64,000 nt of DNA from Neobacillus driksii (GTDB lineage Bacteria > Bacillota > Bacilli > Bacillales > Cytobacillaceae): positions 1 to 64,000 of the forward strand of contig NZ_JACCBX010000016.1 in the NCBI RefSeq assembly GCF_013409995.1, given 5' to 3'. The notes under the pieces are model-generated. The model was not told the origin of the DNA. It saw only the letters and a list, made by a program, of their open reading frames with translations, and searched no databases. Of this stretch, positions 1 to 64,000 are shown piece by piece. The translations under genes were made by a program, and so were the position numbers. Within the stretch, counting starts at the first letter, position 1; each line of letters begins with the position of its first letter.

Positions 1-97
1 GCATCAGCCCTAAAATAGAATTTACAATATATAAAGGAAAACGGTTGTTCCTACAAAAAATTTGCCGAGAAAGACCCCCTTCCTCGACAATCTGAAG

Positions 98-121
98 TCC
101 TAAGGATATCAATCCTTAGGA
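98..121 (-). terminator. Terminator-like hairpin
   Basis: TCCTAAGGAT and ATCCTTAGGA form a perfect 10-bp stem with a 4-nt loop. It lies just downstream of the minus-strand zinc-ribbon gene. The T-tract is poor on either strand, so termination is inferred from position. Confidence 0.5.
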
Positions 122-127
122 ACTTTG

Positions 128-286
128 TTATTTAATTCTGCAGTTTTTGCAGACTTTGATGGTTTGGTTTGTTTCTGTTTTAAACGGATATAACAGCTTT
201 ATTCTTGTTCTCCCACATAGAGGACATGTCCCTCGTCCTCTTGATGGCAGGTAGTTGATTGTTTTCCCTCTGTTCCTTTTCGCCAT
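128..286 (-). CDS. 52-aa zinc-ribbon protein
   Basis: This is a short basic protein of 52 residues, below usual ORF length cut-offs. It has two CxxC pairs, CPLC at residues 21-24 and CKNC at 46-49, the arrangement of a four-cysteine zinc ribbon. The N-terminus is rich in Lys and Arg (MAKRNRGK). ATG at 286 is preceded by a purine-rich GGATGGG that could be the ribosome binding site, and a hairpin follows the stop. Small zinc ribbons of this kind often bind RNA or ribosomes, but nothing here shows the function. The reading frame is continuous and well placed, so I think the gene is real; the role is unknown. Confidence 0.6.
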   Translation of the reverse strand: MAKRNRGKTINYLPSRGRGTCPLCGRTRIKLLYPFKTETNQTIKVCKNCRIK

Positions 287-463
287 TTTCTACCCATCCC
301 TATCTATAATAATCTTGTCTCTTTATCTAATGTTGGACTGGCTGAAAGATTGTTAGGCATTTAATTGTTTTTTGCAACAAAATTCTCCAATGCCATTATT
401 TTCAAGTTCTCCATACATAGTGGACTTCCGGTGGTTCATATAATGGTCGATGGAGGTGGGGTT

Positions 464-949
464 ATGGTGAGACGGGTGTTGGCAGCTGCAGTATTTGGCC
501 TTTTGCTTGTTCTAGCTGGTTGTGGGGGACCGGTTCAGGATGATATTTTAAATTATATAAATGAGGAGATGAAAACAGCACAAACCCTGGAGGATAAGGC
601 TGTTTCTGCTTATGAAGGGGTTGCGGGAGTCAATTATACAGATGATCAAACCATGTATGATGCCTTGGTCAACGAGGTCATTCCAAACTATGCAGATTTA
701 ATTTCTGAACTTGAGACCGTTAGTATTGAAAGTGATGAGTTGAAGGAGGTCCATGAGATTTACCTTTCTGGTGCCAAACTCCAATTTAGTGCGTTTGAAA
801 AAATTATGGAAGCACTCGAAAAACAAGATGCTAGTTTGGTTGAAGAAGCCAATCAGCTTCTAGAAGAAGGACGTCTGCAAATCGAAGACTATAATGATAA
901 GCTGGATGAACTGGCAAAAGAACATAACGTCGAAATTGAAAAAGAGTAA
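464..949 (+). CDS. Small secreted lipoprotein, function unknown
   Basis: A 161-residue protein. The N-terminus MVRRVLAAAVFGLLLVLAGC is a lipoprotein signal peptide with lipobox LAGC, so the mature protein should be anchored to the outer face of the membrane by Cys20. The rest is acidic and almost entirely helical with heptad-like spacing, probably a helical bundle; a resemblance to YkyA-type cell-wall-associated lipoproteins is possible but not certain. The frame is open further upstream, but ATG at 464 is chosen because GGAGGTGGGG lies directly before it and the signal peptide begins there. It is a single gene followed by a hairpin shared with the convergent neighbour. Confidence 0.7.
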   Translation: MVRRVLAAAVFGLLLVLAGCGGPVQDDILNYINEEMKTAQTLEDKAVSAYEGVAGVNYTDDQTMYDALVNEVIPNYADLISELETVSIESDELKEVHEIYLSGAKLQFSAFEKIMEALEKQDASLVEEANQLLEEGRLQIEDYNDKLDELAKEHNVEIEKE

Positions 950-954
950 TAAAA

Positions 955-1004
955 AGAGGCTGACACGTTTAGTTCACACTAAGTGACCATTCGCGTCAGC
1001 CTCT
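955..1004. terminator. Shared terminator hairpin
   Basis: AGAGGCTGAC at 955-964 pairs with GTCAGCCTCT at 995-1004, between two convergent genes. There is an A-run before it and a weak T-rich stretch after it, so it probably serves both strands. Confidence 0.6.
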
Positions 1005-1016
1005 GTCCATTTAACC

Positions 1017-1322
1017 TTAACCTTTTACATAGTAAAGATCATGGCTGGATTCAACAATATAATCAGGCTTCTCTGCCTTAGGCTTCGCCTTATGGCCGGC
1101 AATATGCTCGGGGCTCTTCTCCCAATTTTTCCAATCCTCTTCGGATTCCCATTGAACCATAACCATAACTTCTTCTTCACCACGGCGAACTTTTTTAACC
1201 AAAATCTGTCTGCCAATGTATCCAGGTCGAGTTGTCAATAAACCGCCTCGGTTTGAAAAGTTCTCGACCACCTGATCGCTATATCCCTCTTTAACTACAA
1301 TCCTTCTAACTTGATAAAACAT
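1017..1322 (-). CDS. IsdG/HmoA-type heme-degrading monooxygenase
   Basis: A 101-residue protein of the antibiotic-biosynthesis-monooxygenase (ABM) fold used by IsdG/HmoA enzymes, which open heme in the cytoplasm to release iron. The order VENFSNRGGL, then a Trp-rich stretch (WESEEDWKNWEKS), then HIAGHKA matches the Asn-Trp-His layout of IsdG-like enzymes. Start ATG at 1322 is preceded by AAGGAGTGATTTG; an upstream in-frame Met lacks a comparable site. It lies 49 bp after the siderophore-binding lipoprotein gene on the same strand, so it is probably read with the iron-uptake operon under Fur. Heme as substrate is inferred from the family. Confidence 0.8.
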   Translation of the reverse strand: MFYQVRRIVVKEGYSDQVVENFSNRGGLLTTRPGYIGRQILVKKVRRGEEEVMVMVQWESEEDWKNWEKSPEHIAGHKAKPKAEKPDYIVESSHDLYYVKG

Positions 1323-1371
1323 CAAATCACTCCTTATTAATAAAGCCAGGAATGAAACCTGGCTCAAATTT

Positions 1372-2319
1372 TTATAATGAAGCTTCGATCTCTTCAGCCA
1401 TTAATTTAACAGATTCTAATCCGCCGCCGCTTAGGTACCAAGTATCTGGATCTAAGTAAATAATCTTATCTTCTTTAAAGGCCGTTGTCTTTTTAACAAG
1501 CTCGTTTTCGATTACCTTTTCAGCACCGGCTTCACCGCCTACTGCTGTGTTACGGTCAATAACAAACAATACGTCTGGGTTTGTTTCCATAATGTACTCC
1601 ATGGTAATGCTTTGACCATGCGTGGATACTTCAATTTTCTCATCTGCTGCACCAAAACCATACACGTCATGGATAATACCAAAACGGGAGCTTGGTCCAT
1701 AGGCACTTACTTTTCCTTCATTTGCAAGAACGATTAACCCTTTTTTGCCATTTGCAGAAGCTTTCTTATTTACCTCTTCAACGGTTGCATTAATCTCTTC
1801 TAATGCACTGGCTACTTCTTCTTTCTTATCAAAAATCTCAGCAACGAGGTTCATATTCTTCTCAAAAGATTCCATGTATTTGGTATAATCTAATTCTACA
1901 AAAACAGTTGGAGCAATTTCTGCGAACTGTTCGTACAATTCTGCTTGACGGCCGCTGATGAAAATTACATCAGGCTGCATCGCATGAATCGCTTCAAAAT
2001 CTGGTTCTTTTAAACTTCCGACGTTTGTATATTTTTCACCTGCATATTTTTCTAAGTATGGAGGAATGGCTGCTTGTGGAACTCCAGTAACTTCCACACC
2101 TAATTCATCCAATGTATCTAAAATACCAAAGTCAAAAACCACTACTTTTTCTGGATTTTTATCGATTTCAACTTTCCCATACTTATGTTCAATGGTGATT
2201 TTTTCAGCCGCTGCCGTTTTTGCATCCGCTGGTTCTGCCTTACTTTCTTCCTTAGATCCGCATGCTGCTAATAATAAAATCATTGAAACCATTAAAACTA
2301 AAAAACTCCACTTTTTCAC
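1372..2319 (-). CDS. yclQ: Siderophore-binding lipoprotein, YclQ-like
   Basis: A 315-residue periplasmic-binding-type lipoprotein. The signal MKKWSFLVLMVSMILLLAAC carries lipobox LAAC, followed by a Ser/Lys/Glu linker and a type III (FecB-like) binding fold with phrases such as VVVFDFGILDTLDELG and QPDVIFISGR. It is the fourth gene of a permease-permease-ATPase-binding protein cluster in the order of B. subtilis yclNOPQ, whose binding protein takes petrobactin and related catecholates. It should capture the ferric siderophore outside the membrane and deliver it to the YclNO permease. Petrobactin is inferred from homology and order; other catecholates are possible. Confidence 0.88.
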   Translation of the reverse strand: MKKWSFLVLMVSMILLLAACGSKEESKAEPADAKTAAAEKITIEHKYGKVEIDKNPEKVVVFDFGILDTLDELGVEVTGVPQAAIPPYLEKYAGEKYTNVGSLKEPDFEAIHAMQPDVIFISGRQAELYEQFAEIAPTVFVELDYTKYMESFEKNMNLVAEIFDKKEEVASALEEINATVEEVNKKASANGKKGLIVLANEGKVSAYGPSSRFGIIHDVYGFGAADEKIEVSTHGQSITMEYIMETNPDVLFVIDRNTAVGGEAGAEKVIENELVKKTTAFKEDKIIYLDPDTWYLSGGGLESVKLMAEEIEASL

Positions 2320-2337
2320 AACATATCTCTCCTTTTA

Positions 2338-3099
2338 TTATGCGCTAAAGTATACGCAAATTCTGCAGCCATCCATTTTCTGAATGGGAATATCCATATC
2401 GTATATCTCTTTTAATGCAGCTGATTCTATTATTTCTTCTGTAGGTCCATCTTTAACAACCTTACCATCCTTCATCGCTACTATTCTATCTGAATAAACC
2501 GACGCAAAGTTGATATCATGCAGTACAATGACAACTGTTTTTCCAAGTTCATCAACCAGACGGCGCAGGATTTTCATAATTTGAACGGAATGCTTCATAT
2601 CTAAATTATTCAATGGTTCATCCAGCAAAATGTACTCTGTATCCTGTGCAATAACCATCGCAATAAAGGCGCGCTGCCTTTGACCGCCAGATAATTCATC
2701 TAAAAAACTATCCTGCATTTCGGTTAGGTGCATATATTCAAGAGATTGGTCAACAATCCTTTCATCTTCCTCCGTTAGCCTCCCCTTCGAATAGGGAAAG
2801 CGTCCGAAGGATACGAGTTCGCGAATCGTCAGGCGTACATTCATATAATTGGATTGTTTTAGGATCGATACCTTCTTAGCAAAATCATTTGACTTCATCT
2901 TTTTTACATCAGATTTATCAATTAGCACTTCACCTGTATCTGCATCAAGAAGACGGCTCACCATTGATAGTAAAGTAGATTTACCTGCCCCATTCGGACC
3001 GATAAAGCTCGTGATTTTCCGCGGCTGAATATCAACGGTCACATCCTCAACAACGGATTTCTTCCCATATAACTTTGACAATCCTCGTACTTGTATCAT
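2338..3099 (-). CDS. yclP: Siderophore ABC importer ATPase, YclP-like
   Basis: A 253-residue cytoplasmic ATPase energising ferric siderophore import. Walker A GPNGAGKST, the ABC signature LSGGQRQR, Walker B YILLDEP and the switch His in VIVLHDINFA are all present. The length matches YclP/FepC-type proteins. Its start overlaps the stop of the second permease by 4 bp (ATGA), showing translational coupling, and the binding-protein gene follows 18 bp later. Confidence 0.92.
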   Translation of the reverse strand: MIQVRGLSKLYGKKSVVEDVTVDIQPRKITSFIGPNGAGKSTLLSMVSRLLDADTGEVLIDKSDVKKMKSNDFAKKVSILKQSNYMNVRLTIRELVSFGRFPYSKGRLTEEDERIVDQSLEYMHLTEMQDSFLDELSGGQRQRAFIAMVIAQDTEYILLDEPLNNLDMKHSVQIMKILRRLVDELGKTVVIVLHDINFASVYSDRIVAMKDGKVVKDGPTEEIIESAALKEIYDMDIPIQKMDGCRICVYFSA

Positions 3100-4046
3100 G
3101 CAGCTTTCCTCTCCTTTAGCAGTAAATAGATGAAGTACACTCCACCGATAAAGTTAATAATGACACTTAACGTTGTTGAAAAAGTAAAGACTCGTTCAAC
3201 CACCCATTGCCCGCCAACAAGAGCGATAATACTCATGAGGATCGCCCCTGTGATTAGGATATTGTGTTTGTAAGTCTTGAAAAATTGATAGGATAGATTG
3301 GCCACAATTAAGCCAAAAAAGGTAATCGGTCCAACTAAAGCAGTCGAGATTGAGATGAAGACTGCAACGACGATCAGCATTTGTTTGACGATTGAATCAT
3401 ATGGAACCCCTAAATTGATTGCTGTATCTCGACCTAATGACAAGACGTCTAAATACTTTAAAAAACGCCATGCATATATCATCACAAGAGCAACGATGAC
3501 AATCGCCAGCCAAACTAAGTCTGAATTGATATTATTAAAACTCGCAAACATCCTGTCTTGGACAATCTGGAATTCATTTGGATCAATCAGTACCTGAAAA
3601 AACGTTGAGATACTAGAGAAAAATGTCCCCACAATGATTCCGACTAGCAATAAAAAGTAGATCGGCTGATTTCCCTTTTTAAATAAAAACTTGTATAAAA
3701 TTAGTGCAAAAACAATCATTACAACAACTGAGAGTAAAAAATTCACCTGTTTATTGACGATAATCATGTGACCCGAGCCTAAAAAGAAAATAATTAAGGT
3801 TTGCAGGAGCATGTAAAGTGAATCCAACCCCATAATGCTCGGTGTCAATATTTTGTTATGTGTGATCGTCTGGAAAACAACTGTTGCATATGCGATTGTG
3901 ACTCCGGTTAAAACCATCGCCAGCACTTTTATGGTTCGTTTTGGAAGAGCATATCCAAAACTCCCGTTTAATTCATGGAATAGATAGATAGCGCACACTC
4001 CGGCAGCAATTAAGGCAAAGACAAGTAGTTTGATTGAGTTACGCAT
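3096..4046 (-). CDS. yclO: Siderophore ABC importer permease, YclO-like
   Basis: A 316-residue FecCD/BtuC-family permease with about nine or ten hydrophobic segments. The coupling region GRDTAINLGVPYD, which contacts the ATPase, and the C-terminal GPITFFGLIVANL motif are typical. It pairs with YclN to form the heteromeric channel. It overlaps the upstream permease by 8 bp and the downstream ATPase by 4 bp, so the cluster is a tight operon. Confidence 0.9.
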   Translation of the reverse strand: MRNSIKLLVFALIAAGVCAIYLFHELNGSFGYALPKRTIKVLAMVLTGVTIAYATVVFQTITHNKILTPSIMGLDSLYMLLQTLIIFFLGSGHMIIVNKQVNFLLSVVVMIVFALILYKFLFKKGNQPIYFLLLVGIIVGTFFSSISTFFQVLIDPNEFQIVQDRMFASFNNINSDLVWLAIVIVALVMIYAWRFLKYLDVLSLGRDTAINLGVPYDSIVKQMLIVVAVFISISTALVGPITFFGLIVANLSYQFFKTYKHNILITGAILMSIIALVGGQWVVERVFTFSTTLSVIINFIGGVYFIYLLLKERKAA

Positions 4047-4992
4047 ATGCCTTCCTCCGGAACAGTAAGTATAAGAAAATTCCGCTTCCTATTACCCCAA
4101 CCATAAGACTGATTGAAATTTCATATGGATAAATGAGCACTCTGCCCAAAATATCGCAAATCAGAAGGAAGATGGCACCAAGGAGTGCGGTATGCGGCAA
4201 TGTTTTTTGTAAGTGATCGCCTTTAAAAATTGATATGATATTTGGAATAATTAAGCCTAAAAACGGAATAATTCCGACGGTCAGAACCACTGTTGTCGTT
4301 ACTAGTGCAACAAGGATGAGACCGATATTCACCACACGGCGATACGCAAGTCCAAGATTCTTTGAAAAATCCTCACCCATTCCAGCGACTGTAAAGCGAT
4401 TCGCATAAAAGTAAGCAATAATTAATATCGGAATACTTATGTAGAGCAATTCATATCGGCCCTTCATAATCATTGAAAAGTCACCCTGCAGCCATGCAGA
4501 CATATTTTGAATGACGTCAGCGCGATATGCGAAAAAAGTCGTCACTGAGGACAATATATTTCCGAACATCAAACCCACAAGCGGTATGAATATAGCATCC
4601 TTAAACTTAATTCGGTCAAGAATTTGCATAAAAACAAACGTACCAGCAAGCGCGAAAACAAAGGCTACTGCCATTTTTTCAAGCATGGTTGCATTTGCAA
4701 ACAACAGCATCGAGACAAGGATACCAAGTCGGGTTGCGTCCAGTGTTCCAGCGGTAGTCGGTGAAACAAATTTGTTTCGGCTAAGCTGCTGCATAATCAA
4801 TCCTGCAATACTCATCCCAGCTCCTGCAAGTAGGATTGCTACTAGCCTTGGCATTCGGCTGATAAGGAAAATCTGTGTCTCTTCAGATTGGACATCTAAC
4901 AAGTCCAATGGTGATATACTGCTAACCCCAACAAACAAGGAAACAGCAGATAAGACGATTAATCCTAGTAGTAAATATCTTTTCTTCATCAT
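4039..4992 (-). CDS. yclN: Siderophore ABC importer permease, YclN-like
   Basis: A 317-residue FecCD-family permease, first gene of the operon. Recognisable family segments include LAGAGMSIAGLIMQQLSRNK, the coupling loop GMGEDFSKNLGLAY and GIIPFLGLIIPN, very close to B. subtilis YclN. The frame is open upstream, but the ATG at 4992 is chosen because GAGG sits 6 nt before it and the protein then begins like YclN. Two Fur-box-like elements lie just upstream, one of which would fall inside the longer reading frame, which also favours the shorter start. Confidence 0.9.
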   Translation of the reverse strand: MMKKRYLLLGLIVLSAVSLFVGVSSISPLDLLDVQSEETQIFLISRMPRLVAILLAGAGMSIAGLIMQQLSRNKFVSPTTAGTLDATRLGILVSMLLFANATMLEKMAVAFVFALAGTFVFMQILDRIKFKDAIFIPLVGLMFGNILSSVTTFFAYRADVIQNMSAWLQGDFSMIMKGRYELLYISIPILIIAYFYANRFTVAGMGEDFSKNLGLAYRRVVNIGLILVALVTTTVVLTVGIIPFLGLIIPNIISIFKGDHLQKTLPHTALLGAIFLLICDILGRVLIYPYEISISLMVGVIGSGIFLYLLFRRKAYA

Positions 4993-5022
4993 TGCAGTCC
5001 TCAACATTTCTATTTTTCTATC

Positions 5023-5090
5023 ATTCTCAATTTTATTGAGAATCCTTATCACTTAGAAACAAAAATAAATGACATTGAAAATCATTATCA
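5023..5090 (-). promoter_or_regulatory. Two Fur-box-like operators upstream of yclN
   Basis: TGAAAATCATTATCA at 5076-5090 differs by one base from the Bacillus Fur 7-1-7 consensus TGATAATNATTATCA. A second element at 5023-5043 is a perfect inverted repeat, ATTCTCAAT-TTT-ATTGAGAAT, and the overlapping TGAGAATCCTTATCA at 5037-5051 matches the consensus at 13 of 15 positions. Both lie directly upstream of the siderophore operon, so iron repression by Fur is the expected control. Confidence 0.8.
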
Positions 5091-5230
5091 ATGTCTTATA
5101 CCCTTGATTATAAACAGTGTAATTTGTCTAGTCAATAAACAATCGTGAACTATTTCCAATTATTTCTGAATAATTTGTGACATAAACGTGGTGTTTACCT
5201 CGTAAATCTAATATATGATTCCTAAGCTAT

Positions 5231-5244
5231 CCGCCTTTAGGCGG
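5231..5244. other. Short GC-rich hairpin in the C39 peptidase leader
   Basis: CCGCC-TTTA-GGCGG forms a perfect 5-bp hairpin about 80 bp upstream of the C39 peptidase gene, immediately followed by GGAGGAGA. I recognise no known riboswitch class in the 5100-5326 gap. It may stabilise or modulate the leader mRNA. Confidence 0.35.
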
Positions 5245-5326
5245 AGGAGAAATCCAATTTATGGTCAGTATTAAAATATAAGAGATTTATAAAATATTAG
5301 GAGAATTTAAAAAAGGAGTTGCTTAC

Positions 5327-6070
5327 ATGAAATATCAGCATTTAAAAAAGATATCATTGTTAAGCCTCCTATTAATCCTTCCAATCTACTATGCTTCTAA
5401 CTCTCCGATTCAAACGAGCGCAAAATTTAAATCTGATGTTCATATAAACCGGACAGTTGTTGTATTCCGAAAGGAGCCCATAATGAGACAAAGTTTCCTA
5501 TTAACTGTTCCAACATTGCAACAATTCCCTGAACTGCCTCGGGGCTGTGAAGTAACCAGTTTGGCGATGTTACTTAATTTTGCTGGTGTTTCCGTTGACA
5601 AACTTACTCTGGCAGACGAGATTCCCAAGGTTTCTTATTTCAGTGCTGGATACTTCGGAAATCCTCATCAGGGATTTGTAGGAAATATGTATACCTATAA
5701 TCAACCTGGATTAGGTGTTTACCACGAGGTTATTGAAGACCTTGCGAACCAATATCTGCCCGGTCAAATCGATAATCTTACTGGTAATAGCTTTACTTCC
5801 GTGCAAAAAAAGCTAAACGAGGGTAAACCTGTTTGGGTAATTGTCGGCAGTACATTTGATTTTTTACCAGAAGAGCAATGGGAAACATGGAAAACAAAAG
5901 AAGGAGAAATCAATATCACCCGCAGAATGCATTCTGTTTTAGTCACTGGCTACGATGACAACAACGTGTATTTTAATGATCCCTTTTATCCGGAACAGAA
6001 TAAATCAGCCAATTTTCAGAGCTTTGTCACAAGCTGGAACCAGTTCGGAAGCCAAGCAATTTCTTATTAA
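5327..6070 (+). CDS. Secreted C39-family (YvpB-like) cysteine peptidase
   Basis: A 247-residue protein with a hydrophobic N-terminal segment (about residues 10-25) that is a probable signal peptide or anchor, followed by a peptidase_C39_2 domain. The catalytic Cys lies in PRGCEVTSLAMLLNFAG, the His in RRMHSVLVTGYDD and the Asp in VYFNDPFYP. Known relatives are extracytoplasmic and of mostly unknown substrate; no ABC exporter or bacteriocin peptide is adjacent, so a bacteriocin-processing role is not supported. The ATG has AAAGGAGTTGC upstream, and a strong terminator follows. Confidence 0.82.
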   Translation: MKYQHLKKISLLSLLLILPIYYASNSPIQTSAKFKSDVHINRTVVVFRKEPIMRQSFLLTVPTLQQFPELPRGCEVTSLAMLLNFAGVSVDKLTLADEIPKVSYFSAGYFGNPHQGFVGNMYTYNQPGLGVYHEVIEDLANQYLPGQIDNLTGNSFTSVQKKLNEGKPVWVIVGSTFDFLPEEQWETWKTKEGEINITRRMHSVLVTGYDDNNVYFNDPFYPEQNKSANFQSFVTSWNQFGSQAISY

Positions 6071-6080
6071 GCACAATTAG

Positions 6081-6104
6081 ATGGTGCCTAAGCACCATTT
6101 TTTT
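6081..6104 (+). terminator. Rho-independent terminator after C39 peptidase
   Basis: ATGGTGC-CTAA-GCACCAT followed directly by a run of T. Confidence 0.9.
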
Positions 6105-6169
6105 GTGTAATTTTTTAAGAAGATGGTAATCCTAGCAATGGATATTGTTTCAAGAATGGAGGAGTTATC

Positions 6170-6637
6170 TTGGAATCAACCTTGAAGGTTGGGGATACAG
6201 CCCCTGATTTTTCATTACCGGCAACAACAAAGGATCCCCTTTCGCTTTCCGGTTATCGGGGGAAGACGAACGTGGTTGTCGCTTTTTATGGGATGGATTT
6301 TACTCCCGGCTGAATTAAAGAAATATCCTCTTGGAAAGAGGACTACAAACGATTTGAACAGCTAGGTGCAGAGGTTATTGGAATCAGTGCGGATCATATT
6401 CACTCGCACCGCGTTTTTGCAGCCAGTATGGGGACATTGCCATATCCATTAGCTTCCGATTGGCAAAGGCAGACGATTAAGGACTACAAGGTGTATAACG
6501 AAAAAGGCGGCGTTGCGGTCCGCTCCGTGTTTGTTGTCAATCGAGATGGAGTGATTACTTATATGAATACCTCCTTTAAAGCCGACAAAAAAGAAGATTA
6601 CGAAGCAGTTTTTTCAGAGCTAGAAAAGCTCGTCTAA
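6170..6637 (+). CDS. Peroxiredoxin (AhpC/TSA), probable selenoprotein with TGA at the catalytic Cys
   Basis: A 155-residue thioredoxin-fold peroxiredoxin read through one in-frame TGA at 6311-6313 (codon 48). The N-terminus VGDTAPDFSLPATT and the catalytic segment FYGMDFTPG-[TGA]-IKEISSWKED are those of BCP-like peroxiredoxins, where the residue after TPG is the peroxidatic Cys. After the TGA the frame continues in register (GAEVIGISADHIHSHRVFA, LPYPLASDW) to a normal stop. There is no Cys anywhere, so only selenocysteine would give a catalytic residue. A hairpin of the bacterial SECIS kind starts 12 nt after the TGA. TTG at 6170 is the start, with GGAGGAG before it. The alternative is a nonsense mutation of a Cys codon, leaving a pseudogene. 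No selA, selB, selC or selD lies in the window. Confidence 0.75.
6326..6342 (+). other. SECIS-like hairpin downstream of in-frame TGA
   Basis: TCCTCTT-GGA-AAGAGGA is a perfect 7-bp stem within the peroxiredoxin coding sequence. Its loop begins 19 nt after the TGA and contains two G residues, which fits the described geometry of bacterial SECIS elements (a short hairpin, apical loop roughly 16-37 nt from UGA with a G near its start). The structure is seen directly; SelB binding is inferred. Confidence 0.6.
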
Positions 6638-6649
6638 GCATTACAGAAA

Positions 6650-6679
6650 AGACATCTCCCGACCAATCGAGAGATGTCT
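6650..6679. terminator. Shared terminator hairpin
   Basis: AGACATCTC at 6650-6658 pairs with GAGATGTCT at 6671-6679 between convergent genes; T-rich sequence follows on the plus strand. Confidence 0.7.
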
Positions 6680-6687
6680 CTTCTTAT

Positions 6688-7002
6688 TTAATGCACGACC
6701 TTTAAACCAACCACTGAAAAAATAATACCTAGAATACAAGCCATACGAAGCCTGCTCTTTGATTCTTTAAAGAAAACCATACCAACTACCGCAGCTCCTA
6801 CCGTTCCAATCCCTGTCCATACGGCATAGGCGGTTGATAAGGGAATCGTCTCCATCGCCCGAACGAGCAGCTGGAAACTCATTATAAACCCTCCAATTAG
6901 GATTAGATAATTGATAAAGTTACCTTTATCAGCTGTTCTTTTTAAACCGATAACCCCAACGACTTCAAAACACCCGCCTAAAAAAAGCATTAGCCAATCC
7001 AT
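6688..7002 (-). CDS. SMR-family exporter subunit (YkkD-like)
   Basis: A 104-residue small multidrug resistance protein with four membrane helices. The essential Glu of the first helix is present (GGCFEVVGVIGLK), and ETIPLSTAYAVWTGIGTVGA is the family's core motif. It forms a pair with the following SMR gene, with stop and start sharing one base (TAATG), so the two subunits probably assemble as a heterodimer in the membrane like YkkCD. Substrates of paired SMR proteins include quaternary compounds and guanidinium-type cations; no guanidine riboswitch is visible upstream. Confidence 0.85.
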   Translation of the reverse strand: MDWLMLFLGGCFEVVGVIGLKRTADKGNFINYLILIGGFIMSFQLLVRAMETIPLSTAYAVWTGIGTVGAAVVGMVFFKESKSRLRMACILGIIFSVVGLKVVH

Positions 7003-7364
7003 TAAACATCACCCTCCTTGTTTGTTAATTTCAAGCCAATAATGCAAGCCAAAAGTAATAAAATAAGGGCAACTCTTAATGGACTAACCGAGCCGTTTTC
7101 AAATACAATCTCGACTATAACCGTTCCTATGGTCCCAATCCCGGCAAATACAGCATATACCGTCCCAACAGGTATCACTTTTGTCGCTCTTATAATTAAA
7201 TCAAAACTTAATAAAATCGCTATAAGCACAACAAGAGAAGGTACTTCTTCATATTTAAATCCGCTTGCCCAGACTACTTCAAGAAATCCTGCAAGGATCA
7301 CAAATAACCATGCACTTGATTCGCTTTTTCCCTTTGATTCAACTAATCCTTTTGAATCACTCAT
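7002..7364 (-). CDS. SMR-family exporter subunit (YvdS/YkkC-like)
   Basis: A 120-residue SMR protein, partner of the 104-residue one. Four hydrophobic segments follow a polar N-terminal tail of about 17 residues that is rich in Ser and Lys. The conserved Glu is in LAGFLEVVWASGFK and the core in PVGTVYAVFAGIGTIG. The tail, absent from the partner, may fix the asymmetry of the pair. Being first in the two-gene operon it carries the promoter region, which it shares divergently with the BmrA-like exporter. Confidence 0.85.
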   Translation of the reverse strand: MSDSKGLVESKGKSESSAWLFVILAGFLEVVWASGFKYEEVPSLVVLIAILLSFDLIIRATKVIPVGTVYAVFAGIGTIGTVIVEIVFENGSVSPLRVALILLLLACIIGLKLTNKEGDV

Positions 7365-7491
7365 TTTTATTTTTCCTCTCTTTCCACTACTCGCTTAATC
7401 TTACCAAATTATCATTTGCATATCATTCCCTATGAACGTATGATTGCTTATGAAAATCATTCTTTTTATAAGGATTGGAGAGTTTTACTAA

Positions 7492-9264
7492 ATGAAACAA
7501 AACAAGGATGGTTTAAAACCATTTCTCTCTCTCATTTTATCTGCAAACATCCCGAAAGCTGCATTAGTTTTTGGGTTATCTGCCAGTCTTATTACGACAC
7601 TTGCAGGACTTCTTGTTCCAGTACTAACGAAAAACTTAGTAGATGGTTTCTCTGTAGCATCGCTAAGTGTTCCACTGATGATTGGGATTGGTGCAGCATT
7701 CATCTTCCAAGCAATCATTAGCGGGGTTTCGATTTACCTGTTAAGTTTTGTCGGCCAAAAAATTGTCGCCCGACTGCGTGAAAAAATGTGGGTAAAATTA
7801 ATTCGTTTACCTGTCAGTTATTTTGATAAACAATCGAGCGGCGAAACCGTCAGCCGGATTGTAAATGATACAAGTGTTGTTCGCGATTTAATTTCGAATC
7901 ATTTTCCACAGTTCATCTCAGGGATTATTTCTATTATCGGTGCCATCGTCATTTTATTGATAATGGATTGGAAAATGACACTTATCATGTTAATATCTGT
8001 TCCTCTTACGTTTATGATTATGATGCCGCTCGGAAGGAAGATGGCAAAAATCTCCCGCGGCCTGCAGGATGAGACTGCCGCCTTTACAGGAAGCATTCAA
8101 CAAACGTTAAGTGAAATCCGCTTAATGAAAGCATCCACGGCAGAACACCATGAAGAGACAAAAGGGGTAGCAGGCATCGGCAATTTGCTCAGTTTTGGGT
8201 TAAAAGAAGCACGAATCACCGCCTTAATTGCTCCTATCATGTACCTGGTGGTCATGATCGTCATCGTGATGATTATCGGATACGGCGGCATGCGGGTGGC
8301 CAACGGAACCATGTCTACTGGTTCACTTGTAGCATTCTTACTTTACCTTTTTCAAATCATTTTTCCGATAACGAGTTTCGCGATGTTCTTTACCCAGCTG
8401 CAAAAGGCAAAAGGGGCTACCGAGCGAATTATTGATATCTTAAACCTGCCTCTAGAAGAAGGGCAGGAAGGGCTGGAGCTGGACATCACAAATAAACCTA
8501 TTCTCGTCAACCATGTATCTTTTGCCTATAGTGAAGATGAACCAGTCCTGGAAGATGTATCGTTTGAAGCACAGCCAGGTGAAATGATTGCCTTTGCTGG
8601 TCCTAGCGGCGGTGGAAAAACGACTATGTTCGGTTTACTTGAACGCTTTTATGAGCCTACCTCTGGAAAAATAATGGTAGGTAATATTCCAATAACGGAT
8701 TTATCCATTGAAGCATGGCGCAGTCAAATTGGTTATGTTTCACAGGAAAGTGCAATGATGGCGGGAACCATCCGTGAAAATTTATGTTATGGGCTGCCAA
8801 ATAGTAAATCAATTTCAGACGACCAGCTATGGAAAGTGGCAGAGATGGCATATGCAAGTGAATTTATTAAATCCTTTTCGGAAGGATTGGACACAGAGGT
8901 TGGCGAGCGCGGGGTAAAACTTTCTGGCGGTCAAAGGCAGCGTATAGCGATTGCACGGGCTTTTTTACGTGACCCTAAGATACTAATGATGGACGAAGCA
9001 ACAGCAAGCCTTGACAGCCAATCGGAAGGAATTGTTCAGCAGGCATTATCCCGGCTAATGGAAGGCCGTACTACCTTTGTTATTGCTCACCGTTTATCTA
9101 CGATTGTCGACGCTGATAAAATCATTTTCATCGAGAAAGGGCGAGTCACAGGAATGGGGACTCATCAAGAATTAACGCAATCACATGAATTATATCGTGA
9201 ATTCGCTGAGCAGCAATTAACAACCGGTGATCAAGAAAGCCATAAAAAAGGTGCAGTAAGCTGA
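7492..9264 (+). CDS. bmrA: BmrA-like multidrug ABC exporter
   Basis: A 590-residue half-transporter with an N-terminal six-helix membrane domain (about 1-320) and a C-terminal ATPase. Walker A GPSGGGKTT starts near residue 370, the signature LSGGQRQR at 477, Walker B ILMMDEA follows, and the switch His is in IAHRLST. Length and sequence are close to B. subtilis BmrA, which works as a homodimer and expels drugs such as cervimycin. The membrane domain phrase LPVSYFDKQSSGETVSRIVN is shared with BmrA. Start ATG has GGAGAG upstream. It is divergent from the SMR pair, so two drug exporters share one intergenic region. Confidence 0.85.
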   Translation: MKQNKDGLKPFLSLILSANIPKAALVFGLSASLITTLAGLLVPVLTKNLVDGFSVASLSVPLMIGIGAAFIFQAIISGVSIYLLSFVGQKIVARLREKMWVKLIRLPVSYFDKQSSGETVSRIVNDTSVVRDLISNHFPQFISGIISIIGAIVILLIMDWKMTLIMLISVPLTFMIMMPLGRKMAKISRGLQDETAAFTGSIQQTLSEIRLMKASTAEHHEETKGVAGIGNLLSFGLKEARITALIAPIMYLVVMIVIVMIIGYGGMRVANGTMSTGSLVAFLLYLFQIIFPITSFAMFFTQLQKAKGATERIIDILNLPLEEGQEGLELDITNKPILVNHVSFAYSEDEPVLEDVSFEAQPGEMIAFAGPSGGGKTTMFGLLERFYEPTSGKIMVGNIPITDLSIEAWRSQIGYVSQESAMMAGTIRENLCYGLPNSKSISDDQLWKVAEMAYASEFIKSFSEGLDTEVGERGVKLSGGQRQRIAIARAFLRDPKILMMDEATASLDSQSEGIVQQALSRLMEGRTTFVIAHRLSTIVDADKIIFIEKGRVTGMGTHQELTQSHELYREFAEQQLTTGDQESHKKGAVS

Positions 9265-9276
9265 GCTTATTGCACC
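9250..9276. terminator. Shared terminator overlapping the bmrA stop
   Basis: GGTGCAGTAAGC pairs with GCTTATTGCACC; the TGA stop of the exporter gene is the loop. A-run before and T-run after make it bidirectional. Confidence 0.85.
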
Positions 9277-9286
9277 CTTTATTTTC

Positions 9287-10555
9287 TTAAGCCTGCGGCT
9301 GCTTCTCTGTCATTGAGAGGTTTGCCCCCTCGTCTTTCACATTGAATAGCGGAACTACCAGTAAGGCCCCAATCAGAAATAATACACCAGAAACAGTATA
9401 AACACCGGATAATGTCAGTGGGATTTTCACAACACCTGAAACCGACATTCCAATCACCATCATCCCCATAAACAACGGACTAAGGACTCCATTCACACGC
9501 CCAATAAATGCTTCTTCCGAATATTTTAGTATGATGGTGTTAATGCCAATATGAATACATGGGAAGAATATCCCGTTCAATACTTGTAGTACAAGTGTTA
9601 CCGTAAAGCTTGTTGACCAGCCAATACTAACTGTAAATATCATGCTGGTAAATATCCCGATTGCAAGCAGTTTTTGGGGAGAAATCTTCTTGGAGAAGGC
9701 CATCACAATCCCGCCGCCAGCTAACATCCCAATACCGTTTGCCATAAGCAACCACTGCAGGGATTCCTTTGGCATTCCGAGCTTTTCAATCGTGATAAAT
9801 ATCATTAAAGGTGAAATCAACCCAACGGCTAAACCACATACTGCAAAAATACCACCCATTGATTTCAGTACCTTTTTTGACATTACATAGCGGAAACCAT
9901 CTGCTAGTTCTTTTTTAAAGTTATTTTCAACTGCTGATTTTTCCTTCTCCAAATCACGTGGCAGGAACATTAAAACAAGTCCTGAAAGTAAGAACATCGC
10001 ACCCATGACACCAATCGAAATGTAAATTCCATACTTTTGATAGACAAGGGTTCCAATCACCGGACCGATGACCATGAAAATCGCCATCAACGATTGGAAC
10101 ATAGCCATAACAGATTGCAGCTGTTCACCCGGTACATGCTGCTTTAATAGCTTCATTGCTGAAGGCATGGAAAATTGTGATAGAATCGCTGAAACTAGCG
10201 TTGCCAAAAAGATTGCCTGCCAAGAGCCAAAAAGTAGAGCTAGCAGTACTAAACCTATTGAAACTGCAGATAACATATCACACCAAACCATCGTCAATTT
10301 AGGTTTCCATCTGTCAGCAAAAGTCCCGCCAATAAATGAAAAAATAAATATCGGGGTAAACTCAACAACCGATATTAAGGAAACATATACCGGATCATTA
10401 TCGGTAATATCGGTCACGTATAGTAAAATCGCAAAATTCCTTATCCAAATTCCTAACTGAAGTAAGAAGTTTGAAGACATAATGGCTAATACAATTCGAT
10501 TTGAAAATATACTCCCGGTAGAAATGGATGTCGCGCCCTGATTGTTAACCTCCAT
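9287..10555 (-). CDS. MFS transporter, MFS_3/enterobactin-exporter-like
   Basis: A 422-residue membrane protein with about twelve hydrophobic segments. GGTFADRWKPKLTMVWCDM after the second helix is the motif A region of major facilitator transporters of the MFS_3 type, a group with drug and siderophore exporters. No substrate can be assigned from the sequence. ATG at 10555 follows AAGGGGG. The gene is monocistronic and convergent with the ABC exporter. Confidence 0.75.
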   Translation of the reverse strand: MEVNNQGATSISTGSIFSNRIVLAIMSSNFLLQLGIWIRNFAILLYVTDITDNDPVYVSLISVVEFTPIFIFSFIGGTFADRWKPKLTMVWCDMLSAVSIGLVLLALLFGSWQAIFLATLVSAILSQFSMPSAMKLLKQHVPGEQLQSVMAMFQSLMAIFMVIGPVIGTLVYQKYGIYISIGVMGAMFLLSGLVLMFLPRDLEKEKSAVENNFKKELADGFRYVMSKKVLKSMGGIFAVCGLAVGLISPLMIFITIEKLGMPKESLQWLLMANGIGMLAGGGIVMAFSKKISPQKLLAIGIFTSMIFTVSIGWSTSFTVTLVLQVLNGIFFPCIHIGINTIILKYSEEAFIGRVNGVLSPLFMGMMVIGMSVSGVVKIPLTLSGVYTVSGVLFLIGALLVVPLFNVKDEGANLSMTEKQPQA

Positions 10556-10750
10556 CGTATTCCCCCTTTAATTCGTTATAAAGTTATTTTTGCCAAAATT
10601 CTGCATAATCATATCATACTGGAAAATTAATTTCAGCGAGAAACCTAAGGTTTCCGAAAATTATTTATTTTATCACGATTATTAGTTGATAGTATTGTAG
10701 ATGTTTTGTTAAGTTAAAGAGTGAAGAGTATCTTTTTGAGGTGTTTTTTG

Positions 10751-12589
10751 ATGATTAAGAATTCGAGTACTGGTTTACAACATCCAATTGTATTACTATT
10801 AGTTGTTTTGTTTGTAAAAATTTATGCTTTCCAGGTTGTCGTTTTTGAAAATATATCGTTTTTTCATGTGCTGCTTGTTGAGTTTCCAATGTGGGCATTT
10901 GTTTTATCTGTCCTAATGCTGCTTTTCAAAAAACGGACCTGGTTAGCCATATGGCTTTATAGCTTAATCCTATCCGTTCTGTTCATTGTCGTTGTTTATT
11001 ATACACGGTATTTTTCAACCGTACCATCTTATTATGATGTCAAACAAATTTATCAATCCAACTCTGTTGGAGGCACAGTTGCCCTGCTTGGCAGCCCTTA
11101 TGACTTTTTATTTTTCTTAGATACAGTCTTAATCGTCCCGCTAATGTGGTTTTTCAAAAAAAGCTCAACATCCTTTGTCTCAGCAAAGAGATGGGCAGTC
11201 AGCTTTGGCTGTATCGGACTCATCATGACTGTTATCGCTTTTCGCTATCCTTTAATTGATGTATCCTACTTTGCAAAGAAGCATGGCTATATCCAATCTC
11301 AATTCGTTCAAGCCTATGAAAACAGCCTTGGGACAGCCTTTGCCAGCCAGGAGTATATGTCAGAAAAGGAACTAGAAAAGCTAAAAGGCAATAAATATGT
11401 CCCAGCTGCAGAACACAGCACCTTTGGTCTTGCAAAAGACCGCCATGTTTTTATTATTCAATGGGAGTCATTACAGGAATTCACCATTAATAAAAAGATT
11501 AATGGACAGGAAATCACACCCAATTTAAATGCACTCTTAAAAGAAAGTGCCTATTTCGATAATGTTTATCAGCAAATTGGGGCAGGTAACACATCAGATG
11601 CTGAATGGCTCATGCACACATCCTTATACCCGGAAGGCATGGACCCTACCGTTAATACCCTTGAGAGTGAAGAGATTCCTTCACTTGTTCGTACTCTAAA
11701 AAAGAATGGCTACGGCGCTGCAACTTATCATGCTGATGATATTACCTATTGGAGTCGTGATAAGTTATATCCAGCACTAGGATTTGATTATATCTATACC
11801 AGTAACGAGATTCCAAATGAAAAGGAAATTGGCTTTGGTCCCGCGGATGAAGTGCTGTTTCACTTTGTGGACGAACAACTTCCTAAACAGTTGAAGACGC
11901 ACGAGAAAATGTATTCGAATATTATTACGCTCACAAGCCATACCCCATTTGAAATGCCTGAAGAATACGAGTTTCTAGACTTACCAGAAAACTATAAGGA
12001 AACGTATGTGGGGAATTACTTTCAATCAGTTCGTTATACGGATGAACAAATTGGCTTATTCATCAGACAACTAAAGAAGCTTGGAATCTATGATGAATCT
12101 GTTATTCTGATTTATGGTGATCACTCTGGCCTTCACGGTGCACCTGTTACTGAAAAAGATAAGACCCTATTAAAAGAGGTTTTAGGTCACGAATATACAA
12201 TGCAGGATCGCTTCGTCGTACCGGTGTTTTTTACGGTACCAGGTCTCTTTACCGGTGATAAGTATTCCCACCTCGGCGGGCAAGTTGACCTGATGCCGAC
12301 CCTATTAAACTTACTCGGCATAGAACACGATACGCAAATGATTGGCCATAATCTTTTTCACTATAAAAAGAACCTGCTTGGAATGCGTTATTACCTACCA
12401 GGAGGATCGTTTATAAGTGATAAAACTTTTTACATGGCACCAAGTGCGAAGCTTCCCGCCTCCATCTATGACCGAAAAACGATGAAGAAAACAAAGAATA
12501 CCAATCGCCTTCAAGAAAGCATTGATAACACCTTAGCCATCATGGAATACTCAGATTATATTCGCAAGGAACAAACAGAAGGTAAGTAA
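10751..12589 (+). CDS. Lipoteichoic acid synthase family protein
   Basis: A 612-residue membrane sulfatase-fold enzyme with about five N-terminal helices (residues 1-185) and an extracellular catalytic domain. The expected nucleophile Thr281 is in AGNTSDAEW; FIIQWESLQ, HADDITYWSRDKLYPALGFD and IYGDHSGLHG supply metal and substrate positions as in LtaS. The family transfers glycerol phosphate from phosphatidylglycerol to build or prime lipoteichoic acid. Bacilli have several paralogues (LtaS, YfnI, YqgS, YvgJ) and I cannot tell which this is. A GTG 30 bp upstream is in frame, but ATG at 10751 has GAGGTG 7 nt before it. Confidence 0.85.
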   Translation: MIKNSSTGLQHPIVLLLVVLFVKIYAFQVVVFENISFFHVLLVEFPMWAFVLSVLMLLFKKRTWLAIWLYSLILSVLFIVVVYYTRYFSTVPSYYDVKQIYQSNSVGGTVALLGSPYDFLFFLDTVLIVPLMWFFKKSSTSFVSAKRWAVSFGCIGLIMTVIAFRYPLIDVSYFAKKHGYIQSQFVQAYENSLGTAFASQEYMSEKELEKLKGNKYVPAAEHSTFGLAKDRHVFIIQWESLQEFTINKKINGQEITPNLNALLKESAYFDNVYQQIGAGNTSDAEWLMHTSLYPEGMDPTVNTLESEEIPSLVRTLKKNGYGAATYHADDITYWSRDKLYPALGFDYIYTSNEIPNEKEIGFGPADEVLFHFVDEQLPKQLKTHEKMYSNIITLTSHTPFEMPEEYEFLDLPENYKETYVGNYFQSVRYTDEQIGLFIRQLKKLGIYDESVILIYGDHSGLHGAPVTEKDKTLLKEVLGHEYTMQDRFVVPVFFTVPGLFTGDKYSHLGGQVDLMPTLLNLLGIEHDTQMIGHNLFHYKKNLLGMRYYLPGGSFISDKTFYMAPSAKLPASIYDRKTMKKTKNTNRLQESIDNTLAIMEYSDYIRKEQTEGK

Positions 12590-12662
12590 AGGACCTGAAT
12601 TCCATAAAAAAACGAGCCGAAATGACAGTCATTTGCATCGTTATTGGTATATAAAAAAGGTA

Positions 12663-12686
12663 AAACTCGCCCTAGTTGGCGAGTTT
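12663..12686 (+). terminator. Terminator after LTA synthase gene
   Basis: AAACTCGCC-CTAGTT-GGCGAGTTT followed by CTTTATT. Confidence 0.8.
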
Positions 12687-12776
12687 CTTTATTAGGAATA
12701 CAAATTTAATTAAATAAAACCTTGGATTTTTCCTTTAAATACGATGTCTTGTCCTTATTCGAGTATCCAGCAAAAG

Positions 12777-12797
12777 GACAATAAGCGGAGATTTTGG
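12777..12797. repeat. Interrupted copy of the AAGCGGA palindromic repeat
   Basis: ACAATAAGCGGAGATTTT resembles the left half of the palindromes found beyond the other end of the IS element; its right half is not present here. TTTTCCGGTTAAAT on the far side of the IS (about 14193-14206) may be the other half, so the IS seems to have landed in one copy. Confidence 0.45.
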
Positions 12798-12927
12798 TCT
12801 TCTGTCAAGAAAGTGGACAATAAAATTTGAGACTATTGAACCAAAATCCTACCGCACTTCGTTTGGTACGCTATTAGAAATGGGCAGTCGAAATACATGA
12901 CTGACCATTTCTAATACCAAATGGCCC

Positions 12928-13853
12928 TTATGAAATTATTTCGGATTTATTTACCGAGTGGTTTCTCTCAAATTGGTTCGGTGAGGAATTCCCCAATGTT
13001 GAATGTTTTCGTCTTTCATTATAAAAGCTGCTAATATAATAATTTACCGCCTTAATCGCCTCTACCCTTGTTTTAAATCGCCTTCTATAAATCAAATCTT
13101 TTTTAATTGTGGCATGAAACGACTCGATACAAGCATTATCATAAGGATCGCCTTTTTTACTCATACTGATGTTCATTTCTTTCTCTTTCAAAATATCAAT
13201 GTAGTCATGAGAACAATATTGAGACCCACGGTCTGAATGGTGAATTATTTCCTTGCCAGGCTGTCTTTGAATAATTGCCATGTTCAATGCTTGTATAGCT
13301 AACTCTTTCTTCATATGGTCTGCTAAACTCCAACCGACTATCTTTCTTGAAAATAAATCCATTACGGATGCCTAATAAACCCAGCCCTCAAGCGTCCAAA
13401 TATATGTAATATCTGTAACCCAAGCTTGATTAGGTTCTTCCACACTAAATTGACGATTGAGTATATTAGGATAAATAATTAAATCGTGACTTGAGTCAGT
13501 TGTGACCACAAACTTTTCTTTTTGTGTAGCTTTTAAACCCAATTCCCTCATCATTCGAGCTACTGTTTTTTGAGAAATCGTATAACCCCATTCAATTAAG
13601 TCGTCGTGTACTCTAGGGCTTCCGTAGGTTCCAAAGCTCTCATGAAATGACTTGCTTATTTTCTGTTGAATTTCTACACGATATTTTTTCTTTTCGGATG
13701 GGGGACTAGATTGATCCTTAAGCCATTTATAATAGCCACTCGTTGAAACCTTTAACACCTGGCACATCTTCAATATAGCGTGTTCATTTGAGTGGGCTTC
13801 AATAAAGGTATAAACTACGCTTGGTTTTTGGTGAAGATGTGCATGGCCTTTTT
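12928..13853 (-). pseudogene. IS3-family transposase OrfB, amber-interrupted
   Basis: The DDE catalytic component. Parts before and after are in the same frame, broken by a TAG at 13372-13374 in the context GWVY-stop-ASVMDLFSRK, where a Leu codon TTG is expected in relatives. First Asp of the DDE triad is in AWVTDITYIW, second in IIHHSDRGSQYCS, Glu in DNACIESFHATIKKD. The frame extends upstream of its first Met into the orfA end, reading AHLHQKPSVVYTFIEAH, so it is made by -1 frameshifting at A-AAA-AAG (13848-13854) as a fused OrfAB. One point mutation would restore it. Confidence 0.85.
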
Positions 13854-14117
13854 TAGGATTTCAATTTCCTCTCTTGCATCTGCCAATTCTTTTTCATGTT
13901 GTTTTTTTAATTTTTCAAGCTCGGTAGGTGTAATATAAGTCTCATTAGTCTTCCCAGCATTACATTTAGTCCTATAAGCTAAAACCCATCCGCTTATCGT
14001 CTTAGGTGAAATTTCTAATTCACGTGCAACATGCGATGCTTTTCGGCCTTCCTCAACAATTAATTTTGAAACATAGTCCTTGTACTCTTGATCAAAATGT
14101 TTACCCAAAGTGAACAC
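13815..14117 (-). CDS. IS3-family transposase OrfA
   Basis: A 100-residue DNA-binding component. A helix-turn-helix of the transposase_8 type occupies about residues 8-50 (SHVARELEISPKTISGWV), and the C-terminal half is a Lys/Glu leucine-zipper-like coiled coil (LEKLKKQHEKELADAREEIE). Near its end lies the slippery heptamer A-AAA-AAG used to enter the orfB frame. OrfA itself is intact and would bind the element ends. Confidence 0.85.
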   Translation of the reverse strand: MFTLGKHFDQEYKDYVSKLIVEEGRKASHVARELEISPKTISGWVLAYRTKCNAGKTNETYITPTELEKLKKQHEKELADAREEIEILKKAMHIFTKNQA

Positions 14118-14229
14118 GTCCTTCTAAATGATGATTGTATTATAAACTAAATCTCATTTTTACGTGTCCACTTTTTAGACTAACCTCAATTTTCCGGTTA
14201 AATGCAGAATGGAGCTCGTTTCGAGGGAA

Positions 14230-14364
14230 ATAAGCGGAGTTTTTCCGCTTATGCAAAGCAAAATCTCCCATTTTCGAATTTTTCGATCCAATAGGCGGAA
14301 TCTCTCCGTCTATTAAAGCCTTTTTTTATAATATTTACGAATTAAGCGGAATTTCTCCGTCTAT
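14230..14364. repeat. Three palindromic AAGCGGA repeats
   Basis: Three related inverted repeats lie in tandem: ATAAGCGGA..TCCGCTTAT at 14230-14252, AATAGGCGGA..TCCGTCTATT at 14290-14314, and AATTAAGCGGA..TCCGTCTATTT at 14340-14364. Spacing is about 50-60 bp. Each can form a short hairpin with a 5-6 nt loop. They look like a dispersed intergenic repeat family, but copies elsewhere cannot be checked here. Confidence 0.65.
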
Positions 14365-14412
14365 TTATTCAGCAGGTGTTTGATCTAACATGACGTCCCA
14401 ACTGTCCTAACT

Positions 14413-15438
14413 TTAATGTACCCCTTTCACTCGTTTCCTCAATGGAGGAACCTCTAAATAAGTGACAACACGCCAAATCCACTCTAATGGTCCAAAGTGG
14501 AAGAACCGCAGCCAAATCATACTAAAGGGAATCTGGATACTATAAATGGTTACACAAACGAAAAGAGATTGAAGATACGTTAATGACTCATACAAGTTGA
14601 ATACATAGCCTGCTAGATAAATAAAAACCGTTTGAACTATATAGTTTGTCAGTGCCATCCGCCCATAGCTCTTCAAAGGAGATAACAGTTTCTGAACAAT
14701 CTGGAATTGCAAAAGCAGAATTAACACCCCAACATATAAAGCGGTAACAAGTGGTCCAATCATAATTCCTATACTTAAAAATTGATAAGTTGTTTCATCT
14801 ACTCCATTATAAAAACCAAATGGATACGGCGGCGCATGTTGATGCTGATAAATCAGTCCCGTTATACTAACGATTAACAAAAGAGCCACACCGATTACTA
14901 CCTTTTTCACCTTCCCTGCCACTCCTTCAAACAGGCGATATTGACCAGCAGCAATCCCCAGCAGCATCAGTGGTACAACCATAAACAGCTTCGAAGCCAT
15001 TATACTTAGGGCGATTAGCAAGATTAAGCCAAGGGCAAGGTTATGTTCCTTTTTCAATTTGTAAAATGGAAGTAAAAGCAGTCCAGTTATCGCATAAACG
15101 GTCAATGCCTCACCCGGGTGGAATTTAACATGGAACCAGCCTAAGATAAACAGGGCCGCCACCCGTCGCAAAAATAAAACATAGCCATTTTTCCCCTTCG
15201 CATTCGCTCTTGAGATAAATAGAAAAAAGCCTACACCGAACAAAAAAGAAAAAAGCGTATAAAATCTGCCCTCAACAAATAAAAAGAGAAACCTTTGATA
15301 GGAAGCATCCCCTGTTCCTTGTTCAGGCAATTTAACTGACAACAGCGGCAAGATATTGACTAGGATTATTCCCAGCAAGGCAAACCCCCGTAAATAATCG
15401 AGGATTTCTATTCGTTCAGTACGTTTCGTTGGCTTCAA
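14413..15438 (-). CDS. DUF418 membrane protein
   Basis: A protein of about 341 residues with nine or so hydrophobic segments. RIEILDYLRGFALLGIILVN at the N-terminus is the family's opening motif, and GRMALTNYIVQT plus the C-terminal GPLEWIWRVVTY are the DUF418 signature (YeiB-like, acyltransferase-3 related). Function in the family is unresolved; transport or modification of an envelope compound is only a guess. The frame is open for 29 more codons upstream, but GGAGGTG sits 6 nt before the TTG at 15438, which I take as the start; ATG at 15453 is the alternative. Confidence 0.75.
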   Translation of the reverse strand: MKPTKRTERIEILDYLRGFALLGIILVNILPLLSVKLPEQGTGDASYQRFLFLFVEGRFYTLFSFLFGVGFFLFISRANAKGKNGYVLFLRRVAALFILGWFHVKFHPGEALTVYAITGLLLLPFYKLKKEHNLALGLILLIALSIMASKLFMVVPLMLLGIAAGQYRLFEGVAGKVKKVVIGVALLLIVSITGLIYQHQHAPPYPFGFYNGVDETTYQFLSIGIMIGPLVTALYVGVLILLLQFQIVQKLLSPLKSYGRMALTNYIVQTVFIYLAGYVFNLYESLTYLQSLFVCVTIYSIQIPFSMIWLRFFHFGPLEWIWRVVTYLEVPPLRKRVKGVH

Positions 15439-15550
15439 CAAACTCACCTCCATTAAATTGGAATGAAAATATACAAGGATGAAAAGAAAAAAGATCATCG
15501 ATGCTGTGAGATGGAAAATCCGCACTTGATTTTTTCTGTGTTGTGCAAAA

Positions 15551-16426
15551 TTAGTACTTTACTAAACTCATACCTTCATTCGTTTTTGGAAAGTATGTAT
15601 CAATTACCTGTAAATCCTCATCCGATAAAGTCAGTTCTAATGCCTCAAGATTACTCTTAATATGTGCAGCGTTTTTGGCCTTTGGAATCGTAATGAGACC
15701 CTCATGTCTTAGGATCCAGTTTAATGCCACCTGGTAAGCCGTTGCTCCATATTTTCCGCCAATCTCATCCAACACCTGTCGTCCCTTTGTACCCTGTTCT
15801 GGGAATCCAACTCCTCCAAAAAACTGTGGGGCGTAACCAAATGGAGAGTAGCCCATGACCGTCACCTCATTCTTCTGACAGTATGGGATAACATCGTTCT
15901 CAACCCGCCTGTCATTCAAATGATATCCCACTTGATTGCACGAAAGAACATGATGACCTATGGCACTTTGTGCCTCCATTATCAATTCAGGTGTGAAATT
16001 ACTAACTCCAATGAATTTAACTAACCCCTTTTCAACTAAATATGTCATAGCCCGCATCGTTTCTTCTACTTCATGTTCTTTACTAGGCCAATGCTGCAAA
16101 TAAAGATCGATATACGTGGTGTTTAACCTTTCCAAACTTTTCTCACAAGCTTCAATTACACCCTTATAGGAACAGTTTTTAGCTGAGACCTTTGTGGTCA
16201 AAAAAATATCCCCGCGGCAATCCTTAATGGCCTCTGCTACTATTCGTTCTGCGCCGCCTTTCGCATATTCCTCTGCTGTATCTATTAACGTAAGTCCGTT
16301 TTCAATTCCATATCTTAAAGCCTTTATTTCTTCTAATGCTTCACTTTGATTTTCTCCATAGGTCCAAGTCCCCTGCCCTATGAGTGGTAACTTTTCATTT
16401 GTTGTCCCTAAGCTCCGATATTTCAT
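15551..16426 (-). CDS. Aldo/keto reductase
   Basis: A 291-residue NADPH-dependent oxidoreductase with a TIM-barrel fold. The catalytic tetrad is visible as Asp49 and Tyr54 (LIDTAEEYAKGGAE), Lys79 (LTTKVSAKN) and His112 (YLQHWPS). The C-terminal cofactor segment ITIPKAKNAAHIKSNLEAL is conserved. ATG at 16426 has AAGGGGG 6-7 nt upstream; a Met seven codons earlier lacks this. Substrate is unknown; the enzyme is cytoplasmic and apparently monocistronic. Confidence 0.85.
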   Translation of the reverse strand: MKYRSLGTTNEKLPLIGQGTWTYGENQSEALEEIKALRYGIENGLTLIDTAEEYAKGGAERIVAEAIKDCRGDIFLTTKVSAKNCSYKGVIEACEKSLERLNTTYIDLYLQHWPSKEHEVEETMRAMTYLVEKGLVKFIGVSNFTPELIMEAQSAIGHHVLSCNQVGYHLNDRRVENDVIPYCQKNEVTVMGYSPFGYAPQFFGGVGFPEQGTKGRQVLDEIGGKYGATAYQVALNWILRHEGLITIPKAKNAAHIKSNLEALELTLSDEDLQVIDTYFPKTNEGMSLVKY

Positions 16427-16519
16427 TACAATCCCCCTTAACAACATTTTTATTTTTGAACTTGAACAAAATAAATGATCAAATCATAATTTAGTATTAA
16501 AATAAGTATAACAAAAAAA

Positions 16520-16546
16520 AACCGTGGACCACCTAATACCACGGTT
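16520..16546 (-). terminator. Terminator hairpin, minus strand
   Basis: AACCGTGG and CCACGGTT form an 8-bp stem preceded on the plus strand by nine A, which is a T-tract for minus-strand transcripts. It probably ends the DUF2642-like gene. Confidence 0.7.
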
Positions 16547-16570
16547 CAACTTTATAGCACTAGAGTGAAG

Positions 16571-16612
16571 AATAATCCATCCTTGTCAGCCAAACAAGCT
16601 TGGATTATTTTT
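16571..16612 (+). other. Plus-oriented terminator-like hairpin
   Basis: AATAATCCATCCTT and AAGCTTGGATTATT can pair, followed by TTTT on the plus strand. No plus-strand gene precedes it, so its purpose is unclear. Confidence 0.35.
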
Positions 16613-16681
16613 TGTGTTCATTTTTCAATGGTTACTACTCCTTTACATTTAAATAAATTTGATTGCGTTATCACATTTCCT

Positions 16682-17359
16682 TTATGCGAAATGTATTGTT
16701 TTTACATGCTCTAAATTGCGATACACGATATCCCTTTCTGCTGTTATTAGTGTTAATTGGTTATTCCAGACTTTTTGAAGTAAGCCAATCTTTTCACTGC
16801 TATCACCACCATCAATAACCACAAGCTGGTTTTCTAACTTTTTGCATTGATCTTCAAAACTTCTCGCTAATGGAATGGAGGCAGGAGCTGCTGGAAGGGT
16901 CTGATTGTTTATGGAATAGGGTGAGCTGTGCTCTGGATAAGGAATGAGCCATTTAACATGATCCATTGAAATAAATACTGTTTTGTATATAGGTGAGTAA
17001 AATACAAAGTGATTATTCATGATACTCGTCAAATAGCCGTGAATGGATTTATTACCTGTTACATATACCTCGACAAATCTTCCCTTTGCATTCGTCAATA
17101 TTCCCCGAAATGAGATCGTTTGTGATTCTGATTCAAGCGGTTTTTCTAAAGGAGGTTCATACACTACCGAATTTTGGTCCACTTTTGCTTCTTTCACCCG
17201 CTGAATATGAACAGTTGGAATATAAAAGAACCTATCACTTCTTCCCACATATAAAACAAGAATATCTAATCCAGAGTCAACTAATATACCTGAGTAAAAA
17301 TTCCCACCTGATATCTCTATCTCAATATTTTTTCCAAGTAATTCTTTAAACACCATCAT
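16682..17359 (-). CDS. Three-repeat DUF2642-like protein
   Basis: A 225-residue cytoplasmic protein made of three copies of a small beta-rich unit of about 55 residues. Unit 1 (about 1-58) has LLGKNIEIEISGGNFYSG and ends YIPTVHIQRVK; unit 2 (about 83-138) has GRFVEVYVTGNKSIHGYLTS and ends FISMDHVKWL; unit 3 (about 167-224) has NQLVVIDGGDSSEKIGLLQK and ends RNLEHVKTIHF. Each unit ends in a v-HI/HV-k motif, recalling Sm-like folds. Single-unit DUF2642 proteins are common in spore formers and some are spore-coat related; a spore role here is inference. AAGGAG precedes the ATG pair. No hydrophobic segment. Confidence 0.65.
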   Translation of the reverse strand: MMVFKELLGKNIEIEISGGNFYSGILVDSGLDILVLYVGRSDRFFYIPTVHIQRVKEAKVDQNSVVYEPPLEKPLESESQTISFRGILTNAKGRFVEVYVTGNKSIHGYLTSIMNNHFVFYSPIYKTVFISMDHVKWLIPYPEHSSPYSINNQTLPAAPASIPLARSFEDQCKKLENQLVVIDGGDSSEKIGLLQKVWNNQLTLITAERDIVYRNLEHVKTIHFA

Positions 17360-17386
17360 TTATTCTCCTTTAATCGTTTCTTTACT

Positions 17387-18745
17387 TTACTGTAGTGCTC
17401 CACCAAATAACCATGAAACCCAATAATATAAGACAACTAATGTAAACAGCGTCGCTGGAGGAATAACAACAAATGTGATTTTTACATATTCCCACCACGT
17501 GATCATGACTTTTCCTTTTCGAACAATGTGCATCCACATTAACGTTGCAAGTGTTCCCATTGGCAGTAATAATGACCCCATATCACTTCCTATCACATTG
17601 GCTAAATAGGAGATTTTTAAGGCTAGCGGGCTAAGGTCCATATTCATTAACGTAAGCGTTCCGACCATGAGTGCCGGATGATTATTAAAGATGTTTGAGA
17701 GAACTGTTAATAGTGCTCCCATCATCACACTCGCATGGAGCAGGCTTCCTTGTACCATTGGACGTATATAATCAATAAGCATATTGGTCAAACCAATATT
17801 ATGCAGACCGTAAATAATGACATACATACTAAAGGCGAAAACAAGAATATACCATGGAGTTTTTTTCAGCATGTCGTCTGGCGAAATTTTTAAATAAACC
17901 CATCTCCAGCCTAAAAGAACAAGAGAGCCAATAACAGCCATTAACGAAACAGGGATCGCAAAGTATGATGCGGCAAAGAGACTAAGGCGTACAGCAAACA
18001 CAAACAGAAGGACATTTCGCATAAACCGAGAACGTTCTTTTTCAGTGGAATAAGCAGTACTAGGTTTTAGTGGATGATACGACTTCCGAGTCAATCCGGA
18101 TACTTTAATAGGAACAGTTTTCGGGATTACCTTTTTAAAGCGAAGGAAAAGAAGTCCTACTAGTAACAAAAGACCGAGCGTAGCAGGTACAAACATCATC
18201 GCCGTATGCAAATACAAATCCATATCTACTATTTTTAAAGCAATAAGGTTGACGATGTTGCTTACACCAATCGGAGCGCTCGAAGCTGTAGCAATTAACC
18301 CTCCTGATAATAAATAGGGTATCTTTTGATGATTTTTCAACCCCATATGTTTTAACAACATGACAAGGATGGGCGTTGTGATTAAAATACTTCCATCATT
18401 ATTGAAAAAAAGTGTCATCAGAAAGCATAAAAGGTTAACATACCAGAATAAGCGGATGCCTGACCCGTTTGCTTTAGCAGCGAGCTTCTCTGCCACCCAA
18501 TTAAAAAATCCAAAACTTTCTAAAACAATCGCCATTACGATGGTGGCCATAATGGTAATGGCTGCACCTGAGATGGTTTCGGTAATAACTCCAAGGTCTG
18601 TAAGAGAAACACTTCCACTGATCATCACAAAAATTGCACCAATTGTGGCAGGAATGGCTTCATTTATTCCTCTAGGTCTCCAAAGTATAAAGATGAGCGT
18701 AGCTGCAAAAGCGAAAATGGTCATCCAAACCATAGGTTGAATCAT
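17387..18745 (-). CDS. ArsB/NhaD-family permease, YwrK-like
   Basis: A 452-residue integral membrane protein with about eleven hydrophobic segments and a central basic loop (VPIKVSGLTRKSYH). FFNNDGSILITTPILVMLL and SSAPIGVSNIVNLIAL are the two family motifs of ArsB-type ion transporters. B. subtilis YwrK is the nearest remembered relative. Arsenite export is the family function, but there is no arsR, arsC or arsA here, so another anion is possible. It follows the DUF2642-like gene's promoter side by 27 bp on the same strand and may be co-transcribed with it. Confidence 0.78.
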   Translation of the reverse strand: MIQPMVWMTIFAFAATLIFILWRPRGINEAIPATIGAIFVMISGSVSLTDLGVITETISGAAITIMATIVMAIVLESFGFFNWVAEKLAAKANGSGIRLFWYVNLLCFLMTLFFNNDGSILITTPILVMLLKHMGLKNHQKIPYLLSGGLIATASSAPIGVSNIVNLIALKIVDMDLYLHTAMMFVPATLGLLLLVGLLFLRFKKVIPKTVPIKVSGLTRKSYHPLKPSTAYSTEKERSRFMRNVLLFVFAVRLSLFAASYFAIPVSLMAVIGSLVLLGWRWVYLKISPDDMLKKTPWYILVFAFSMYVIIYGLHNIGLTNMLIDYIRPMVQGSLLHASVMMGALLTVLSNIFNNHPALMVGTLTLMNMDLSPLALKISYLANVIGSDMGSLLLPMGTLATLMWMHIVRKGKVMITWWEYVKITFVVIPPATLFTLVVLYYWVSWLFGGALQ

Positions 18746-18996
18746 AATTTTCTCCTTCCAATCTAACTAGTTCTTCATGATGTGTCATGAGATGACTCTA
18801 CCTCCTCATAGGCCCAAGTCCGCTCATGTCCCCCCCTTCCATCTATCCCTATTGTCAGAGTGTACTTTATTTATATGTATCCTTACTGTTACAGGCATTG
18901 GGTTTGTACCCTTTTCCTCAATAAATCCACTAGAATCTATGGACAACTGTCTTTAATGAACCGACCCAGGCATTAGAAATTATATTAATTTATGCA
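18746..18996. other. Intergenic region, no feature assigned
   Basis: Between the ArsB-family gene and the aroD terminator. It has C-rich and A/T-rich patches, and CATGACACATCATG is a weak inverted repeat. I find no coding frame, riboswitch or ArsR-type operator that I can defend. Confidence 0.4.
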
Positions 18997-19002
18997 AAAA
19001 AA

Positions 19003-19037
19003 ACAGACAGTGATGAGGATGTCTCATTACTGTCTGT
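19003..19037 (-). terminator. Terminator of aroK-aroD operon
   Basis: ACAGACAGTGATGAG pairs with CTCATTACTGTCTGT apart from one mismatch, and eight A precede it on the plus strand, a T-tract for the minus-strand operon. Confidence 0.85.
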
Positions 19038-19096
19038 AAAGATTAAGCAATACCATTATGCAACAAGGTATTAATCAATTGTAAAAATATAAGCGA

Positions 19097-19861
19097 TTAT
19101 AAATGTCTATTAATTACTGATAAAATGTTCCGTAAATCGGTGACAGGCACCTGACCAGGAGCGGAAGCTTTCTTGGCAGCGCCAAATGTTAGTGCAGATC
19201 CAAATATTTCACCTGCTAAACGGCTGATCACTCCTTTACCTGCCATTGACATCGTAATGATTGGTCTATCTGCGTATTGCTCATTCATTGTATTGGTGGC
19301 ATCCAATAAGGCTAATACGTCCGCAGTGTTCCTCGGCATAACCGCAATTTTCGGTAAATCTCCGCCCAACTCCTGAGCCTTACGTAAACGGGAAACAATC
19401 TCTTCCTTTGCCGGAGTTTTATCAAAATCATGATTAGAAATAATAACAAATACATCGCAGCTATGTGCTGTGGCAACAAGCCTTTTGACCTCTTCATCAT
19501 CATTAAATAGCTCAACATCCACAATATCTACCTGACCACTCTCCGCCATCACCTTATTTAATTCAAAATAGTATGCAGCGCTGACTTCCTTTTCTCCGCC
19601 CTCTTTTTTACTGCGGAATGTAAAAACGAGCGGTGTATCAAGCAGAATGGATCGTATTGCATACAATGCCTCTTTTACTTTCTCGATATCCTCCACATGC
19701 TCAAAAAAATCAACTCGCCACTCCACAACATCTAAGTCAACTGTTTTAAGAAATGAGGCTTCTTCTACTAATTCCGTGATGGTTGCCCCAACCATTGGAA
19801 CACATATTTTAGGTGCGCCTTCCCCAATAGTTAATCCTCTAACCGTAACGTTTCTTCTCAT
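19097..19861 (-). CDS. aroD: Type I 3-dehydroquinate dehydratase
   Basis: A 254-residue enzyme converting 3-dehydroquinate to 3-dehydroshikimate in the shikimate pathway. The type I (Schiff base) active site is complete: Glu in VVEWRVDFFE, catalytic His in IISNHDFDKTP and the Schiff-base Lys in PKIAVMPR. A longer frame starts at 19909 inside the upstream gene; ATG at 19861 is preferred because the N-terminus then begins MRRNVTVRGLTIGEG, as expected, with GGAG upstream. It lies 23 bp after the shikimate kinase gene, so two pathway steps are co-expressed. Confidence 0.92.
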   Translation of the reverse strand: MRRNVTVRGLTIGEGAPKICVPMVGATITELVEEASFLKTVDLDVVEWRVDFFEHVEDIEKVKEALYAIRSILLDTPLVFTFRSKKEGGEKEVSAAYYFELNKVMAESGQVDIVDVELFNDDEEVKRLVATAHSCDVFVIISNHDFDKTPAKEEIVSRLRKAQELGGDLPKIAVMPRNTADVLALLDATNTMNEQYADRPIITMSMAGKGVISRLAGEIFGSALTFGAAKKASAPGQVPVTDLRNILSVINRHL

Positions 19862-19884
19862 CGTCTCCACTCCACTCGAACCTT

Positions 19885-20475
19885 TTACTTGGTTTCGTGC
19901 AATTCCCAAGATAATTTCAGGGTTTTTACAATGCTCTCCGCTAATTCATCCATGTCTTGATTGCTTATTTCAATCGTTGAGTGATAGTTATTTTTATAAA
20001 TTTCTTTTCTTTTGTAAAATAACTCTTCTATCTCTGCCATTGACTTACCTTGAAGGACCGGACGGCTGTCAATAATCGAACTTAAACGGGTCTTCCATGC
20101 CTCCCAGGTAATATCCAAATAGAATACAATACTTGATGAAAGACATACCTTTCGGATTTCTTCCTGAAGGAATGCTCCCCCTCCAACTGAAATAATCTTT
20201 AGCTTATAGTCACATAAATTCTGAATTAATTCTTTTTCCTTTTTTCTAAAGGCTTTTTCACCAATTTCAGCAAAAATTTTAGGTATTGGCATGTTGTACT
20301 CTTTTTCAATTTCTTCATCAATATCAATAAAATCTCGGTACAGCTTTTTAGCTACCAGCTTTCCAATCGTTGTTTTCCCTGCACCCATAAAACCAATAAA
20401 AACGATATTTTTTTCTTTCAATGAACTGTTTGACAACGGCTTCCATCTCCCAAGGACAAATAATATTGATTCCAT
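19885..20475 (-). CDS. aroK: Shikimate kinase
   Basis: A 196-residue P-loop kinase phosphorylating shikimate. Walker A GFMGAGKTT is at residues 28-36, the shikimate-binding Asp pair in FIDIDEEIEK, GGGAF in the middle, and the lid Arg in SRPVLQGK. It has an N-terminal extension of about 20 residues compared with minimal enzymes. GGAAGG lies 6 nt before the ATG. It is first gene of an operon with aroD and is divergent from the channel gene. Confidence 0.9.
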   Translation of the reverse strand: MESILFVLGRWKPLSNSSLKEKNIVFIGFMGAGKTTIGKLVAKKLYRDFIDIDEEIEKEYNMPIPKIFAEIGEKAFRKKEKELIQNLCDYKLKIISVGGGAFLQEEIRKVCLSSSIVFYLDITWEAWKTRLSSIIDSRPVLQGKSMAEIEELFYKRKEIYKNNYHSTIEISNQDMDELAESIVKTLKLSWELHETK

Positions 20476-20569
20476 TATAAGCCTTCCAATCTATAAAACC
20501 AATCATGGTTATTTTCTAATCTTTTTAGGGAATATAGGTTTAAACGGTTACTCTAAAGCTAGGAGAACT

Positions 20570-21621
20570 ATGGGAATGTCATTTAAAAAATCACTATATT
20601 ACCTAACAAAGCTTCGTAACAGAATCTTTTTTCCTCTATTTACACTATACGTTCTATTTGCGGCTTATATTGCTTTATACATTGAGCCACAAACCTTTGA
20701 AACCTATCTTACAGCGATTTACTGGGTACTAACCACACTTGCAACTGTCGGGTTTGGGGACTATGCACCAGTCACCGCTGCGGGCAAGGCATTTACGATT
20801 GTTCTCTATATTACAGGGATCGGTCTGGTCAGTGTCTTTATTGGAAAGATGTTAAAAATCGTCCATGTGTTAGATAAACTCAAGGTTGGTGGAAAAATGA
20901 AATATACAGGGAAAAACCATATCATTCTAATTGGCTGGAGTGACAAATCCAAGCTTGCTATCCAAGAAATTTTGAAATCGGACAAATCTATTGATATTGT
21001 CATTATTGACGAACTAGAAAATTCACCAATGGTCGAGAAACAATTGTATTATGTCCGCGGTGATGCAACCGATGAAGAAACCCTATTACAAGCAAATTTG
21101 CCTGAAGCAAAGGGTGTTATTATTTTTGCCGATCAAATAACTCAAGACAATTATGCAACAAAGGACCCCATGCTCGTTGATGGAAAATTGCAGCAGCCAT
21201 TACATCAATAGAAGAAAAACTAAATACACCGATTCACGTAACGGCAGAAGTTGTTTATCAAAAGCACATTCGCCTATTCCAAAGAGTAAAGGTGGATGAA
21301 TTTATTCCAACACAGGAAATGATCTCACATGCAGCCGTCCGCTCTCTCTTTTCTCATGGTGTTACCAACATGTATTCTGAGTTAATGAGCACCCAATATA
21401 AAGAAGCTATGTATGAGATATCGAAACAGCCTGAATGGATAACCTACCGGGATGCCTTTAGGGATTTGCTCGATAAAGGTGCAACGCTTGTAGCAGATCG
21501 GGGGAACCTTCATATCAATCAGAAACTCGACGAATCGATTCCTGAGGATGCCCAGCTTTTTGTGATTTGCGATAAAGAAACACTTTTGAAAATAAATCCT
21601 AATTACAAGCCCGCAAAATAA
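20570..21621 (+). pseudogene. yugO: YugO-like potassium channel, frameshifted
   Basis: A two-helix potassium channel with a cytoplasmic TrkA-N/RCK domain. The selectivity filter is intact (TTLATVGFGDYAP), and the RCK part starts at KNHIILIGWSDKSK. The frame breaks around 21183-21195, after TQDNYATKDPMLVDGK: the first frame runs into a stop at 21211, while the next frame continues the family sequence as IAAAITSIEEKL to the end at 21621. A few bases of a conserved segment seem missing. Both halves otherwise look unmutated, so either the loss is recent or it is a sequence error. AGGAGA precedes the ATG. Confidence 0.8.
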
Positions 21622-21623
21622 CA

Positions 21624-21654
21624 AATAGGTCCTATCTAAGGGATAGAACCTATT
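21624..21654. terminator. Shared terminator hairpin
   Basis: AATAGGTCCTATC and GATAGAACCTATT pair with one mismatch, followed by TTTTA, between convergent genes. Confidence 0.75.
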
Positions 21655-21667
21655 TTTATTGGTTTCT

Positions 21668-21892
21668 CTAACCTAATTTAATTTTGTCTTTTGGCTCATC
21701 AAGTTTCATATGTTCGAGCTCAAGTCTCATTCTTTCCGTTTCAATTAGATAATTCTGATGTTTTAGTTTCTCTAGTTCTAGTTCCCCTTGAATCATTTTA
21801 TATTTTATTTTATTCTGCTTTTGAAAATGAGTCGTTAAAATCGCAATGATTGGAATCGAAAATACCATAATAACTGCAATTGTACCCGTCAT
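21668..21892 (-). CDS. Small membrane-anchored coiled-coil protein
   Basis: A 74-residue protein with one N-terminal membrane helix (about residues 4-20) and a charged helical tail (KMIQGELELEKLKHQNYLIE) with heptad spacing. The tail suggests oligomerisation in the cytoplasm. I do not recognise the family. The sequence is consistent with a real gene: strong base bias, GAGGAGGG-like sequence before the ATG and a terminator behind. Confidence 0.6.
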   Translation of the reverse strand: MTGTIAVIMVFSIPIIAILTTHFQKQNKIKYKMIQGELELEKLKHQNYLIETERMRLELEHMKLDEPKDKIKLG

Positions 21893-22064
21893 ATTTCACC
21901 CTCCTCTACTTACCTAAAAATACTTGCCTTTAAAATAAATAATACCAAATTCTAGAAATAGTTTGTACAGAATTATCAAAAAATAAAACCAGATACATTG
22001 CTTACCTCTATCCTCTTATAAAAAATTTAGCAAGCGATTACTTTTGTCTTAAGAAACTTTCCCT

Positions 22065-22094
22065 TTGACAAAAGCATGTACGCCTATATAAGAT
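22065..22094 (+). promoter_or_regulatory. Sigma-A-type promoter of MFS exporter gene
   Basis: TTGACA at 22065-22070, then 16 bp to TATAAG at 22087-22092 (or 18 bp to TAAGAT). It lies about 65 bp upstream of the start codon. Confidence 0.6.
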
Positions 22095-22159
22095 AGAAGG
22101 CAGTGAAAAAGTTTACACTTTAAAGATAGGTGTATTTTTGTATGAAAGGTGGCTTCTTG

Positions 22160-23353
22160 ATGACAAGAGATCAACGAAAGAAAATCACCATGTTGATGAT
22201 CAACATGTTTATAGCAATTGGGAGTTTTGGAATCATTATTCCCATATTACCGGCCTATTTGGAGTCCATTAATCAAGGTGGAACAGCTGCAGGCCTGTTC
22301 ATAGCCATCTTTGCCGGCGCTCAGTTCATCTTTTCTCCGATTGCAGGCAAATGGACAGATCAGTATGGCCGCAGAAAGATGATTATTTACGGACTAGCAG
22401 GTTTAACCCTGTCAATGTTTATTTTTTACGCTTCCAACTCCATATGGGTACTTTATGCCTCTCGTGCAGTTGGCGGGATTGGCTGTGCAATGCTTGTTCC
22501 TGCTATTTTTGCTTACATTGCAGACATTACAACGATGGAGCAACGTGCAAAAGGGAATAGCTTAGTTTCAGCAGCTATGTCTCTTGGAATTGTTGTGGGT
22601 CCTGGAATTGGTGGTTTCTTGGCAGGGTTCGGTTTGAAATTTCCTATTTTAGTATCAGCACTTGTATCTTTAGTCTCTGTCTTGTTTTCCGTTCTCCTAT
22701 TAAAAGAGAGTCAAACAGCTCCTAATGCAGACTCAGCAGATATGCCTCACGACAATGAGTCCATGGCAAGCAAAATAGCCCGATCAGTGAAAATGCCATA
22801 TTTTATTCCACTTGTTATTACACTTGTAATGAGTTTTGGATTAATCGCCTACGAATCGGTTATAGGTCTATACCTTGATAATCAATTCCAATCGTCTGCG
22901 AGAGATATTGCAGTAATGGTTACAGCCACCGGGGTTGTCAGCGTAATTGTTCAGCTCTTTGTGGTCGATAGAATTGTAAATCGGTACGGAGAAAGATCTG
23001 TATTGAATGTATTTATTGCTGTAGCTGCAGCTGGGTTTTTATTTTCACTGTTTGCTACCAACTACTCGCTATTCTTTATCATTTCACTGTTTATTTTCCT
23101 GTCCACCTCTATTCTCCGTCCGGTGTTAAATACATTGATTTCCAAGCTTGCAGGAAACGAACAGGGCTTTGCAATGGGGATGAATAATGCTTATATGAGT
23201 ATTGGTAACGTACTTGGACCAACACTTGCGGGATTACTTTATGATGTCAAAATTACCTATCCTTTCATATTGGGATTTGTATTGCTAGTCATAACACTGT
23301 TCATTACCTTTACATGGCAAAAGAAATCACTCAAAACAAAAGCGGTTGTATAA
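22160..23353 (+). CDS. MFS drug exporter, Bmr/NorA type
   Basis: A 397-residue twelve-helix transporter. The N-terminal FIAIGSFGIIIPILPAYLE, motif A GKWTDQYGRRKMIIYGL and motif C GIVVGPGIGGFLAGF identify the DHA1 drug/proton antiporter group. ATG at 22160 is selected because AAAGGTGG lies 7 nt upstream; an earlier GTG has no such site. Substrate is unknown. No MerR-type activator gene like bmrR is adjacent. Confidence 0.82.
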   Translation: MTRDQRKKITMLMINMFIAIGSFGIIIPILPAYLESINQGGTAAGLFIAIFAGAQFIFSPIAGKWTDQYGRRKMIIYGLAGLTLSMFIFYASNSIWVLYASRAVGGIGCAMLVPAIFAYIADITTMEQRAKGNSLVSAAMSLGIVVGPGIGGFLAGFGLKFPILVSALVSLVSVLFSVLLLKESQTAPNADSADMPHDNESMASKIARSVKMPYFIPLVITLVMSFGLIAYESVIGLYLDNQFQSSARDIAVMVTATGVVSVIVQLFVVDRIVNRYGERSVLNVFIAVAAAGFLFSLFATNYSLFFIISLFIFLSTSILRPVLNTLISKLAGNEQGFAMGMNNAYMSIGNVLGPTLAGLLYDVKITYPFILGFVLLVITLFITFTWQKKSLKTKAVV

Positions 23354-23360
23354 TAAAAAA

Positions 23361-23390
23361 CTGATGCAGAAGCCTGCATCAGTTTTTTTA
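23361..23390. terminator. Terminator after MFS gene
   Basis: CTGATGCAG-AAGC-CTGCATCAG then seven T; A-run on the other side makes it suitable for both convergent genes. Confidence 0.9.
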
Positions 23391-23816
23391 CTATTTAATG
23401 GCTCGTTTATATTTATACATCTTCCACTGGTAGTGAATAAAACAGCCAATGCAAAATCCGAGGATAGCCACAAATGCCGCTGTCGCAACGATAATGGTGA
23501 ACACATACTCCACTGTATTCCAGCCAAGCAGGAAACTGATGAACCCAACCGCCAAACAAAATACAGCTATTTTTTGATTAAATTGCTGCTGCTCCCAGTC
23601 CTCCGGGATATATTCTTCTGGTTTTTTCCTTAGAAACAGCTTTGCAATATTCATTACGGGATTATATTTAAAAACAATTCCTGAGATTCCTGCAAGTAAT
23701 GGGATTAGTAAAAACCATCCCTCACTGAAAACCAGCGTTAATACGGCACTAATGACAATCACCCATTGGTTTGTTTTCACAAGCGGTCTTGGTATAGAAC
23801 GTACTTTATCAGACAA
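23391..23816 (-). CDS. DUF4395 membrane protein
   Basis: A 141-residue membrane protein with four hydrophobic segments. RPLVKTNQWVIVI near the start, KYNPVMNIAKLFLRKKPEEY in the centre and ILGFCIGCFIHYQ at the end are DUF4395 features. The family has no known function, though it often occurs near thiol-redox genes. The CIGC pair near the C-terminus could be redox active. TTG at 23816 is the probable start since AGGTGG lies 7 nt before it; an ATG 18 bp further out overlaps that site. Confidence 0.72.
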   Translation of the reverse strand: MSDKVRSIPRPLVKTNQWVIVISAVLTLVFSEGWFLLIPLLAGISGIVFKYNPVMNIAKLFLRKKPEEYIPEDWEQQQFNQKIAVFCLAVGFISFLLGWNTVEYVFTIIVATAAFVAILGFCIGCFIHYQWKMYKYKRAIK

Positions 23817-23969
23817 ACATAATCCACCTTTCATATAGGAATTATTGGTGATTTATCTTTTAGTTTACCTGCTTTATGGGGTTTTGTATATCTTTGTTTT
23901 TAAAAGGTAGACCCATTTTGTTTTAAAATGTAAGATGGAAGTAATAGCGTAACAAGGAGCTGTCGTTTC

Positions 23970-24788
23970 GTGAAAATAAAAAAAATCCTCAATAACAATG
24001 CTGTTGTAGTTTTAGATAACAATGAAGAAAAGATAGCGATTGGTGCGGGAATTGCCTTTGAAAAGCGCAAAAATGATATCATTAATCCTAATAAAATCGA
24101 AAAGCTATTTGTAATGAAGGAAAATGAGAAATTCCAGCAACTTCTGCAGCAAATACCTGAAAAACATTTCTCTATTTCTGAAGATATTATTTCCTATGCG
24201 GAAGAAAATCTCGGATTAAAATTAAGCGAGCATATCCATATTGGACTAACGGATCACTTGTCATTTGCTATTGAAAGAGCAACTGAAGGAATTCATCTGA
24301 AAAATAAGCTTTTTGATGAAATAAAAATTCTTTATAAAAAAGAATTTGATATTGGCATGTGGGCGATAAGACATATCGAAAAAATGTCAGAAGTAAAAAT
24401 GCCAGTGGATGAAGCTGCCTATATTGCCCTGCACATTCATACCTCAAAACCGCAAAGCAGCGATATGAAGCAAACATTGCGGCAGACTGCTATCATCGGT
24501 GAAATGATTCAGACCATTAAAAATACACTTAACATATCAATAGAAGAAGATGACCTTTCTTATCAGCGATTAATGACTCATCTGAGATTTACCCTATCAA
24601 GGGTCAATGATGAATCTCTGCCAATTATGGATGATGAAATGCTTATGATGCTAAAGAAAAAATTCGCACTATCCTACAATGTTGCTCAAAAAGTAGCCCA
24701 GCTTCTTGTAAGAAACCACGGTATAACCCTGCCTGAACAAGAACTTGGATATATTACGATTCATATTGAAAGAATTCGAAACAGATGA
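23970..24788 (+). CDS. BglG/GlcT-family transcription antiterminator
   Basis: A 272-residue RNA-binding regulator. Residues 1-55 form the CAT domain (KKILNNNAVVVLDNNEEK), followed by two PTS regulation domains: PRD1 about 65-170 (LTDHLSFAIER, WAIRHIEKM) and PRD2 about 171-272 (MTHLRFTLSRV, LVRNHGITL). PTS-dependent phosphorylation of the PRD histidines sets its activity. It should bind the RAT hairpin in the leader of the nearby PTS operon (27084-27114) and prevent termination. GTG is the start, with AAGGAG upstream. It converges with the PTS operon. Confidence 0.88.
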   Translation: MKIKKILNNNAVVVLDNNEEKIAIGAGIAFEKRKNDIINPNKIEKLFVMKENEKFQQLLQQIPEKHFSISEDIISYAEENLGLKLSEHIHIGLTDHLSFAIERATEGIHLKNKLFDEIKILYKKEFDIGMWAIRHIEKMSEVKMPVDEAAYIALHIHTSKPQSSDMKQTLRQTAIIGEMIQTIKNTLNISIEEDDLSYQRLMTHLRFTLSRVNDESLPIMDDEMLMMLKKKFALSYNVAQKVAQLLVRNHGITLPEQELGYITIHIERIRNR

Positions 24789-24794
24789 GTTAAA

Positions 24795-24825
24795 AAACCG
24801 CTTGGACAGATAGTCCAAGCGGTTT
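24795..24825. terminator. Shared terminator hairpin
   Basis: AAACCGCTTGGAC-AGATA-GTCCAAGCGGTTT is a perfect 13-bp stem between the antiterminator gene and the converging PTS operon. Confidence 0.92.
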
Positions 24826-24839
24826 CTTAAATTTGTTTA

Positions 24840-26285
24840 TTATTTTCCCTTACGGATTTTTGCAATTTCATCCGCCACGAATTGTACATTTGTTCCAACA
24901 ATAACCTGAATGCTGTTTTTACCTACAATATTTATTCCTGGAACCCCAGTAGATTTAATTTTCTTCTGATCTACTACATCCATATCCTTAACTTCTAAAC
25001 GCAGACGTGTTACGCAATTATCTACAGAAGTAACGTTTGCGTCTCCACCTAATCCTTCATAAATCTTAGCAGCCATCGCGGCAAATTTGTTACCCCCCGC
25101 CTGCTCTTCACCTGACTCCTCTTCAATATCATCTTCACGACCAGGAGTCGTTAAGTTGAATTTTGTAATGATGAAGCGGAATAAGAAATAGTAAATGACT
25201 GCAAACACAAGACCTTGAACGAGTAACATATATGGCTGATTGGCAATTGGAATTTTTAAGCTTAATACAAAGTCAACCAATCCAGCACTAAAACCAAATC
25301 CTGCTGTCCAATGGAATGCAGCTGCAATTGTTAATGAGAGACCTGTTAAAATAGCGTGTGTTACATATAAAGCAGGAGCAGCAAACATAAAAGCAAATTC
25401 AAGTGGTTCAGTAACACCAGTGAAGAAAGAAGCTACACCTGCAGCCATCATTAAGGCCGCAACTGTTTTTTTCTTCGAAGATTTAGCAGTGTGGTACATC
25501 GCTAATGCAGCTGCTGGTAAACCAAACATCATAACTGGGAAGAAACCAGCCTGATACATACCGGTTACACCCTGTTCACCTTTACTTGACCAGAAATTAC
25601 CGATATCGTTAATACCCGCTACATCAAACCAGAATACTGAGTTAAGAGCATGGTGTAATCCGATTGGAATTAATAAGCGGTTAAAGAAACCATAAATACC
25701 TGCACCAATTGCACCTAGGTCACTAATCCCTTTACCAAAAGAAACGAGTCCAGAGAAAACTACTGGCCAAACAAAGAACATCACCAATGATACTGCTAGC
25801 ATTGCTACAGAAGTCATTATAGGAACAAGGCGTTTCCCACTAAAGAAAGATAACGCATCTGGTAACTTAACATGACTGAAACGATTATACATAATGGATG
25901 CAATAATACCAGAAAGAATCCCTGTAAATTGTGTTCCGATTTTTCCAAACGCTGCGTTAACGGCTTCTGGATCAATTCCTTGAAGCAAAGCCACTGAGTT
26001 TGTTGATAATACAGTCGTAATAACCAAATAAGCAACCAATCCGCTTATTGCAGCTGAACCATCCTTATCTTTTGACATACCAAGCGCTACCCCAACCGCA
26101 AAAAGGATAGCCATATTATCTATAATCGATCCACCGGCTTTAATTAAGAAAGCCGCAACCGGACTATCAGCACCCCAGCCTGTAGGGTCAATCCAATAAC
26201 CGATCCCCATTAATATTGCAGCAGCAGGCAAAACGGCTACTGGCAGCATTAAGGAACGGCCTAGTCTTTGAAGATATTTCATCAT
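24840..26285 (-). CDS. PTS EIICB, glucose/N-acetylglucosamine family
   Basis: A 481-residue sugar permease with an EIIC membrane domain (about 1-375) and an EIIB domain (about 405-481). The EIIB phosphorylation Cys is in NVTSVDNCVTRLRLEV. EIIC has the substrate loop FFTGVTEPLEFAFMFAAP with its conserved Glu. HALNSVFWFDVAGINDIGNF and GFFPVMMFGLPAAALAMY, and KFNLTTPGREDD in the linker, look more like NagP/NagE (N-acetylglucosamine) than PtsG, yet the leader RAT resembles that of ptsG. So the sugar is GlcNAc or glucose. EIIA is a separate gene upstream in the operon. GGGGGA precedes the ATG. Confidence 0.88.
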   Translation of the reverse strand: MMKYLQRLGRSLMLPVAVLPAAAILMGIGYWIDPTGWGADSPVAAFLIKAGGSIIDNMAILFAVGVALGMSKDKDGSAAISGLVAYLVITTVLSTNSVALLQGIDPEAVNAAFGKIGTQFTGILSGIIASIMYNRFSHVKLPDALSFFSGKRLVPIMTSVAMLAVSLVMFFVWPVVFSGLVSFGKGISDLGAIGAGIYGFFNRLLIPIGLHHALNSVFWFDVAGINDIGNFWSSKGEQGVTGMYQAGFFPVMMFGLPAAALAMYHTAKSSKKKTVAALMMAAGVASFFTGVTEPLEFAFMFAAPALYVTHAILTGLSLTIAAAFHWTAGFGFSAGLVDFVLSLKIPIANQPYMLLVQGLVFAVIYYFLFRFIITKFNLTTPGREDDIEEESGEEQAGGNKFAAMAAKIYEGLGGDANVTSVDNCVTRLRLEVKDMDVVDQKKIKSTGVPGINIVGKNSIQVIVGTNVQFVADEIAKIRKGK

Positions 26286-26329
26286 TTTTTATTCCCCCTA
26301 TCTTTTTATAAAAACAATAACTTTCTTGT

Positions 26330-26499
26330 CTAGTTTGACTCGAGGACATTTTTGGCCAGATTGAAATGGTTTCCTCCTGCTTGAACAGCGGTAAAAATAA
26401 ATAATAATTGCTTTGCATCAGGGATTTCACTACTATCAATCTTCCTAGCTAATTGAGATCAACGGGCAAGAGTCTATGCTTATTTTTTAAGTCAATCAC
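26330..26499 (-). pseudogene. Decayed small ORF between EIIA and EIICB
   Basis: Reading from GTG at 26499 gives DLKNKHRLLPVDLN then a stop; the next frame continues QLARKIDSSEIPDAKQLLF and later QAGGNHFNLAKNVLESN to a TAG at 26330. Joined, the two make about 56 residues of plausible soluble protein, needing one extra base near 26455. AAAGGAG overlaps the GTG, so the start is doubtful. I do not recognise the product. It could also be chance coding-like sequence. Confidence 0.4.
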
Positions 26500-26519
26500 C
26501 TCCTTTAATGGAAGATTCA

Positions 26520-26996
26520 TCAGGAACCTGTGATGATTACCGTCTTTCCTTGTACAGCATTTTCCTCCTCTGTGAGAATAAATTGCTTGTCTTCAGAATT
26601 TGTAATCACAATGGGTATTATCTTGCTTTTTGCATTTTTACTAATATATTCCCAATCAGCTTCCATTATCATCTGCCCAACGGAAATCTTATCCCCTTCA
26701 TTGACACCTACCCTAAAGCCCTTTCCATTTAAAGCTACTGTTTCCAGCCCTACATGCAGGAGGATTTCAGTCCCATCATTGGCACGAATTCCAACAGCAT
26801 GCTTAGTGGATGCTATGAGAATAACCGTTCCGTCTACCGGAGAATAAACATTTCCCTCACTTGGAAGTATTGCGATCCCTTCTCCCATCATCTTTTGACT
26901 GAACACTGGATCTGGAACCTCCTCTAACGGAATAATGGCTCCATTGACTGGTGCTACTACTTTTAACTTTTCCTTCTTAAAGAAATTAAATACCAT
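26520..26996 (-). CDS. PTS EIIA, glucose (Crr) type
   Basis: A 158-residue soluble phosphocarrier. The two active-site histidines are His66 (ASTKHAVGIR) and His81 (ILLHVGLETV, the one phosphorylated by HPr). GEGIAILPSEGNVYSPVDG is the family's hydrophobic patch region. It passes phosphate from HPr to the EIIB domain of the permease encoded 234 bp downstream. As first gene of the operon it directly follows the antitermination leader. A free-standing EIIA may also serve other glucose-type permeases. Confidence 0.92.
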   Translation of the reverse strand: MVFNFFKKEKLKVVAPVNGAIIPLEEVPDPVFSQKMMGEGIAILPSEGNVYSPVDGTVILIASTKHAVGIRANDGTEILLHVGLETVALNGKGFRVGVNEGDKISVGQMIMEADWEYISKNAKSKIIPIVITNSEDKQFILTEEENAVQGKTVIITGS

Positions 26997-27032
26997 AACG
27001 ATTACCCCTTATCTGTAAAAAAATTAGACAAT

Positions 27033-27114
27033 AAAAAAAGGCATGGGGGTACAATAAAGGGCAGCGAATTGCCTTTTATTTTACCACCATGCCTGATCGT
27101 ATCAGTAACATGTG
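27033..27114 (-). promoter_or_regulatory. RAT antiterminator target and leader terminator of PTS operon
   Basis: On the minus strand, ATGTTACTGATACGATCAGG (within 27084-27114) resembles the ribonucleic antiterminator of ptsG recognised by GlcT, an imperfect hairpin. Its 3' end, AGGCATGG, is also the 5' arm of a long terminator (27033-27094) pairing with CCATGCCT followed by seven T. The two structures exclude each other, which is the standard BglG/GlcT switch. Confidence 0.85.
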
Positions 27115-27136
27115 ATCACTATTTATTATTAATTTA

Positions 27137-27179
27137 ATCATACCATTTAATTTTTAAAAAACAAGTGAAAACGGTATCA
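27137..27179 (-). promoter_or_regulatory. PTS operon promoter with CcpA cre site
   Basis: On the minus strand TTGTTT (27159-27164), a 16-bp spacer, and TATGAT (27137-27142) with an extended TG form a promoter upstream of the RAT leader. TGAAAACGGTATCA at 27166-27179 fits the cre consensus TGWAANCGNTNWCA at every position and abuts the -35 element, so carbon-catabolite control by CcpA is likely. Confidence 0.7.
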
Positions 27180-27344
27180 TTTTTCACGAAAAGTTTACAT
27201 GAATCGACAAAATAATTACAATAATTTATTTAATCTAAAAATATATATTATTTTAAAAAAACTTTCTTTTTACCCGAAAAATTCCAACATTCCTGTTATA
27301 ACAATCTTTCTATTCACTAAAATCGTAATTACCAAAAATAGTTT

Positions 27345-27374
27345 TTGACAATTGAAAACAATCGAAAGTATTAT
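27345..27374 (+). promoter_or_regulatory. Promoter of dtpT
   Basis: TTGACA at 27345-27350, 18-bp spacer, TATTAT at 27369-27374, in AT-rich sequence 27 bp before the start codon. Confidence 0.65.
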
Positions 27375-27400
27375 AATATAATATAAAGGGAGGTAGAATT

Positions 27401-28891
27401 ATGTCGAATTATAATAGGCAGAAAATTGTGGATAGTGTCCCTCAGAAAGGTTTCTTTGGACATCCAAAGGGCTTATTCACTCTTTTCTTTACAGAATTCT
27501 GGGAACGTTTCTCTTATTACGGAATGAGAGCCATCCTAGTCTACTATATGTACTATGAAGTTTCAAAAGGCGGATTAGGGCTCGACGAAAACCTAGCTCT
27601 ATCCATAATGTCCATCTATGGATCACTCGTTTATATGTCCGGTATCATTGGAGGCTGGTTAGCTGACCGGATATTCGGTACATCTAAAGCCGTATTCTAC
27701 GGCGGAATACTGATCATGCTCGGTCATATTGTCCTTGCAGTACCAGGCAGTGTTGCTATGTTCTTTGTATCTATGGTATTAATCGTACTCGGAACAGGGA
27801 TGCTGAAGCCAAATGTTTCTACTGTAGTTGGTGAAATGTACAGCGAAACAGACGAACGTCGTGACGCTGGATTTACCATTTTCTATATGGGGATTAACGC
27901 TGGGGCATTCTTATCACCACTAATTGTCGGAAGTGTGATGGATTACAGCTTCCACTTAGGTTTTGGTATTGCAGCTGTTGGTATGTTCCTTGGATTAGTT
28001 ATGTTTGTACTAACTAAGAAGAAAAACCTTGGTCTTGCAGGTACTACTATTCCAAACCCTCTTTCAAAAGCGGAAAAGAAAAAAACTTTTACTTTGATCG
28101 GTTTAGGTGTAGTTGTTTTAGCTGTCTTATGCGCTGTTTTAATCCCTATGGGCGTTTTAACATTCGCTAGCTTCATTAACATCGTTACATTTCTCGGTAT
28201 CTTAATTCCTACTATTTATTTTGTAGTTATGTACCGCAGCCCTAAAACAACAACGGTCGAGCGTTCACGTATTATTGCTTATATCCCGCTATTTATTGCA
28301 GCGGTTATGTTCTGGTCTATTCAGGAGCAAGGTTCAACCATTCTTGCAAGTTATGCGGATAAGCGTACTCAACTAGATTGGATGGGTATTCATATATCAC
28401 CAGCTTGGTTCCAATCTTTAAACCCATTATTTATTATTGTTTTTGCGCCTATTTTTGCAGGATTATGGATGAAATTAGGAAAACGCCAGCCAACAGTACC
28501 GCAAAAGTTCTCATTATCGTTATTATTTGCTGGTTTGTCCTTCTTGGTCATTCTTATCCCAGCATATCTTGGCGGTACAGATTCATTGGTTAGCCCAATG
28601 TGGCTTGTCCTTAGTTATTTAATTGTTGTATTTGGTGAATTGTGTATGTCACCTGTAGGTTTATCAGCAACTACAAAATTGGCTCCTGCAGCATTTTCAG
28701 CACAAACAATGAGTTTATGGTTCCTAGCAAGTGCGGCTGCTCAGGCACTTAATGCACAAGTTGTTAAATTTTATACTCCAGAGAATGAAATGGCCTACTT
28801 TGGCAGCATCGGCGGTGCCGCTATTGTACTAAGTATAATTCTATTTGCATTAGCTCCGAAAATTCAGGGCTTAATGAAAGGTATTCGCTAA
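27401..28891 (+). CDS. dtpT: POT-family di/tripeptide:proton symporter
   Basis: A 496-residue membrane transporter of the POT/PTR2 family with about 14 hydrophobic segments. The signature FFTEFWERFSYYGMRAILV contains the ExxER motif for proton coupling, and GGWLADRIFGTSKAVFYGG and FTIFYMGINAGAFLSP are the two PTR2 patterns. It imports short peptides, driven by the proton gradient. GGGAGG precedes the ATG. Single gene with own promoter and terminator. Confidence 0.93.
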   Translation: MSNYNRQKIVDSVPQKGFFGHPKGLFTLFFTEFWERFSYYGMRAILVYYMYYEVSKGGLGLDENLALSIMSIYGSLVYMSGIIGGWLADRIFGTSKAVFYGGILIMLGHIVLAVPGSVAMFFVSMVLIVLGTGMLKPNVSTVVGEMYSETDERRDAGFTIFYMGINAGAFLSPLIVGSVMDYSFHLGFGIAAVGMFLGLVMFVLTKKKNLGLAGTTIPNPLSKAEKKKTFTLIGLGVVVLAVLCAVLIPMGVLTFASFINIVTFLGILIPTIYFVVMYRSPKTTTVERSRIIAYIPLFIAAVMFWSIQEQGSTILASYADKRTQLDWMGIHISPAWFQSLNPLFIIVFAPIFAGLWMKLGKRQPTVPQKFSLSLLFAGLSFLVILIPAYLGGTDSLVSPMWLVLSYLIVVFGELCMSPVGLSATTKLAPAAFSAQTMSLWFLASAAAQALNAQVVKFYTPENEMAYFGSIGGAAIVLSIILFALAPKIQGLMKGIR

Positions 28892-28900
28892 ATTTTATTA

Positions 28901-28938
28901 AAAGCAGTATCCCAGCATAATTGGGATACTGCTTTTTT
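28901..28938 (+). terminator. Terminator after dtpT
   Basis: AAAGCAGTATCCCA-GCATAAT-TGGGATACTGC then six T. Confidence 0.93.
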
Positions 28939-28944
28939 GTTCTA

Positions 28945-28989
28945 TTGCCAAACTTAACTAAATCGCGTATGATTAAATCGTACACGATT
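28945..28989 (+). promoter_or_regulatory. Promoter with two palindromic operators upstream of gpx-ohrR
   Basis: TTGCCA at 28945-28950, 17 bp, TATGAT at 28968-28973. AATCGCGTATGATT (28961-28974) and the perfect palindrome AATCGTACACGATT (28976-28989) are similar 14-bp elements set 15 bp apart, covering the -10 and start region. They are probable binding sites for the OhrR-like repressor encoded in the operon. Confidence 0.65.
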
Positions 28990-29023
28990 CAAATTACACG
29001 CTATCCATCAGGGAGGAAGTTAA

Positions 29024-29503
29024 ATGAAAACAGTCCATGATTTTTCAGTAAGAATGACCAACGGTGAAGTAAAATCTCTCAAAGAATACGAAGGTAAACC
29101 TCTAATTATCGTGAATACTGCCAGTAAGTGCGGGTTAACCCCTCAATTCCAAGGTTTACAGGAATTATATGATACCTACAAGGATCGTGGTCTAGAAATT
29201 TTAGGTTTCCCTTGTGATCAATTCAATAACCAAGAATTCGATAATATTGAAGAAACGACTCAGTTTTGCCAGTTAAACTACGGGGTAACCTTTCCAATAT
29301 TCGCAAAGGTTGATGTGAATGGTGATAAGGCGGACCCATTATTTACTTACCTGAAAGAACAGAAGAAAGGTTTACTTTCTAAAAACATTAAATGGAATTT
29401 TACTAAATTTCTTGTTGACCAAAATGGCCAGGTAATTGAACGATATGCACCAACAACAGAACCAGAAAAAATGAAGCATGATGTAGAAAAATTATTATCC
29501 TAA
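29024..29503 (+). CDS. bsaA: Glutathione peroxidase family thiol peroxidase (BsaA-like)
   Basis: A 159-residue thioredoxin-fold peroxidase. The peroxidatic residue is Cys36 (TGC) in NTASKCGLTPQFQ, so this one is not a selenoprotein. GFPCDQFNNQE carries the Gln of the active site and the second, resolving-type Cys, and KWNFTKFLVD the conserved Trp. It reduces peroxides, probably with thioredoxin in this group. The OhrR-like regulator gene begins 13 bp after its stop, implying peroxide-induced expression. GGGAGG precedes the ATG. Confidence 0.92.
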   Translation: MKTVHDFSVRMTNGEVKSLKEYEGKPLIIVNTASKCGLTPQFQGLQELYDTYKDRGLEILGFPCDQFNNQEFDNIEETTQFCQLNYGVTFPIFAKVDVNGDKADPLFTYLKEQKKGLLSKNIKWNFTKFLVDQNGQVIERYAPTTEPEKMKHDVEKLLS

Positions 29504-29515
29504 AAGGTGATAACC

Positions 29516-29953
29516 TTGAAAGACTTCATGACACTAAAAAATCAACTTTGCTTTGCCGTATACGAGACGGCTGGTGAATTTAACAAATTATATTCCAGTG
29601 TACTTCAGCCATTTGGTTTAACCTATCCTCAATATTTAGTCTTATTGGCTTTGTGGGAACAGGATGGGGTGACATTAAAGGAACTAGGGGCAAAGTTAAA
29701 TTTAGGCACTGGGACATTGACTCCTATGGTTTCACGCATGGAAGCAAGTGATTGGGTAAAAAAACAACGTTCAAAAGAGGACGAAAGAAAAGTATATATC
29801 TATTTACAAGAGAAGGCTGTAAAAGAAAGAAATGCTATTACCAGTAAAGTTGTAGAGGCAATCCAATCCTGTCAAATAGAACTCAAAGAATATGAGCAAT
29901 TAATGCAGCAGTTGAATGCTTTACAGAAAAAAATGAGAGAAAGACAAGTTTAA
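29516..29953 (+). CDS. MarR/OhrR-family peroxide-sensing repressor
   Basis: A 145-residue winged-helix regulator. LKNQLCFAVYETAGE matches the start of B. subtilis OhrR, whose Cys15 senses organic peroxides; here it is Cys12. The DNA-binding part VTLKELGAKLNLGTGTLTPM and the wing RSKEDERKVYIYL are conserved. TTG at 29516 is preferred since AAAGGTG lies 7 nt upstream; the GTG at 29507 sits inside that site. It is the second gene of the peroxidase operon and probably autoregulates through the palindromes at 28961-28989. Confidence 0.88.
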   Translation: MKDFMTLKNQLCFAVYETAGEFNKLYSSVLQPFGLTYPQYLVLLALWEQDGVTLKELGAKLNLGTGTLTPMVSRMEASDWVKKQRSKEDERKVYIYLQEKAVKERNAITSKVVEAIQSCQIELKEYEQLMQQLNALQKKMRERQV

Positions 29954-29965
29954 TTGAAGTTTTTA

Positions 29966-29993
29966 AAAAGTTGTCCTAATTGGATGACTTTTT
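29966..29993 (+). terminator. Terminator after ohrR-like gene
   Basis: AAAAAGTTGTCC and GGATGACTTTTT pair allowing one mismatch/wobble, ending in a T-run. Confidence 0.6.
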
Positions 29994-30070
29994 TTACTTC
30001 GGACTTTTTTTATTAATATCCTTCCCTTATCAAGGAAATAGTAACAATATTAAAAGAAGGAGGCACCACT

Positions 30071-30373
30071 ATGCTTGATAGAAACAGTACTAACGGTAAT
30101 AATATGAATCCATTTGTTGTTACAGATTTTGATGCAAGCGCTGGAGTAAAGTTAAACGAGGATACATATGAAGTATTTGTAAATGGAAGTTTTGTTGGAC
30201 GTAAAACGCTTAAAAACCAAGGAGAAGATCTATCAGATATTGATGACTTCTTACGTAACCAAGGATTCAGTGACTTTACCACCTCTGTGGATGGTGACCA
30301 CTATATGATTGAAGTCAGTAATCAAGAGGATAACTTCTCAGATGCCCTATCTGTTTATTTCAATAATCGGTAA
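30071..30373 (+). CDS. Hypothetical small acidic protein
   Basis: A 100-residue soluble protein, acidic, with no Cys and no hydrophobic segment. The centre (TYEVFVNGSFVGRKTLKNQ) and the end (SVDGDHYMIEVSNQEDN) look like short beta strands and turns. I do not recognise the family. AGAAGGAGGC lies before the ATG and a very strong terminator follows, so expression as a single gene is likely. Confidence 0.65.
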   Translation: MLDRNSTNGNNMNPFVVTDFDASAGVKLNEDTYEVFVNGSFVGRKTLKNQGEDLSDIDDFLRNQGFSDFTTSVDGDHYMIEVSNQEDNFSDALSVYFNNR

Positions 30374-30388
30374 CTCAACTATTCTACA

Positions 30389-30435
30389 TCTGGTCAAAGA
30401 GAGTCTTTCATATCGAAAGACTCTCTTTGACCAGA
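30389..30435. terminator. Perfect 21-bp shared terminator hairpin
   Basis: A 21-bp perfect inverted repeat beginning TCTGGTCAAAGAGAG at 30389 and ending CTCTCTTTGACCAGA at 30435, with a 5-nt loop, between convergent genes. T-tracts are weak. Confidence 0.8.
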
Positions 30436-30451
30436 CATTACAAGTGCTTTT

Positions 30452-31132
30452 TTAGGAGCGTAGGATAATTGCCATCATAGATTTATCCTCCTTAAAATTC
30501 CAGTCAATAAAGATGTCCATTACAGACTTATCAAAAATATCCTCAAATCGACCATCGCGGTGAAAATACTTTTTTTCAAGTTCATCTTTTGTAAATTTCA
30601 GTTCATTTTCAAATCCTTTTTCAATTAGTGCCTTTTCTATTTGAATAAGGATTCCGCTTCTTTCGATTAAGTATATAGAAGGAGAAATGGGATATATATT
30701 TATTTTGTCTGGAACTTTTTCAACCATGAAGCTGATTCGCTCCACTTCCAATTCTACCCTTTGGATATCGACATCTGTTCTATATTCCCGCCCCGAATCC
30801 GTATCTAATACAAACATAAGCACACCTGAGTTATTTGGCAAATTCCAATCATGATAATATTCTACTACTTCAACATCGAGCGTAACTTGAACTACGCCTT
30901 TAATTTCATCTAGAAGGTGGGTGATAATAACGTTTCTCGCATAATCAACGTACTTGTTCTGACCATATTCTAACAAGATATCCTCCATTGGAGATAAAAA
31001 TCCACGTATATATGTGACGAGATAATTTTTGGAAACCGTAGTTTGACAACTTTGAGGGCCCCTGCCGAACTTTTTTCGCAACAGTTTACTAATATAACTA
31101 CTGATATACTCTTCCTTTTTTTGGTCGGTCAT
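30452..31132 (-). CDS. MpsC/DUF2294-like protein, paralogue 1
   Basis: A 226-residue cytoplasmic protein. The N-terminal half carries the DUF2294 (MpsC) motif ISKLLRKKFGRGPQSCQ and YIRGFLSPMEDILL, ending near EYYHDWNLPNNSGVLMFVL. The C-terminal half ends similarly, DIFIDWNFKEDKSMMAIIL, so the protein seems to be two related domains fused. MpsC belongs to a system linked to sodium and membrane potential in staphylococci, but MpsA and MpsB partners are not here. It lies 145 bp downstream of a paralogue on the same strand. Confidence 0.7.
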   Translation of the reverse strand: MTDQKKEEYISSYISKLLRKKFGRGPQSCQTTVSKNYLVTYIRGFLSPMEDILLEYGQNKYVDYARNVIITHLLDEIKGVVQVTLDVEVVEYYHDWNLPNNSGVLMFVLDTDSGREYRTDVDIQRVELEVERISFMVEKVPDKINIYPISPSIYLIERSGILIQIEKALIEKGFENELKFTKDELEKKYFHRDGRFEDIFDKSVMDIFIDWNFKEDKSMMAIILRS

Positions 31133-31277
31133 TATTTTACTCCTTACTGGGAAAGTTGCCTTTATATTCCTTTAGTATGTACGAAAGCCCTCTTTATTAA
31201 AATTTATTTAAACACAAATAAAAAAACATATTGTATTTTAGGAATCCCTTCTTTACAACATGTTTCTTTAGGTTATT

Positions 31278-31991
31278 TCATTGTGTAAGTTTGTTAAAAA
31301 TAAAAACAAGATAATTTCTATTATTCTTATAGTCCCACATTATAAACATATCCTCGATTAAACGACAGAATAGACTTTCGAATTGCTCCTTGTTCTTCCA
31401 ATACCCATCTTTTATGTTCCAGGCATGATGGAGCAGCAAATCTACATTCCCTTTTTCATAGGCTAATTTCTCAAGTGGCAGAAGTACATCTTTCGATTCG
31501 ATTGCACATATATTTTGTGTGAATTTTACAATTTTGAAGCTGGAAGGTTTCTTAGTGTATTTTGAACCTACATTTTCAATTAAGTGGAATAAGCTAGTTT
31601 GAAAACTGTTATCAATCTTCTCCTCATGATTAGGTTGAGCATGGTCTAATAGGAGGATGCCTGTGTTTTTATCATAGTTCCAATCATGAAAGAAATAGTC
31701 AAAGGATATCCCTAAAATCTTTGATACCTCTGGAATAAACTCTTGAGTAACTGAATTCATCACAGTTGACCGGAAGTTATGTGCTAGTTCTAACTGGTCT
31801 TGGTTCATCAATACATTCTCTGCAGGTGTAATAAACTGTCTCATATAGACGTAAAATCTATTGCCTTTTAAGAAAACATTACAGGCTTCTGGCCCCTTTC
31901 CAAATCTGCGTTTAAGCAATTTACTAAATTTGCTGCTGAGATACACCAAATTCTCCTGATTTGAATTAATATATACCTCTCCTTTCACCAA
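31278..31991 (-). CDS. MpsC/DUF2294-like protein, paralogue 2
   Basis: A 237-residue relative of the next gene, with the same two-domain plan. LLKRRFGKGPEACNVFL and YMRQFITPAENVLM in the N-terminal half, YFFHDWNYDKNTGILLL at its end, and DMFIMWDYKNNRNYLVFIF at the C-terminus. The start is uncertain: TTG at 31991 opens the frame, but AAAGGAGAGG lies just inside it, so translation may begin a few codons later at a non-ATG codon. It follows the kinase gene on the same strand but a terminator separates them. Function unknown. Confidence 0.65.
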   Translation of the reverse strand: MVKGEVYINSNQENLVYLSSKFSKLLKRRFGKGPEACNVFLKGNRFYVYMRQFITPAENVLMNQDQLELAHNFRSTVMNSVTQEFIPEVSKILGISFDYFFHDWNYDKNTGILLLDHAQPNHEEKIDNSFQTSLFHLIENVGSKYTKKPSSFKIVKFTQNICAIESKDVLLPLEKLAYEKGNVDLLLHHAWNIKDGYWKNKEQFESLFCRLIEDMFIMWDYKNNRNYLVFIFNKLTQ

Positions 31992-32001
31992 AAGTAAAAA
32001 A

Positions 32002-32029
32002 GGCCTAACTTCAAAAAAGAAGTTAGGCC
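32002..32029 (-). terminator. Terminator of the histidine kinase gene
   Basis: GGCCTAACTTC-AAAAAA-GAAGTTAGGCC; the A-run before it is a T-tract on the minus strand. Confidence 0.88.
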
Positions 32030-32169
32030 ACGGTTCAGACGACTATATTACTAGTTTCTTCCATTTACCACACAGTATACGAGTATAAATTTTTATGTAA
32101 AAAATAATAGATTTCTAAAACTAATGACTGCAAGACATTAGACTTATATATTTTAACACTGAATTCATT

Positions 32170-33252
32170 TTACTGCAATTGAAATATAGAAGGTAAAATT
32201 ACCTCAATACAAGTGCCTTCCGCACTACTAAAAATATTACTTTTCCCTTTATGCTCCTCAATAATCTCATCGCATACAAGCATCCCTAGACCAGTGCCAT
32301 GTTCCTTCGTTGTAAAAAACGGCTCACTTATACGTTCTAAAATTTCATTTGGAATTCCACCGCCTTCATCAATAATACGAATATGAACACTATCATTAAG
32401 ATGTATGCCTTCAACGATGATTTTCCCTCCATCTGGCATTGCTTCAATCGCATTCTTTAGATAGTTGATGAACACTTGTTTCAATTGATTTTCGTCCCCA
32501 ATAATCATTACCTCTAGTGCATGGAAATTTTTTATCACTTCGATATTATTTAATAATGTCTGTGACTCCATCAATGTCAGGACTTTGTCCAAAAGACCGC
32601 GGACGTCCAACTCTTGATAGTTAATTTTTGTTGGTTTAGCCAGAACCATTAACTCCTTTAGAATCATTTCAACACGATTAATCTCTGATTCTACAATATT
32701 ATAGTACGTCGTATCCCCTTTATGCTCCCCCATCATTAATTGCATAAAGCCTTTTATTGCCGTAATTGGATTGCGAATTTCATGCGCAATTCCTGCCGCA
32801 AGCTGCCCTGCCGCTGCTTGTTTTTCCGACAGCAATTGTCTCTCCCTCTTAATCATTGTGATATCTTTTAACACAACATAACTCCCAACTACTTCATCAT
32901 TAAAAAGAATTGGAAAAGCAGTTACGTTTACGTCCATAGCGTGACCAGGTCTCATACTAATCTTAGAATCAAAATTTGTAAGTTGTTCACGCTCCTTTTT
33001 ACTAAAAAACGTTTGAGAGTCACTTAAAACAGATGAGATGAAAATATTACTTAGCTTCATACCTACTAGATCTTTTCTAGAACACTGCAATATTTCCTCA
33101 CAGACTTCATTTACATAAACCAATTGACCTGACATACTCAATATAAAAAATGGATCAGTGGTTTTAGAAAGCACAGAGAAATCTTTATCGACATTAACAT
33201 CTACGTATATTTCGAGTAAGAAGTTTAGCCGCTTCATTTCATCTTTATCCAT
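32170..33252 (-). CDS. Soluble PAS-domain sensor histidine kinase
   Basis: A 360-residue kinase with no membrane segment. PAS domain at about 27-135 (DPFFILSMSGQLVYVNEVCE), HisKA with the phospho-acceptor in AGIAHEIRNPITAIKGF, and HATPase with N box INYLKNAIEAM, G1 DEGGGIP, F box EPFFTTKEHG and G2 GTGLGM. The architecture is that of sporulation-type orphan kinases such as KinE or KinA that feed Spo0F, and no response regulator gene is adjacent. Sporulation is therefore plausible but inferred. It is flanked by terminators on both sides and so is its own transcription unit. Confidence 0.85.
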   Translation of the reverse strand: MDKDEMKRLNFLLEIYVDVNVDKDFSVLSKTTDPFFILSMSGQLVYVNEVCEEILQCSRKDLVGMKLSNIFISSVLSDSQTFFSKKEREQLTNFDSKISMRPGHAMDVNVTAFPILFNDEVVGSYVVLKDITMIKRERQLLSEKQAAAGQLAAGIAHEIRNPITAIKGFMQLMMGEHKGDTTYYNIVESEINRVEMILKELMVLAKPTKINYQELDVRGLLDKVLTLMESQTLLNNIEVIKNFHALEVMIIGDENQLKQVFINYLKNAIEAMPDGGKIIVEGIHLNDSVHIRIIDEGGGIPNEILERISEPFFTTKEHGTGLGMLVCDEIIEEHKGKSNIFSSAEGTCIEVILPSIFQLQ

Positions 33253-33287
33253 TAGATACCATCCCTCCCGTTTTTAGCATTAAAAAA

Positions 33288-33328
33288 AGCCAAAATAAGC
33301 GTAGATATCCCTACGTCTTATTTTGGCT
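33288..33328. terminator. Terminator-like hairpin upstream of kinase gene
   Basis: AGCCAAAATAAGCGTAG and CTACGTCTTATTTTGGCT pair with a single bulged base; A-run on one side. It lies in the 260-bp gap before dmpG's end and could serve the kinase leader or plus-strand readthrough. Confidence 0.6.
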
Positions 33329-33511
33329 TAAATTCTAGCGTCTACATATCTAGAAAATCATTACCGAGTAAGTTAAACATGAAAACTCAACATAAAAGAG
33401 TGATTCATAATAGAACAGAGCATATATCCCTATTTCCACCTTTAATACTATACTATTATTTAAGAATATTCAAACATTTACTCTCTGCATCAACCATCTA
33501 CTACTCCAGTA

Positions 33512-34534
33512 TTATAAATTAGCGATTTTGGATTTAGCGATTTCCGCAGCGACTTCTACGATCATATCCTCTTGACCGCCTACTACTTTACGTTTTCCTA
33601 ATTCAATTAATATATCACGAGAATCTACGCCAAATTTCTCAGCTGCACGCTTGGAATGAAGGGCAAAGCTTGAGTAAACACCTGCATACCCTAGCGTTAA
33701 GCTATCTTTTGTAATTTCTTGCGGCACTGGTAAAAGTGGTGCAATGATGTCTTCAGCTAAATCCATCATTTTATATAAATCTACCCCAGTTTTAATCCCC
33801 ATTCGTTCACAAACGGCTACAAGTACTTCAGTTTGGGTATTACCAGCACCTGCTCCTAAGCAGCGTACACTTCCATCAATTCGAGTAGCTCCTTCTTCGA
33901 TAGCTACAAGTGTATTAGCCATCGCCAGAGATAAGTTATTATGACCATGGAATCCAATGTTGACGCCGACGGACTGCTTAAGTGCACGAATTCTTTCGCG
34001 AACTTGACCTGGCAGCAGGTAACCGGCAGAGTCAACTACATATACCGTATCGGCCCCATAGCTTTCCATTAATTTTGCTTGTTCTACTAGTTTATCGACG
34101 GGAGCCATATGATTCATCATTAAGAATCCCACAGTTTCCATACCTAGTTCTTTTGCATAAGCAATATGCTGTGGAGCTACGTCCGCCTCCGTTACATGTG
34201 TTGCGATACGAGCCATCTTTGCGCCTAAATTTGCCGCTTCTTTCAATTCATGCAGCGTACCAATCCCTGGCAATAGTAGGACGGCAATTTTAGATTTATC
34301 TGCCACAGATACCGCGGCCTCGATTAATTCCATTTCATTTGTACGGGAAAGACCATATTGCAATGATGATCCTGCTAACCCGTCACCATGTGATACTTCG
34401 ATATACGGAACATTTGCGTCGTTCAATGCTTTTGTCACTTTTAGGACTTGATCCACTGTATATTGGTGAGAGACTGCATGACTTCCATCTCGTAAGGCAA
34501 CCTCAGTGATTAGAATATCTCTTTCGTTTGTCAT
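33512..34534 (-). CDS. dmpG: 4-hydroxy-2-oxovalerate aldolase
   Basis: A 340-residue HMGL-like TIM-barrel aldolase splitting 4-hydroxy-2-oxovalerate into pyruvate and acetaldehyde. The N-terminal VALRDGSHAVSHQYTVDQV carries the active-site Arg and Asp, HGHNNLSLAMA supplies the metal-binding His pair, and the C-terminal DmpG communication domain (about 275-340) docks to the dehydrogenase. It lies 22 bp after dmpF, its obligate channelling partner. Other genes of the catechol meta-cleavage or phenylpropionate pathway are absent from the window. Confidence 0.92.
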   Translation of the reverse strand: MTNERDILITEVALRDGSHAVSHQYTVDQVLKVTKALNDANVPYIEVSHGDGLAGSSLQYGLSRTNEMELIEAAVSVADKSKIAVLLLPGIGTLHELKEAANLGAKMARIATHVTEADVAPQHIAYAKELGMETVGFLMMNHMAPVDKLVEQAKLMESYGADTVYVVDSAGYLLPGQVRERIRALKQSVGVNIGFHGHNNLSLAMANTLVAIEEGATRIDGSVRCLGAGAGNTQTEVLVAVCERMGIKTGVDLYKMMDLAEDIIAPLLPVPQEITKDSLTLGYAGVYSSFALHSKRAAEKFGVDSRDILIELGKRKVVGGQEDMIVEVAAEIAKSKIANL

Positions 34535-34556
34535 TTTATTTACCCCTTTCTACAGC

Positions 34557-35444
34557 TTAAACTGCTTCTGTCTTTAATAGATTTTTAGCAAACTCTTCGG
34601 CAACTTTCACACCTGCAGCAGTCATAATATCAAGGTTTCCTGAATATTTTGGCAGGTAATCCCCTGCACCTTCTACTTGAATAAAGATGGTGATTTTATT
34701 TCCATCGAAAATAGGTTCAGTACGGAGTTGATAACCCGGAACATAGGATTGAACGACTTCTGTCATATCTGCAATTGATTTTCTAATACCTTCTTCGTCC
34801 ATTGTTCCTTCCTCTACAAGCGTATACACAGTATCACGCATGATGATTGGAGGTTCAGCTGGGTTTAAAATAATAATCGCTTTCCCCTTTTTAGCCCCGC
34901 CGACTACTTCAATCGCACGGGAAGTTGTTTCAGTAAATTCATCGATATTAGCACGCGTTCCTGGACCTGCACTTTTACTTGAAATGGTGGCAACAATCTC
35001 AGCATATTCTACTGGACTTACACGATTTACAGCGTGAACCATCGGAATTGTTGCCTGTCCGCCACAAGTAATCAAATTGATATTATCTTTTTCTAAATGC
35101 TCGTCAATATTAACAGCCGCACACACATATGGACCTACAGCTGCTGGTGTCATATCAATGACTTTAATACCTGCTTCTTTTAACACCTTTGCATTATAGA
35201 GATGTGCTTTTGCTGAAGTGGCATCAAAAACGATATCCGCTTCTAATTCAGGATCTGCTAAAAAGCCATCAATTCCAGTATCAACCCCTGCATAGCCTAA
35301 CTCTCTTGCTCGTCTTAAACCGTCTGATTGCGGGTCAATTCCAATCACAGCAGTTAACTCTAAAATTTGCGAGCGACTAAGTTTAATCATTAAATCTGTA
35401 CCAATGTTCCCTGAGCCAAGAATCGCCACTTTTACTTTTGACAA
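34557..35444 (-). CDS. dmpF: Acetaldehyde dehydrogenase (acylating)
   Basis: A 295-residue enzyme oxidising acetaldehyde to acetyl-CoA with NAD. The Rossmann motif [14 protein letters not shown] starts at residue 6, the catalytic Cys is in [13 protein letters not shown], and the fold is that of DmpF/MhpF. It receives acetaldehyde directly from DmpG through a protein channel. It lies between iclR and dmpG on one strand with 55- and 22-bp gaps. Confidence 0.92.
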
Positions 35445-35499
35445 AATAATTCTCCTCCTTGAATTTACCTTTTTATGTTTTCTTTACTCTAGCTACTTT

Positions 35500-36273
35500 C
35501 TAAAAGTTATTACCTTTGTAACCTAAAGACTTTGAAATCTCAGCTGCAGCACTCTTAATCCCCGCTATTACTCTAGGAAGCTTCTCTTCAACAAGTCTCA
35601 TTTTAGGTGCGGCACAGCTAATTGAAGCGATTACATTTCCCTTATGATTGAATATTGGAGCGGCTATACATTTAAGTCCCAACTCAATTTCTTCATCATC
35701 GACAGCATATCCAGTCTCACGAATAGTAACCAACTGTTTTTTAATTTGGTTTACGTCTGTCATTGTGTAACCGGTAAAGGCTTCTAAACTTGCTGCTGAT
35801 AATAGTCTATCCACCTCTTTTTCACTTAAATGAGCAAGTATTGCCTTCCCCACACCTGTACAATGAACCGGTGCTCTTTTTCCAATATGCGAATAAATAG
35901 TAAGAGCTCTTGGACCTTCTACTTTTTCAATGTAAATGACTTCATCTCGCTGTATGGTAACTAAGTGGACGGTTTCATTTACTTCGTCGGCTAATTCTCT
36001 AATAATCGGTCTAGCAATGTTTCCAATATCAAGATGTTTCCCAACAAAGTTACCTAATGTGAAAAGTTTTATCCCGAGTTTATACTTCAAATCCTCTGGA
36101 TTCTGTTGAAGATATCCTCTATGTTCCAATGTCTTAATTATTCCATGAACAGTGCTTTTCGATAATTGGAGCTTATCACTAATCTCTTTAACACTTAGTT
36201 CTGGACCATTGGTCAAAAATAATTCCAGGACATCAGCTGCCCTTTCAATCGATTGAATTAAACGTTCAGTCAT
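35500..36273 (-). CDS. IclR-family transcription regulator
   Basis: A 257-residue regulator with an N-terminal winged helix (about 8-70, LSVKEISDKLQLSKSTVHGI) and a C-terminal effector-binding GAF-like domain containing APVHCTGVGKAILAHL and GLKCIAAPIFNHKGNVIASI. ATG at 36273 has AAGGA 5 nt upstream; earlier in-frame Mets lack this. First gene of the probable iclR-dmpF-dmpG operon, so it likely senses a precursor of 4-hydroxy-2-oxovalerate. An exact palindrome lies 28 bp before the start codon. Confidence 0.88.
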   Translation of the reverse strand: MTERLIQSIERAADVLELFLTNGPELSVKEISDKLQLSKSTVHGIIKTLEHRGYLQQNPEDLKYKLGIKLFTLGNFVGKHLDIGNIARPIIRELADEVNETVHLVTIQRDEVIYIEKVEGPRALTIYSHIGKRAPVHCTGVGKAILAHLSEKEVDRLLSAASLEAFTGYTMTDVNQIKKQLVTIRETGYAVDDEEIELGLKCIAAPIFNHKGNVIASISCAAPKMRLVEEKLPRVIAGIKSAAAEISKSLGYKGNNF

Positions 36274-36300
36274 TACCATCCTTCTTTCATTCGCCATTGT

Positions 36301-36313
36301 CGAACAGCGTTCG
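36301..36313. promoter_or_regulatory. Palindromic operator upstream of iclR gene
   Basis: CGAAC-AGC-GTTCG is a perfect inverted repeat upstream of the IclR-family gene and is a candidate autoregulatory site. Confidence 0.5.
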
Positions 36314-36476
36314 TATATATTTAATCGATGTATTTATACTACCTCGCCAACTACCTGTATGTCAATACAATCAGACTAATTATTCTGAATATTTTAATGC
36401 AAAATAAAAAGAGCTCTTCAATATTAGAAAGAACCCTTTAAATTTATAAAATATTAAATTATTTCAAACCTTTCTT

Positions 36477-37310
36477 CTATATATTAAAAAAACTGCCCAG
36501 TAAATATGATATCCATCTGGTTTGGGGATGGTTTCGAATATTTTCTAGTAAACCCTTAATAATAGCCCGGCCAAATGTTGGTTCAATCAGCTGCTGTTTT
36601 AACAGTAATAAAGATTCCTTTTCTACAGACTCTTCCATTTCTTCTATTTCTTGATCCAACGTTAAGAGAATCTGTTCTTTTGTTAAATCTTCTAATTTTG
36701 GCTCTTCAAACACCTCAATCAACCCTTTTGAAATAAAAGGAATGGTGGCGTTTTTAGCAAGCAGATTTGTTTTTTCAACTAATGACGTTGATAACAAATC
36801 CAAATCCAATGGTATGTTATAAAACAAGAATAGCTGAGAATACATACTCATAAAGCCCTTGATACAAAATACTAAATCATATTTTATCTCTTTTACTTTA
36901 TCATCTCCATACAAACGCTCTACCATCGAAAGAATTGTTTTATCCATTAATCGGTCGTAGTAACGCATTTTAACGATGAAATCCTCATTAAAAGAACGCG
37001 ACTGTTCCTTGATTAGTATTTTTCCAAAATCAGAATGCTTTCGAAATGAGTCGAAAATCGCATAATAAAATTTATATAGAAGATTTTCTCCCTCCCTTGC
37101 ATTTCTGACTAGATAGTCAATTTCAGAAGTGAATTGAATCATAAAGTGATCGATTATCTCGATAATCAATTCATCTTTTGACTTAAAAGATAGATAAAAG
37201 GCACCTTTTGATATTCCGCAATGTTCTGTGATTTGTTGGACAGATGTGGCTTCAAAACCCTGTTTAGCAAAGAGTTCTATCGCTTTTTCCATAATTAATT
37301 GTTTTTTCAT
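36477..37310 (-). CDS. yerO: TetR-family repressor, YerO-like
   Basis: A 277-residue regulator. The N-terminal helix-turn-helix (VQQITEHCGISKGAFYLSFK) is typical TetR; the remaining 220 residues are helical ligand-binding and dimer domain, longer than the average TetR protein. It is divergent from an RND exporter, the same arrangement as yerO and yerP/swrC in B. subtilis, so it presumably represses that exporter through the site at 37348-37361. Confidence 0.85.
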   Translation of the reverse strand: MKKQLIMEKAIELFAKQGFEATSVQQITEHCGISKGAFYLSFKSKDELIIEIIDHFMIQFTSEIDYLVRNAREGENLLYKFYYAIFDSFRKHSDFGKILIKEQSRSFNEDFIVKMRYYDRLMDKTILSMVERLYGDDKVKEIKYDLVFCIKGFMSMYSQLFLFYNIPLDLDLLSTSLVEKTNLLAKNATIPFISKGLIEVFEEPKLEDLTKEQILLTLDQEIEEMEESVEKESLLLLKQQLIEPTFGRAIIKGLLENIRNHPQTRWISYLLGSFFNI

Positions 37311-37339
37311 CGTTCATTCTTCACTCCTAGGTTCAATCA

Positions 37340-37368
37340 TTGACAGATGACCGGTTAGTCAGTATTAT
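37340..37368 (+). promoter_or_regulatory. swrC promoter with operator in the spacer
   Basis: TTGACA at 37340-37345, 17-bp spacer, TATTAT at 37363-37368. TGACCGGTTAGTCA, an imperfect inverted repeat typical of TetR sites, occupies 37348-37361 between the two elements, so repressor binding would exclude RNA polymerase. Confidence 0.75.
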
Positions 37369-37410
37369 AAGTAAATGGGTTAGATAAGTCAATTAAGGGT
37401 AGGTGTAAGT

Positions 37411-40400
37411 GTGAAAGGTTTAGTCAACTTTGTTCTTGGAAATAAACTAGCAGTATGGTTACTTACGATTATTATAACAGTATCTGGTATTTATTCAGGT
37501 ACAAGAATGAATATGGAGACCATTCCGGATATATCAATTCCATACTTAATGGTAATGGATGTATATCCTGGTGCCACTCCAGAGCAAGTAATGGAAGATG
37601 TCTCAAAACCCTTAGAGAAGGCTATAGAAAATCTTAAGGGTGTAAAATCCGTTTATTCTAATTCAAATGCTAATATGGCAAGTCTTCAAGTGGAATATGA
37701 ATACGGTGAAGATATGAACGAGGCAAATCGTGCCTTAAAATCGGCAATAGAGGCAGTGAAGCTGCCAGAAAATGCACAAGAGCCTATTATTACAGCAATT
37801 AGTATGAACATGATGCCTGTTATGGCACTTAGTGTAAGTAGTACAACAGAGGATATCGTTGAATTAACGTCAACAGTTGAGGATATAATCCTTCCAAAAA
37901 TTGAGAAAATCGATGGTGTTGCCTCTGCCACCATTACAGGTCAACATATTGAAGAAGTTCAGCTTACGTATAACGATGCAAAAATGGCTGAATATAGTTT
38001 AAAAGAAGATACTGTTAAACAAATGATTCAAGCAAGCGACCTGGCAGTTTCATTAGGTCTTTATGAATTTGAAGAAGGCGAACAGGCTGTAGCTATCGAC
38101 GGGAAGTTTATGACTGCGGATGAGTTAAAGGAAATGCTTATACCTGTAACACCATCTGTAGACCAGCCTTTACCATTTGTGAAACTTAGTGATATCGCTG
38201 AAATTGAAGTAGTCGGTAAAGTACAATCGATTTCACGTACAAATGGTGAAAATGCCATTGCCATTCAAATTGTTAAAGGCCAAGAGGCAAACACTGTAGA
38301 TGTAGTAAACAGTGTGAAGGATTTAGTAAAGGAACAAAAGGAAAAAATTGATGGCCTAGTCATTGATGTATCACTTGACCAAGGGGCACCAATTGAAAAG
38401 TCGGTTTCAACGATGGTTGAAAAGGCATTATTCGGTGGTTTAATCGCCGTATTAATTATCCTTTTATTCCTACGTGATTTTAAATCAACCATTATTTCGA
38501 TCGTTTCTATTCCAGTTTCTATTTTCATGGCATTCCTTCTGCTCAACTGGATGGAGATTACCCTTAATATCATGACGCTCGGTGCTGTTACGGTTGCCAT
38601 CGGTCGTGTCATCGATGACTCGATCGTCGTTGTTGAAAATATTTATCGACGTCTTCATTTAAAGGAAGAGAAATTATCAGGTCGTGCGCTTGTCCGCGAA
38701 GCGACAATTGAAATGTTCAAACCAATCCTTTCATCAACATTAGTAACGGTTGCAGTATTTGCGCCTCTTATCTTTGTTGGCGGTATGGTCGGCGAATTAT
38801 TCACGCCATTCGCACTTACTATGACATTTGCCCTTGGCGCTTCGCTAGTTGTTGCGGTTACCATCGTTCCTGCATTGTCTCACTTCTTATTTAAGAAAAA
38901 ATTATATGGTGAGAAAACAGAAAGCAGCCATAAAGAAGTTGGTAAATTGGCGAACTGGTACAAAGGAATCCTTGGATGGACACTTAACCATAAAGTGATT
39001 ACCTCTGTTATCGCTGTTGTGTTATTAGCAGGAAGTTTGGCGTTAACGCCATTAATTGGTTTTAGCTTCATGGGCAGTGAAGAAGAAAAGGTAATGTATT
39101 TAACGTATACACCAAAAGCCGGAGAGCTAGAGGACGAGACATTAGCGAACGTTCAAGCTGTAGAAGAAGAAATGCTTAAACGTGATGATATTGACATCGT
39201 TCAGATTTCTGTAACAGAAAGTGGAGATCCGATGGCCGCGATGATGGGCGGTGGCGGAGATGGTGCGTTAATGTACCTTATTTTTGATCCAGACATGGAA
39301 AACTTCCCGGAAGTCCGTGAAGAAATTGAAGAATATGTGTTTAATATCGGACAGACAGGCGAATGGAAGTCACAAAACTTCGCACCTACATCAATGGCTT
39401 CAAATGAAGTCAGCTACACGTTCTACAGTGAAGATTTAAATAAACTAAATGAAGCTGTAAAAATGGTAGAAGGCGTTCTGAGCAAAAATGATGGCTTAGA
39501 AGATGTTTCTTCAAGCGCTGAGGAAGCATACGTTGAATATACATTCAACGTAGAACAAGATGAATTGCTGCAATATGGGTTAACCACTGGTCAAATCGTC
39601 ATGATGTTAAACCCAACAAAAACTCAAGATGTTTTAACAACGGTTGAAAAGGACGGTAACGAATTAGAAGTAATCGTACAGCAGGAACAAGCGGCACAGC
39701 CAAAATCCATTGACGATATTTTAGCAACACCAGTACCGACTGCACTTGGTACGACGATGCCTCTTTCTGAACTCGTAACAGTTGAAAAAGGTACAACATT
39801 AAATACACTTGCACGCAGCAAAGGTGAATACTATGCAACGGTTTCAGGTACGATCCTTGATAAGGATATTTCAAAAGCAACGGCTGCGGTTGATAAAGAA
39901 ATTGACAAATTAGATTTACCAAAAGGTGTTACCATCGGCGTTGCTGGTGTCCAGGCAGATATGACGGAGACATTTACACAGCTTGGTATGGCTATGCTTG
40001 CAGCGATCGCGATTGTATACTTTATCCTAGTTGTAACCTTCCGTGAAGGTGTCGCACCGTTTGCTATCCTATTCTCATTGCCATTTGCAGTGATTGGTTC
40101 ATTTGTTGGTTTATTAATTGCAGGCGAAACCATCTCTGTATCTGTTATGATGGGACTATTGATGTTAATTGGTATCGTTGTTACGAATGCGATTGTACTG
40201 GTTGACCGGATTATCCATATGGAACGTGATGGTATGACGATGCGTCAAGCCGTACTAGAAGCAGGTGCTACACGTCTGCGTCCAATCCTAATGACAGCTA
40301 TCGCAACGATCGGTGCGTTAATCCCATTAGCAATTGGCCAAGGCGGGGGCGGTTTAATTTCTAAAGGTCTTGGTATTACCGTAATCGGTGGTTTAACTAG

Positions 40401-40494
40401 TTCAACTTTATTAACACTAATTATTGTGCCAATCGTTTATGAGGTATTATCTAAGATTTTCAAGAAAAATCGTAAAGAAATCCAAGAAAACTAA
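37411..40494 (+). CDS. swrC: RND-family exporter, SwrC/AcrB type
   Basis: A 1027-residue inner-membrane proton-driven exporter with twelve helices and two large extracellular loops (about 35-335 and 560-850). IPDISIPYLMVMDVYPGATP at the N-terminus and the helix 4 motif GRVIDDSIVVVENIYR carry the essential Asp pair for proton relay. It works without an outer membrane; B. subtilis SwrC exports surfactin and gives antibiotic tolerance. A Gly-rich MMGGGGDG insert occurs near residue 611. GTG start with TAGGTG upstream. No membrane-fusion gene follows, as usual in Bacilli. Confidence 0.9.
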   Translation: MKGLVNFVLGNKLAVWLLTIIITVSGIYSGTRMNMETIPDISIPYLMVMDVYPGATPEQVMEDVSKPLEKAIENLKGVKSVYSNSNANMASLQVEYEYGEDMNEANRALKSAIEAVKLPENAQEPIITAISMNMMPVMALSVSSTTEDIVELTSTVEDIILPKIEKIDGVASATITGQHIEEVQLTYNDAKMAEYSLKEDTVKQMIQASDLAVSLGLYEFEEGEQAVAIDGKFMTADELKEMLIPVTPSVDQPLPFVKLSDIAEIEVVGKVQSISRTNGENAIAIQIVKGQEANTVDVVNSVKDLVKEQKEKIDGLVIDVSLDQGAPIEKSVSTMVEKALFGGLIAVLIILLFLRDFKSTIISIVSIPVSIFMAFLLLNWMEITLNIMTLGAVTVAIGRVIDDSIVVVENIYRRLHLKEEKLSGRALVREATIEMFKPILSSTLVTVAVFAPLIFVGGMVGELFTPFALTMTFALGASLVVAVTIVPALSHFLFKKKLYGEKTESSHKEVGKLANWYKGILGWTLNHKVITSVIAVVLLAGSLALTPLIGFSFMGSEEEKVMYLTYTPKAGELEDETLANVQAVEEEMLKRDDIDIVQISVTESGDPMAAMMGGGGDGALMYLIFDPDMENFPEVREEIEEYVFNIGQTGEWKSQNFAPTSMASNEVSYTFYSEDLNKLNEAVKMVEGVLSKNDGLEDVSSSAEEAYVEYTFNVEQDELLQYGLTTGQIVMMLNPTKTQDVLTTVEKDGNELEVIVQQEQAAQPKSIDDILATPVPTALGTTMPLSELVTVEKGTTLNTLARSKGEYYATVSGTILDKDISKATAAVDKEIDKLDLPKGVTIGVAGVQADMTETFTQLGMAMLAAIAIVYFILVVTFREGVAPFAILFSLPFAVIGSFVGLLIAGETISVSVMMGLLMLIGIVVTNAIVLVDRIIHMERDGMTMRQAVLEAGATRLRPILMTAIATIGALIPLAIGQGGGGLISKGLGITVIGGLTSSTLLTLIIVPIVYEVLSKIFKKNRKEIQEN

Positions 40495-40500
40495 TAACAA

Positions 40501-40537
40501 AAGGGCCTGAAAGGTGCATACACTTTTCAGGCCCTTT
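40501..40537. terminator. Shared terminator hairpin
   Basis: AAGGGCCTGAAAGGTG and ACTTTTCAGGCCCTT pair around a short loop with a T-run after it, between convergent genes. Confidence 0.92.
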
Positions 40538-40547
40538 TCTATTTTTA

Positions 40548-41741
40548 CTACCAAATAAATAACCCAACTATCATTGCACTTAGTAGAGAAACAGCTATTC
40601 CGCTGACGAGAAGCTTCCATACGTTTTTACCAATAATCACTGATTTCCCTTCTGAAAGAATGGAATTAAACGTTCCATAGATCATTCCCACTGTACTAAA
40701 GTTAGCAAATGAGGTTAAAAATGTTGTAGCAACAGCAACTGTATGCGGTGACAATGTATCCAATTGCTTTTTCAGATCCATCATGGCGACAAATTCATTG
40801 GTAGCTAACTTTATACCCATTAACTGGGCTACATAAAGAGCATCCTTCACTGGCAAACCTAGTAAAAAGGCAAACGGACTAAAGATATACGAGAAGATTT
40901 TTTGGATTGTAAGACCATTGACAATCACCCCTAATATTCCATTAAGCGCAGCTGTTAATGCTACATATCCTATTACCATCGCTAAAATAACAATGACCAT
41001 ATTCATACCAACTAACATACTGTTAGAAATCGTGGAGAAAAAGTCCTTTTTCTCCGATTTTGGCGGTTCGTAAATAATATCTTCCTCTTTTGGCACTGTG
41101 ATTGGATTTAAAATGCTAACTACTATAAGAGCATTTAAACAGTTTAAGGGAATAGCGCTAAAAACATAGGTTGCCGGAACCATCGATAAATACGCGCCTA
41201 TAATCGAACCGCTGATACTGCTCATACTCATAATTCCAAAGGTAAGTAACCGATAATCCTTTAAAACAGACAGTTGATTACGAATTACAGCTAATGCCTC
41301 CGTGTTTCCTAAGAACATCATTTGAATGGAGAAAAAGCTTTCTAACTTGGGCATTTTTGAAACCTTTGAAATAAGCCAACCCACTTTATCAATAATCCAT
41401 GTTAAAATACCAAAATAAGATAAAATATCAAAAAATGTCACAATAAAGATAATCGGCAACAAAGCACTAAAGAAAAAGTCTATTGTCTCATTTGCCATGG
41501 CACTTGGAAATACAAACGCAATCCCTTCACTTGCACAAGCAATTAACCAGGTGAAGAATGCAGCGATTTGATTAATCAGCCAGCTGCCAATATTTGTCCC
41601 CAACATAAACCAGGTAATAAGCAATTCAACCACAACAAGCGAGACAATCGCTTTCCATTTAACCTCTTTCTTTTTTGGAGAACATAAAAATACAACGCCC
41701 ATCACAACAAAAAATCCTATGAGATTAATTAAAAAATACAT
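40548..41741 (-). CDS. Concentrative nucleoside transporter (NupC family)
   Basis: A 397-residue membrane protein with about ten hydrophobic segments. MMFLGNTEALAVIRNQL and LLGLPVKDALYVAQLMGIKL are the Gln/Glu-containing motifs of the CNT family that line the nucleoside site, and FANFSTVGMIYGTFNSIL is near the C-terminus. It imports nucleosides with a cation. B. subtilis relatives are NupC, YutK and YxjA; I cannot pick among them. No purine riboswitch is visible upstream. Confidence 0.88.
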   Translation of the reverse strand: MYFLINLIGFFVVMGVVFLCSPKKKEVKWKAIVSLVVVELLITWFMLGTNIGSWLINQIAAFFTWLIACASEGIAFVFPSAMANETIDFFFSALLPIIFIVTFFDILSYFGILTWIIDKVGWLISKVSKMPKLESFFSIQMMFLGNTEALAVIRNQLSVLKDYRLLTFGIMSMSSISGSIIGAYLSMVPATYVFSAIPLNCLNALIVVSILNPITVPKEEDIIYEPPKSEKKDFFSTISNSMLVGMNMVIVILAMVIGYVALTAALNGILGVIVNGLTIQKIFSYIFSPFAFLLGLPVKDALYVAQLMGIKLATNEFVAMMDLKKQLDTLSPHTVAVATTFLTSFANFSTVGMIYGTFNSILSEGKSVIIGKNVWKLLVSGIAVSLLSAMIVGLFIW

Positions 41742-41774
41742 TTCAGCAACTCCTAGATGTTAATTAAATATCAA

Positions 41775-41831
41775 AAAGCCCTTCTTCTCATTATTCCCAA
41801 CAAAAGGGTAAAGAATGAAAAGAAGAGCTTC
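41775..41831. other. Long imperfect inverted repeat between qor and the nucleoside transporter
   Basis: AAGCCCTTCTTCTCATT and AATGAAAAGAAGAGCTT pair imperfectly, with CCC/GGG inside. It may be the terminator of the oxidoreductase gene on the minus strand or a leader structure of the transporter. Confidence 0.45.
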
Positions 41832-41842
41832 CGCAAAAAAAT

Positions 41843-42808
41843 TTAAGGTTTTAATAAAACTTTCCCTGTACTTTTTCGGCTTTCTAGTAATGTATGTGCT
41901 TTAGCGCCATTTTTTAAAGAAAAAACAGTTGGTTCTTGAACGATGATTTTCCCTTTTAGGATCCAATCAAATAATTGTTTTGAACGTGCCTTCCTTTCTT
42001 CTAAAGAAGTAAGAACATTCCAAAGGTCCCCGCCAGTGAGTGTTTTCGAAGTATCCATAAGCATCCGAGGATCAACTGGTACAGGGTCACCCCCTGCCAT
42101 GCCATAAAAGACAACAGTTCCTCCAACTCTAGTAGCTTTAAAGCTTTCCTGGAGAGTAGAACCGACAGAATCATAAACAACATCCACACCATAACCATTT
42201 GTTACCTTCTTTACTTCCTCAATCCAGTTATCATTGTATAAAAACACATGATCCGCTCCTGCTGAATATGCAGCTTTTGACTTCTCTATTGAAGAGGTAA
42301 GGCCAATTACTTGTCCGCCTAATAATTTTGCGATTTGAATAAGAATTTGGCCAACTCCGCCTGCAGCGGCATGGACTAGAATTGATTTCCCTTCTTTAAC
42401 TTCATAACTGTCTCTTGTTAAGTAGTGGGCTGTTAAACCTTGTAGTAAAACAGCCGAAGCAGTTTCAAAGGATATCTCATCTGGTAATGGAATGGCCTTT
42501 TCTAAAGGAACTGAGACTAACTCAGCATTCGCAAACGGCACATCTGCAAAAGCAATTCTATCTCCTACTTTTATAGCAGTAACTCCAGCACCAACTTGTT
42601 CCACAATACCTGCACCTTCATAACCCAATATGTATGGGGGGGTGCCCGCTAGATGATAATTCCCTTTTCGACGATAGATATCTGCGAAATTCAATCCAAC
42701 CGCCTTCATCCTTACCAAGATTTCATTATCACTAATGACTGGATCAGGGATATCTTTATATTGTAATACCTCGGGTCCACCGAAACTCTCAAAGATAAGT
42801 GCCTTCAT
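41843..42808 (-). CDS. NADPH:quinone oxidoreductase, zinc-independent MDR
   Basis: A 321-residue medium-chain dehydrogenase/reductase. ESFGGPEVLQYKDIPDP is a typical quinone-reductase opening, the nucleotide-binding motif is HAAAGGVGQILIQIAKLLGG, and the Cys/His zinc ligands of alcohol dehydrogenases are lacking. It should reduce quinones or enones with NADPH in the cytoplasm. ATG at 42808 has GAGGAG upstream; an earlier Met in frame does not. Confidence 0.85.
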   Translation of the reverse strand: MKALIFESFGGPEVLQYKDIPDPVISDNEILVRMKAVGLNFADIYRRKGNYHLAGTPPYILGYEGAGIVEQVGAGVTAIKVGDRIAFADVPFANAELVSVPLEKAIPLPDEISFETASAVLLQGLTAHYLTRDSYEVKEGKSILVHAAAGGVGQILIQIAKLLGGQVIGLTSSIEKSKAAYSAGADHVFLYNDNWIEEVKKVTNGYGVDVVYDSVGSTLQESFKATRVGGTVVFYGMAGGDPVPVDPRMLMDTSKTLTGGDLWNVLTSLEERKARSKQLFDWILKGKIIVQEPTVFSLKNGAKAHTLLESRKSTGKVLLKP

Positions 42809-42944
42809 TCTTCTGCTCCTCACATTCAAAAATATATTTCACATTGTATAGTTTTTTAAGAGGAGATACAAAAAAACCGCTTTTACAGTGGGCTAGAAGA
42901 CAACTACTGACAATATTTATCATAATCAATTGAAATCCGTCGCA

Positions 42945-42970
42945 AAAAAACTTCCAAAAGGAAGGTTTTT
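42945..42970 (-). terminator. Terminator of garD
   Basis: AAAACTTCC-AAAA-GGAAGGTTTT with an A-run before it, a T-tract on the minus strand. Confidence 0.7.
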
Positions 42971-42990
42971 CTTGTTTTTTTATTTTTGAA

Positions 42991-44507
42991 TCAGGTAATT
43001 TGAGCTGGATTAAAAATTGTAAAATCATTATAGAGTTTATATTTTTCTGCCAAACATTGCTTACGTCCACTTGCCACATCAATAATTTCATTAAATAATA
43101 GAGTTCCTATTTCTTGTAGCGTTGCTTCCCCTGTTGCTATCGGACCTGCATTGATATCAATTAAATCTTCCCACATATCTTTCATGTCATTCCTGCTGCA
43201 TACTTTGATAACAGGCGCTTCCGCCAATCCATATGGAGTCCCACGTCCAGTCATAAAGACTTGCAGCGTAATCCCACTAGACAATTGACAAGAACCACAA
43301 ACAAAATCACTTGCAGGTGTGGCAGCAAATATCATTCCTTTTTTCGTTGGTTTTTCTCCCGGAGAAAGTACCTCTACTATTGGTGAAGTACCTGACTTGG
43401 CAATCGATCCCATTGCTTTTTCTACGATGTTTGAAAGCCCGCCTTTTTTATTTCCAGGAGTAGGATTTGCACTTCTGTCGACTTGGCCATTTGCAAGATA
43501 TTTGTCATACCATTTCATTTCAGCGGCAAGCTTTTTACCAACTTCTTCATTCGTACAACGTTCAGCTATAATATGGACCCCGTCTCTTACCTCCGTTACC
43601 TCAGAAAACATTACGGTTGCTCCAGCCTGAACTAACATATCAGCTGCATAACCCGCTGCCGGATTTGCTGTTACTCCTGAAAATGCATCACTTCCCCCAC
43701 ATTGCAGCCCGATACACAAATCAGAGAGAGGCAGGGTGATACGCTCTCTTTCATTCAACCTTTTAAGTTTTTTGTCCGCCATAGCCATTATTTCTTCAAT
43801 GATTGCATTATGACCCTTCAAATCTTGTAAGTTCACAACATTTTCAGGAGAATTATAGGAATCATCCAATAACATTTCTAATGTTAACTTTTCACATCCC
43901 AAAGAAACAATCATCGTCTCTCCACCAAAGTTCGGATGTTTGACCATGTTTCGCAGCATTCGAATAGGTATTTTTGCTTCCTTTGCATTAATTGCAACAC
44001 CACAACCGTATGAATGGTTAATTGCTACCACATCCTCTACATTTGGGTAGTGTGGAAGAAGTTCATCCTTTATTCGCTTTACCGCATTATTTAAATACCT
44101 GTAACGCATTGCACCGTGGTCACAATTCCTAGTATGTTTCTTGTACCTGCGTAACCCCCGCTTGGATTAGGGTAGCCCTCAAACGTCTTTATTGGAGCTT
44201 CAGGTAAATTAGTTTTTATATTAACTGCAAAATCCATTTCATCTAAGGAAGGCGGTGATGGAGGTTGAGGCATATGTTCATTAATCCAATCACCTTTTTT
44301 TATAGGATCTAACGCATAACCCAAAGTGACCCCATATCGTATGATGGCTTCGCCTGCAGACAAATAACGTAAGGCAATCTTGTGTCCTTGTGGAATATCT
44401 TCATTTGCGCAGATACCATCCAAGACAATCGTTCCTGATGAAATAGCACTTACAGTAATGGCTACATTATCCCTCTCATTTAATTTAATATAATGATTAA
44501 ACCCCAC
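42991..44507 (-). pseudogene. garD: Galactarate dehydratase GarD, frameshifted
   Basis: About 510 residues in two frames. The first part (44507-44091) has the SAF domain and reaches [17 protein letters not shown], then hits a stop; the second frame continues [32 protein letters not shown] and [18 protein letters not shown] to the end at 42991. The join lies at 44097-44104 and needs one extra base, for example a third G in ACAGG(G)TAT. The whole matches B. subtilis GarD closely, which removes water from D-galactarate. Both parts are otherwise well preserved. No slippery heptamer is present, so programmed frameshifting is unlikely. Confidence 0.88.
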
Positions 44508-44633
44508 TAAAATCCCTCCTCCATACTCTTGTTATTTAGTTAATTTCATCGTAATCTGAAATCACAAAAAAGAAAAAGTGTTAGTTTTTGGACTTCTCTT
44601 AATAAAATTAAGAGTAAAGAGGGGAATTCTTTT

Positions 44634-45553
44634 ATGGATGTACTGCCTTTAGAATATATGATTAAAATTGCAGAAGAAAATAATATAACGAAAGCCGCCG
44701 AAAAACTGTTTATCACTCAATCCGCTTTAAATCAACAGCTTTTAAAGCTTGAAAAAGAATTAGGAACCCAGCTTTTCGTTCGATCAAGAAGCAATTGGCA
44801 CCTAACACAGGCTGGAGAGGTCTATATTGAAAATGCAAAGAAAATGATCCAGATACAAAAGAAACATACAATCGGATTAATGATATTGTAGATACAAAGA
44901 AGGGGATTATTACTTTGGGGTTAACACCGGAACGTGGCACAGAAATGTTTGCGGCCATCTATCCAACTTTCTATAAAAAGTACCCTGCCATAAAAATTGA
45001 GCCTATTGAGTTGACGGTTAAACAGCAGCAATATGAAATTGCACAAGGAAAAATTGATATTGGCTTTTTAACCTTACAAAGCTCCCAAAAAACGAATGAT
45101 GAGTATATCCATATATGTTCAGAAGAAATCATTTTAGGTGTACCAATCTCTCATCCTCTTGCACATTTAGGAGGAAAGCTTGGCGAAAAACTGCCAAGTA
45201 TAAGCTTAAAGTGTTTTGAAAATGATAATTTTGCCATTATGCAAAAAGGTTCTACCCTTCGTGAAATCTATGATAATCTCATCACAGGTGAAGAAATATT
45301 CCCACCTATTCTCTTAGAAACTAGGAGCTGCCATACCTTATTTGATATGGTTGTGGAAGGTATCTGCTGCTCCGTATTTCCAATCTCATATGCAAAGCAC
45401 AATTCTAACATCTCCTATTTTTCGATAAAACAAAATCCAGTCTGGGAAATTGCAGCTAGTTATAAAAAAGGCTGCTACCTAAGTGGGGCTGCTAAGGAAT
45501 TCATTACTATTTGTAGTGATTATTGGATAAGAAAAATGAGCCCATCTCTATAA
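44634..45553 (+). pseudogene. LysR-family regulator, frameshifted
   Basis: A LysR-type regulator of about 305 residues split by one lost base. The N-terminal winged helix NNITKAAEKLFITQSALNQQ is intact; at 44857-44865, in CAAAAGAAAC, the frame shifts and meets a stop at 44891. Adding one A gives IQKETYNRINDIVD and continues into the effector domain GIITLGLTPERGTEMFAAIY and IDIGFLTLQSS. It is divergent from garD and probably was its regulator. Confidence 0.85.
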
Positions 45554-45558
45554 TGGAA

Positions 45559-45588
45559 AAGGCAGCCTACAAATCGGCTGCCTTTTTT
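45559..45588. terminator. Shared terminator hairpin
   Basis: AAGGCAGCC and GGCTGCCTT pair, followed by a T-run, between convergent genes. Confidence 0.92.
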
Positions 45589-45606
45589 GAATTCTATTAG
45601 ATACAT

Positions 45607-46131
45607 TTATCCTCTATATTTTAAAGCTAATCCTTTTAAGAAATTTCTAGCGTATTTATCAAGGCATTGCTTATAATTCTTATGGCCTTCTTTTCTAAGC
45701 ATTGCACTCAATTCACCTTTTGTTACCGTAATCCCTGCTCTTTCAAAGATATCAAGCATATCCTCACTGGTTAACGCCAGCGCTATCTTCACCTTCTTTA
45801 ATAGCTGGTTATTAATACTTTCTCTACTCTTTGAAGGTACTGGTGTATCCGGCTGTCCTGGTTTTGGTTCTTGTTTACCTCTTTTAAACGTAATAAAGCC
45901 ATTTAAAAATGACTCTAACATACTATTCGTACATTTAATATGTTCCTCATCTTCCGGAACATCATCTTCATAATAATCTTCTTCATCGTAACTGTCCTTT
46001 GGTTTTGTAAGGATTTTTAGGACATCTTCTTTTGCTACCTCAACGCCGCCAAATTTAAAAATTTCAACCATATCTTTATCTTTAATATCGAGCGCATATC
46101 GTAATCGAATTAATATATCATTATTCTCCAT
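45607..46131 (-). CDS. DUF1456 (YehS-like) two-repeat protein
   Basis: A 174-residue soluble protein with two copies of the DUF1456 unit. Unit 1 (about 1-80) contains IRLRYALDIKDKDMVEIFKF and VEVAKEDVLKILTK; unit 2 (about 105-172) contains KVKIALALTSEDMLDIFERA and ITVTKGELSAMLRK. The linker is long, acidic and Pro-rich (YEDDVPEDEEH, KPGQPDTPVPSK). The family is widespread with no established function. Single gene. Confidence 0.82.
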   Translation of the reverse strand: MENNDILIRLRYALDIKDKDMVEIFKFGGVEVAKEDVLKILTKPKDSYDEEDYYEDDVPEDEEHIKCTNSMLESFLNGFITFKRGKQEPKPGQPDTPVPSKSRESINNQLLKKVKIALALTSEDMLDIFERAGITVTKGELSAMLRKEGHKNYKQCLDKYARNFLKGLALKYRG

Positions 46132-46188
46132 TTATAACCCTCCAATAAGATTGCTATATGTATAGCACAAGTATATCCGTTTCAAATG

Positions 46189-46896
46189 TTAAACAGTCAT
46201 TTTCCAACTGGATAACGCTAACCAGTTCTCCTGTTGCTTATAATCGGGAAGTATCTTACCAACAAGCCTCCAAAAAGATCGATCATGATTCAAATGGACC
46301 ATGTGGCACATCTCGTGGACAACTACATAGTCAATCACACTCTGCGGCGCCATCGCCAGCCGCCAATTAAAGGTTAACTGCTGTCTTGAATCACAGGTTC
46401 CCCAATTCGTCTTATTATCTGTAATCCTGATTGACCTTGGCTTTGATTTAAAATTACTTTGATAAGATTTAATACTCTTCTCTACTAACATCTTACATTG
46501 CTGATAGTAAAACCGTTTTAATGCTTGTTTTATTTTTTCATCCTCAAGATGTTTCACAATAATATGTAACTTTTCTTTTTCAAACACTACACGGTCTTGC
46601 TCGGTATTTATATCATGAGAAATCTCAATGGGATATTCTTTCCCTAAATAAAGGAAGGTCTCGCCATGTTCATAGGTTTTTACCTCCGACCCATGGGTTC
46701 TATCCTTCATTTCCTTCAATTTTTGCTGGATCCACTCCCATTTTTCCTCTAAAGCCTGAAGGACGCGTTCATCGGAAATTCCTTTAGGAGCCTGAACTTC
46801 AACATTTCCATACAGATCGATAGAAATGCTCATCGAGGTACGCTTTTTATACTTTATCTCAAAACGAATCGTCTGCCCTAAATAGTTATGAATCAT
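46189..46896 (-). CDS. YgjP-like zinc metallopeptidase domain protein
   Basis: A 235-residue protein with the zinc motif HEMCHMVHLNH in VVVHEMCHMVHLNHDRSFW and the preceding NWGTCDSRQQLTFNWRL, characteristic of the DUF45/YgjP (SprT-like) group. Catalytic Glu is the residue after the first His. ATG at 46896 has AAGAGGTG 6 nt upstream; the frame extends 27 codons beyond without a site. Substrate unknown; cytoplasmic. Monocistronic. Confidence 0.85.
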   Translation of the reverse strand: MIHNYLGQTIRFEIKYKKRTSMSISIDLYGNVEVQAPKGISDERVLQALEEKWEWIQQKLKEMKDRTHGSEVKTYEHGETFLYLGKEYPIEISHDINTEQDRVVFEKEKLHIIVKHLEDEKIKQALKRFYYQQCKMLVEKSIKSYQSNFKSKPRSIRITDNKTNWGTCDSRQQLTFNWRLAMAPQSVIDYVVVHEMCHMVHLNHDRSFWRLVGKILPDYKQQENWLALSSWKMTV

Positions 46897-47071
46897 TTCA
46901 ACACCTCTTATGTAAAAAACGAAACTCCGAGAATTTATGCCCCTCAGAATCATACTTTGTTTTTTTCCTGCCGGCAACTAGACAGAATATTTAATTTCTT
47001 AAGTTTTATCTTTAGTTTGTTATGGTTCATTATTTGGGGTATCAAGCTAGAATTATAGAATGAGAGGAGGT

Positions 47072-47103
47072 TTGTCTTTTTTAAGCGCTTTACCCGTTAT
47101 AAT
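47072..47103 (+). promoter_or_regulatory. Xylanase promoter with cre-like site
   Basis: TTGTCT at 47072 and TATAAT at 47098-47103 flank TTTAAGCGCTTTACC (about 47080-47093), which matches the cre core AAGCGCTT. A CcpA site between -35 and -10 would repress the gene on glucose. The -35/-10 spacing of 20 bp is long, so the -35 assignment is weak. Confidence 0.5.
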
Positions 47104-47132
47104 TAATAATCTTTTATGGGGGAATGCAGAAA

Positions 47133-50100
47133 ATGAGAAGAAAATTGAAAAGAATTATTTTATTACTTCTGGCAGCTATGTTGATAATCCCGTCAGGCTG
47201 GATTACACAGGCTTCAGCAGCTGAAACAAACAAAGATATACCAGTTCTACTGTACCATCGAATTGTTGATAATCCTAGTAATCAATGGACGGATACCAGC
47301 ATTGAAACGTTTAAACAGACTATGCAATACCTAAATGATAACGGTTACAATACCTTATCAGCAGAACAATATGTAAAGATCATGGATGGAACGGCAACGG
47401 CGCCTGAAAAACCGATTCTATTAACGTTTGATGATGGTACACCAGAATTTATTACCAATGCTCTTCCAGTTTTAAAGCAATATAACATGAGAGCTGTTCT
47501 GTTTATTGTCAGTGACTGGATAGGCGGCGGTTTCAGCATGTCAAAAGAACAGCTGCAAAGTTTGGCGAAAGAACCATCTTTAAGTCTCGAGAATCATACG
47601 AAAACCCATGACGGTACTATTTGGGGAACAAATGGCGGTGTACGTAGTACGATAACGAAAGAACAAGCTGCGGACCAAATTATATCAGCGAATACTTATC
47701 TTAAAAGTATTACAGGTAAAGACCCAGTCCTAATGGCATACCCTTATGGCAGCTATAATGATATTGCAAAACTAGTAAACCAAGAAAATGGTATTAAGTA
47801 CGCATTTAAAGTAGGATACCCTAATGAAGATAATTATGCTATGGGGCGTCACTATGTAACAAATCAAAGTGTGGCTCAAATTGCCCAAATGATTGGCGGC
47901 CCTGTGCCAGAACCAACTCCAGAACCAGGAAACCAGACAGAAACCGTCTATCAAGAAACCTTTGCCAGTGGTATTGGTGTAGCAGTTCAAGCGGGTAACC
48001 CACAAGTAACCCACGTTTCTGGTAAGGTTTTTGCAGGCAATGAAGATGGAAAAGCCATCTCTATTAGCGGAAGGACGAACAACTGGGACGGCATCGATAT
48101 CCCATTCAACAATGTCGGTATGGAAAACGGCAAAACATATACGATTACAGTTACTGGTTTTGTTGACGAAAATGCAACTGTTCCTGCTGGCGCACAAGCT
48201 TTACTGCAGAATGTAGACAGCTATAACGGTTTGTATGTTGCAGCAGATTTTGCCGCGGGACAGACTTTTACTTTAACGGGTCAGTATACCGTGGATACTA
48301 GTAAAGATAGAGCACTACGTATCCAATCAAATGATGCTGGAAAAAATGTTCCGTTTTACATTGGAAACATCTTGATTACAACGGAAAAAACAACTGCACC
48401 TCAAACCGATAGAGTAGTATTTCACGAAACATTTGAAGCTGGTCTTGGTGTGGCTACACAAGCAGGAAGTGCAAAATTGACGCCTGTTTCTGAGCTCGTT
48501 TTTGAAGGCAATAGTGATGGAAAAGCGATTTCTGTTAATGGAAGGGCAAACAACTGGGACGGAGTTGATATCCCGTTCAGCAGTGTCAGCATGCAAAACG
48601 GCAAAGCCTATACCATTACAGTCACTGGTTTTGTTGATAGCAGTGTGAGTGTTCCTGAAGGTGCACAAGCTTTGCTTCAGAATGTAGACAGCTATAACGG
48701 CCTGTATGCAGCGGCAGATGTTAAGGCAGGTCAAACCTTTACTCTAACGGGTCAATATACCGTTGATACGAGCAAAGATAGAGCACTACGAATTCAATCA
48801 AATGATGCAGGGAAAAGCGTTCCCTTCTATATCGGAGATATTCTCATTACCGAGAAGACAGTTGCTGGTGGTGACGGGGACGATGGAAGACCACCTGCCG
48901 AACCATTTACAACAATTGATTTTGAAGACCAAAATATGGGTGGTCTCGAGGGAAGAGCTGGTACCGAAACACTAACAGTAACCAATGAAGCCAATCATAC
49001 TGAAGGCGGTTCCTATTCTTTGAAGGTTGAAGGCAGATCACAAGCTTGGCATGGACCAGCATTACACGTAGAGAAATATGTTGACAAGGATTCGGAATAT
49101 AAAATTTCTGCCTGGGTGAAGCTGATTTCACCAGCAACTTCACAGCTTCAGCTTTCCACACAGGTCGGCGATGGCGGCAGCGCTAGTTACAATAATCTTC
49201 AAGGAAAAACAGTCAGCGCTGAAGATGGCTGGGTTAAACTCGAGGGAACGTACCGTTATAGCAGTGTAGGTGATGAGTTTTTAACCATTTATGTAGAAAG
49301 CTCGAACAACAGCACAGCCTCCTTTTATATCGATGATATTACCTTTGAATCGACTGGTTCCGGACCAATTGAAGTTCAGGATTTAACTCCGATAAAAGAG
49401 GTTTATAAAAACGATTTCTTAATTGGAAACGCGGTCTCTGCTTCTGATCTTGAAGGCAATAGACTTAAGCTTCTCAACATGCATCACAATGTTGTCACAG
49501 CAGAGAATGCAATGAAGCCAGATCAAGCGTATAATGCGGAAAAACAATTTGACTTTACTGATGAAAATGCGCTTGTCGACAAGGTTTTGGCTCAGGGATT
49601 GCAGCTGCATGGTCACGTGCTTGTATGGCATCAACAAACTCCAGAATGGTTATTTACAGCTGAAAACGGTGCCCCTTTGAGCCGTGAGGCAGCACTAGCA
49701 AATTTAAGGACCCATGTTAAAACAGTCGTAGAAAATTACGGTAACAAGGTAATTTCATGGGACGTGGTAAACGAAGCAATCATCGATAACCCGCCGAACC
49801 CAACGGATTGGAAGGCATCACTTCGTCAATCCGGCTGGTACAAATCGATTGGACCAGACTTCGTAGAACAATCCTTCCTTGCTGCAAAAGAGGTACTGAA
49901 TGAAAAAGGCTTGAATATCAAGCTATATTACAATGATTACAATGATGATAATCAGAGCAAAGCCGAAGCCATTTATCAGATGGTGAAAGATATCAATGAA
50001 AAGTATGCTAAAGAGCATAATGGAGATCTTCTCATTGACGGAATTGGAATGCAGGCTCACTACAATAAAAACACAAACCCAGATAATGTTAGACTCTCCT

Positions 50101-51578
50101 TAGAGAAGTTTATTTCCTTGGGTGTAGAAGTAAGTGTAACTGAACTTGACATTACAGCTGGAACCAACAACGTACTTACTGAACAGGAAGCAACGGCACA
50201 GGGCTATTTATACGCACAATTGTTCAAGATTTACAAAGAACACGCAGAGCATATCTCACGTGTAACTTTCTGGGGACTAAATGATGCAACGAGCTGGAGG
50301 GCTGCACAGAGTCCATTGTTGTTTGATAAAGATTTGCAAGCAAAACCAGCTTACTATGCTGTTATCAATCCAGACAAATATACTGCAGAAAATCAACCTG
50401 AGGTAAGAGAGGCTAATCAAGGAAGTGCGGTTTCCGGCACACCAGTGATTGATGGAACTGTAGATGGTGTTTGGAGCAATGCAACGGAACTGCCGATTAA
50501 TCGCTTCCAAATGGCTTGGCAGGGAGCAAACGGGGTATCCAAGGTCCTCTGGGATAATGAAAACCTTTATGTTTTAATTCAAGTAAGTGACTCACAGCTC
50601 GACAAATCGAGTCCAAATCCATGGGAACAGGATTCCATTGAAGTCTTTGTCGATGAGAATAATGCAAAGACTTCTTCCTTCGAAGATGGTGATGGACAAT
50701 ATCGAGTAAACTTTGACAATGAAACATCATTTAACCCTGTCAAAGTTGCAGAAGGTTTCGAATCTGCAACCAAAGCATCAGGTACTGGCTATACCGTTGA
50801 AGTAAAGATTCCGTTCAGAACCATTACACCAGAAAACAATACGAAAATCGGTTTTGATGTTCAGGTTAATGACGGTAAAGATGGTGCCCGTCAAAGTGCT
50901 GCAACATGGAATGATTTAACTGGTCTGGGATATCAGGACACTTCTGTGTTCGGCGTCCTGACACTTATGAAGACTGACACCACTGCACCTGTTACAACCG
51001 ATAACGCACCAGAAGATTGGGTTAATAAAGATGTAACGATTGCTTTCAGTGCAAATGATAATGATACAGGTGTAGCAGCAACCTATTATAGTATTGATAA
51101 TGGGATCGTACAAAACGGTAATTCAGTTACTATTTCTGAAGAGGGTGTTCACACTCTAACATACTGGAGTGTAGACAAAGCTGGAAATGTCGAGCAGGTT
51201 CATACAAAAACAATTAAACTTGATAAGACCGGACCAACCTTTGATATTAAACTCGACAAAACAACATTATCACCAGCTAATCATAAGATGGTGCCAATAT
51301 CGGCGACTATTAGTGCATCTGATGCCGATTCAGGAATTCATTCAGTAGTGTTAACATCAATTACTAGCAATGAATCTATCCAACCTGATGATATTCAGAA
51401 TGCCAATTATAATAAACCTATTACAGGTACTACCGATTCCTTTAAACTTCGTGCAGAAAGATTAGCAAACAGTAATGGCCGTGTTTACACCATTACTTAT
51501 ACGGCCACAGATAAAGCTGGTAATGTGACAACAAAAAGTGTTGAAGTTTCCGTTCCACGCGACAATTCTAAAAAATAA
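47133..51578 (+). CDS. Secreted multidomain deacetylase-xylanase (CE4 + CBMs + GH10 + CBM9)
   Basis: A 1481-residue exported enzyme. Residues 1-30 are a signal peptide ending QASAA. About 36-225 is a NodB/CE4 deacetylase ([10 protein letters not shown] with the Asp pair at 100-101, [17 protein letters not shown]). A PEPTPEP linker follows. Two near-identical carbohydrate-binding units span 272-417 and 428-575, a third CBM4/9/22-like unit 592-740. GH10 xylanase is at about 751-1083, acid/base Glu881 in WDVVNEAI, nucleophile Glu1004 in [11 protein letters not shown]9-like domain 1099-1279, then two Ig-like/OmpL47-type units with DKAGNV motifs to the end. There is no SLH or LPxTG anchor. It probably deacetylates and cuts acetylated xylan. 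GGGGG lies 10 nt before the ATG at 47133. Confidence 0.92.
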
Positions 51579-51595
51579 AATGTCATTTACGAAGT

Positions 51596-51624
51596 ACCCT
51601 GAATGTTTTCATTCAGGGTGTTTT
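51596..51624 (+). terminator. Terminator after xylanase gene
   Basis: ACCCTGAATG and CATTCAGGGT pair, followed by GTTTTGTTG. Confidence 0.85.
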
Positions 51625-51672
51625 GTTGTTGAATAGCAAGCAGAGTGCGCTCAAAACAAAACCCTTTTCCCA

Positions 51673-51970
51673 TCAACCACAACATTTCTTTAACTTTTTA
51701 CCACTGCCGCATGGTCAAGGATCATTTCTTCCTACTTTTGTTACTTTGATTTGGGGAGCATTTCTAGATGACTTTATTGTTTTTTTCCACTCTTGCACAT
51801 AATGATGACTTGGCTTTTGCATTTCAATGATTTTTGCTTAAGCACCATAGATTCTTGTGTCATTTCTAGCTTATTGTATAGCTCTTCCAGTCGTTCCATT
51901 ACATCAATTTTATCTTCTAGACCTTTTATCTCAAGAGCTCTTCCTAAGATAATTAGTCGTTTGATTTGAC
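51673..51970 (-). pseudogene. SEC-C zinc-motif protein remnant
   Basis: A decayed gene. One frame gives RLIILGRALEIKGLEDKIDV and MERLEELYNKLEMTQESMVL; after a lost A in a run near 51835 the next frame gives KIIEMQKPSHHYVQEWKK and VTKVGRNDP-[TGA]-PCGSGKKLKKCCG. The end is the SEC-C motif (normally NDPCPCGSGKKxKKCCG), here with TGA at 51715-51717 in place of the first Cys. There is no good start codon. Frameshift, missing start and nonsense codon together indicate a pseudogene. Confidence 0.7.
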
Positions 51971-52251
51971 CACCTTTAAAATATTAAATTCTACATCAAT
52001 TGCTATAATTCTACTTATTTGCAAACGAAATTCACTAATTAAACGTTTAATTAAATCAAGCAAAGTCCAGCTTTGAAGCTGTTCCCGGCTAATTTCCCAT
52101 GCAATAATTGTCGAGGAAATAAATACTTTTTTTAATAGACAAACGACCATTCTCCTGCAGCTATCCGAGGTAATTAATTAGCCCAATCATTTAGATAGTT
52201 TATTAAAAATGTTAAAATAACCGTGATAATAAAAATAATGAGGTCTTCGCT
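51971..52251. other. Intergenic region, possible N-terminal remnant
   Basis: A minus-strand open frame (52150-51953) encodes 65 residues such as ISREQLQSWTLLDLIKRL but has no usable ribosome binding site. It may be the decayed upstream part of the SEC-C gene or chance. Nothing else is seen. Confidence 0.35.
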
Positions 52252-52647
52252 ATGGGTAAGAAAAAGAAAAGCAAAAGTAAAAAGAAACAATTTTGGGGAT
52301 TACCTAAAGAAGTCCGAATGGAGCAAGCAAAGTCTTGGCTTGAAAAGTATGATGGTGAGCATAGCATAAAAGCATATTCCAAATTCTTTGGCCTTAATTT
52401 AAAAAATGCTTTGAAAGAATTGGAATTAGTCGGGGCTAAAATTAGTACCCAAGAAAGGGAATACACAAAAGAACTAATCAAAAAAAGAAAACAGGAAAAA
52501 GAACGAAAGAAAGAAAAACGCAGAATTGCTAAGGCACAATATGAATTTGAAGATTACGATGATACTTTTGCATTTATTGCAGGATATACAGCTGGCGGTG
52601 TACCTTTTGGGATGACTTATGAGGAAATGGAAGAAGATATTAAATAA
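52252..52647 (+). CDS. Hypothetical Lys-rich protein
   Basis: A 131-residue protein beginning with a very basic stretch (MGKKKKSKSKKKQFWGLPKE), a helical middle (SIKAYSKFFGLNLKNALKEL, which looks like a small helix-turn-helix), a charged Lys/Glu/Arg coiled region and an acidic end (YEDYDD-like, then TAGGVPFGMTYEEMEEDI). The bases suggest nucleic-acid binding, but I do not recognise the family. No cysteines. The start is supported by AATGAGG a few bases upstream, a weak site. Confidence 0.6.
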   Translation: MGKKKKSKSKKKQFWGLPKEVRMEQAKSWLEKYDGEHSIKAYSKFFGLNLKNALKELELVGAKISTQEREYTKELIKKRKQEKERKKEKRRIAKAQYEFEDYDDTFAFIAGYTAGGVPFGMTYEEMEEDIK

Positions 52648-52710
52648 ATTTTATAAGTGACCGCTCTTCCTTCTTTTTGCTATTCTCGTGCTAAACGCTA
52701 ACGATCAAAA

Positions 52711-52739
52711 AAGGCAACACCCAACAAGGGAGTTACCTT
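52711..52739 (-). terminator. Terminator of cysK
   Basis: AAGGCAACACCC and GGGAGTTACCTT pair with two mismatches, with an A-run before it that is a T-tract on the minus strand. Confidence 0.6.
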
Positions 52740-52780
52740 CTTCTCTTGAAGTTTGAATCCATGAATGAGTTATAAAAAAA

Positions 52781-53704
52781 TCAAGATAGAAATAAGTCAG
52801 AGGACAGATAACGTTCTCCCGTGTCTGGAGCTAAGCAAAGCACTCTAGCTGATGATGGCAGATTCTTTGCTATCTCGACTGCAAAATAGGCAGAAGAGGC
52901 ACCTGATGCACCTACAAAGATCCCTTCTTCTGCAGCAAGTCGGCGTGCCGTTACTTGGGCGTCTTCATCCTTAATGAGCAATATTTCATCATAAATAGTA
53001 CGATTTAAAATCTTCGGAATAAAACCAGGTCCAGTTCCTGGGATTTTGTGCGGACCAGGCTCACCACCTGATAACACAGGGGATCCAAACGGTTCTACTA
53101 CATAAATTTTTAAGTTTGGAATATGCTTTTTCAACTCTTCCCCTACACCTGTGACGGTTCCTCCTGTTCCTGCTGTCAACACAAGGGCATCCAAATTCCC
53201 TTCAAAAGCCTCTAGGATTTCAACTGCGGTTGTTCCGCGATGTGCATCTGCATTTGCGGTATTTTCAAATTGCATGGGAATAAAGACATCAGAAATTGAT
53301 TCAGCCAATCTGTTTGCTTCATCAATAGCCCCTTGCATTCGTAAACTTGCTGGTGTTAGGTGAACCTCTGCTCCATATGCTTTTATAATTTTCACACGCT
53401 CAAGCGTCGCGTTATCTGGCATTGTAATAATACACCGGTACCCTTTTACTGCACATACCATGGCAATTCCAATCCCAGTATTACCAGAAGTTGGCTCGAT
53501 AACGGTACTCTTCCCTGGAATTAATTTACCCTCTTTTTCTGCACGTTCAATCATATTGATAGAAGCACGGTCTTTGACACTGCCTCCTGGGTTAAACGAT
53601 TCTAGTTTTATGTACACTTCCCCTCCTGTTGGGTCAGGTAATTTATTCAGTTTAACAATCGGAGTTTTTCCAATTAATTCAAGAATTGAGCGATAAAGTT
53701 TCAT
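52781..53704 (-). CDS. cysK: Cysteine synthase (O-acetylserine sulfhydrylase)
   Basis: A 307-residue PLP enzyme making cysteine from O-acetylserine and sulfide. The PLP Lys44 is in NPGGSVKDRAS, the substrate loop in EPTSGNTGIGIAMV, and the PLP phosphate site in TAGTGGTVTGVGEEL. The substrate loop and C-terminus (LAPDTGERYLSSDLF) fit CysK. CystM-type enzymes of the mccA group are similar, so a role in methionine-to-cysteine conversion cannot be excluded. AGGTGGAAGG precedes the ATG. Sulfur metabolism recurs at 56.4-59.9 kb. Confidence 0.92.
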   Translation of the reverse strand: MKLYRSILELIGKTPIVKLNKLPDPTGGEVYIKLESFNPGGSVKDRASINMIERAEKEGKLIPGKSTVIEPTSGNTGIGIAMVCAVKGYRCIITMPDNATLERVKIIKAYGAEVHLTPASLRMQGAIDEANRLAESISDVFIPMQFENTANADAHRGTTAVEILEAFEGNLDALVLTAGTGGTVTGVGEELKKHIPNLKIYVVEPFGSPVLSGGEPGPHKIPGTGPGFIPKILNRTIYDEILLIKDEDAQVTARRLAAEEGIFVGASGASSAYFAVEIAKNLPSSARVLCLAPDTGERYLSSDLFLS

Positions 53705-54046
53705 TGTCCTTCCACCTTTCGATATTCTTTCAAAAATAATCCCCCATAATAAATTCAGAATGGGGGATAATGTTTATCCATTTTAATTCCACTAATATCT
53801 TACCATTTTCAAGTGATAATAATAAGTTTTCCTCCCTCATAACTTTTACTTTTTAAAGGATAACTTTTTTATTAGTAAGAGTTTTCCCTATAATATATTT
53901 TAAACAGGCCACCCACCCTATTTCCGGGCAGACTTCCATTTAGACAAAAAAATCGAATTACATTTTTTACAAAAAATTCAAGATAGAAAAAACAGCTAAA
54001 ATCTAGTAAGATATCTACATGTGACATTAGATAAGGGGTTAAAAAA
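53705..54046. other. Divergent control region of cysK and yfmM
   Basis: ATCCCCCAT at 53739-53747 and ATGGGGGAT at 53760-53768 form a perfect 9-bp hairpin in the cysK leader. Its role is unknown; no T-box or S-box elements are visible. TATAAT at 53889-53894 may be the -10 of the plus-strand gene. The rest is AT-rich. Confidence 0.45.
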
Positions 54047-55600
54047 ATGAGCGTATTAAACGTACAAAATTTAAGTCATGGTTTCGGTGATCGTGCGATT
54101 TTTAATAATGTGTCTTTTCGACTTTTAAAAGGCGAACACGTTGGACTAGTTGGAGCAAATGGTGAGGGTAAGTCTACTTTCATGAATATTGTTACCGGGA
54201 AACTGCAACCCGACGAGGGGAAAGTAGAGTGGTCACGAAAGGTTCGTGTTGGATATTTAGATCAGCATGCTGTTCTTCAAAAAGGTACAACGATGCGTGA
54301 AGCTTTAAGTACTGCCTTTCAATATCTATTCGATGCTGAAGCGGAGATCAATGAACTTTACGCAAAAATGGGTGATGAAGGTGCTGATATCGATGCACTG
54401 CTTGCTGAAGTTGGAGAGCTGCAAGAAACATTAGATAGTAATGATTTCTATCAAATTAATTCAAAAGTGGAGGAAGTTGCTCGTGGTCTAGGATTAGACG
54501 ATGTTGGTCTCGATCGAGATGTAGATGATCTTAGCGGTGGGCAACGTACGAAGGTTTTACTAGCTAAGCTTTTGCTAGAAAAGCCTGAAATCCTATTACT
54601 TGATGAGCCTACGAACTATTTGGATGAACAGCATATCGAATGGTTGAAGCGCTACCTGCAGGAATATGAGAATGCATTTATCTTGATTTCACATGATATT
54701 CCATTCTTGAACAATGTTGTTAATTTGATCTACCACATGGAAAACCAAGAGTTGAATCGCTATGTTGGTGACTATGATAACTTCCTAAATATTTATGAAA
54801 TGAAGAAGCAGCAGCTAGAGTCTGCTTACAAACGTCAACAACAAGAAATTGCGAATTTGAAGGATTTCGTTGCTCGTAACAAGGCAAGTGTGGCAACACG
54901 TAATATGGCGATGTCTCGTCAAAAGAAGCTCGACAAAATGGAAATTATTGAATTAGGGAAAGAGAAGCCAAAACCTGAGTTTAACTTTAAAGAAGCTCGT
55001 TCATCTAGTCGTTGGATTTTCGAGACTGAAGATCTTGTTATAGGTTACAATGAACCACTTTCTCGCCCTCTGAATTTAAAAATGGAACGCGGTCAAAAAA
55101 TTGCATTCGTGGGCGCAAACGGTATTGGTAAGTCTACTCTTTTAAAAAGTATTCTTGGTTTGATTAATCCCATTTCAGGTAAAGTGGAACGTGGTGAGTA
55201 TCAATACGTCGGTTACTTTGAGCAGGAAGTGAAACAGTCTAACTACAACACTTGTATTGAAGAGATTTGGAGCACGTTCCCAAGTATGAATCAGGCCGAA
55301 GTCCGAGCTGCTCTTGCAAAATGCGGATTAACAACAAAACATATTGAAAGTAAAGTCGAAGTCCTTTCTGGTGGAGAAAAGGCCAAAGTTCGCTTATGTA
55401 AAATTATTAACACAGAAACGAACTTATTAATTCTCGATGAACCTACCAATCACTTGGATGTTGACGCAAAAGAAGAATTAAAGCGTGCTTTAAAGGCCTA
55501 TCGCGGAAGTATCTTGATGGTATCACACGAACCTGATTTCTATCGTGAAATTGCGACTGATATTTGGAATTGTGAGGATTGGACTACGAAAGTGTTTTAA
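54047..55600 (+). CDS. yfmM: ABC-F ATPase, YfmM-like
   Basis: A 517-residue cytoplasmic protein with two ATPase domains and no membrane helices. Walker A GANGEGKST and GANGIGKST, signatures LSGGQRTK and LSGGEKAK, Walker B LLLDEPTNYLD and LILDEPTNHLD are all present. Between them is the Lys-rich linker (KQQLESAYKRQQQEIANLKD) that reaches into the ribosomal exit site in ABC-F factors. Length and sequence fit B. subtilis YfmM. It probably rescues stalled ribosomes or protects from antibiotics; resistance is not implied. Single gene with a good terminator. Confidence 0.92.
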   Translation: MSVLNVQNLSHGFGDRAIFNNVSFRLLKGEHVGLVGANGEGKSTFMNIVTGKLQPDEGKVEWSRKVRVGYLDQHAVLQKGTTMREALSTAFQYLFDAEAEINELYAKMGDEGADIDALLAEVGELQETLDSNDFYQINSKVEEVARGLGLDDVGLDRDVDDLSGGQRTKVLLAKLLLEKPEILLLDEPTNYLDEQHIEWLKRYLQEYENAFILISHDIPFLNNVVNLIYHMENQELNRYVGDYDNFLNIYEMKKQQLESAYKRQQQEIANLKDFVARNKASVATRNMAMSRQKKLDKMEIIELGKEKPKPEFNFKEARSSSRWIFETEDLVIGYNEPLSRPLNLKMERGQKIAFVGANGIGKSTLLKSILGLINPISGKVERGEYQYVGYFEQEVKQSNYNTCIEEIWSTFPSMNQAEVRAALAKCGLTTKHIESKVEVLSGGEKAKVRLCKIINTETNLLILDEPTNHLDVDAKEELKRALKAYRGSILMVSHEPDFYREIATDIWNCEDWTTKVF

Positions 55601-55609
55601 ATAAAGATT

Positions 55610-55641
55610 AAGGGGTACCCAATGCACTTGGGTACCCCTTT
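55610..55641 (+). terminator. Terminator after yfmM
   Basis: AAGGGGTACCCAA-TGCAC-TTGGGTACCCCTT then T-run. Confidence 0.95.
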
Positions 55642-55812
55642 TTATTAACCATCCAAAATATTTAAAAAAATATACTTTTAGATTTCTTAAAAAAGCTCAT
55701 CCAAATTAAAGGTAGAATGAGTATTTTTCAAGTTGAAGGCTAATGTTTGAAAAGATTCATTGCACTAAAAAAATTGCTAAATAAGCAACTTTTTCCATTT
55801 TTCTTGTTTTTA

Positions 55813-56079
55813 TTATTGACGAATATCAATCCACCAACGATCTTCCGCATTCATATTTTCAGTGTCACCAAATCCACTGTAATGGAAACTATCAAGGAAG
55901 ATTGAATCCAGTTTATCCGCATCTACAAAATACCCTAGGTTAACCTTCATCGTTTGTCCAGGCTGGATACTGCCAATATTGTAAAAGCTTTCTCCATTTC
56001 CGTGAGGTTCTAGATAATCAACTTCGCCCGTCATAATACTTTCTTCGGCGATTCCAAGACGTATTACGTTGAGAAAAGT
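55813..56079 (-). pseudogene. C-terminal fragment of a secreted DUF4352-like protein
   Basis: An open frame without a proper start. It reads VIRLGIAEESIMTGEVDYLE, then NIGSIQPGQTMKVNLGYFVD and ends AEDRWWIDIRQ. The phrase with PGQT followed by a hydrophobic strand and a final short beta strand is typical of the C-terminal Ig-like fold of DUF4352-type lipoproteins. The signal peptide and N-terminal half are missing. Internal ATG at 56034 has no good site. Probably a decayed lipoprotein gene. Confidence 0.5.
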
Positions 56080-56437
56080 TTACATTAATTATAAATATTT
56101 TTTTATGATTCATCGATTTACTTCCTTCTTGTTTTCTTCCCCCAGATTAAAGGCCCAGTCCTAATAAGACTGAGTCTAATTTAATCACACATTAATATTA
56201 ACTGTATGTCCACCAACGACATAGAGTGAGTCGTAAAGTACGCCATACTCTTATAAAGATTAACAAACTTATCTGTTACCTGTTGGTGAACAATGAAAAT
56301 TAAAGTGCAAGAAAACCGTCCCCATGCTTTTCTTAAAAATAAATTGAGAAACATAGAAAAAGCACTTTCCCTTTGCTTAAGGAAAGTGCTTAAAGATTAT
56401 TTAGTGGTAATTACCTCATGCTGCCCGTAAGTTAAAG
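56080..56437. other. Intergenic region with mmuM terminator
   Basis: AGCACTTTCC at 56361-56370 and GGAAAGTGCT at 56381-56390 form the terminator of the minus-strand methyltransferase operon, with an A-run on the proper side. At 56180-56250 a minus-strand stretch reads EYGVLYDSLYVVGGHTVNIN, possibly a further gene scrap. Nothing else is recognised. Confidence 0.6.
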
Positions 56438-57373
56438 CTACTTACGTGCCCAATCATTAATAGCTTTTATATCTTCAGGTTTCGTCCTACAACACCCACC
56501 TATTATTTTTGCTCCCGCTTCGTACCAGCGTTGAGTGCAAATGGTAAATTGTTTAGAAGAAGCTCCTTCATTCCATTTTTTATTCGTAGCATCATATTCT
56601 TCACCTGAATTTGGATAAACAATAATTGGTTTAGAAGTTTTGCCTTTTATTTCTTTAATTAATGAATCAATAAAATCTGGTGATGAGCAATTAATACCAA
56701 TGGCAGCTATTTGCTTCTCCCCTTCTAGCCACATCACACAATCAGACATTTTTTCTCCATTACTAATATGAAGCTCATCTTTTGCACTAAAACTAATCCA
56801 AGCGTAGATTTCTGGGAATTCTCTTATCACCCTTGTTATTGCTTTAGCCTCTATCAGACATGGAATGGTTTCACACGCTAGGATATCAGCACCAGCTTCA
56901 ACTAGTATTCTAATTCTCTCTCTATGAAAAGAAACTAGTTCATCCTCATTTAATAGATAATCCCCACGATATTCAGAACCATCCGCAAGAAAAGCACCAT
57001 ATGGACCGACTGATGCAGCCACTATTGGTTTAGGTCTGTTCTTCTGATTTTCGGTATTATCCCAAAATTCATCACGTGCATTAATAGCAAGTTGAACAGA
57101 CTTTTTAATTAAATCAGTGGCCTCTTTTTCAGATAGCCCTCTTTCCTTATAACCTTCAATAGTAGCTTGATAACTAGCTGTTATGGCACAATCTGCACCC
57201 GCTTTAAAATAATCTAAATGAACCTGCTTGATTAGCTCTGGATTTTCCATTAATATCTTTGCTGACCATAAACGGTCATTTAGATTACACCCATAATTCT
57301 CAAGCTCTGTAGCCATTGCTCCATCGATAATCATAATTGGATAATTATCTAAGATCTGTTCTATCGGATTCAT
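56438..57373 (-). CDS. mmuM: Homocysteine S-methyltransferase
   Basis: A 311-residue zinc methyltransferase producing methionine from homocysteine and S-methylmethionine (or SAM). The zinc Cys ligands are in IGINCSSPDF and the pair in IIGGCCRTKPEDI; the N-terminal MIIDGAMATELENYGCNLND is the usual opening. It lacks folate and B12 domains, which agrees with MmuM/YbgG. It is the last gene of a four-gene operon under a SAM riboswitch, downstream of an amino-acid ABC importer. AGAAGGA precedes the ATG. Confidence 0.92.
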   Translation of the reverse strand: MNPIEQILDNYPIMIIDGAMATELENYGCNLNDRLWSAKILMENPELIKQVHLDYFKAGADCAITASYQATIEGYKERGLSEKEATDLIKKSVQLAINARDEFWDNTENQKNRPKPIVAASVGPYGAFLADGSEYRGDYLLNEDELVSFHRERIRILVEAGADILACETIPCLIEAKAITRVIREFPEIYAWISFSAKDELHISNGEKMSDCVMWLEGEKQIAAIGINCSSPDFIDSLIKEIKGKTSKPIIVYPNSGEEYDATNKKWNEGASSKQFTICTQRWYEAGAKIIGGCCRTKPEDIKAINDWARK

Positions 57374-57403
57374 TTTACTTATCCTTCTTCCTAGTAAAAT
57401 AGC

Positions 57404-58141
57404 CTACTTTTTTAATACTTTACCTATAAACTGCTTCGTTCTTTCAACACTTGGATTTGTAAACATTTGTTCTGCTGTTCCTTCTTCAAGAATCATTCCA
57501 TTTTCCATAAAGATAATTCGATCAGAAATTTCACGTGCAAAATTAAGCTCGTGTGTGACAATCAGCATGGTATTGCCTTCCTTTGCTACTTCTTTTATAA
57601 CAGTTAACACTTCCCCAACTAACTCTGGATCAAGCGATGAAGTCGGCTCATCAAATAATAAAACCTCTGGATTGAGCGCCAGTGCTCGAGCAATACCAAC
57701 CCTTTGTTGTTGTCCACCCGATAGCTGTACTGGATAATGCTCCAATCTATCTTGAAGACCAACTTTTTCTAGGATTTCTGCACTTACCTTCTTCGCTTCA
57801 TTCGAACTTATATTCTTCACACTTGTTAAGCCGATCATGACATTCTGTAACACTGTTAAATTTTTAAATAAGTTATACTGTTGAAAGACCATTCCTGTGG
57901 ATAATCTTAAAGACTGAATATCTACCTTTCTAGCGGATTCAACATTTACTCTCTTTCCACTAATTTCAACGATGCCATTTGTAGGTTGTTCTAAGAAATT
58001 GACACAGCGTAACAAGGTTGATTTCCCTGAACCACTTGGTCCTAAAATAGAAACAACCTCTCCTTTATTAACGGAAAAATTTATCCCTTTTAACACATGC
58101 TGTTGGTCAAAATATTTATGGAGATTTTCCACTTTAATCAT
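57404..58141 (-). CDS. Polar amino acid ABC importer, ATPase
   Basis: A 245-residue GlnQ-type ATPase. Walker A GPSGSGKST, Q-loop VFQQYNLFKN, signature LSGGQQQRVG, Walker B VLLFDEPTSSLD and switch His in VTHELNFA. It overlaps the permease gene by 4 bp (ATGA). With the S-box upstream and mmuM downstream, the importer is likely for S-methylmethionine, methionine or a related sulfur amino acid. Confidence 0.9.
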   Translation of the reverse strand: MIKVENLHKYFDQQHVLKGINFSVNKGEVVSILGPSGSGKSTLLRCVNFLEQPTNGIVEISGKRVNVESARKVDIQSLRLSTGMVFQQYNLFKNLTVLQNVMIGLTSVKNISSNEAKKVSAEILEKVGLQDRLEHYPVQLSGGQQQRVGIARALALNPEVLLFDEPTSSLDPELVGEVLTVIKEVAKEGNTMLIVTHELNFAREISDRIIFMENGMILEEGTAEQMFTNPSVERTKQFIGKVLKK

Positions 58142-58860
58142 GAGACAACCCCTCTTTCATATCTCCGGGCACGCTTTTCTACTATAACTAGCAATCTCTC
58201 GACTATAATACAAATGATCCAATAAATAATAGAAACTGCTATATAGACTTCAAAAAAGGCTAAACCTCGAGAACCAAGAATTTTGGCTTGTCCCATGATA
58301 TCAATAACTCCAATAATAAAGACTAGAGAAGTATCTTTAATTGTACTTATAAACATGTTACCTAAATTAGGTATGGCTACCGATAAAGCCTGCGGGAAAA
58401 TAATTTTCAGCATCATTTGAGTGGGACTCAACCCTATAGCTTTAGCTGCCTCAAACTGACCACGATCAACAGATTCAATTGCTGATCGTATCGTTTCAGA
58501 CAAATAAGCACCTAAATTAATTGAAAAGGCTAATAAAGCATATACTTCCGGTGCAATGATATTTACATCAATATTCAGAAGCCATCCATATTCAGTTTGA
58601 AAAAAGTAAATCACTTTTGGTATTCCATAAAACACAAGATATATCTGCACTAAGAGAGGGGTTCCTCTAACAAAGGAGACATAAAAAGAAGAGATTGTCT
58701 TTAATACGGGTACTCGATAAATTTTTATCAGTGCTGTAGTAAGCCCAATAAATAAACTAATAATCAACGAACCCACGGCAATTCCAATTGTAATAGGTAA
58801 TCTTGTAACTATCGCAGGAAAGCTCTCTATTAAAAAATGAATATCCAATAAATTTTCCAT
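58138..58860 (-). CDS. Polar amino acid ABC importer, permease
   Basis: A 240-residue HisM/GlnP-type permease with five or so hydrophobic segments. SFVRGTPLLVQIYLVFYG and the coupling loop EAAKAIGLSPTQMMLKIIFP are the family motifs. It lies 20 bp after the binding-protein gene and overlaps the ATPase gene. It probably works as a homodimer. Confidence 0.9.
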   Translation of the reverse strand: MENLLDIHFLIESFPAIVTRLPITIGIAVGSLIISLFIGLTTALIKIYRVPVLKTISSFYVSFVRGTPLLVQIYLVFYGIPKVIYFFQTEYGWLLNIDVNIIAPEVYALLAFSINLGAYLSETIRSAIESVDRGQFEAAKAIGLSPTQMMLKIIFPQALSVAIPNLGNMFISTIKDTSLVFIIGVIDIMGQAKILGSRGLAFFEVYIAVSIIYWIICIIVERLLVIVEKRARRYERGVVS

Positions 58861-58880
58861 TTCTTCCTCCCTTCCCAGCC

Positions 58881-59702
58881 TTATTCAGGGACGTATTCTC
58901 CACCCGTCCATTTGACTGACAGGTCAGCTAATGTACCGTCTTCTTTGAGTTCCTTTAGAATAGGATCAATTAATCCTTTTAACTCTTCTCCCTGCTTTCC
59001 ATCTTTAAAAACAATCCCAATCTTATCATTTACGATAGGCTGTCCTACAACTTCTAAATCTAAATTATATTTTTCTATAACAGAATGAATCATAATTGGA
59101 TCATTTACATAGGCATCCACACGTCCATTTTGTACATCTTGTAAAATTTCTGAAGGGGTTCCACTTTCGCTATATTTTAAAATAATATCATTTTCTGCTT
59201 TTTTATTATGTTGTTCAAGTAATAATGTATAAGAATCACCAGCTAAAGCTCCAACTTTTTTCCCCTCTAAATCTTCTACTGTTTGAATATCTGTTCGACC
59301 TGATTTCACAACAATAACGGTTTCTGCAGCAAAATAAGATTCGTCTGTAAACAAGTACTTTTCTTCACGTTCAGATGTTTTCGCCACCTGGTCGGCAACG
59401 GCCTGAATTTTATTTGATTCTAGTGCAAGAAACATACTGTCCCATGGAGTAGCAACAAAATCAAAGGTATACCCCTCTAATCTTTCATCAATTTCTTTTA
59501 TAACGTCGATATCATATCCGATAAGTTCATTACTTTCATCCGCATAAGCGAAAGGAGGATAATCATTTTGAGTTCCAACTAAAATAACCTTTTCCTCCGT
59601 TCCATCTGCTGTAGTTGTTTCTTTAGAGGAACAACCATTTAATATACCAACCAAACCTACTAGTGCAATACTTGATAACAATAACCTAGATCTCTTTTTC
59701 AT
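58881..59702 (-). CDS. Amino acid ABC importer, binding lipoprotein
   Basis: A 273-residue family 3 solute-binding protein. The signal ends in lipobox LNGC (MKKRSRLLLSSIALVGLVGI then LNGC), followed by GTQNDYPPFAYADESNELIG, a typical amino-acid-binding start, GYDIDVIKEI and GALAGDSYTLLLEQH. The ligand Arg is probably in TSEREEKYLF-like context. First gene of the riboswitch operon, so it sets the specificity of the importer. Confidence 0.88.
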   Translation of the reverse strand: MKKRSRLLLSSIALVGLVGILNGCSSKETTTADGTEEKVILVGTQNDYPPFAYADESNELIGYDIDVIKEIDERLEGYTFDFVATPWDSMFLALESNKIQAVADQVAKTSEREEKYLFTDESYFAAETVIVVKSGRTDIQTVEDLEGKKVGALAGDSYTLLLEQHNKKAENDIILKYSESGTPSEILQDVQNGRVDAYVNDPIMIHSVIEKYNLDLEVVGQPIVNDKIGIVFKDGKQGEELKGLIDPILKELKEDGTLADLSVKWTGGEYVPE

Positions 59703-59810
59703 TTTACTATCTCCTTTAAAATAAATTAATTATTATTATTGAATGAGAATCTAAGTCATTACTTATATCCAATTCAAATCACTAAAACGGAAACAGAACA
59801 ATAAAATAAA

Positions 59811-59956
59811 AAAGCCTCTTCCAATCAGAAAGAGGCTTTTCATCTAAACCTTATCTCTCAGAATGAAACACTCTGCAGGATTTAGCACCTTTCATCCTTC
59901 ATCGAATGATGGTTGCTGGACGTCGTTGGGCCTGTCCCTCGGTCTCTCGTGATAAG
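59811..59956 (-). promoter_or_regulatory. SAM-I (S-box) riboswitch with terminator
   Basis: On the minus strand CTTATCACGAGAGACCGAGG at 59956 starts the aptamer, followed by CAACGACGTCCAGCAACC, AAAGGTGCTAAATCC and the closing GAGAGATAAG at about 59850. All are hallmark S-box elements. The terminator is AAAAGCCTCTTTC pairing with GAAGAGGCTTTTTT at 59811-59840. High SAM should stop transcription of the four downstream genes. Confidence 0.96.
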
Positions 59957-59991
59957 TTATTCATTTTTTATGTTGTTTTTTGTATATTATG

Positions 59992-60020
59992 ATAATATTT
60001 AATATTAATACTATTGTCAA
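59992..60020 (-). promoter_or_regulatory. Promoter of the SAM-riboswitch operon
   Basis: On the minus strand TTGACA (60020-60015), 17-bp spacer, TATTAT (59997-59992). Transcription would begin about 30 bp before the aptamer. Confidence 0.8.
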
Positions 60021-60059
60021 CTACTTTTTTACTATGTACAATTCACTAAATGATCTGAT

Positions 60060-60079
60060 TTTAGTGTAAACACACTAAA
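60060..60079. promoter_or_regulatory. Palindromic operator candidate before solA-like gene
   Basis: TTTAGTGT-AAAC-ACACTAAA is a perfect 8-bp inverted repeat, and another half-site CACTAAA occurs at 60044-60050. It is a probable repressor site for the oxidase gene, though no regulator gene is adjacent. Confidence 0.5.
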
Positions 60080-60120
60080 TCTTATAGATTATGAGAATTC
60101 AGGATAAAAAGATGGGAGAA

Positions 60121-61269
60121 ATGAACTTGAAAGAAGAAGCCTATTTTGATGTAGCAATTATTGGTGCTGGTACAATGGGAATAGCTGCTGGTGCCTTTTT
60201 AGCTCAACAGAAAGTAAATACTGTGTTAATCGATGCTTTCGACCCACCACATCATCATGGAAGCCATCACGGAGATACCCGTATGATTCGACATGCTTAT
60301 GGTGAAGGCAGACAGTATGTAACATTAGTAAAACGTGCACAACAATTATGGGAGGAATTAGAACAGCACACCACCTATAAAATCTTTGAAAAAACCGGTG
60401 TTCTTGGATTAGGTCCAAAAGACTCTTCCTTTCTTCAAGAAACGATTGAGGCTGCTAATAAATATGATTTGCCATTAGATATCCTAAATAGCAAAGAAAT
60501 AAAAGAAAGATGGCCTGGTTTTTCCGTACCAGATCATTTTATTGGTTGTTTTGAGTCAGAGTCAGGCCTCATCTATAGTGCGAATGCCATTAAAGCTTAT
60601 AAAGAAATCGCCATTAATAATGGAGCAAAACTTGTTACAAATACACCCGTACAGCAAATTGAGATGGAAGATATGGACAATATAAAAATCTCAACTGAAA
60701 ACCAGGTTTATTATGCGAAAAAAGTGATTGTTACAGCAGGGGCATGGGTAGCCAAACTATTACCAGACTTAAATCTCCCTATTCAGCCAACCCGTAAAGC
60801 CTTCGGCTGGTTTGACGCCCCTGCAGACCTTTACGATATCGCCAACTTCCCCTCTTTTTACGTAGAGGACGATACGAATATGTGTTATGGATTTCCTTGC
60901 AAAGATGGAGCAGGCCTTAAGATAGGAAGATCAGATGGAGGTCAAGCTATTGATCCTAACCAACACAAACAGAACTTTGGTCAATACGAAACAGATGAAG
61001 AGGAACTAAGATTCTTCCTCCGAACCTATATGCCTAAAGCAAATGGAGAATTAAAACAAGGAAAAACATGCTTATATACCATCTCAAGTGACAATCACTT
61101 TATCATTGATTATCACCCTGAACATGAAAATATCATCATTGCATGCGGTTTTTCCGGCCATGGCTTTAAGTTTGGAAGCGTTATGGGAGAAGTGCTCGGC
61201 CAACTGGCGCAAAAAGGGAAAAGTAGTTTTGATATTTCTTTATTCTCTCTTAAGAGATTTGATTTGTAA
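60121..61269 (+). CDS. solA: SolA/sarcosine-oxidase-like FAD amine oxidase
   Basis: A DAO-family flavoenzyme of about 382 residues. FAD is bound at VAIIGAGTMGIAAGAFLA; HHGSHHGDTRMIRHAYGEG contains the active-site Arg and His; the Cys in GKTCLYTISSDNHFIID is where FAD attaches covalently in monomeric sarcosine and N-methyltryptophan oxidases. It oxidises N-methyl amino acids with oxygen, giving peroxide and formaldehyde. An upstream Met at 60091 has no site; ATG at 60121 or TTG at 60127 lies near GGGAG, and TTG has the better spacing. Confidence 0.88.
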   Translation: MNLKEEAYFDVAIIGAGTMGIAAGAFLAQQKVNTVLIDAFDPPHHHGSHHGDTRMIRHAYGEGRQYVTLVKRAQQLWEELEQHTTYKIFEKTGVLGLGPKDSSFLQETIEAANKYDLPLDILNSKEIKERWPGFSVPDHFIGCFESESGLIYSANAIKAYKEIAINNGAKLVTNTPVQQIEMEDMDNIKISTENQVYYAKKVIVTAGAWVAKLLPDLNLPIQPTRKAFGWFDAPADLYDIANFPSFYVEDDTNMCYGFPCKDGAGLKIGRSDGGQAIDPNQHKQNFGQYETDEEELRFFLRTYMPKANGELKQGKTCLYTISSDNHFIIDYHPEHENIIIACGFSGHGFKFGSVMGEVLGQLAQKGKSSFDISLFSLKRFDL

Positions 61270-61451
61270 TATGTCATCAGTAAATAGAATAACTTAGTCA
61301 TAACTAGACCAAGATGACCCATAACACGCTAAATCGATCTTTCATGTAATAAGTGTCTATATTTCCAGAGATGCTTATTACATGATAAATTAATTCTACA
61401 ATTTTTACCTAATTCACCTTCTGCTCTCAAAAACCAAAAAACAGAAACCTA

Positions 61452-61586
61452 TCAGGCTTCTGCTTCTTCTTTCAAAACTACCTTTGCCACTGCCCCACAA
61501 TGGCTTGAATGGTGATCGCTGTCTATTTCAACACTAACTGCGACACGCACTCCACGTGCCTGGTTCCAATACCGGGTATATACAAC
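61452..61586 (-). pseudogene. C-terminal gene fragment, family unrecognised
   Basis: An open minus-strand frame reading YTRYWNQARGVRVAVSVEID, then SDHHSSHCGAVAKVVLKEEA to a TGA. Codon use and sequence look like a real protein end, but a stop lies immediately upstream and no start is present. It is a 44-codon remnant of a lost gene. I cannot name the family. Confidence 0.45.
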
Positions 61587-61673
61587 TTATAAAATTAATT
61601 AAAAAAATGAAGTTATGTATCGGCTTAATTACACTTTGGATAGCAAATAATAAGGCAACTACAACTAAAACCA

Positions 61674-61706
61674 AAAAGGCTTTGGATGCATTTTTCCAAA
61701 GCCTTT
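61674..61706. terminator. Terminator hairpin without adjacent gene
   Basis: AAAAGGCTTTGGA pairs with TCCAAAGCCTTTT. It lies in a gene-poor stretch and may be left from a lost gene. Confidence 0.7.
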
Positions 61707-62122
61707 TAATATTTATTAATAACTTTGACTAAATAAATTTATTTAAAATTAAATTTCTATGAGTTTTTTTACTTAAATTTTGTAATCATTCAAATTCATT
61801 TGCCTTCTTAAAAAGAAAAATTTTTTATTTAAACCAAAAATATATGTTGAAGGTTTTATTTTATAAAGCTTTTTTAAAAATAAGGAAAAAACTATAACCC
61901 TGAAATTTATAATCGTATGACGGCTTGCCGGAATACGTAAGTAAATGGTGTCCTCAACCATACAACCATGTTTGAAAGAATAATGTACATGGTTTAATAA
62001 CTCGTATATATCATTACACAATAAATTAGGAGTTAAATAAGATTTTGCAAAGAGTTTAAGAACTTACTTTAATTAAAACTTCCCACAAACAATTGATACA
62101 CATGGAAAAATCATAAAAATTC
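61707..62122. other. AT-rich intergenic region
   Basis: No convincing gene. A minus-strand frame of 82 codons (62021-61773) is rich in Phe, Lys and Ile with no ribosome binding site and looks like chance in AT-rich DNA. Confidence 0.4.
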
Positions 62123-62206
62123 AAGTTCATCTGATGTCCAATTATATATGGGTAAAGTTCATACTATGTCCAATAAAAATAAAATAAAGTTCAACTAGTG
62201 TCCAAT
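62123..62206. repeat. Three 32-bp-period direct repeats (iteron-like)
   Basis: AAGTTCA-n5-TGTCCAAT occurs three times, beginning at 62123, 62155 and 62187, exactly 32 bp apart. The 20-bp core is conserved apart from the middle bases, with AT-rich 12-bp spacers. They lie 56 bp downstream of a winged-helix gene. Regular 20-bp direct repeats in AT-rich DNA next to such a gene resemble plasmid iterons. Confidence 0.75.
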
Positions 62207-62261
62207 AAATTGATATTAAAATCGTTCAACAATAAAAAAGAGTGGTTGCCCACTCCATAAT

Positions 62262-63404
62262 TTACATTTTATGTTGTTTTCTCAACTGCTCAAACTGATA
62301 TTTAATAGCATCAAAGTAAGTAAAATTATGGTCCTGTGAGTCCATTCTTGCAAATAGCTCCGGATTCACCATATATTTTTCATTCTTCCCTCGACCAAAG
62401 AAAGAAATAATAAAGTTTTCATGTAGTTCCTTAATATACCGCCTTATTTGCTTATCAGACTTATTTATTAATTCTAATAATCCTTTTCTTGTTAAATGTT
62501 CGACTTCAAACATTGTTCCATTTTTAATATTGGATTCTAGTGTCTGCTTTGCATCCATTTTTAAATCGATGTTAGGATTTAATGAAAGGTAATAAGTTTG
62601 ATAATGAATTTTTGTCATTATCATATACAATAATCCTTTTGCTTCAAGAGATAAATTTGCTGTTAATTCTTTTGCCTTTATTTTATACGTTTTAGTAAAG
62701 TTCATGGTCATTTGATTATCATCAAATCGCCCCATCCAATGAAAACTTTTTTCCACCCGATACGCATTGGCAGTAAAAAATTCAGTATCGCCCTTTTTAA
62801 TCCCTTTCTTTAGATTGGATTTTTGAACAACCCTTGACATTTTTCTTCTTTCCCAATTCAAAATTCCTAGTTCCTTAAATTTCTTTAAATATTTAATTAA
62901 AGTTGTTTTCCCTAAACCAGTTACAGCAATAATATCTTCTAAAGTTAAATAGTCACCTGAAATCTTTAAATAACCTTGACTACCAAGGTTCATATGTAAA
63001 ATCAATTCAAATAGTACACCAGCTTCTGAAATATCAAGCTGAGGAACAATACTCTCAATAGATTCATGAAATGAATTAATATAATGTTTTGATAAGTTTT
63101 CCCTTTCCTGCAACCTTTTCTGAATCATTTTTCGAATTCTTTTCCAAGAATCTCTTTGTGCCTTCGTTTTCTTCTTAAAAATTGCATCCCCAACTTCAGT
63201 TGAGAAAGTTTTAAGACGAACCATATTACCAAAAGTATCTTCAATAACAATATCACTTAACCCTGCTATTTCCAATAAATGCAAAACATCATCAACATTA
63301 TACATGTTAAATTGAATATTTAATGCCTTTGCAATAATTCTTAAATTCTCTGCCTGCCTTGTATTTCTAACTATTATATTTTCACTTACTTGCTTAATAT
63401 CCAT
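62262..63404 (-). CDS. Winged-helix DNA-binding protein, possible replication initiator
   Basis: A 380-residue basic protein with no membrane segment. Two helix-turn-helix-like regions can be seen, one around LTLEDIIAVTGLGKTTLIKY (about 155-175) and one around LELINKSDKQIRRYIKELHE (about 315-335). Two such winged-helix regions and the iteron-like repeats next to it recall plasmid Rep proteins, but I recognise no specific Rep family. ATG at 63404 has GGAGG 5 nt upstream, inside a longer frame from 63416. It could also be a regulator of an integrated element. Confidence 0.6.
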   Translation of the reverse strand: MDIKQVSENIIVRNTRQAENLRIIAKALNIQFNMYNVDDVLHLLEIAGLSDIVIEDTFGNMVRLKTFSTEVGDAIFKKKTKAQRDSWKRIRKMIQKRLQERENLSKHYINSFHESIESIVPQLDISEAGVLFELILHMNLGSQGYLKISGDYLTLEDIIAVTGLGKTTLIKYLKKFKELGILNWERRKMSRVVQKSNLKKGIKKGDTEFFTANAYRVEKSFHWMGRFDDNQMTMNFTKTYKIKAKELTANLSLEAKGLLYMIMTKIHYQTYYLSLNPNIDLKMDAKQTLESNIKNGTMFEVEHLTRKGLLELINKSDKQIRRYIKELHENFIISFFGRGKNEKYMVNPELFARMDSQDHNFTYFDAIKYQFEQLRKQHKM

Positions 63405-63537
63405 AAAAACCTCCATAAGTTAAACCAATTCATCATTACGCTTTGTTAATAATTGTTGAATTTTTTCATTAATCCTTTTTTTCATCAATTAAAGCGCAGT
63501 GGTTTTTAAACTTATGGATAATCTTTATTAATAAAAA

Positions 63538-63553
63538 AAGCCCCTTTGGGCTT
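63538..63553 (-). terminator. Short terminator hairpin
   Basis: AAGCCC and GGGCTT form a 6-bp stem with T-run on the plus side and an A-run on the other, just downstream of the small minus-strand gene. Confidence 0.7.
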
Positions 63554-63562
63554 TTTTGGTTT

Positions 63563-63799
63563 CTATTTACAAAGTTTCTTCCAATTTTCAAAGGTATTTA
63601 CTTCATCAATTAAACCTGCTTTTTTACTTTCATATATTCTGTCATCGATTTCTTGTAGAAAAACTTCTTTGGCAGCAGCGAATATTCTAAGCACTTCCTT
63701 TTTATCTTGAATAATAATTTCACTTGCATCTTTTAAAGATATTTTTTTATCTAAAGCATAATTTATTATCTCGTCTATTAAGTTATTTCTGTTATTCAT
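63563..63799 (-). CDS. Hypothetical 78-aa helical protein
   Basis: A 78-residue charged, mostly helical protein (DEIINYALDKKISLKDASEI, VFLQEIDDRIYESKKAGLID). GGAGG lies 4 nt before the ATG. It is on the same strand as and upstream of the winged-helix gene and may belong to the same element. Family not recognised. Confidence 0.6.
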   Translation of the reverse strand: MNNRNNLIDEIINYALDKKISLKDASEIIIQDKKEVLRIFAAAKEVFLQEIDDRIYESKKAGLIDEVNTFENWKKLCK

Positions 63800-64000
63800 A
63801 TTTCCTCCCAGAGTGTCCTACTTTATTATTATTTTATCATGTTTTTTAAAATAATAATAAGATATGTAAAAATTTAGGGGGACTGGGTATTAAGGTGAGC
63901 GAAAAATAAATATATATTATCAAATCAATAAGAAACTTTTGATAACCATCCTATAAAAATTGCTTTTTCTACAATTTAATTACCTTCTTCAGATTCGTCA
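63800..64000. other. AT-rich window end
   Basis: No feature recognised apart from the ribosome binding site of the preceding minus-strand gene. Confidence 0.4.

Follow-up and report, generated by a model that had tools for sequence, protein, structure and literature searches.

The 64,000-nucleotide stretch analysed here (the window), from the genome of Neobacillus driksii, a soil relative of Bacillus, carries, on its forward strand at 6170..6637, a gene for a small AhpE-like peroxiredoxin in which the peroxidatic residue, 48, is encoded by TGA (6311..6313, +) and is read here as selenocysteine (Sec). The 155-residue frame starts with TTG, 5 bases downstream of the ribosome-binding site GGAGGAG (6158..6164, +), and a purine-rich stretch is present at this place in most of the 25 rows listed. 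The TGA of codon 48 is the only in-frame stop inside 6170-6637, and 107 further codons follow it before the TAA at 6635-6637. This codon closes an active-site motif GxxxTxxU (residues 41-48; 6290..6313, +), composed of Gly41 at the position of the peroxiredoxin Pro, Thr45, and Sec48, and translation of 6170-6637 revealed no Cys codon anywhere in the frame. A preliminary description of this DNA had already proposed the TTG-started frame, its sole TGA at the peroxidatic position, the lack of Cys, and 6428 as the first in-frame ATG beyond the TGA, all of which were confirmed. Upstream lies a putative C39-like gene, named from its sequence (5327-6070), after which a hairpin scan detected a terminator-like hairpin (6079..6100, +), and the peroxiredoxin gene is hence probably transcribed alone. 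Another terminator-like hairpin, AGACATCTC ... GAGATGTCT followed by a T-rich stretch, is found past the peroxiredoxin gene (6650..6688, +); its loop exceeds the length permitted in the scan, and this feature was read from the sequence. Elsewhere, the window includes a SAM riboswitch (RF00162, 84.2 bits; 59848-59958, -) as well as two transposase-like frames with a small helix-turn-helix-like frame (12928-14117, -), which, based on their translations, probably form an IS3-type insertion sequence.

The Pfam AhpC-TSA domain matches residues 7-132 (1.1e-34), i.e. it spans the TGA. Chance is not a good account of a frame that stays open past this codon, given that a random frame of the same base composition would remain open for 107 codons with p ~8e-4 (counting TAA and TAG only), and that, in the relatives for which loci were obtained, the similarity to the window protein (47-94% identity) continues through the TGA. 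The preliminary description had proposed an alignment of homologues to establish whether relatives carry TGA or Cys at this position: within the close family, codon 48 is TGA in 73 of 73 loci (L020-L092) and Cys in none of them, a count that takes in the gene of the window itself (L020) as well as near-copies, and in which some genomes may appear twice, as the printed sequences of L024 and L067, and of L025 and L078, are identical. Loci from named strains are the best 80 of 528, and the search words used did not include codon 48. At least 106 codons are open after the TGA in 72 of the 73 loci; the other one, L090, has 79 and may be a frameshifted copy, with a tblastn match covering 1-154 and a single-frame reading that aligns to residue 104. 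If the TGA were instead a real stop, the locus would be either a pseudogene or the source of a 47-residue fragment and a separate product from ATG 6428. TGA does serve as an ordinary stop for 7 of the 40 mechanically defined open reading frames of at least 200 codons in the window, and a gene caller stopping at TGA would report two short frames at 6170-6637. Against this, TGA is kept in all 73 loci at 47-94% identity and exactly at the peroxidatic residue, the downstream frame is open in 72 of them, and synonymous sites behind the codon are frozen (see below), which is unexpected for a decaying gene. We thus rejected a true stop or pseudogene as very improbable.

The preliminary description had further suggested that the organism decodes UGA as selenocysteine, and had predicted a sel system elsewhere in the genome. 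The host genome (6.5 Mb, 100% complete by tool estimate) encodes one tRNA-Sec above the Rfam gathering score (63.3 vs 47 bits, with 28 weaker matches below), and ARAGORN reported a tRNA-SeC with anticodon tca. The selA (554.7 bits), selB (349.1 bits, with SelB winged-helix domains), and selD (403.4 bits) genes all scored above curated cut-offs in this same genome. Only matches above cut-off were counted for sel genes and tRNA-Sec, since several control genomes gave signals below these cut-offs. The selD frame includes an in-frame TGA of its own (...KAG-U-GCKIG...), and a formate dehydrogenase alpha subunit (FdhA, 790.4 bits) includes one TGA as well. Another peroxiredoxin gene with a TGA (TPVU; 40% identity) has, immediately downstream in the same orientation, a GrdB/PrdB-like gene that also contains TGA (GUPLC) and matched TIGR04483 at 152 bits, under the cut-off of 300; these two genes (L133:824-2058, on contig C6 of the host genome, G000, at ~47.3-48.6 kb) possibly constitute a selenoprotein operon. 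Counting selD and 6170-6637, the host genome thus contains five TGA-containing genes, and together with the sel genes above cut-offs these bear out the predicted sel system. In addition, a formate-dehydrogenase-like stretch at C5:389429-392239 (-) was detected as several match pieces, one of which has an in-frame TGA, and is either a further selenoprotein or a broken copy.

Behind the UGA, the sequence of the 73 genes is nearly letter-for-letter constant (CCTCTTGGAAAGAGG). It includes the hairpin UCCUCUU-GGA-AAGAGGA (6326..6342, +), which begins 12 nt past the UGA and, as judged from its sequence and conservation, is a SECIS element. Codons in this region are near-frozen at the synonymous level (+3 GAA in 73/73 loci, +6 TCT in 71/73, +8 AAA in 71/73, and +9 GAG in 70 of the 72 with Glu), whereas synonymous variation is free at most codons before and after it. 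Across the 65 distinct sequences aligned out of 73 SECIS windows, 99.7% of hairpin cells are paired, compared to 65.9-67.2% when the partner is slid, and RNAalifold, unprompted, returned a single helix, in which columns 23-28 pair with 32-37, comprising the same six pairs. Its covariation term is just -0.12, and shuffles show at least as many pair types as the real sequences do (3.1 vs 3). Two members, L028 and L030, have two pairs swapped on both sides (C-G to U-A and U-A to C-G), every change falling on a third codon position; two such pairs were reached in 3 of 500 shuffles and, as L028 and L030 are related, the swaps may represent a single event. One row, L063, breaks one pair. The identification as a SECIS element is based on these near-frozen synonymous sites along with the compensatory third-position changes in the two related members. 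In the window itself, the 60-nt fold has a z-score of -2.70 (3 of 200 shuffles fold as low), and the apical loop, GGA, is a G-containing loop directly downstream of the UGA, as expected of a SECIS. Simple folds of the other genes in the host genome placed a hairpin at the same start distance after the TGA of selD and one base further on after that of the GrdB-like gene, with the second peroxiredoxin and FdhA folding otherwise behind their TGA.

An open frame once TGA is read as a residue would also be obtained if UGA had been reassigned genome-wide, e.g. to Trp or Cys, or was read through without any SECIS. Among the window's 40 long frames, however, 7 still end in TGA, as do 7 of the 73 genes of the family itself, and neither scenario fits a genome with a dedicated tRNA-Sec, selA, selB, and selD and a conserved hairpin after the codon; this explanation was rejected as well, and we consider it even less probable than a true stop. 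Taken together, the sel genes, the constancy of TGA across 73 loci, and the conserved hairpin support the selenocysteine reading originally put forward, and the gene very probably encodes a selenoprotein, a small AhpE-like peroxiredoxin, with UGA translated as Sec via SelB, Sec-tRNA(UCA), and the SECIS hairpin.

The distribution of the family across the order was consistent with that of selA. The close family was found in 32 of 397 order genomes (E at most 2.8e-41), and a second TGA-containing group in 17 more, both among the matches listed; for the 30 genomes with loci we verified where the TGA lies, and for the others one TGA was reported inside the match. Of these 49 genomes, all with TGA-containing matches among those listed, 48 (the host genome included) have a selA gene above cut-off, compared to 181 of 397 overall (p 2.6e-17, uncorrected for relatedness). 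Selenoproteins had been described beforehand as uncommon in Bacillaceae, a generalization that does not extend to selA, at least, which with 181 of 397 genomes over cut-off is not rare in the order. The one exception is G385: the listed selA matches do not include this genome, and neither selB nor tRNA-Sec exceeds the cut-off in it; its TGA-containing peroxiredoxin gene and SECIS-like hairpin are intact (contig C19; L047 and L136). This may reflect an assembly gap, or else a relic or recent loss of the trait. A gap is conceivable given that, in a genome of the same genus (G167), selB and selA are located less than 9 kb apart.

Named hosts of the close family include Neobacillus, Mesobacillus, Cytobacillus, Pseudoneobacillus, Evansella, Fictibacillus, “Bacillus sp.” strains, and the like, the remaining loci originating from other genomes of the same order. 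The N. niacini protein shares 94% identity with that of the window. One further member, also with TGA, is encoded on a Planococcus lenghuensis plasmid (NZ_CP019641.1; L159), near genes for a class D sortase, a C39 peptidase, and copZ. Cys forms were observed in more distant subfamilies only (43 Cys rows that include many near-copies). In a sample of the phylum, 15 of 398 genomes, the host genome included, matched at a threshold of 1e-22. The top match outside the host genome (104 bits) has TGA, with the best Cys form at 97 bits. A quick tree of 88 rows placed 34 family representatives and one long-branch Sec row on a Sec-only side (SH-aLRT 93), the deep branches being weakly supported. For this tree, L086 and L090 were removed before the family was thinned to 34, and L152 and L136 were removed because they duplicate L133 and L047; a second tree (84 rows) was built without L138, L148, L153, and L154, which are long branches or far rows. 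The Sec/Cys label requires 5 changes on the first tree and 6 on the second, which suggests that Sec and Cys have been interchanged elsewhere in the superfamily, e.g. within Acidobacteriota. There, related peroxiredoxins occur as Sec (L093-L095, L097, L099, and L118) and as Cys (L098 and L116) forms.

In an AF2 model obtained with an alignment-based run (mean pLDDT 96.3), the start of helix 46-57 holds Sec48, accompanied by Thr45 and Arg118. In the alignment, column 48 (Cys or Sec) and Arg118 are invariant across 29 sequences. The top set of structural matches included Burkholderia 5enu, Mycobacterium tuberculosis AhpE (TM 0.88-0.90), and Sulfolobus Bcp4 3hjp (TM 0.89), with 5enu ranked above AhpE and 3hjp beside it, and profile comparisons ranked 2ywn first (147.9 bits), followed by AhpE (136.8), 3hjp (131.8), and 2cx3 (129.9). 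Based on sequence and model, the protein is predicted to be 1-Cys-like, with AhpE as its nearest counterpart and archaeal Bcp enzymes only slightly further away, and the label “AhpE-like” reflects a small score margin together with the single catalytic residue. The term “BCP-type” used in the preliminary description was loose rather than wrong: archaeal Bcp enzymes are indeed near, but AhpE scores slightly higher and shares the layout with a single catalytic residue. Across the family, Cys is absent from at least 39 of the 73 loci, as counted with residues upstream of the start taken in. Members of the Fictibacillus type carry 3 or 4 Cys, of which some lie close to the C-terminus, and might resolve internally.

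The analysis establishes the UGA codon, the genes of the Sec machinery, the conservation of the hairpin, the predicted fold, and the catalytic residues, and from these we infer a pathway that extends to Sec insertion in vivo, peroxidase activity, and a reducing partner. The UGA at 6311-6313 would be decoded as Sec by SelB with Sec-tRNA(UCA), as directed by the SECIS hairpin at 6326-6342, inside the coding sequence behind the UGA. The selenol of Sec48, at the helix start and aided by Thr45 and Arg118, would then reduce H2O2 or organic hydroperoxides. Since the protein has no Cys and hence no internal resolving residue, reduction of the selenenic acid would come from outside, most likely from a low-molecular-weight thiol or a thioredoxin-like protein (1-Sec mechanism).

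At the first position of the active-site motif, where PxxxTxxC has Pro, 44 of the 73 family loci (window included) encode Gly and 29 encode Pro. Of 11 other Sec forms, 4 (acidobacterial) have Val there and 7 have Pro, and Pro is found in 43 of the 43 Cys forms sampled; on the second tree, the motif residue requires 4 changes, and 40 of 40 Cys rows have Pro. These sequences were collected for their similarity to the window and include near-copies, and the counts do not amount to a census. As Gly and Val are absent from the 43 Cys forms, loss of Pro is restricted in this sample to Sec forms, in two groups and through two residues. The missing Pro in 44 of 73 loci, along with the lack of a Cys able to resolve in the window protein, would also be compatible with a peroxiredoxin-fold selenoprotein that is not mainly a peroxidase, e.g. 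a thiol/selenol transfer partner or a peroxide sensor whose pocket is reshaped by Gly41. This seems unlikely, given that Thr45, Sec48, and Arg118 are kept, that the predicted fold is that of AhpE, and that Pro is retained in 29 of 73 loci. For a peroxide-reducing selenoenzyme, we tentatively raise the possibility of an obligate-selenium AhpE-like branch across Bacillaceae and relatives, in which Sec relieved the demand for the motif Pro, other (bulkier) substrates are perhaps used, and a Cys form would be non-working, a combination that we consider plausible but doubtful as a whole. If true, Pro would have been replaced by Gly in the Neobacillus-type branch and separately by Val in acidobacterial Sec peroxiredoxins. 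This Pro is presented in a 2026 review as highly conserved and tied to hydrogen bonding with the peroxide (PMC13188914). Its replacement by Gly or Val, seen here in Sec forms only, provides a direct test of the role of that residue.

Bacillus-type bacteria are largely aerobic or facultative, and a putative peroxide-reducing selenoenzyme found at 73 loci, the named ones in such hosts, offers cultivable material to ask what Sec buys under oxygen. Gene callers that stop at TGA would split such genes in two. According to the same review, selenoproteins are rarely retained by aerobic bacteria (PMC13188914), and a 2016 survey lists Sec peroxiredoxins as a known selenoprotein family with 91 proteins from 78 organisms (PMC5029168). 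A search of a partial literature library returned no description of this Bacillaceae branch.

Compared to known systems, the window protein resembles M. tuberculosis AhpE (Rv2238c; PDB 1xvw, 1xxu, 4x0x, and 5id2) in length (~153 residues for AhpE), fold (TM 0.88-0.90), sequence (31-32% identity), 1-Cys layout (so named in PDB titles), Thr/Cys/Arg set, and the segment preceding Arg118. The Pro-x3-Thr-x2-Cys motif of AhpE is altered in the window protein, with Gly instead of Pro at the first position and Sec instead of Cys, and with Thr and Arg kept. It would work like AhpE without being classed as AhpE itself. AhpE is reduced via mycothiol/mycoredoxin, and to our knowledge these are absent from Bacillaceae. 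Archaeal Bcp-type proteins (Sulfolobus Bcp4 3hjp, 2cx3, and the “Peroxiredoxin-like protein” 2ywn, the top profile match) are nearly as close as AhpE, but are Cys enzymes. None of the 13 NCBIfam families matched was reached at its cut-off. The best of these, PrxU (NF040737, 2.4e-23), which we take to be the Sec peroxiredoxin of Eubacterium acidaminophilum, is likewise a peroxiredoxin with a TxxU active site, but the match of 83.1 bits is far from the cut-off of 270 and the model spans 233 positions compared to 155 residues here, which marks PrxU as a different subfamily. Thioredoxin-dependent thiol peroxidase (BCP; PRK09437) shares the fold and a TPGC-like motif, but scored 67.1 bits for a cut-off of 140. 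A distant Cys relative on a Sphingomonas paucimobilis plasmid (NZ_CP065714.1; L160) displays 33% identity, the motif PLDWSPGC, and an N-terminal extension, and is directly followed by a glutaredoxin family gene, possibly a hint at the reductant of such peroxiredoxins. The P. lenghuensis protein (WP_332309485.1) has 51% identity, the same TGA codon, and the same kind of hairpin sequence, but keeps Pro at the first motif position and is encoded on a mobilizable plasmid; its RefSeq CDS coordinates already span the TGA, under the label “redoxin domain-containing protein”. Overall, the window protein is very probably a selenoprotein of a known kind, and what seems new is a Sec-only branch in which the motif Pro is replaced by Gly in 44 of 73 loci, compared to Pro in 43 of the 43 Cys forms sampled.
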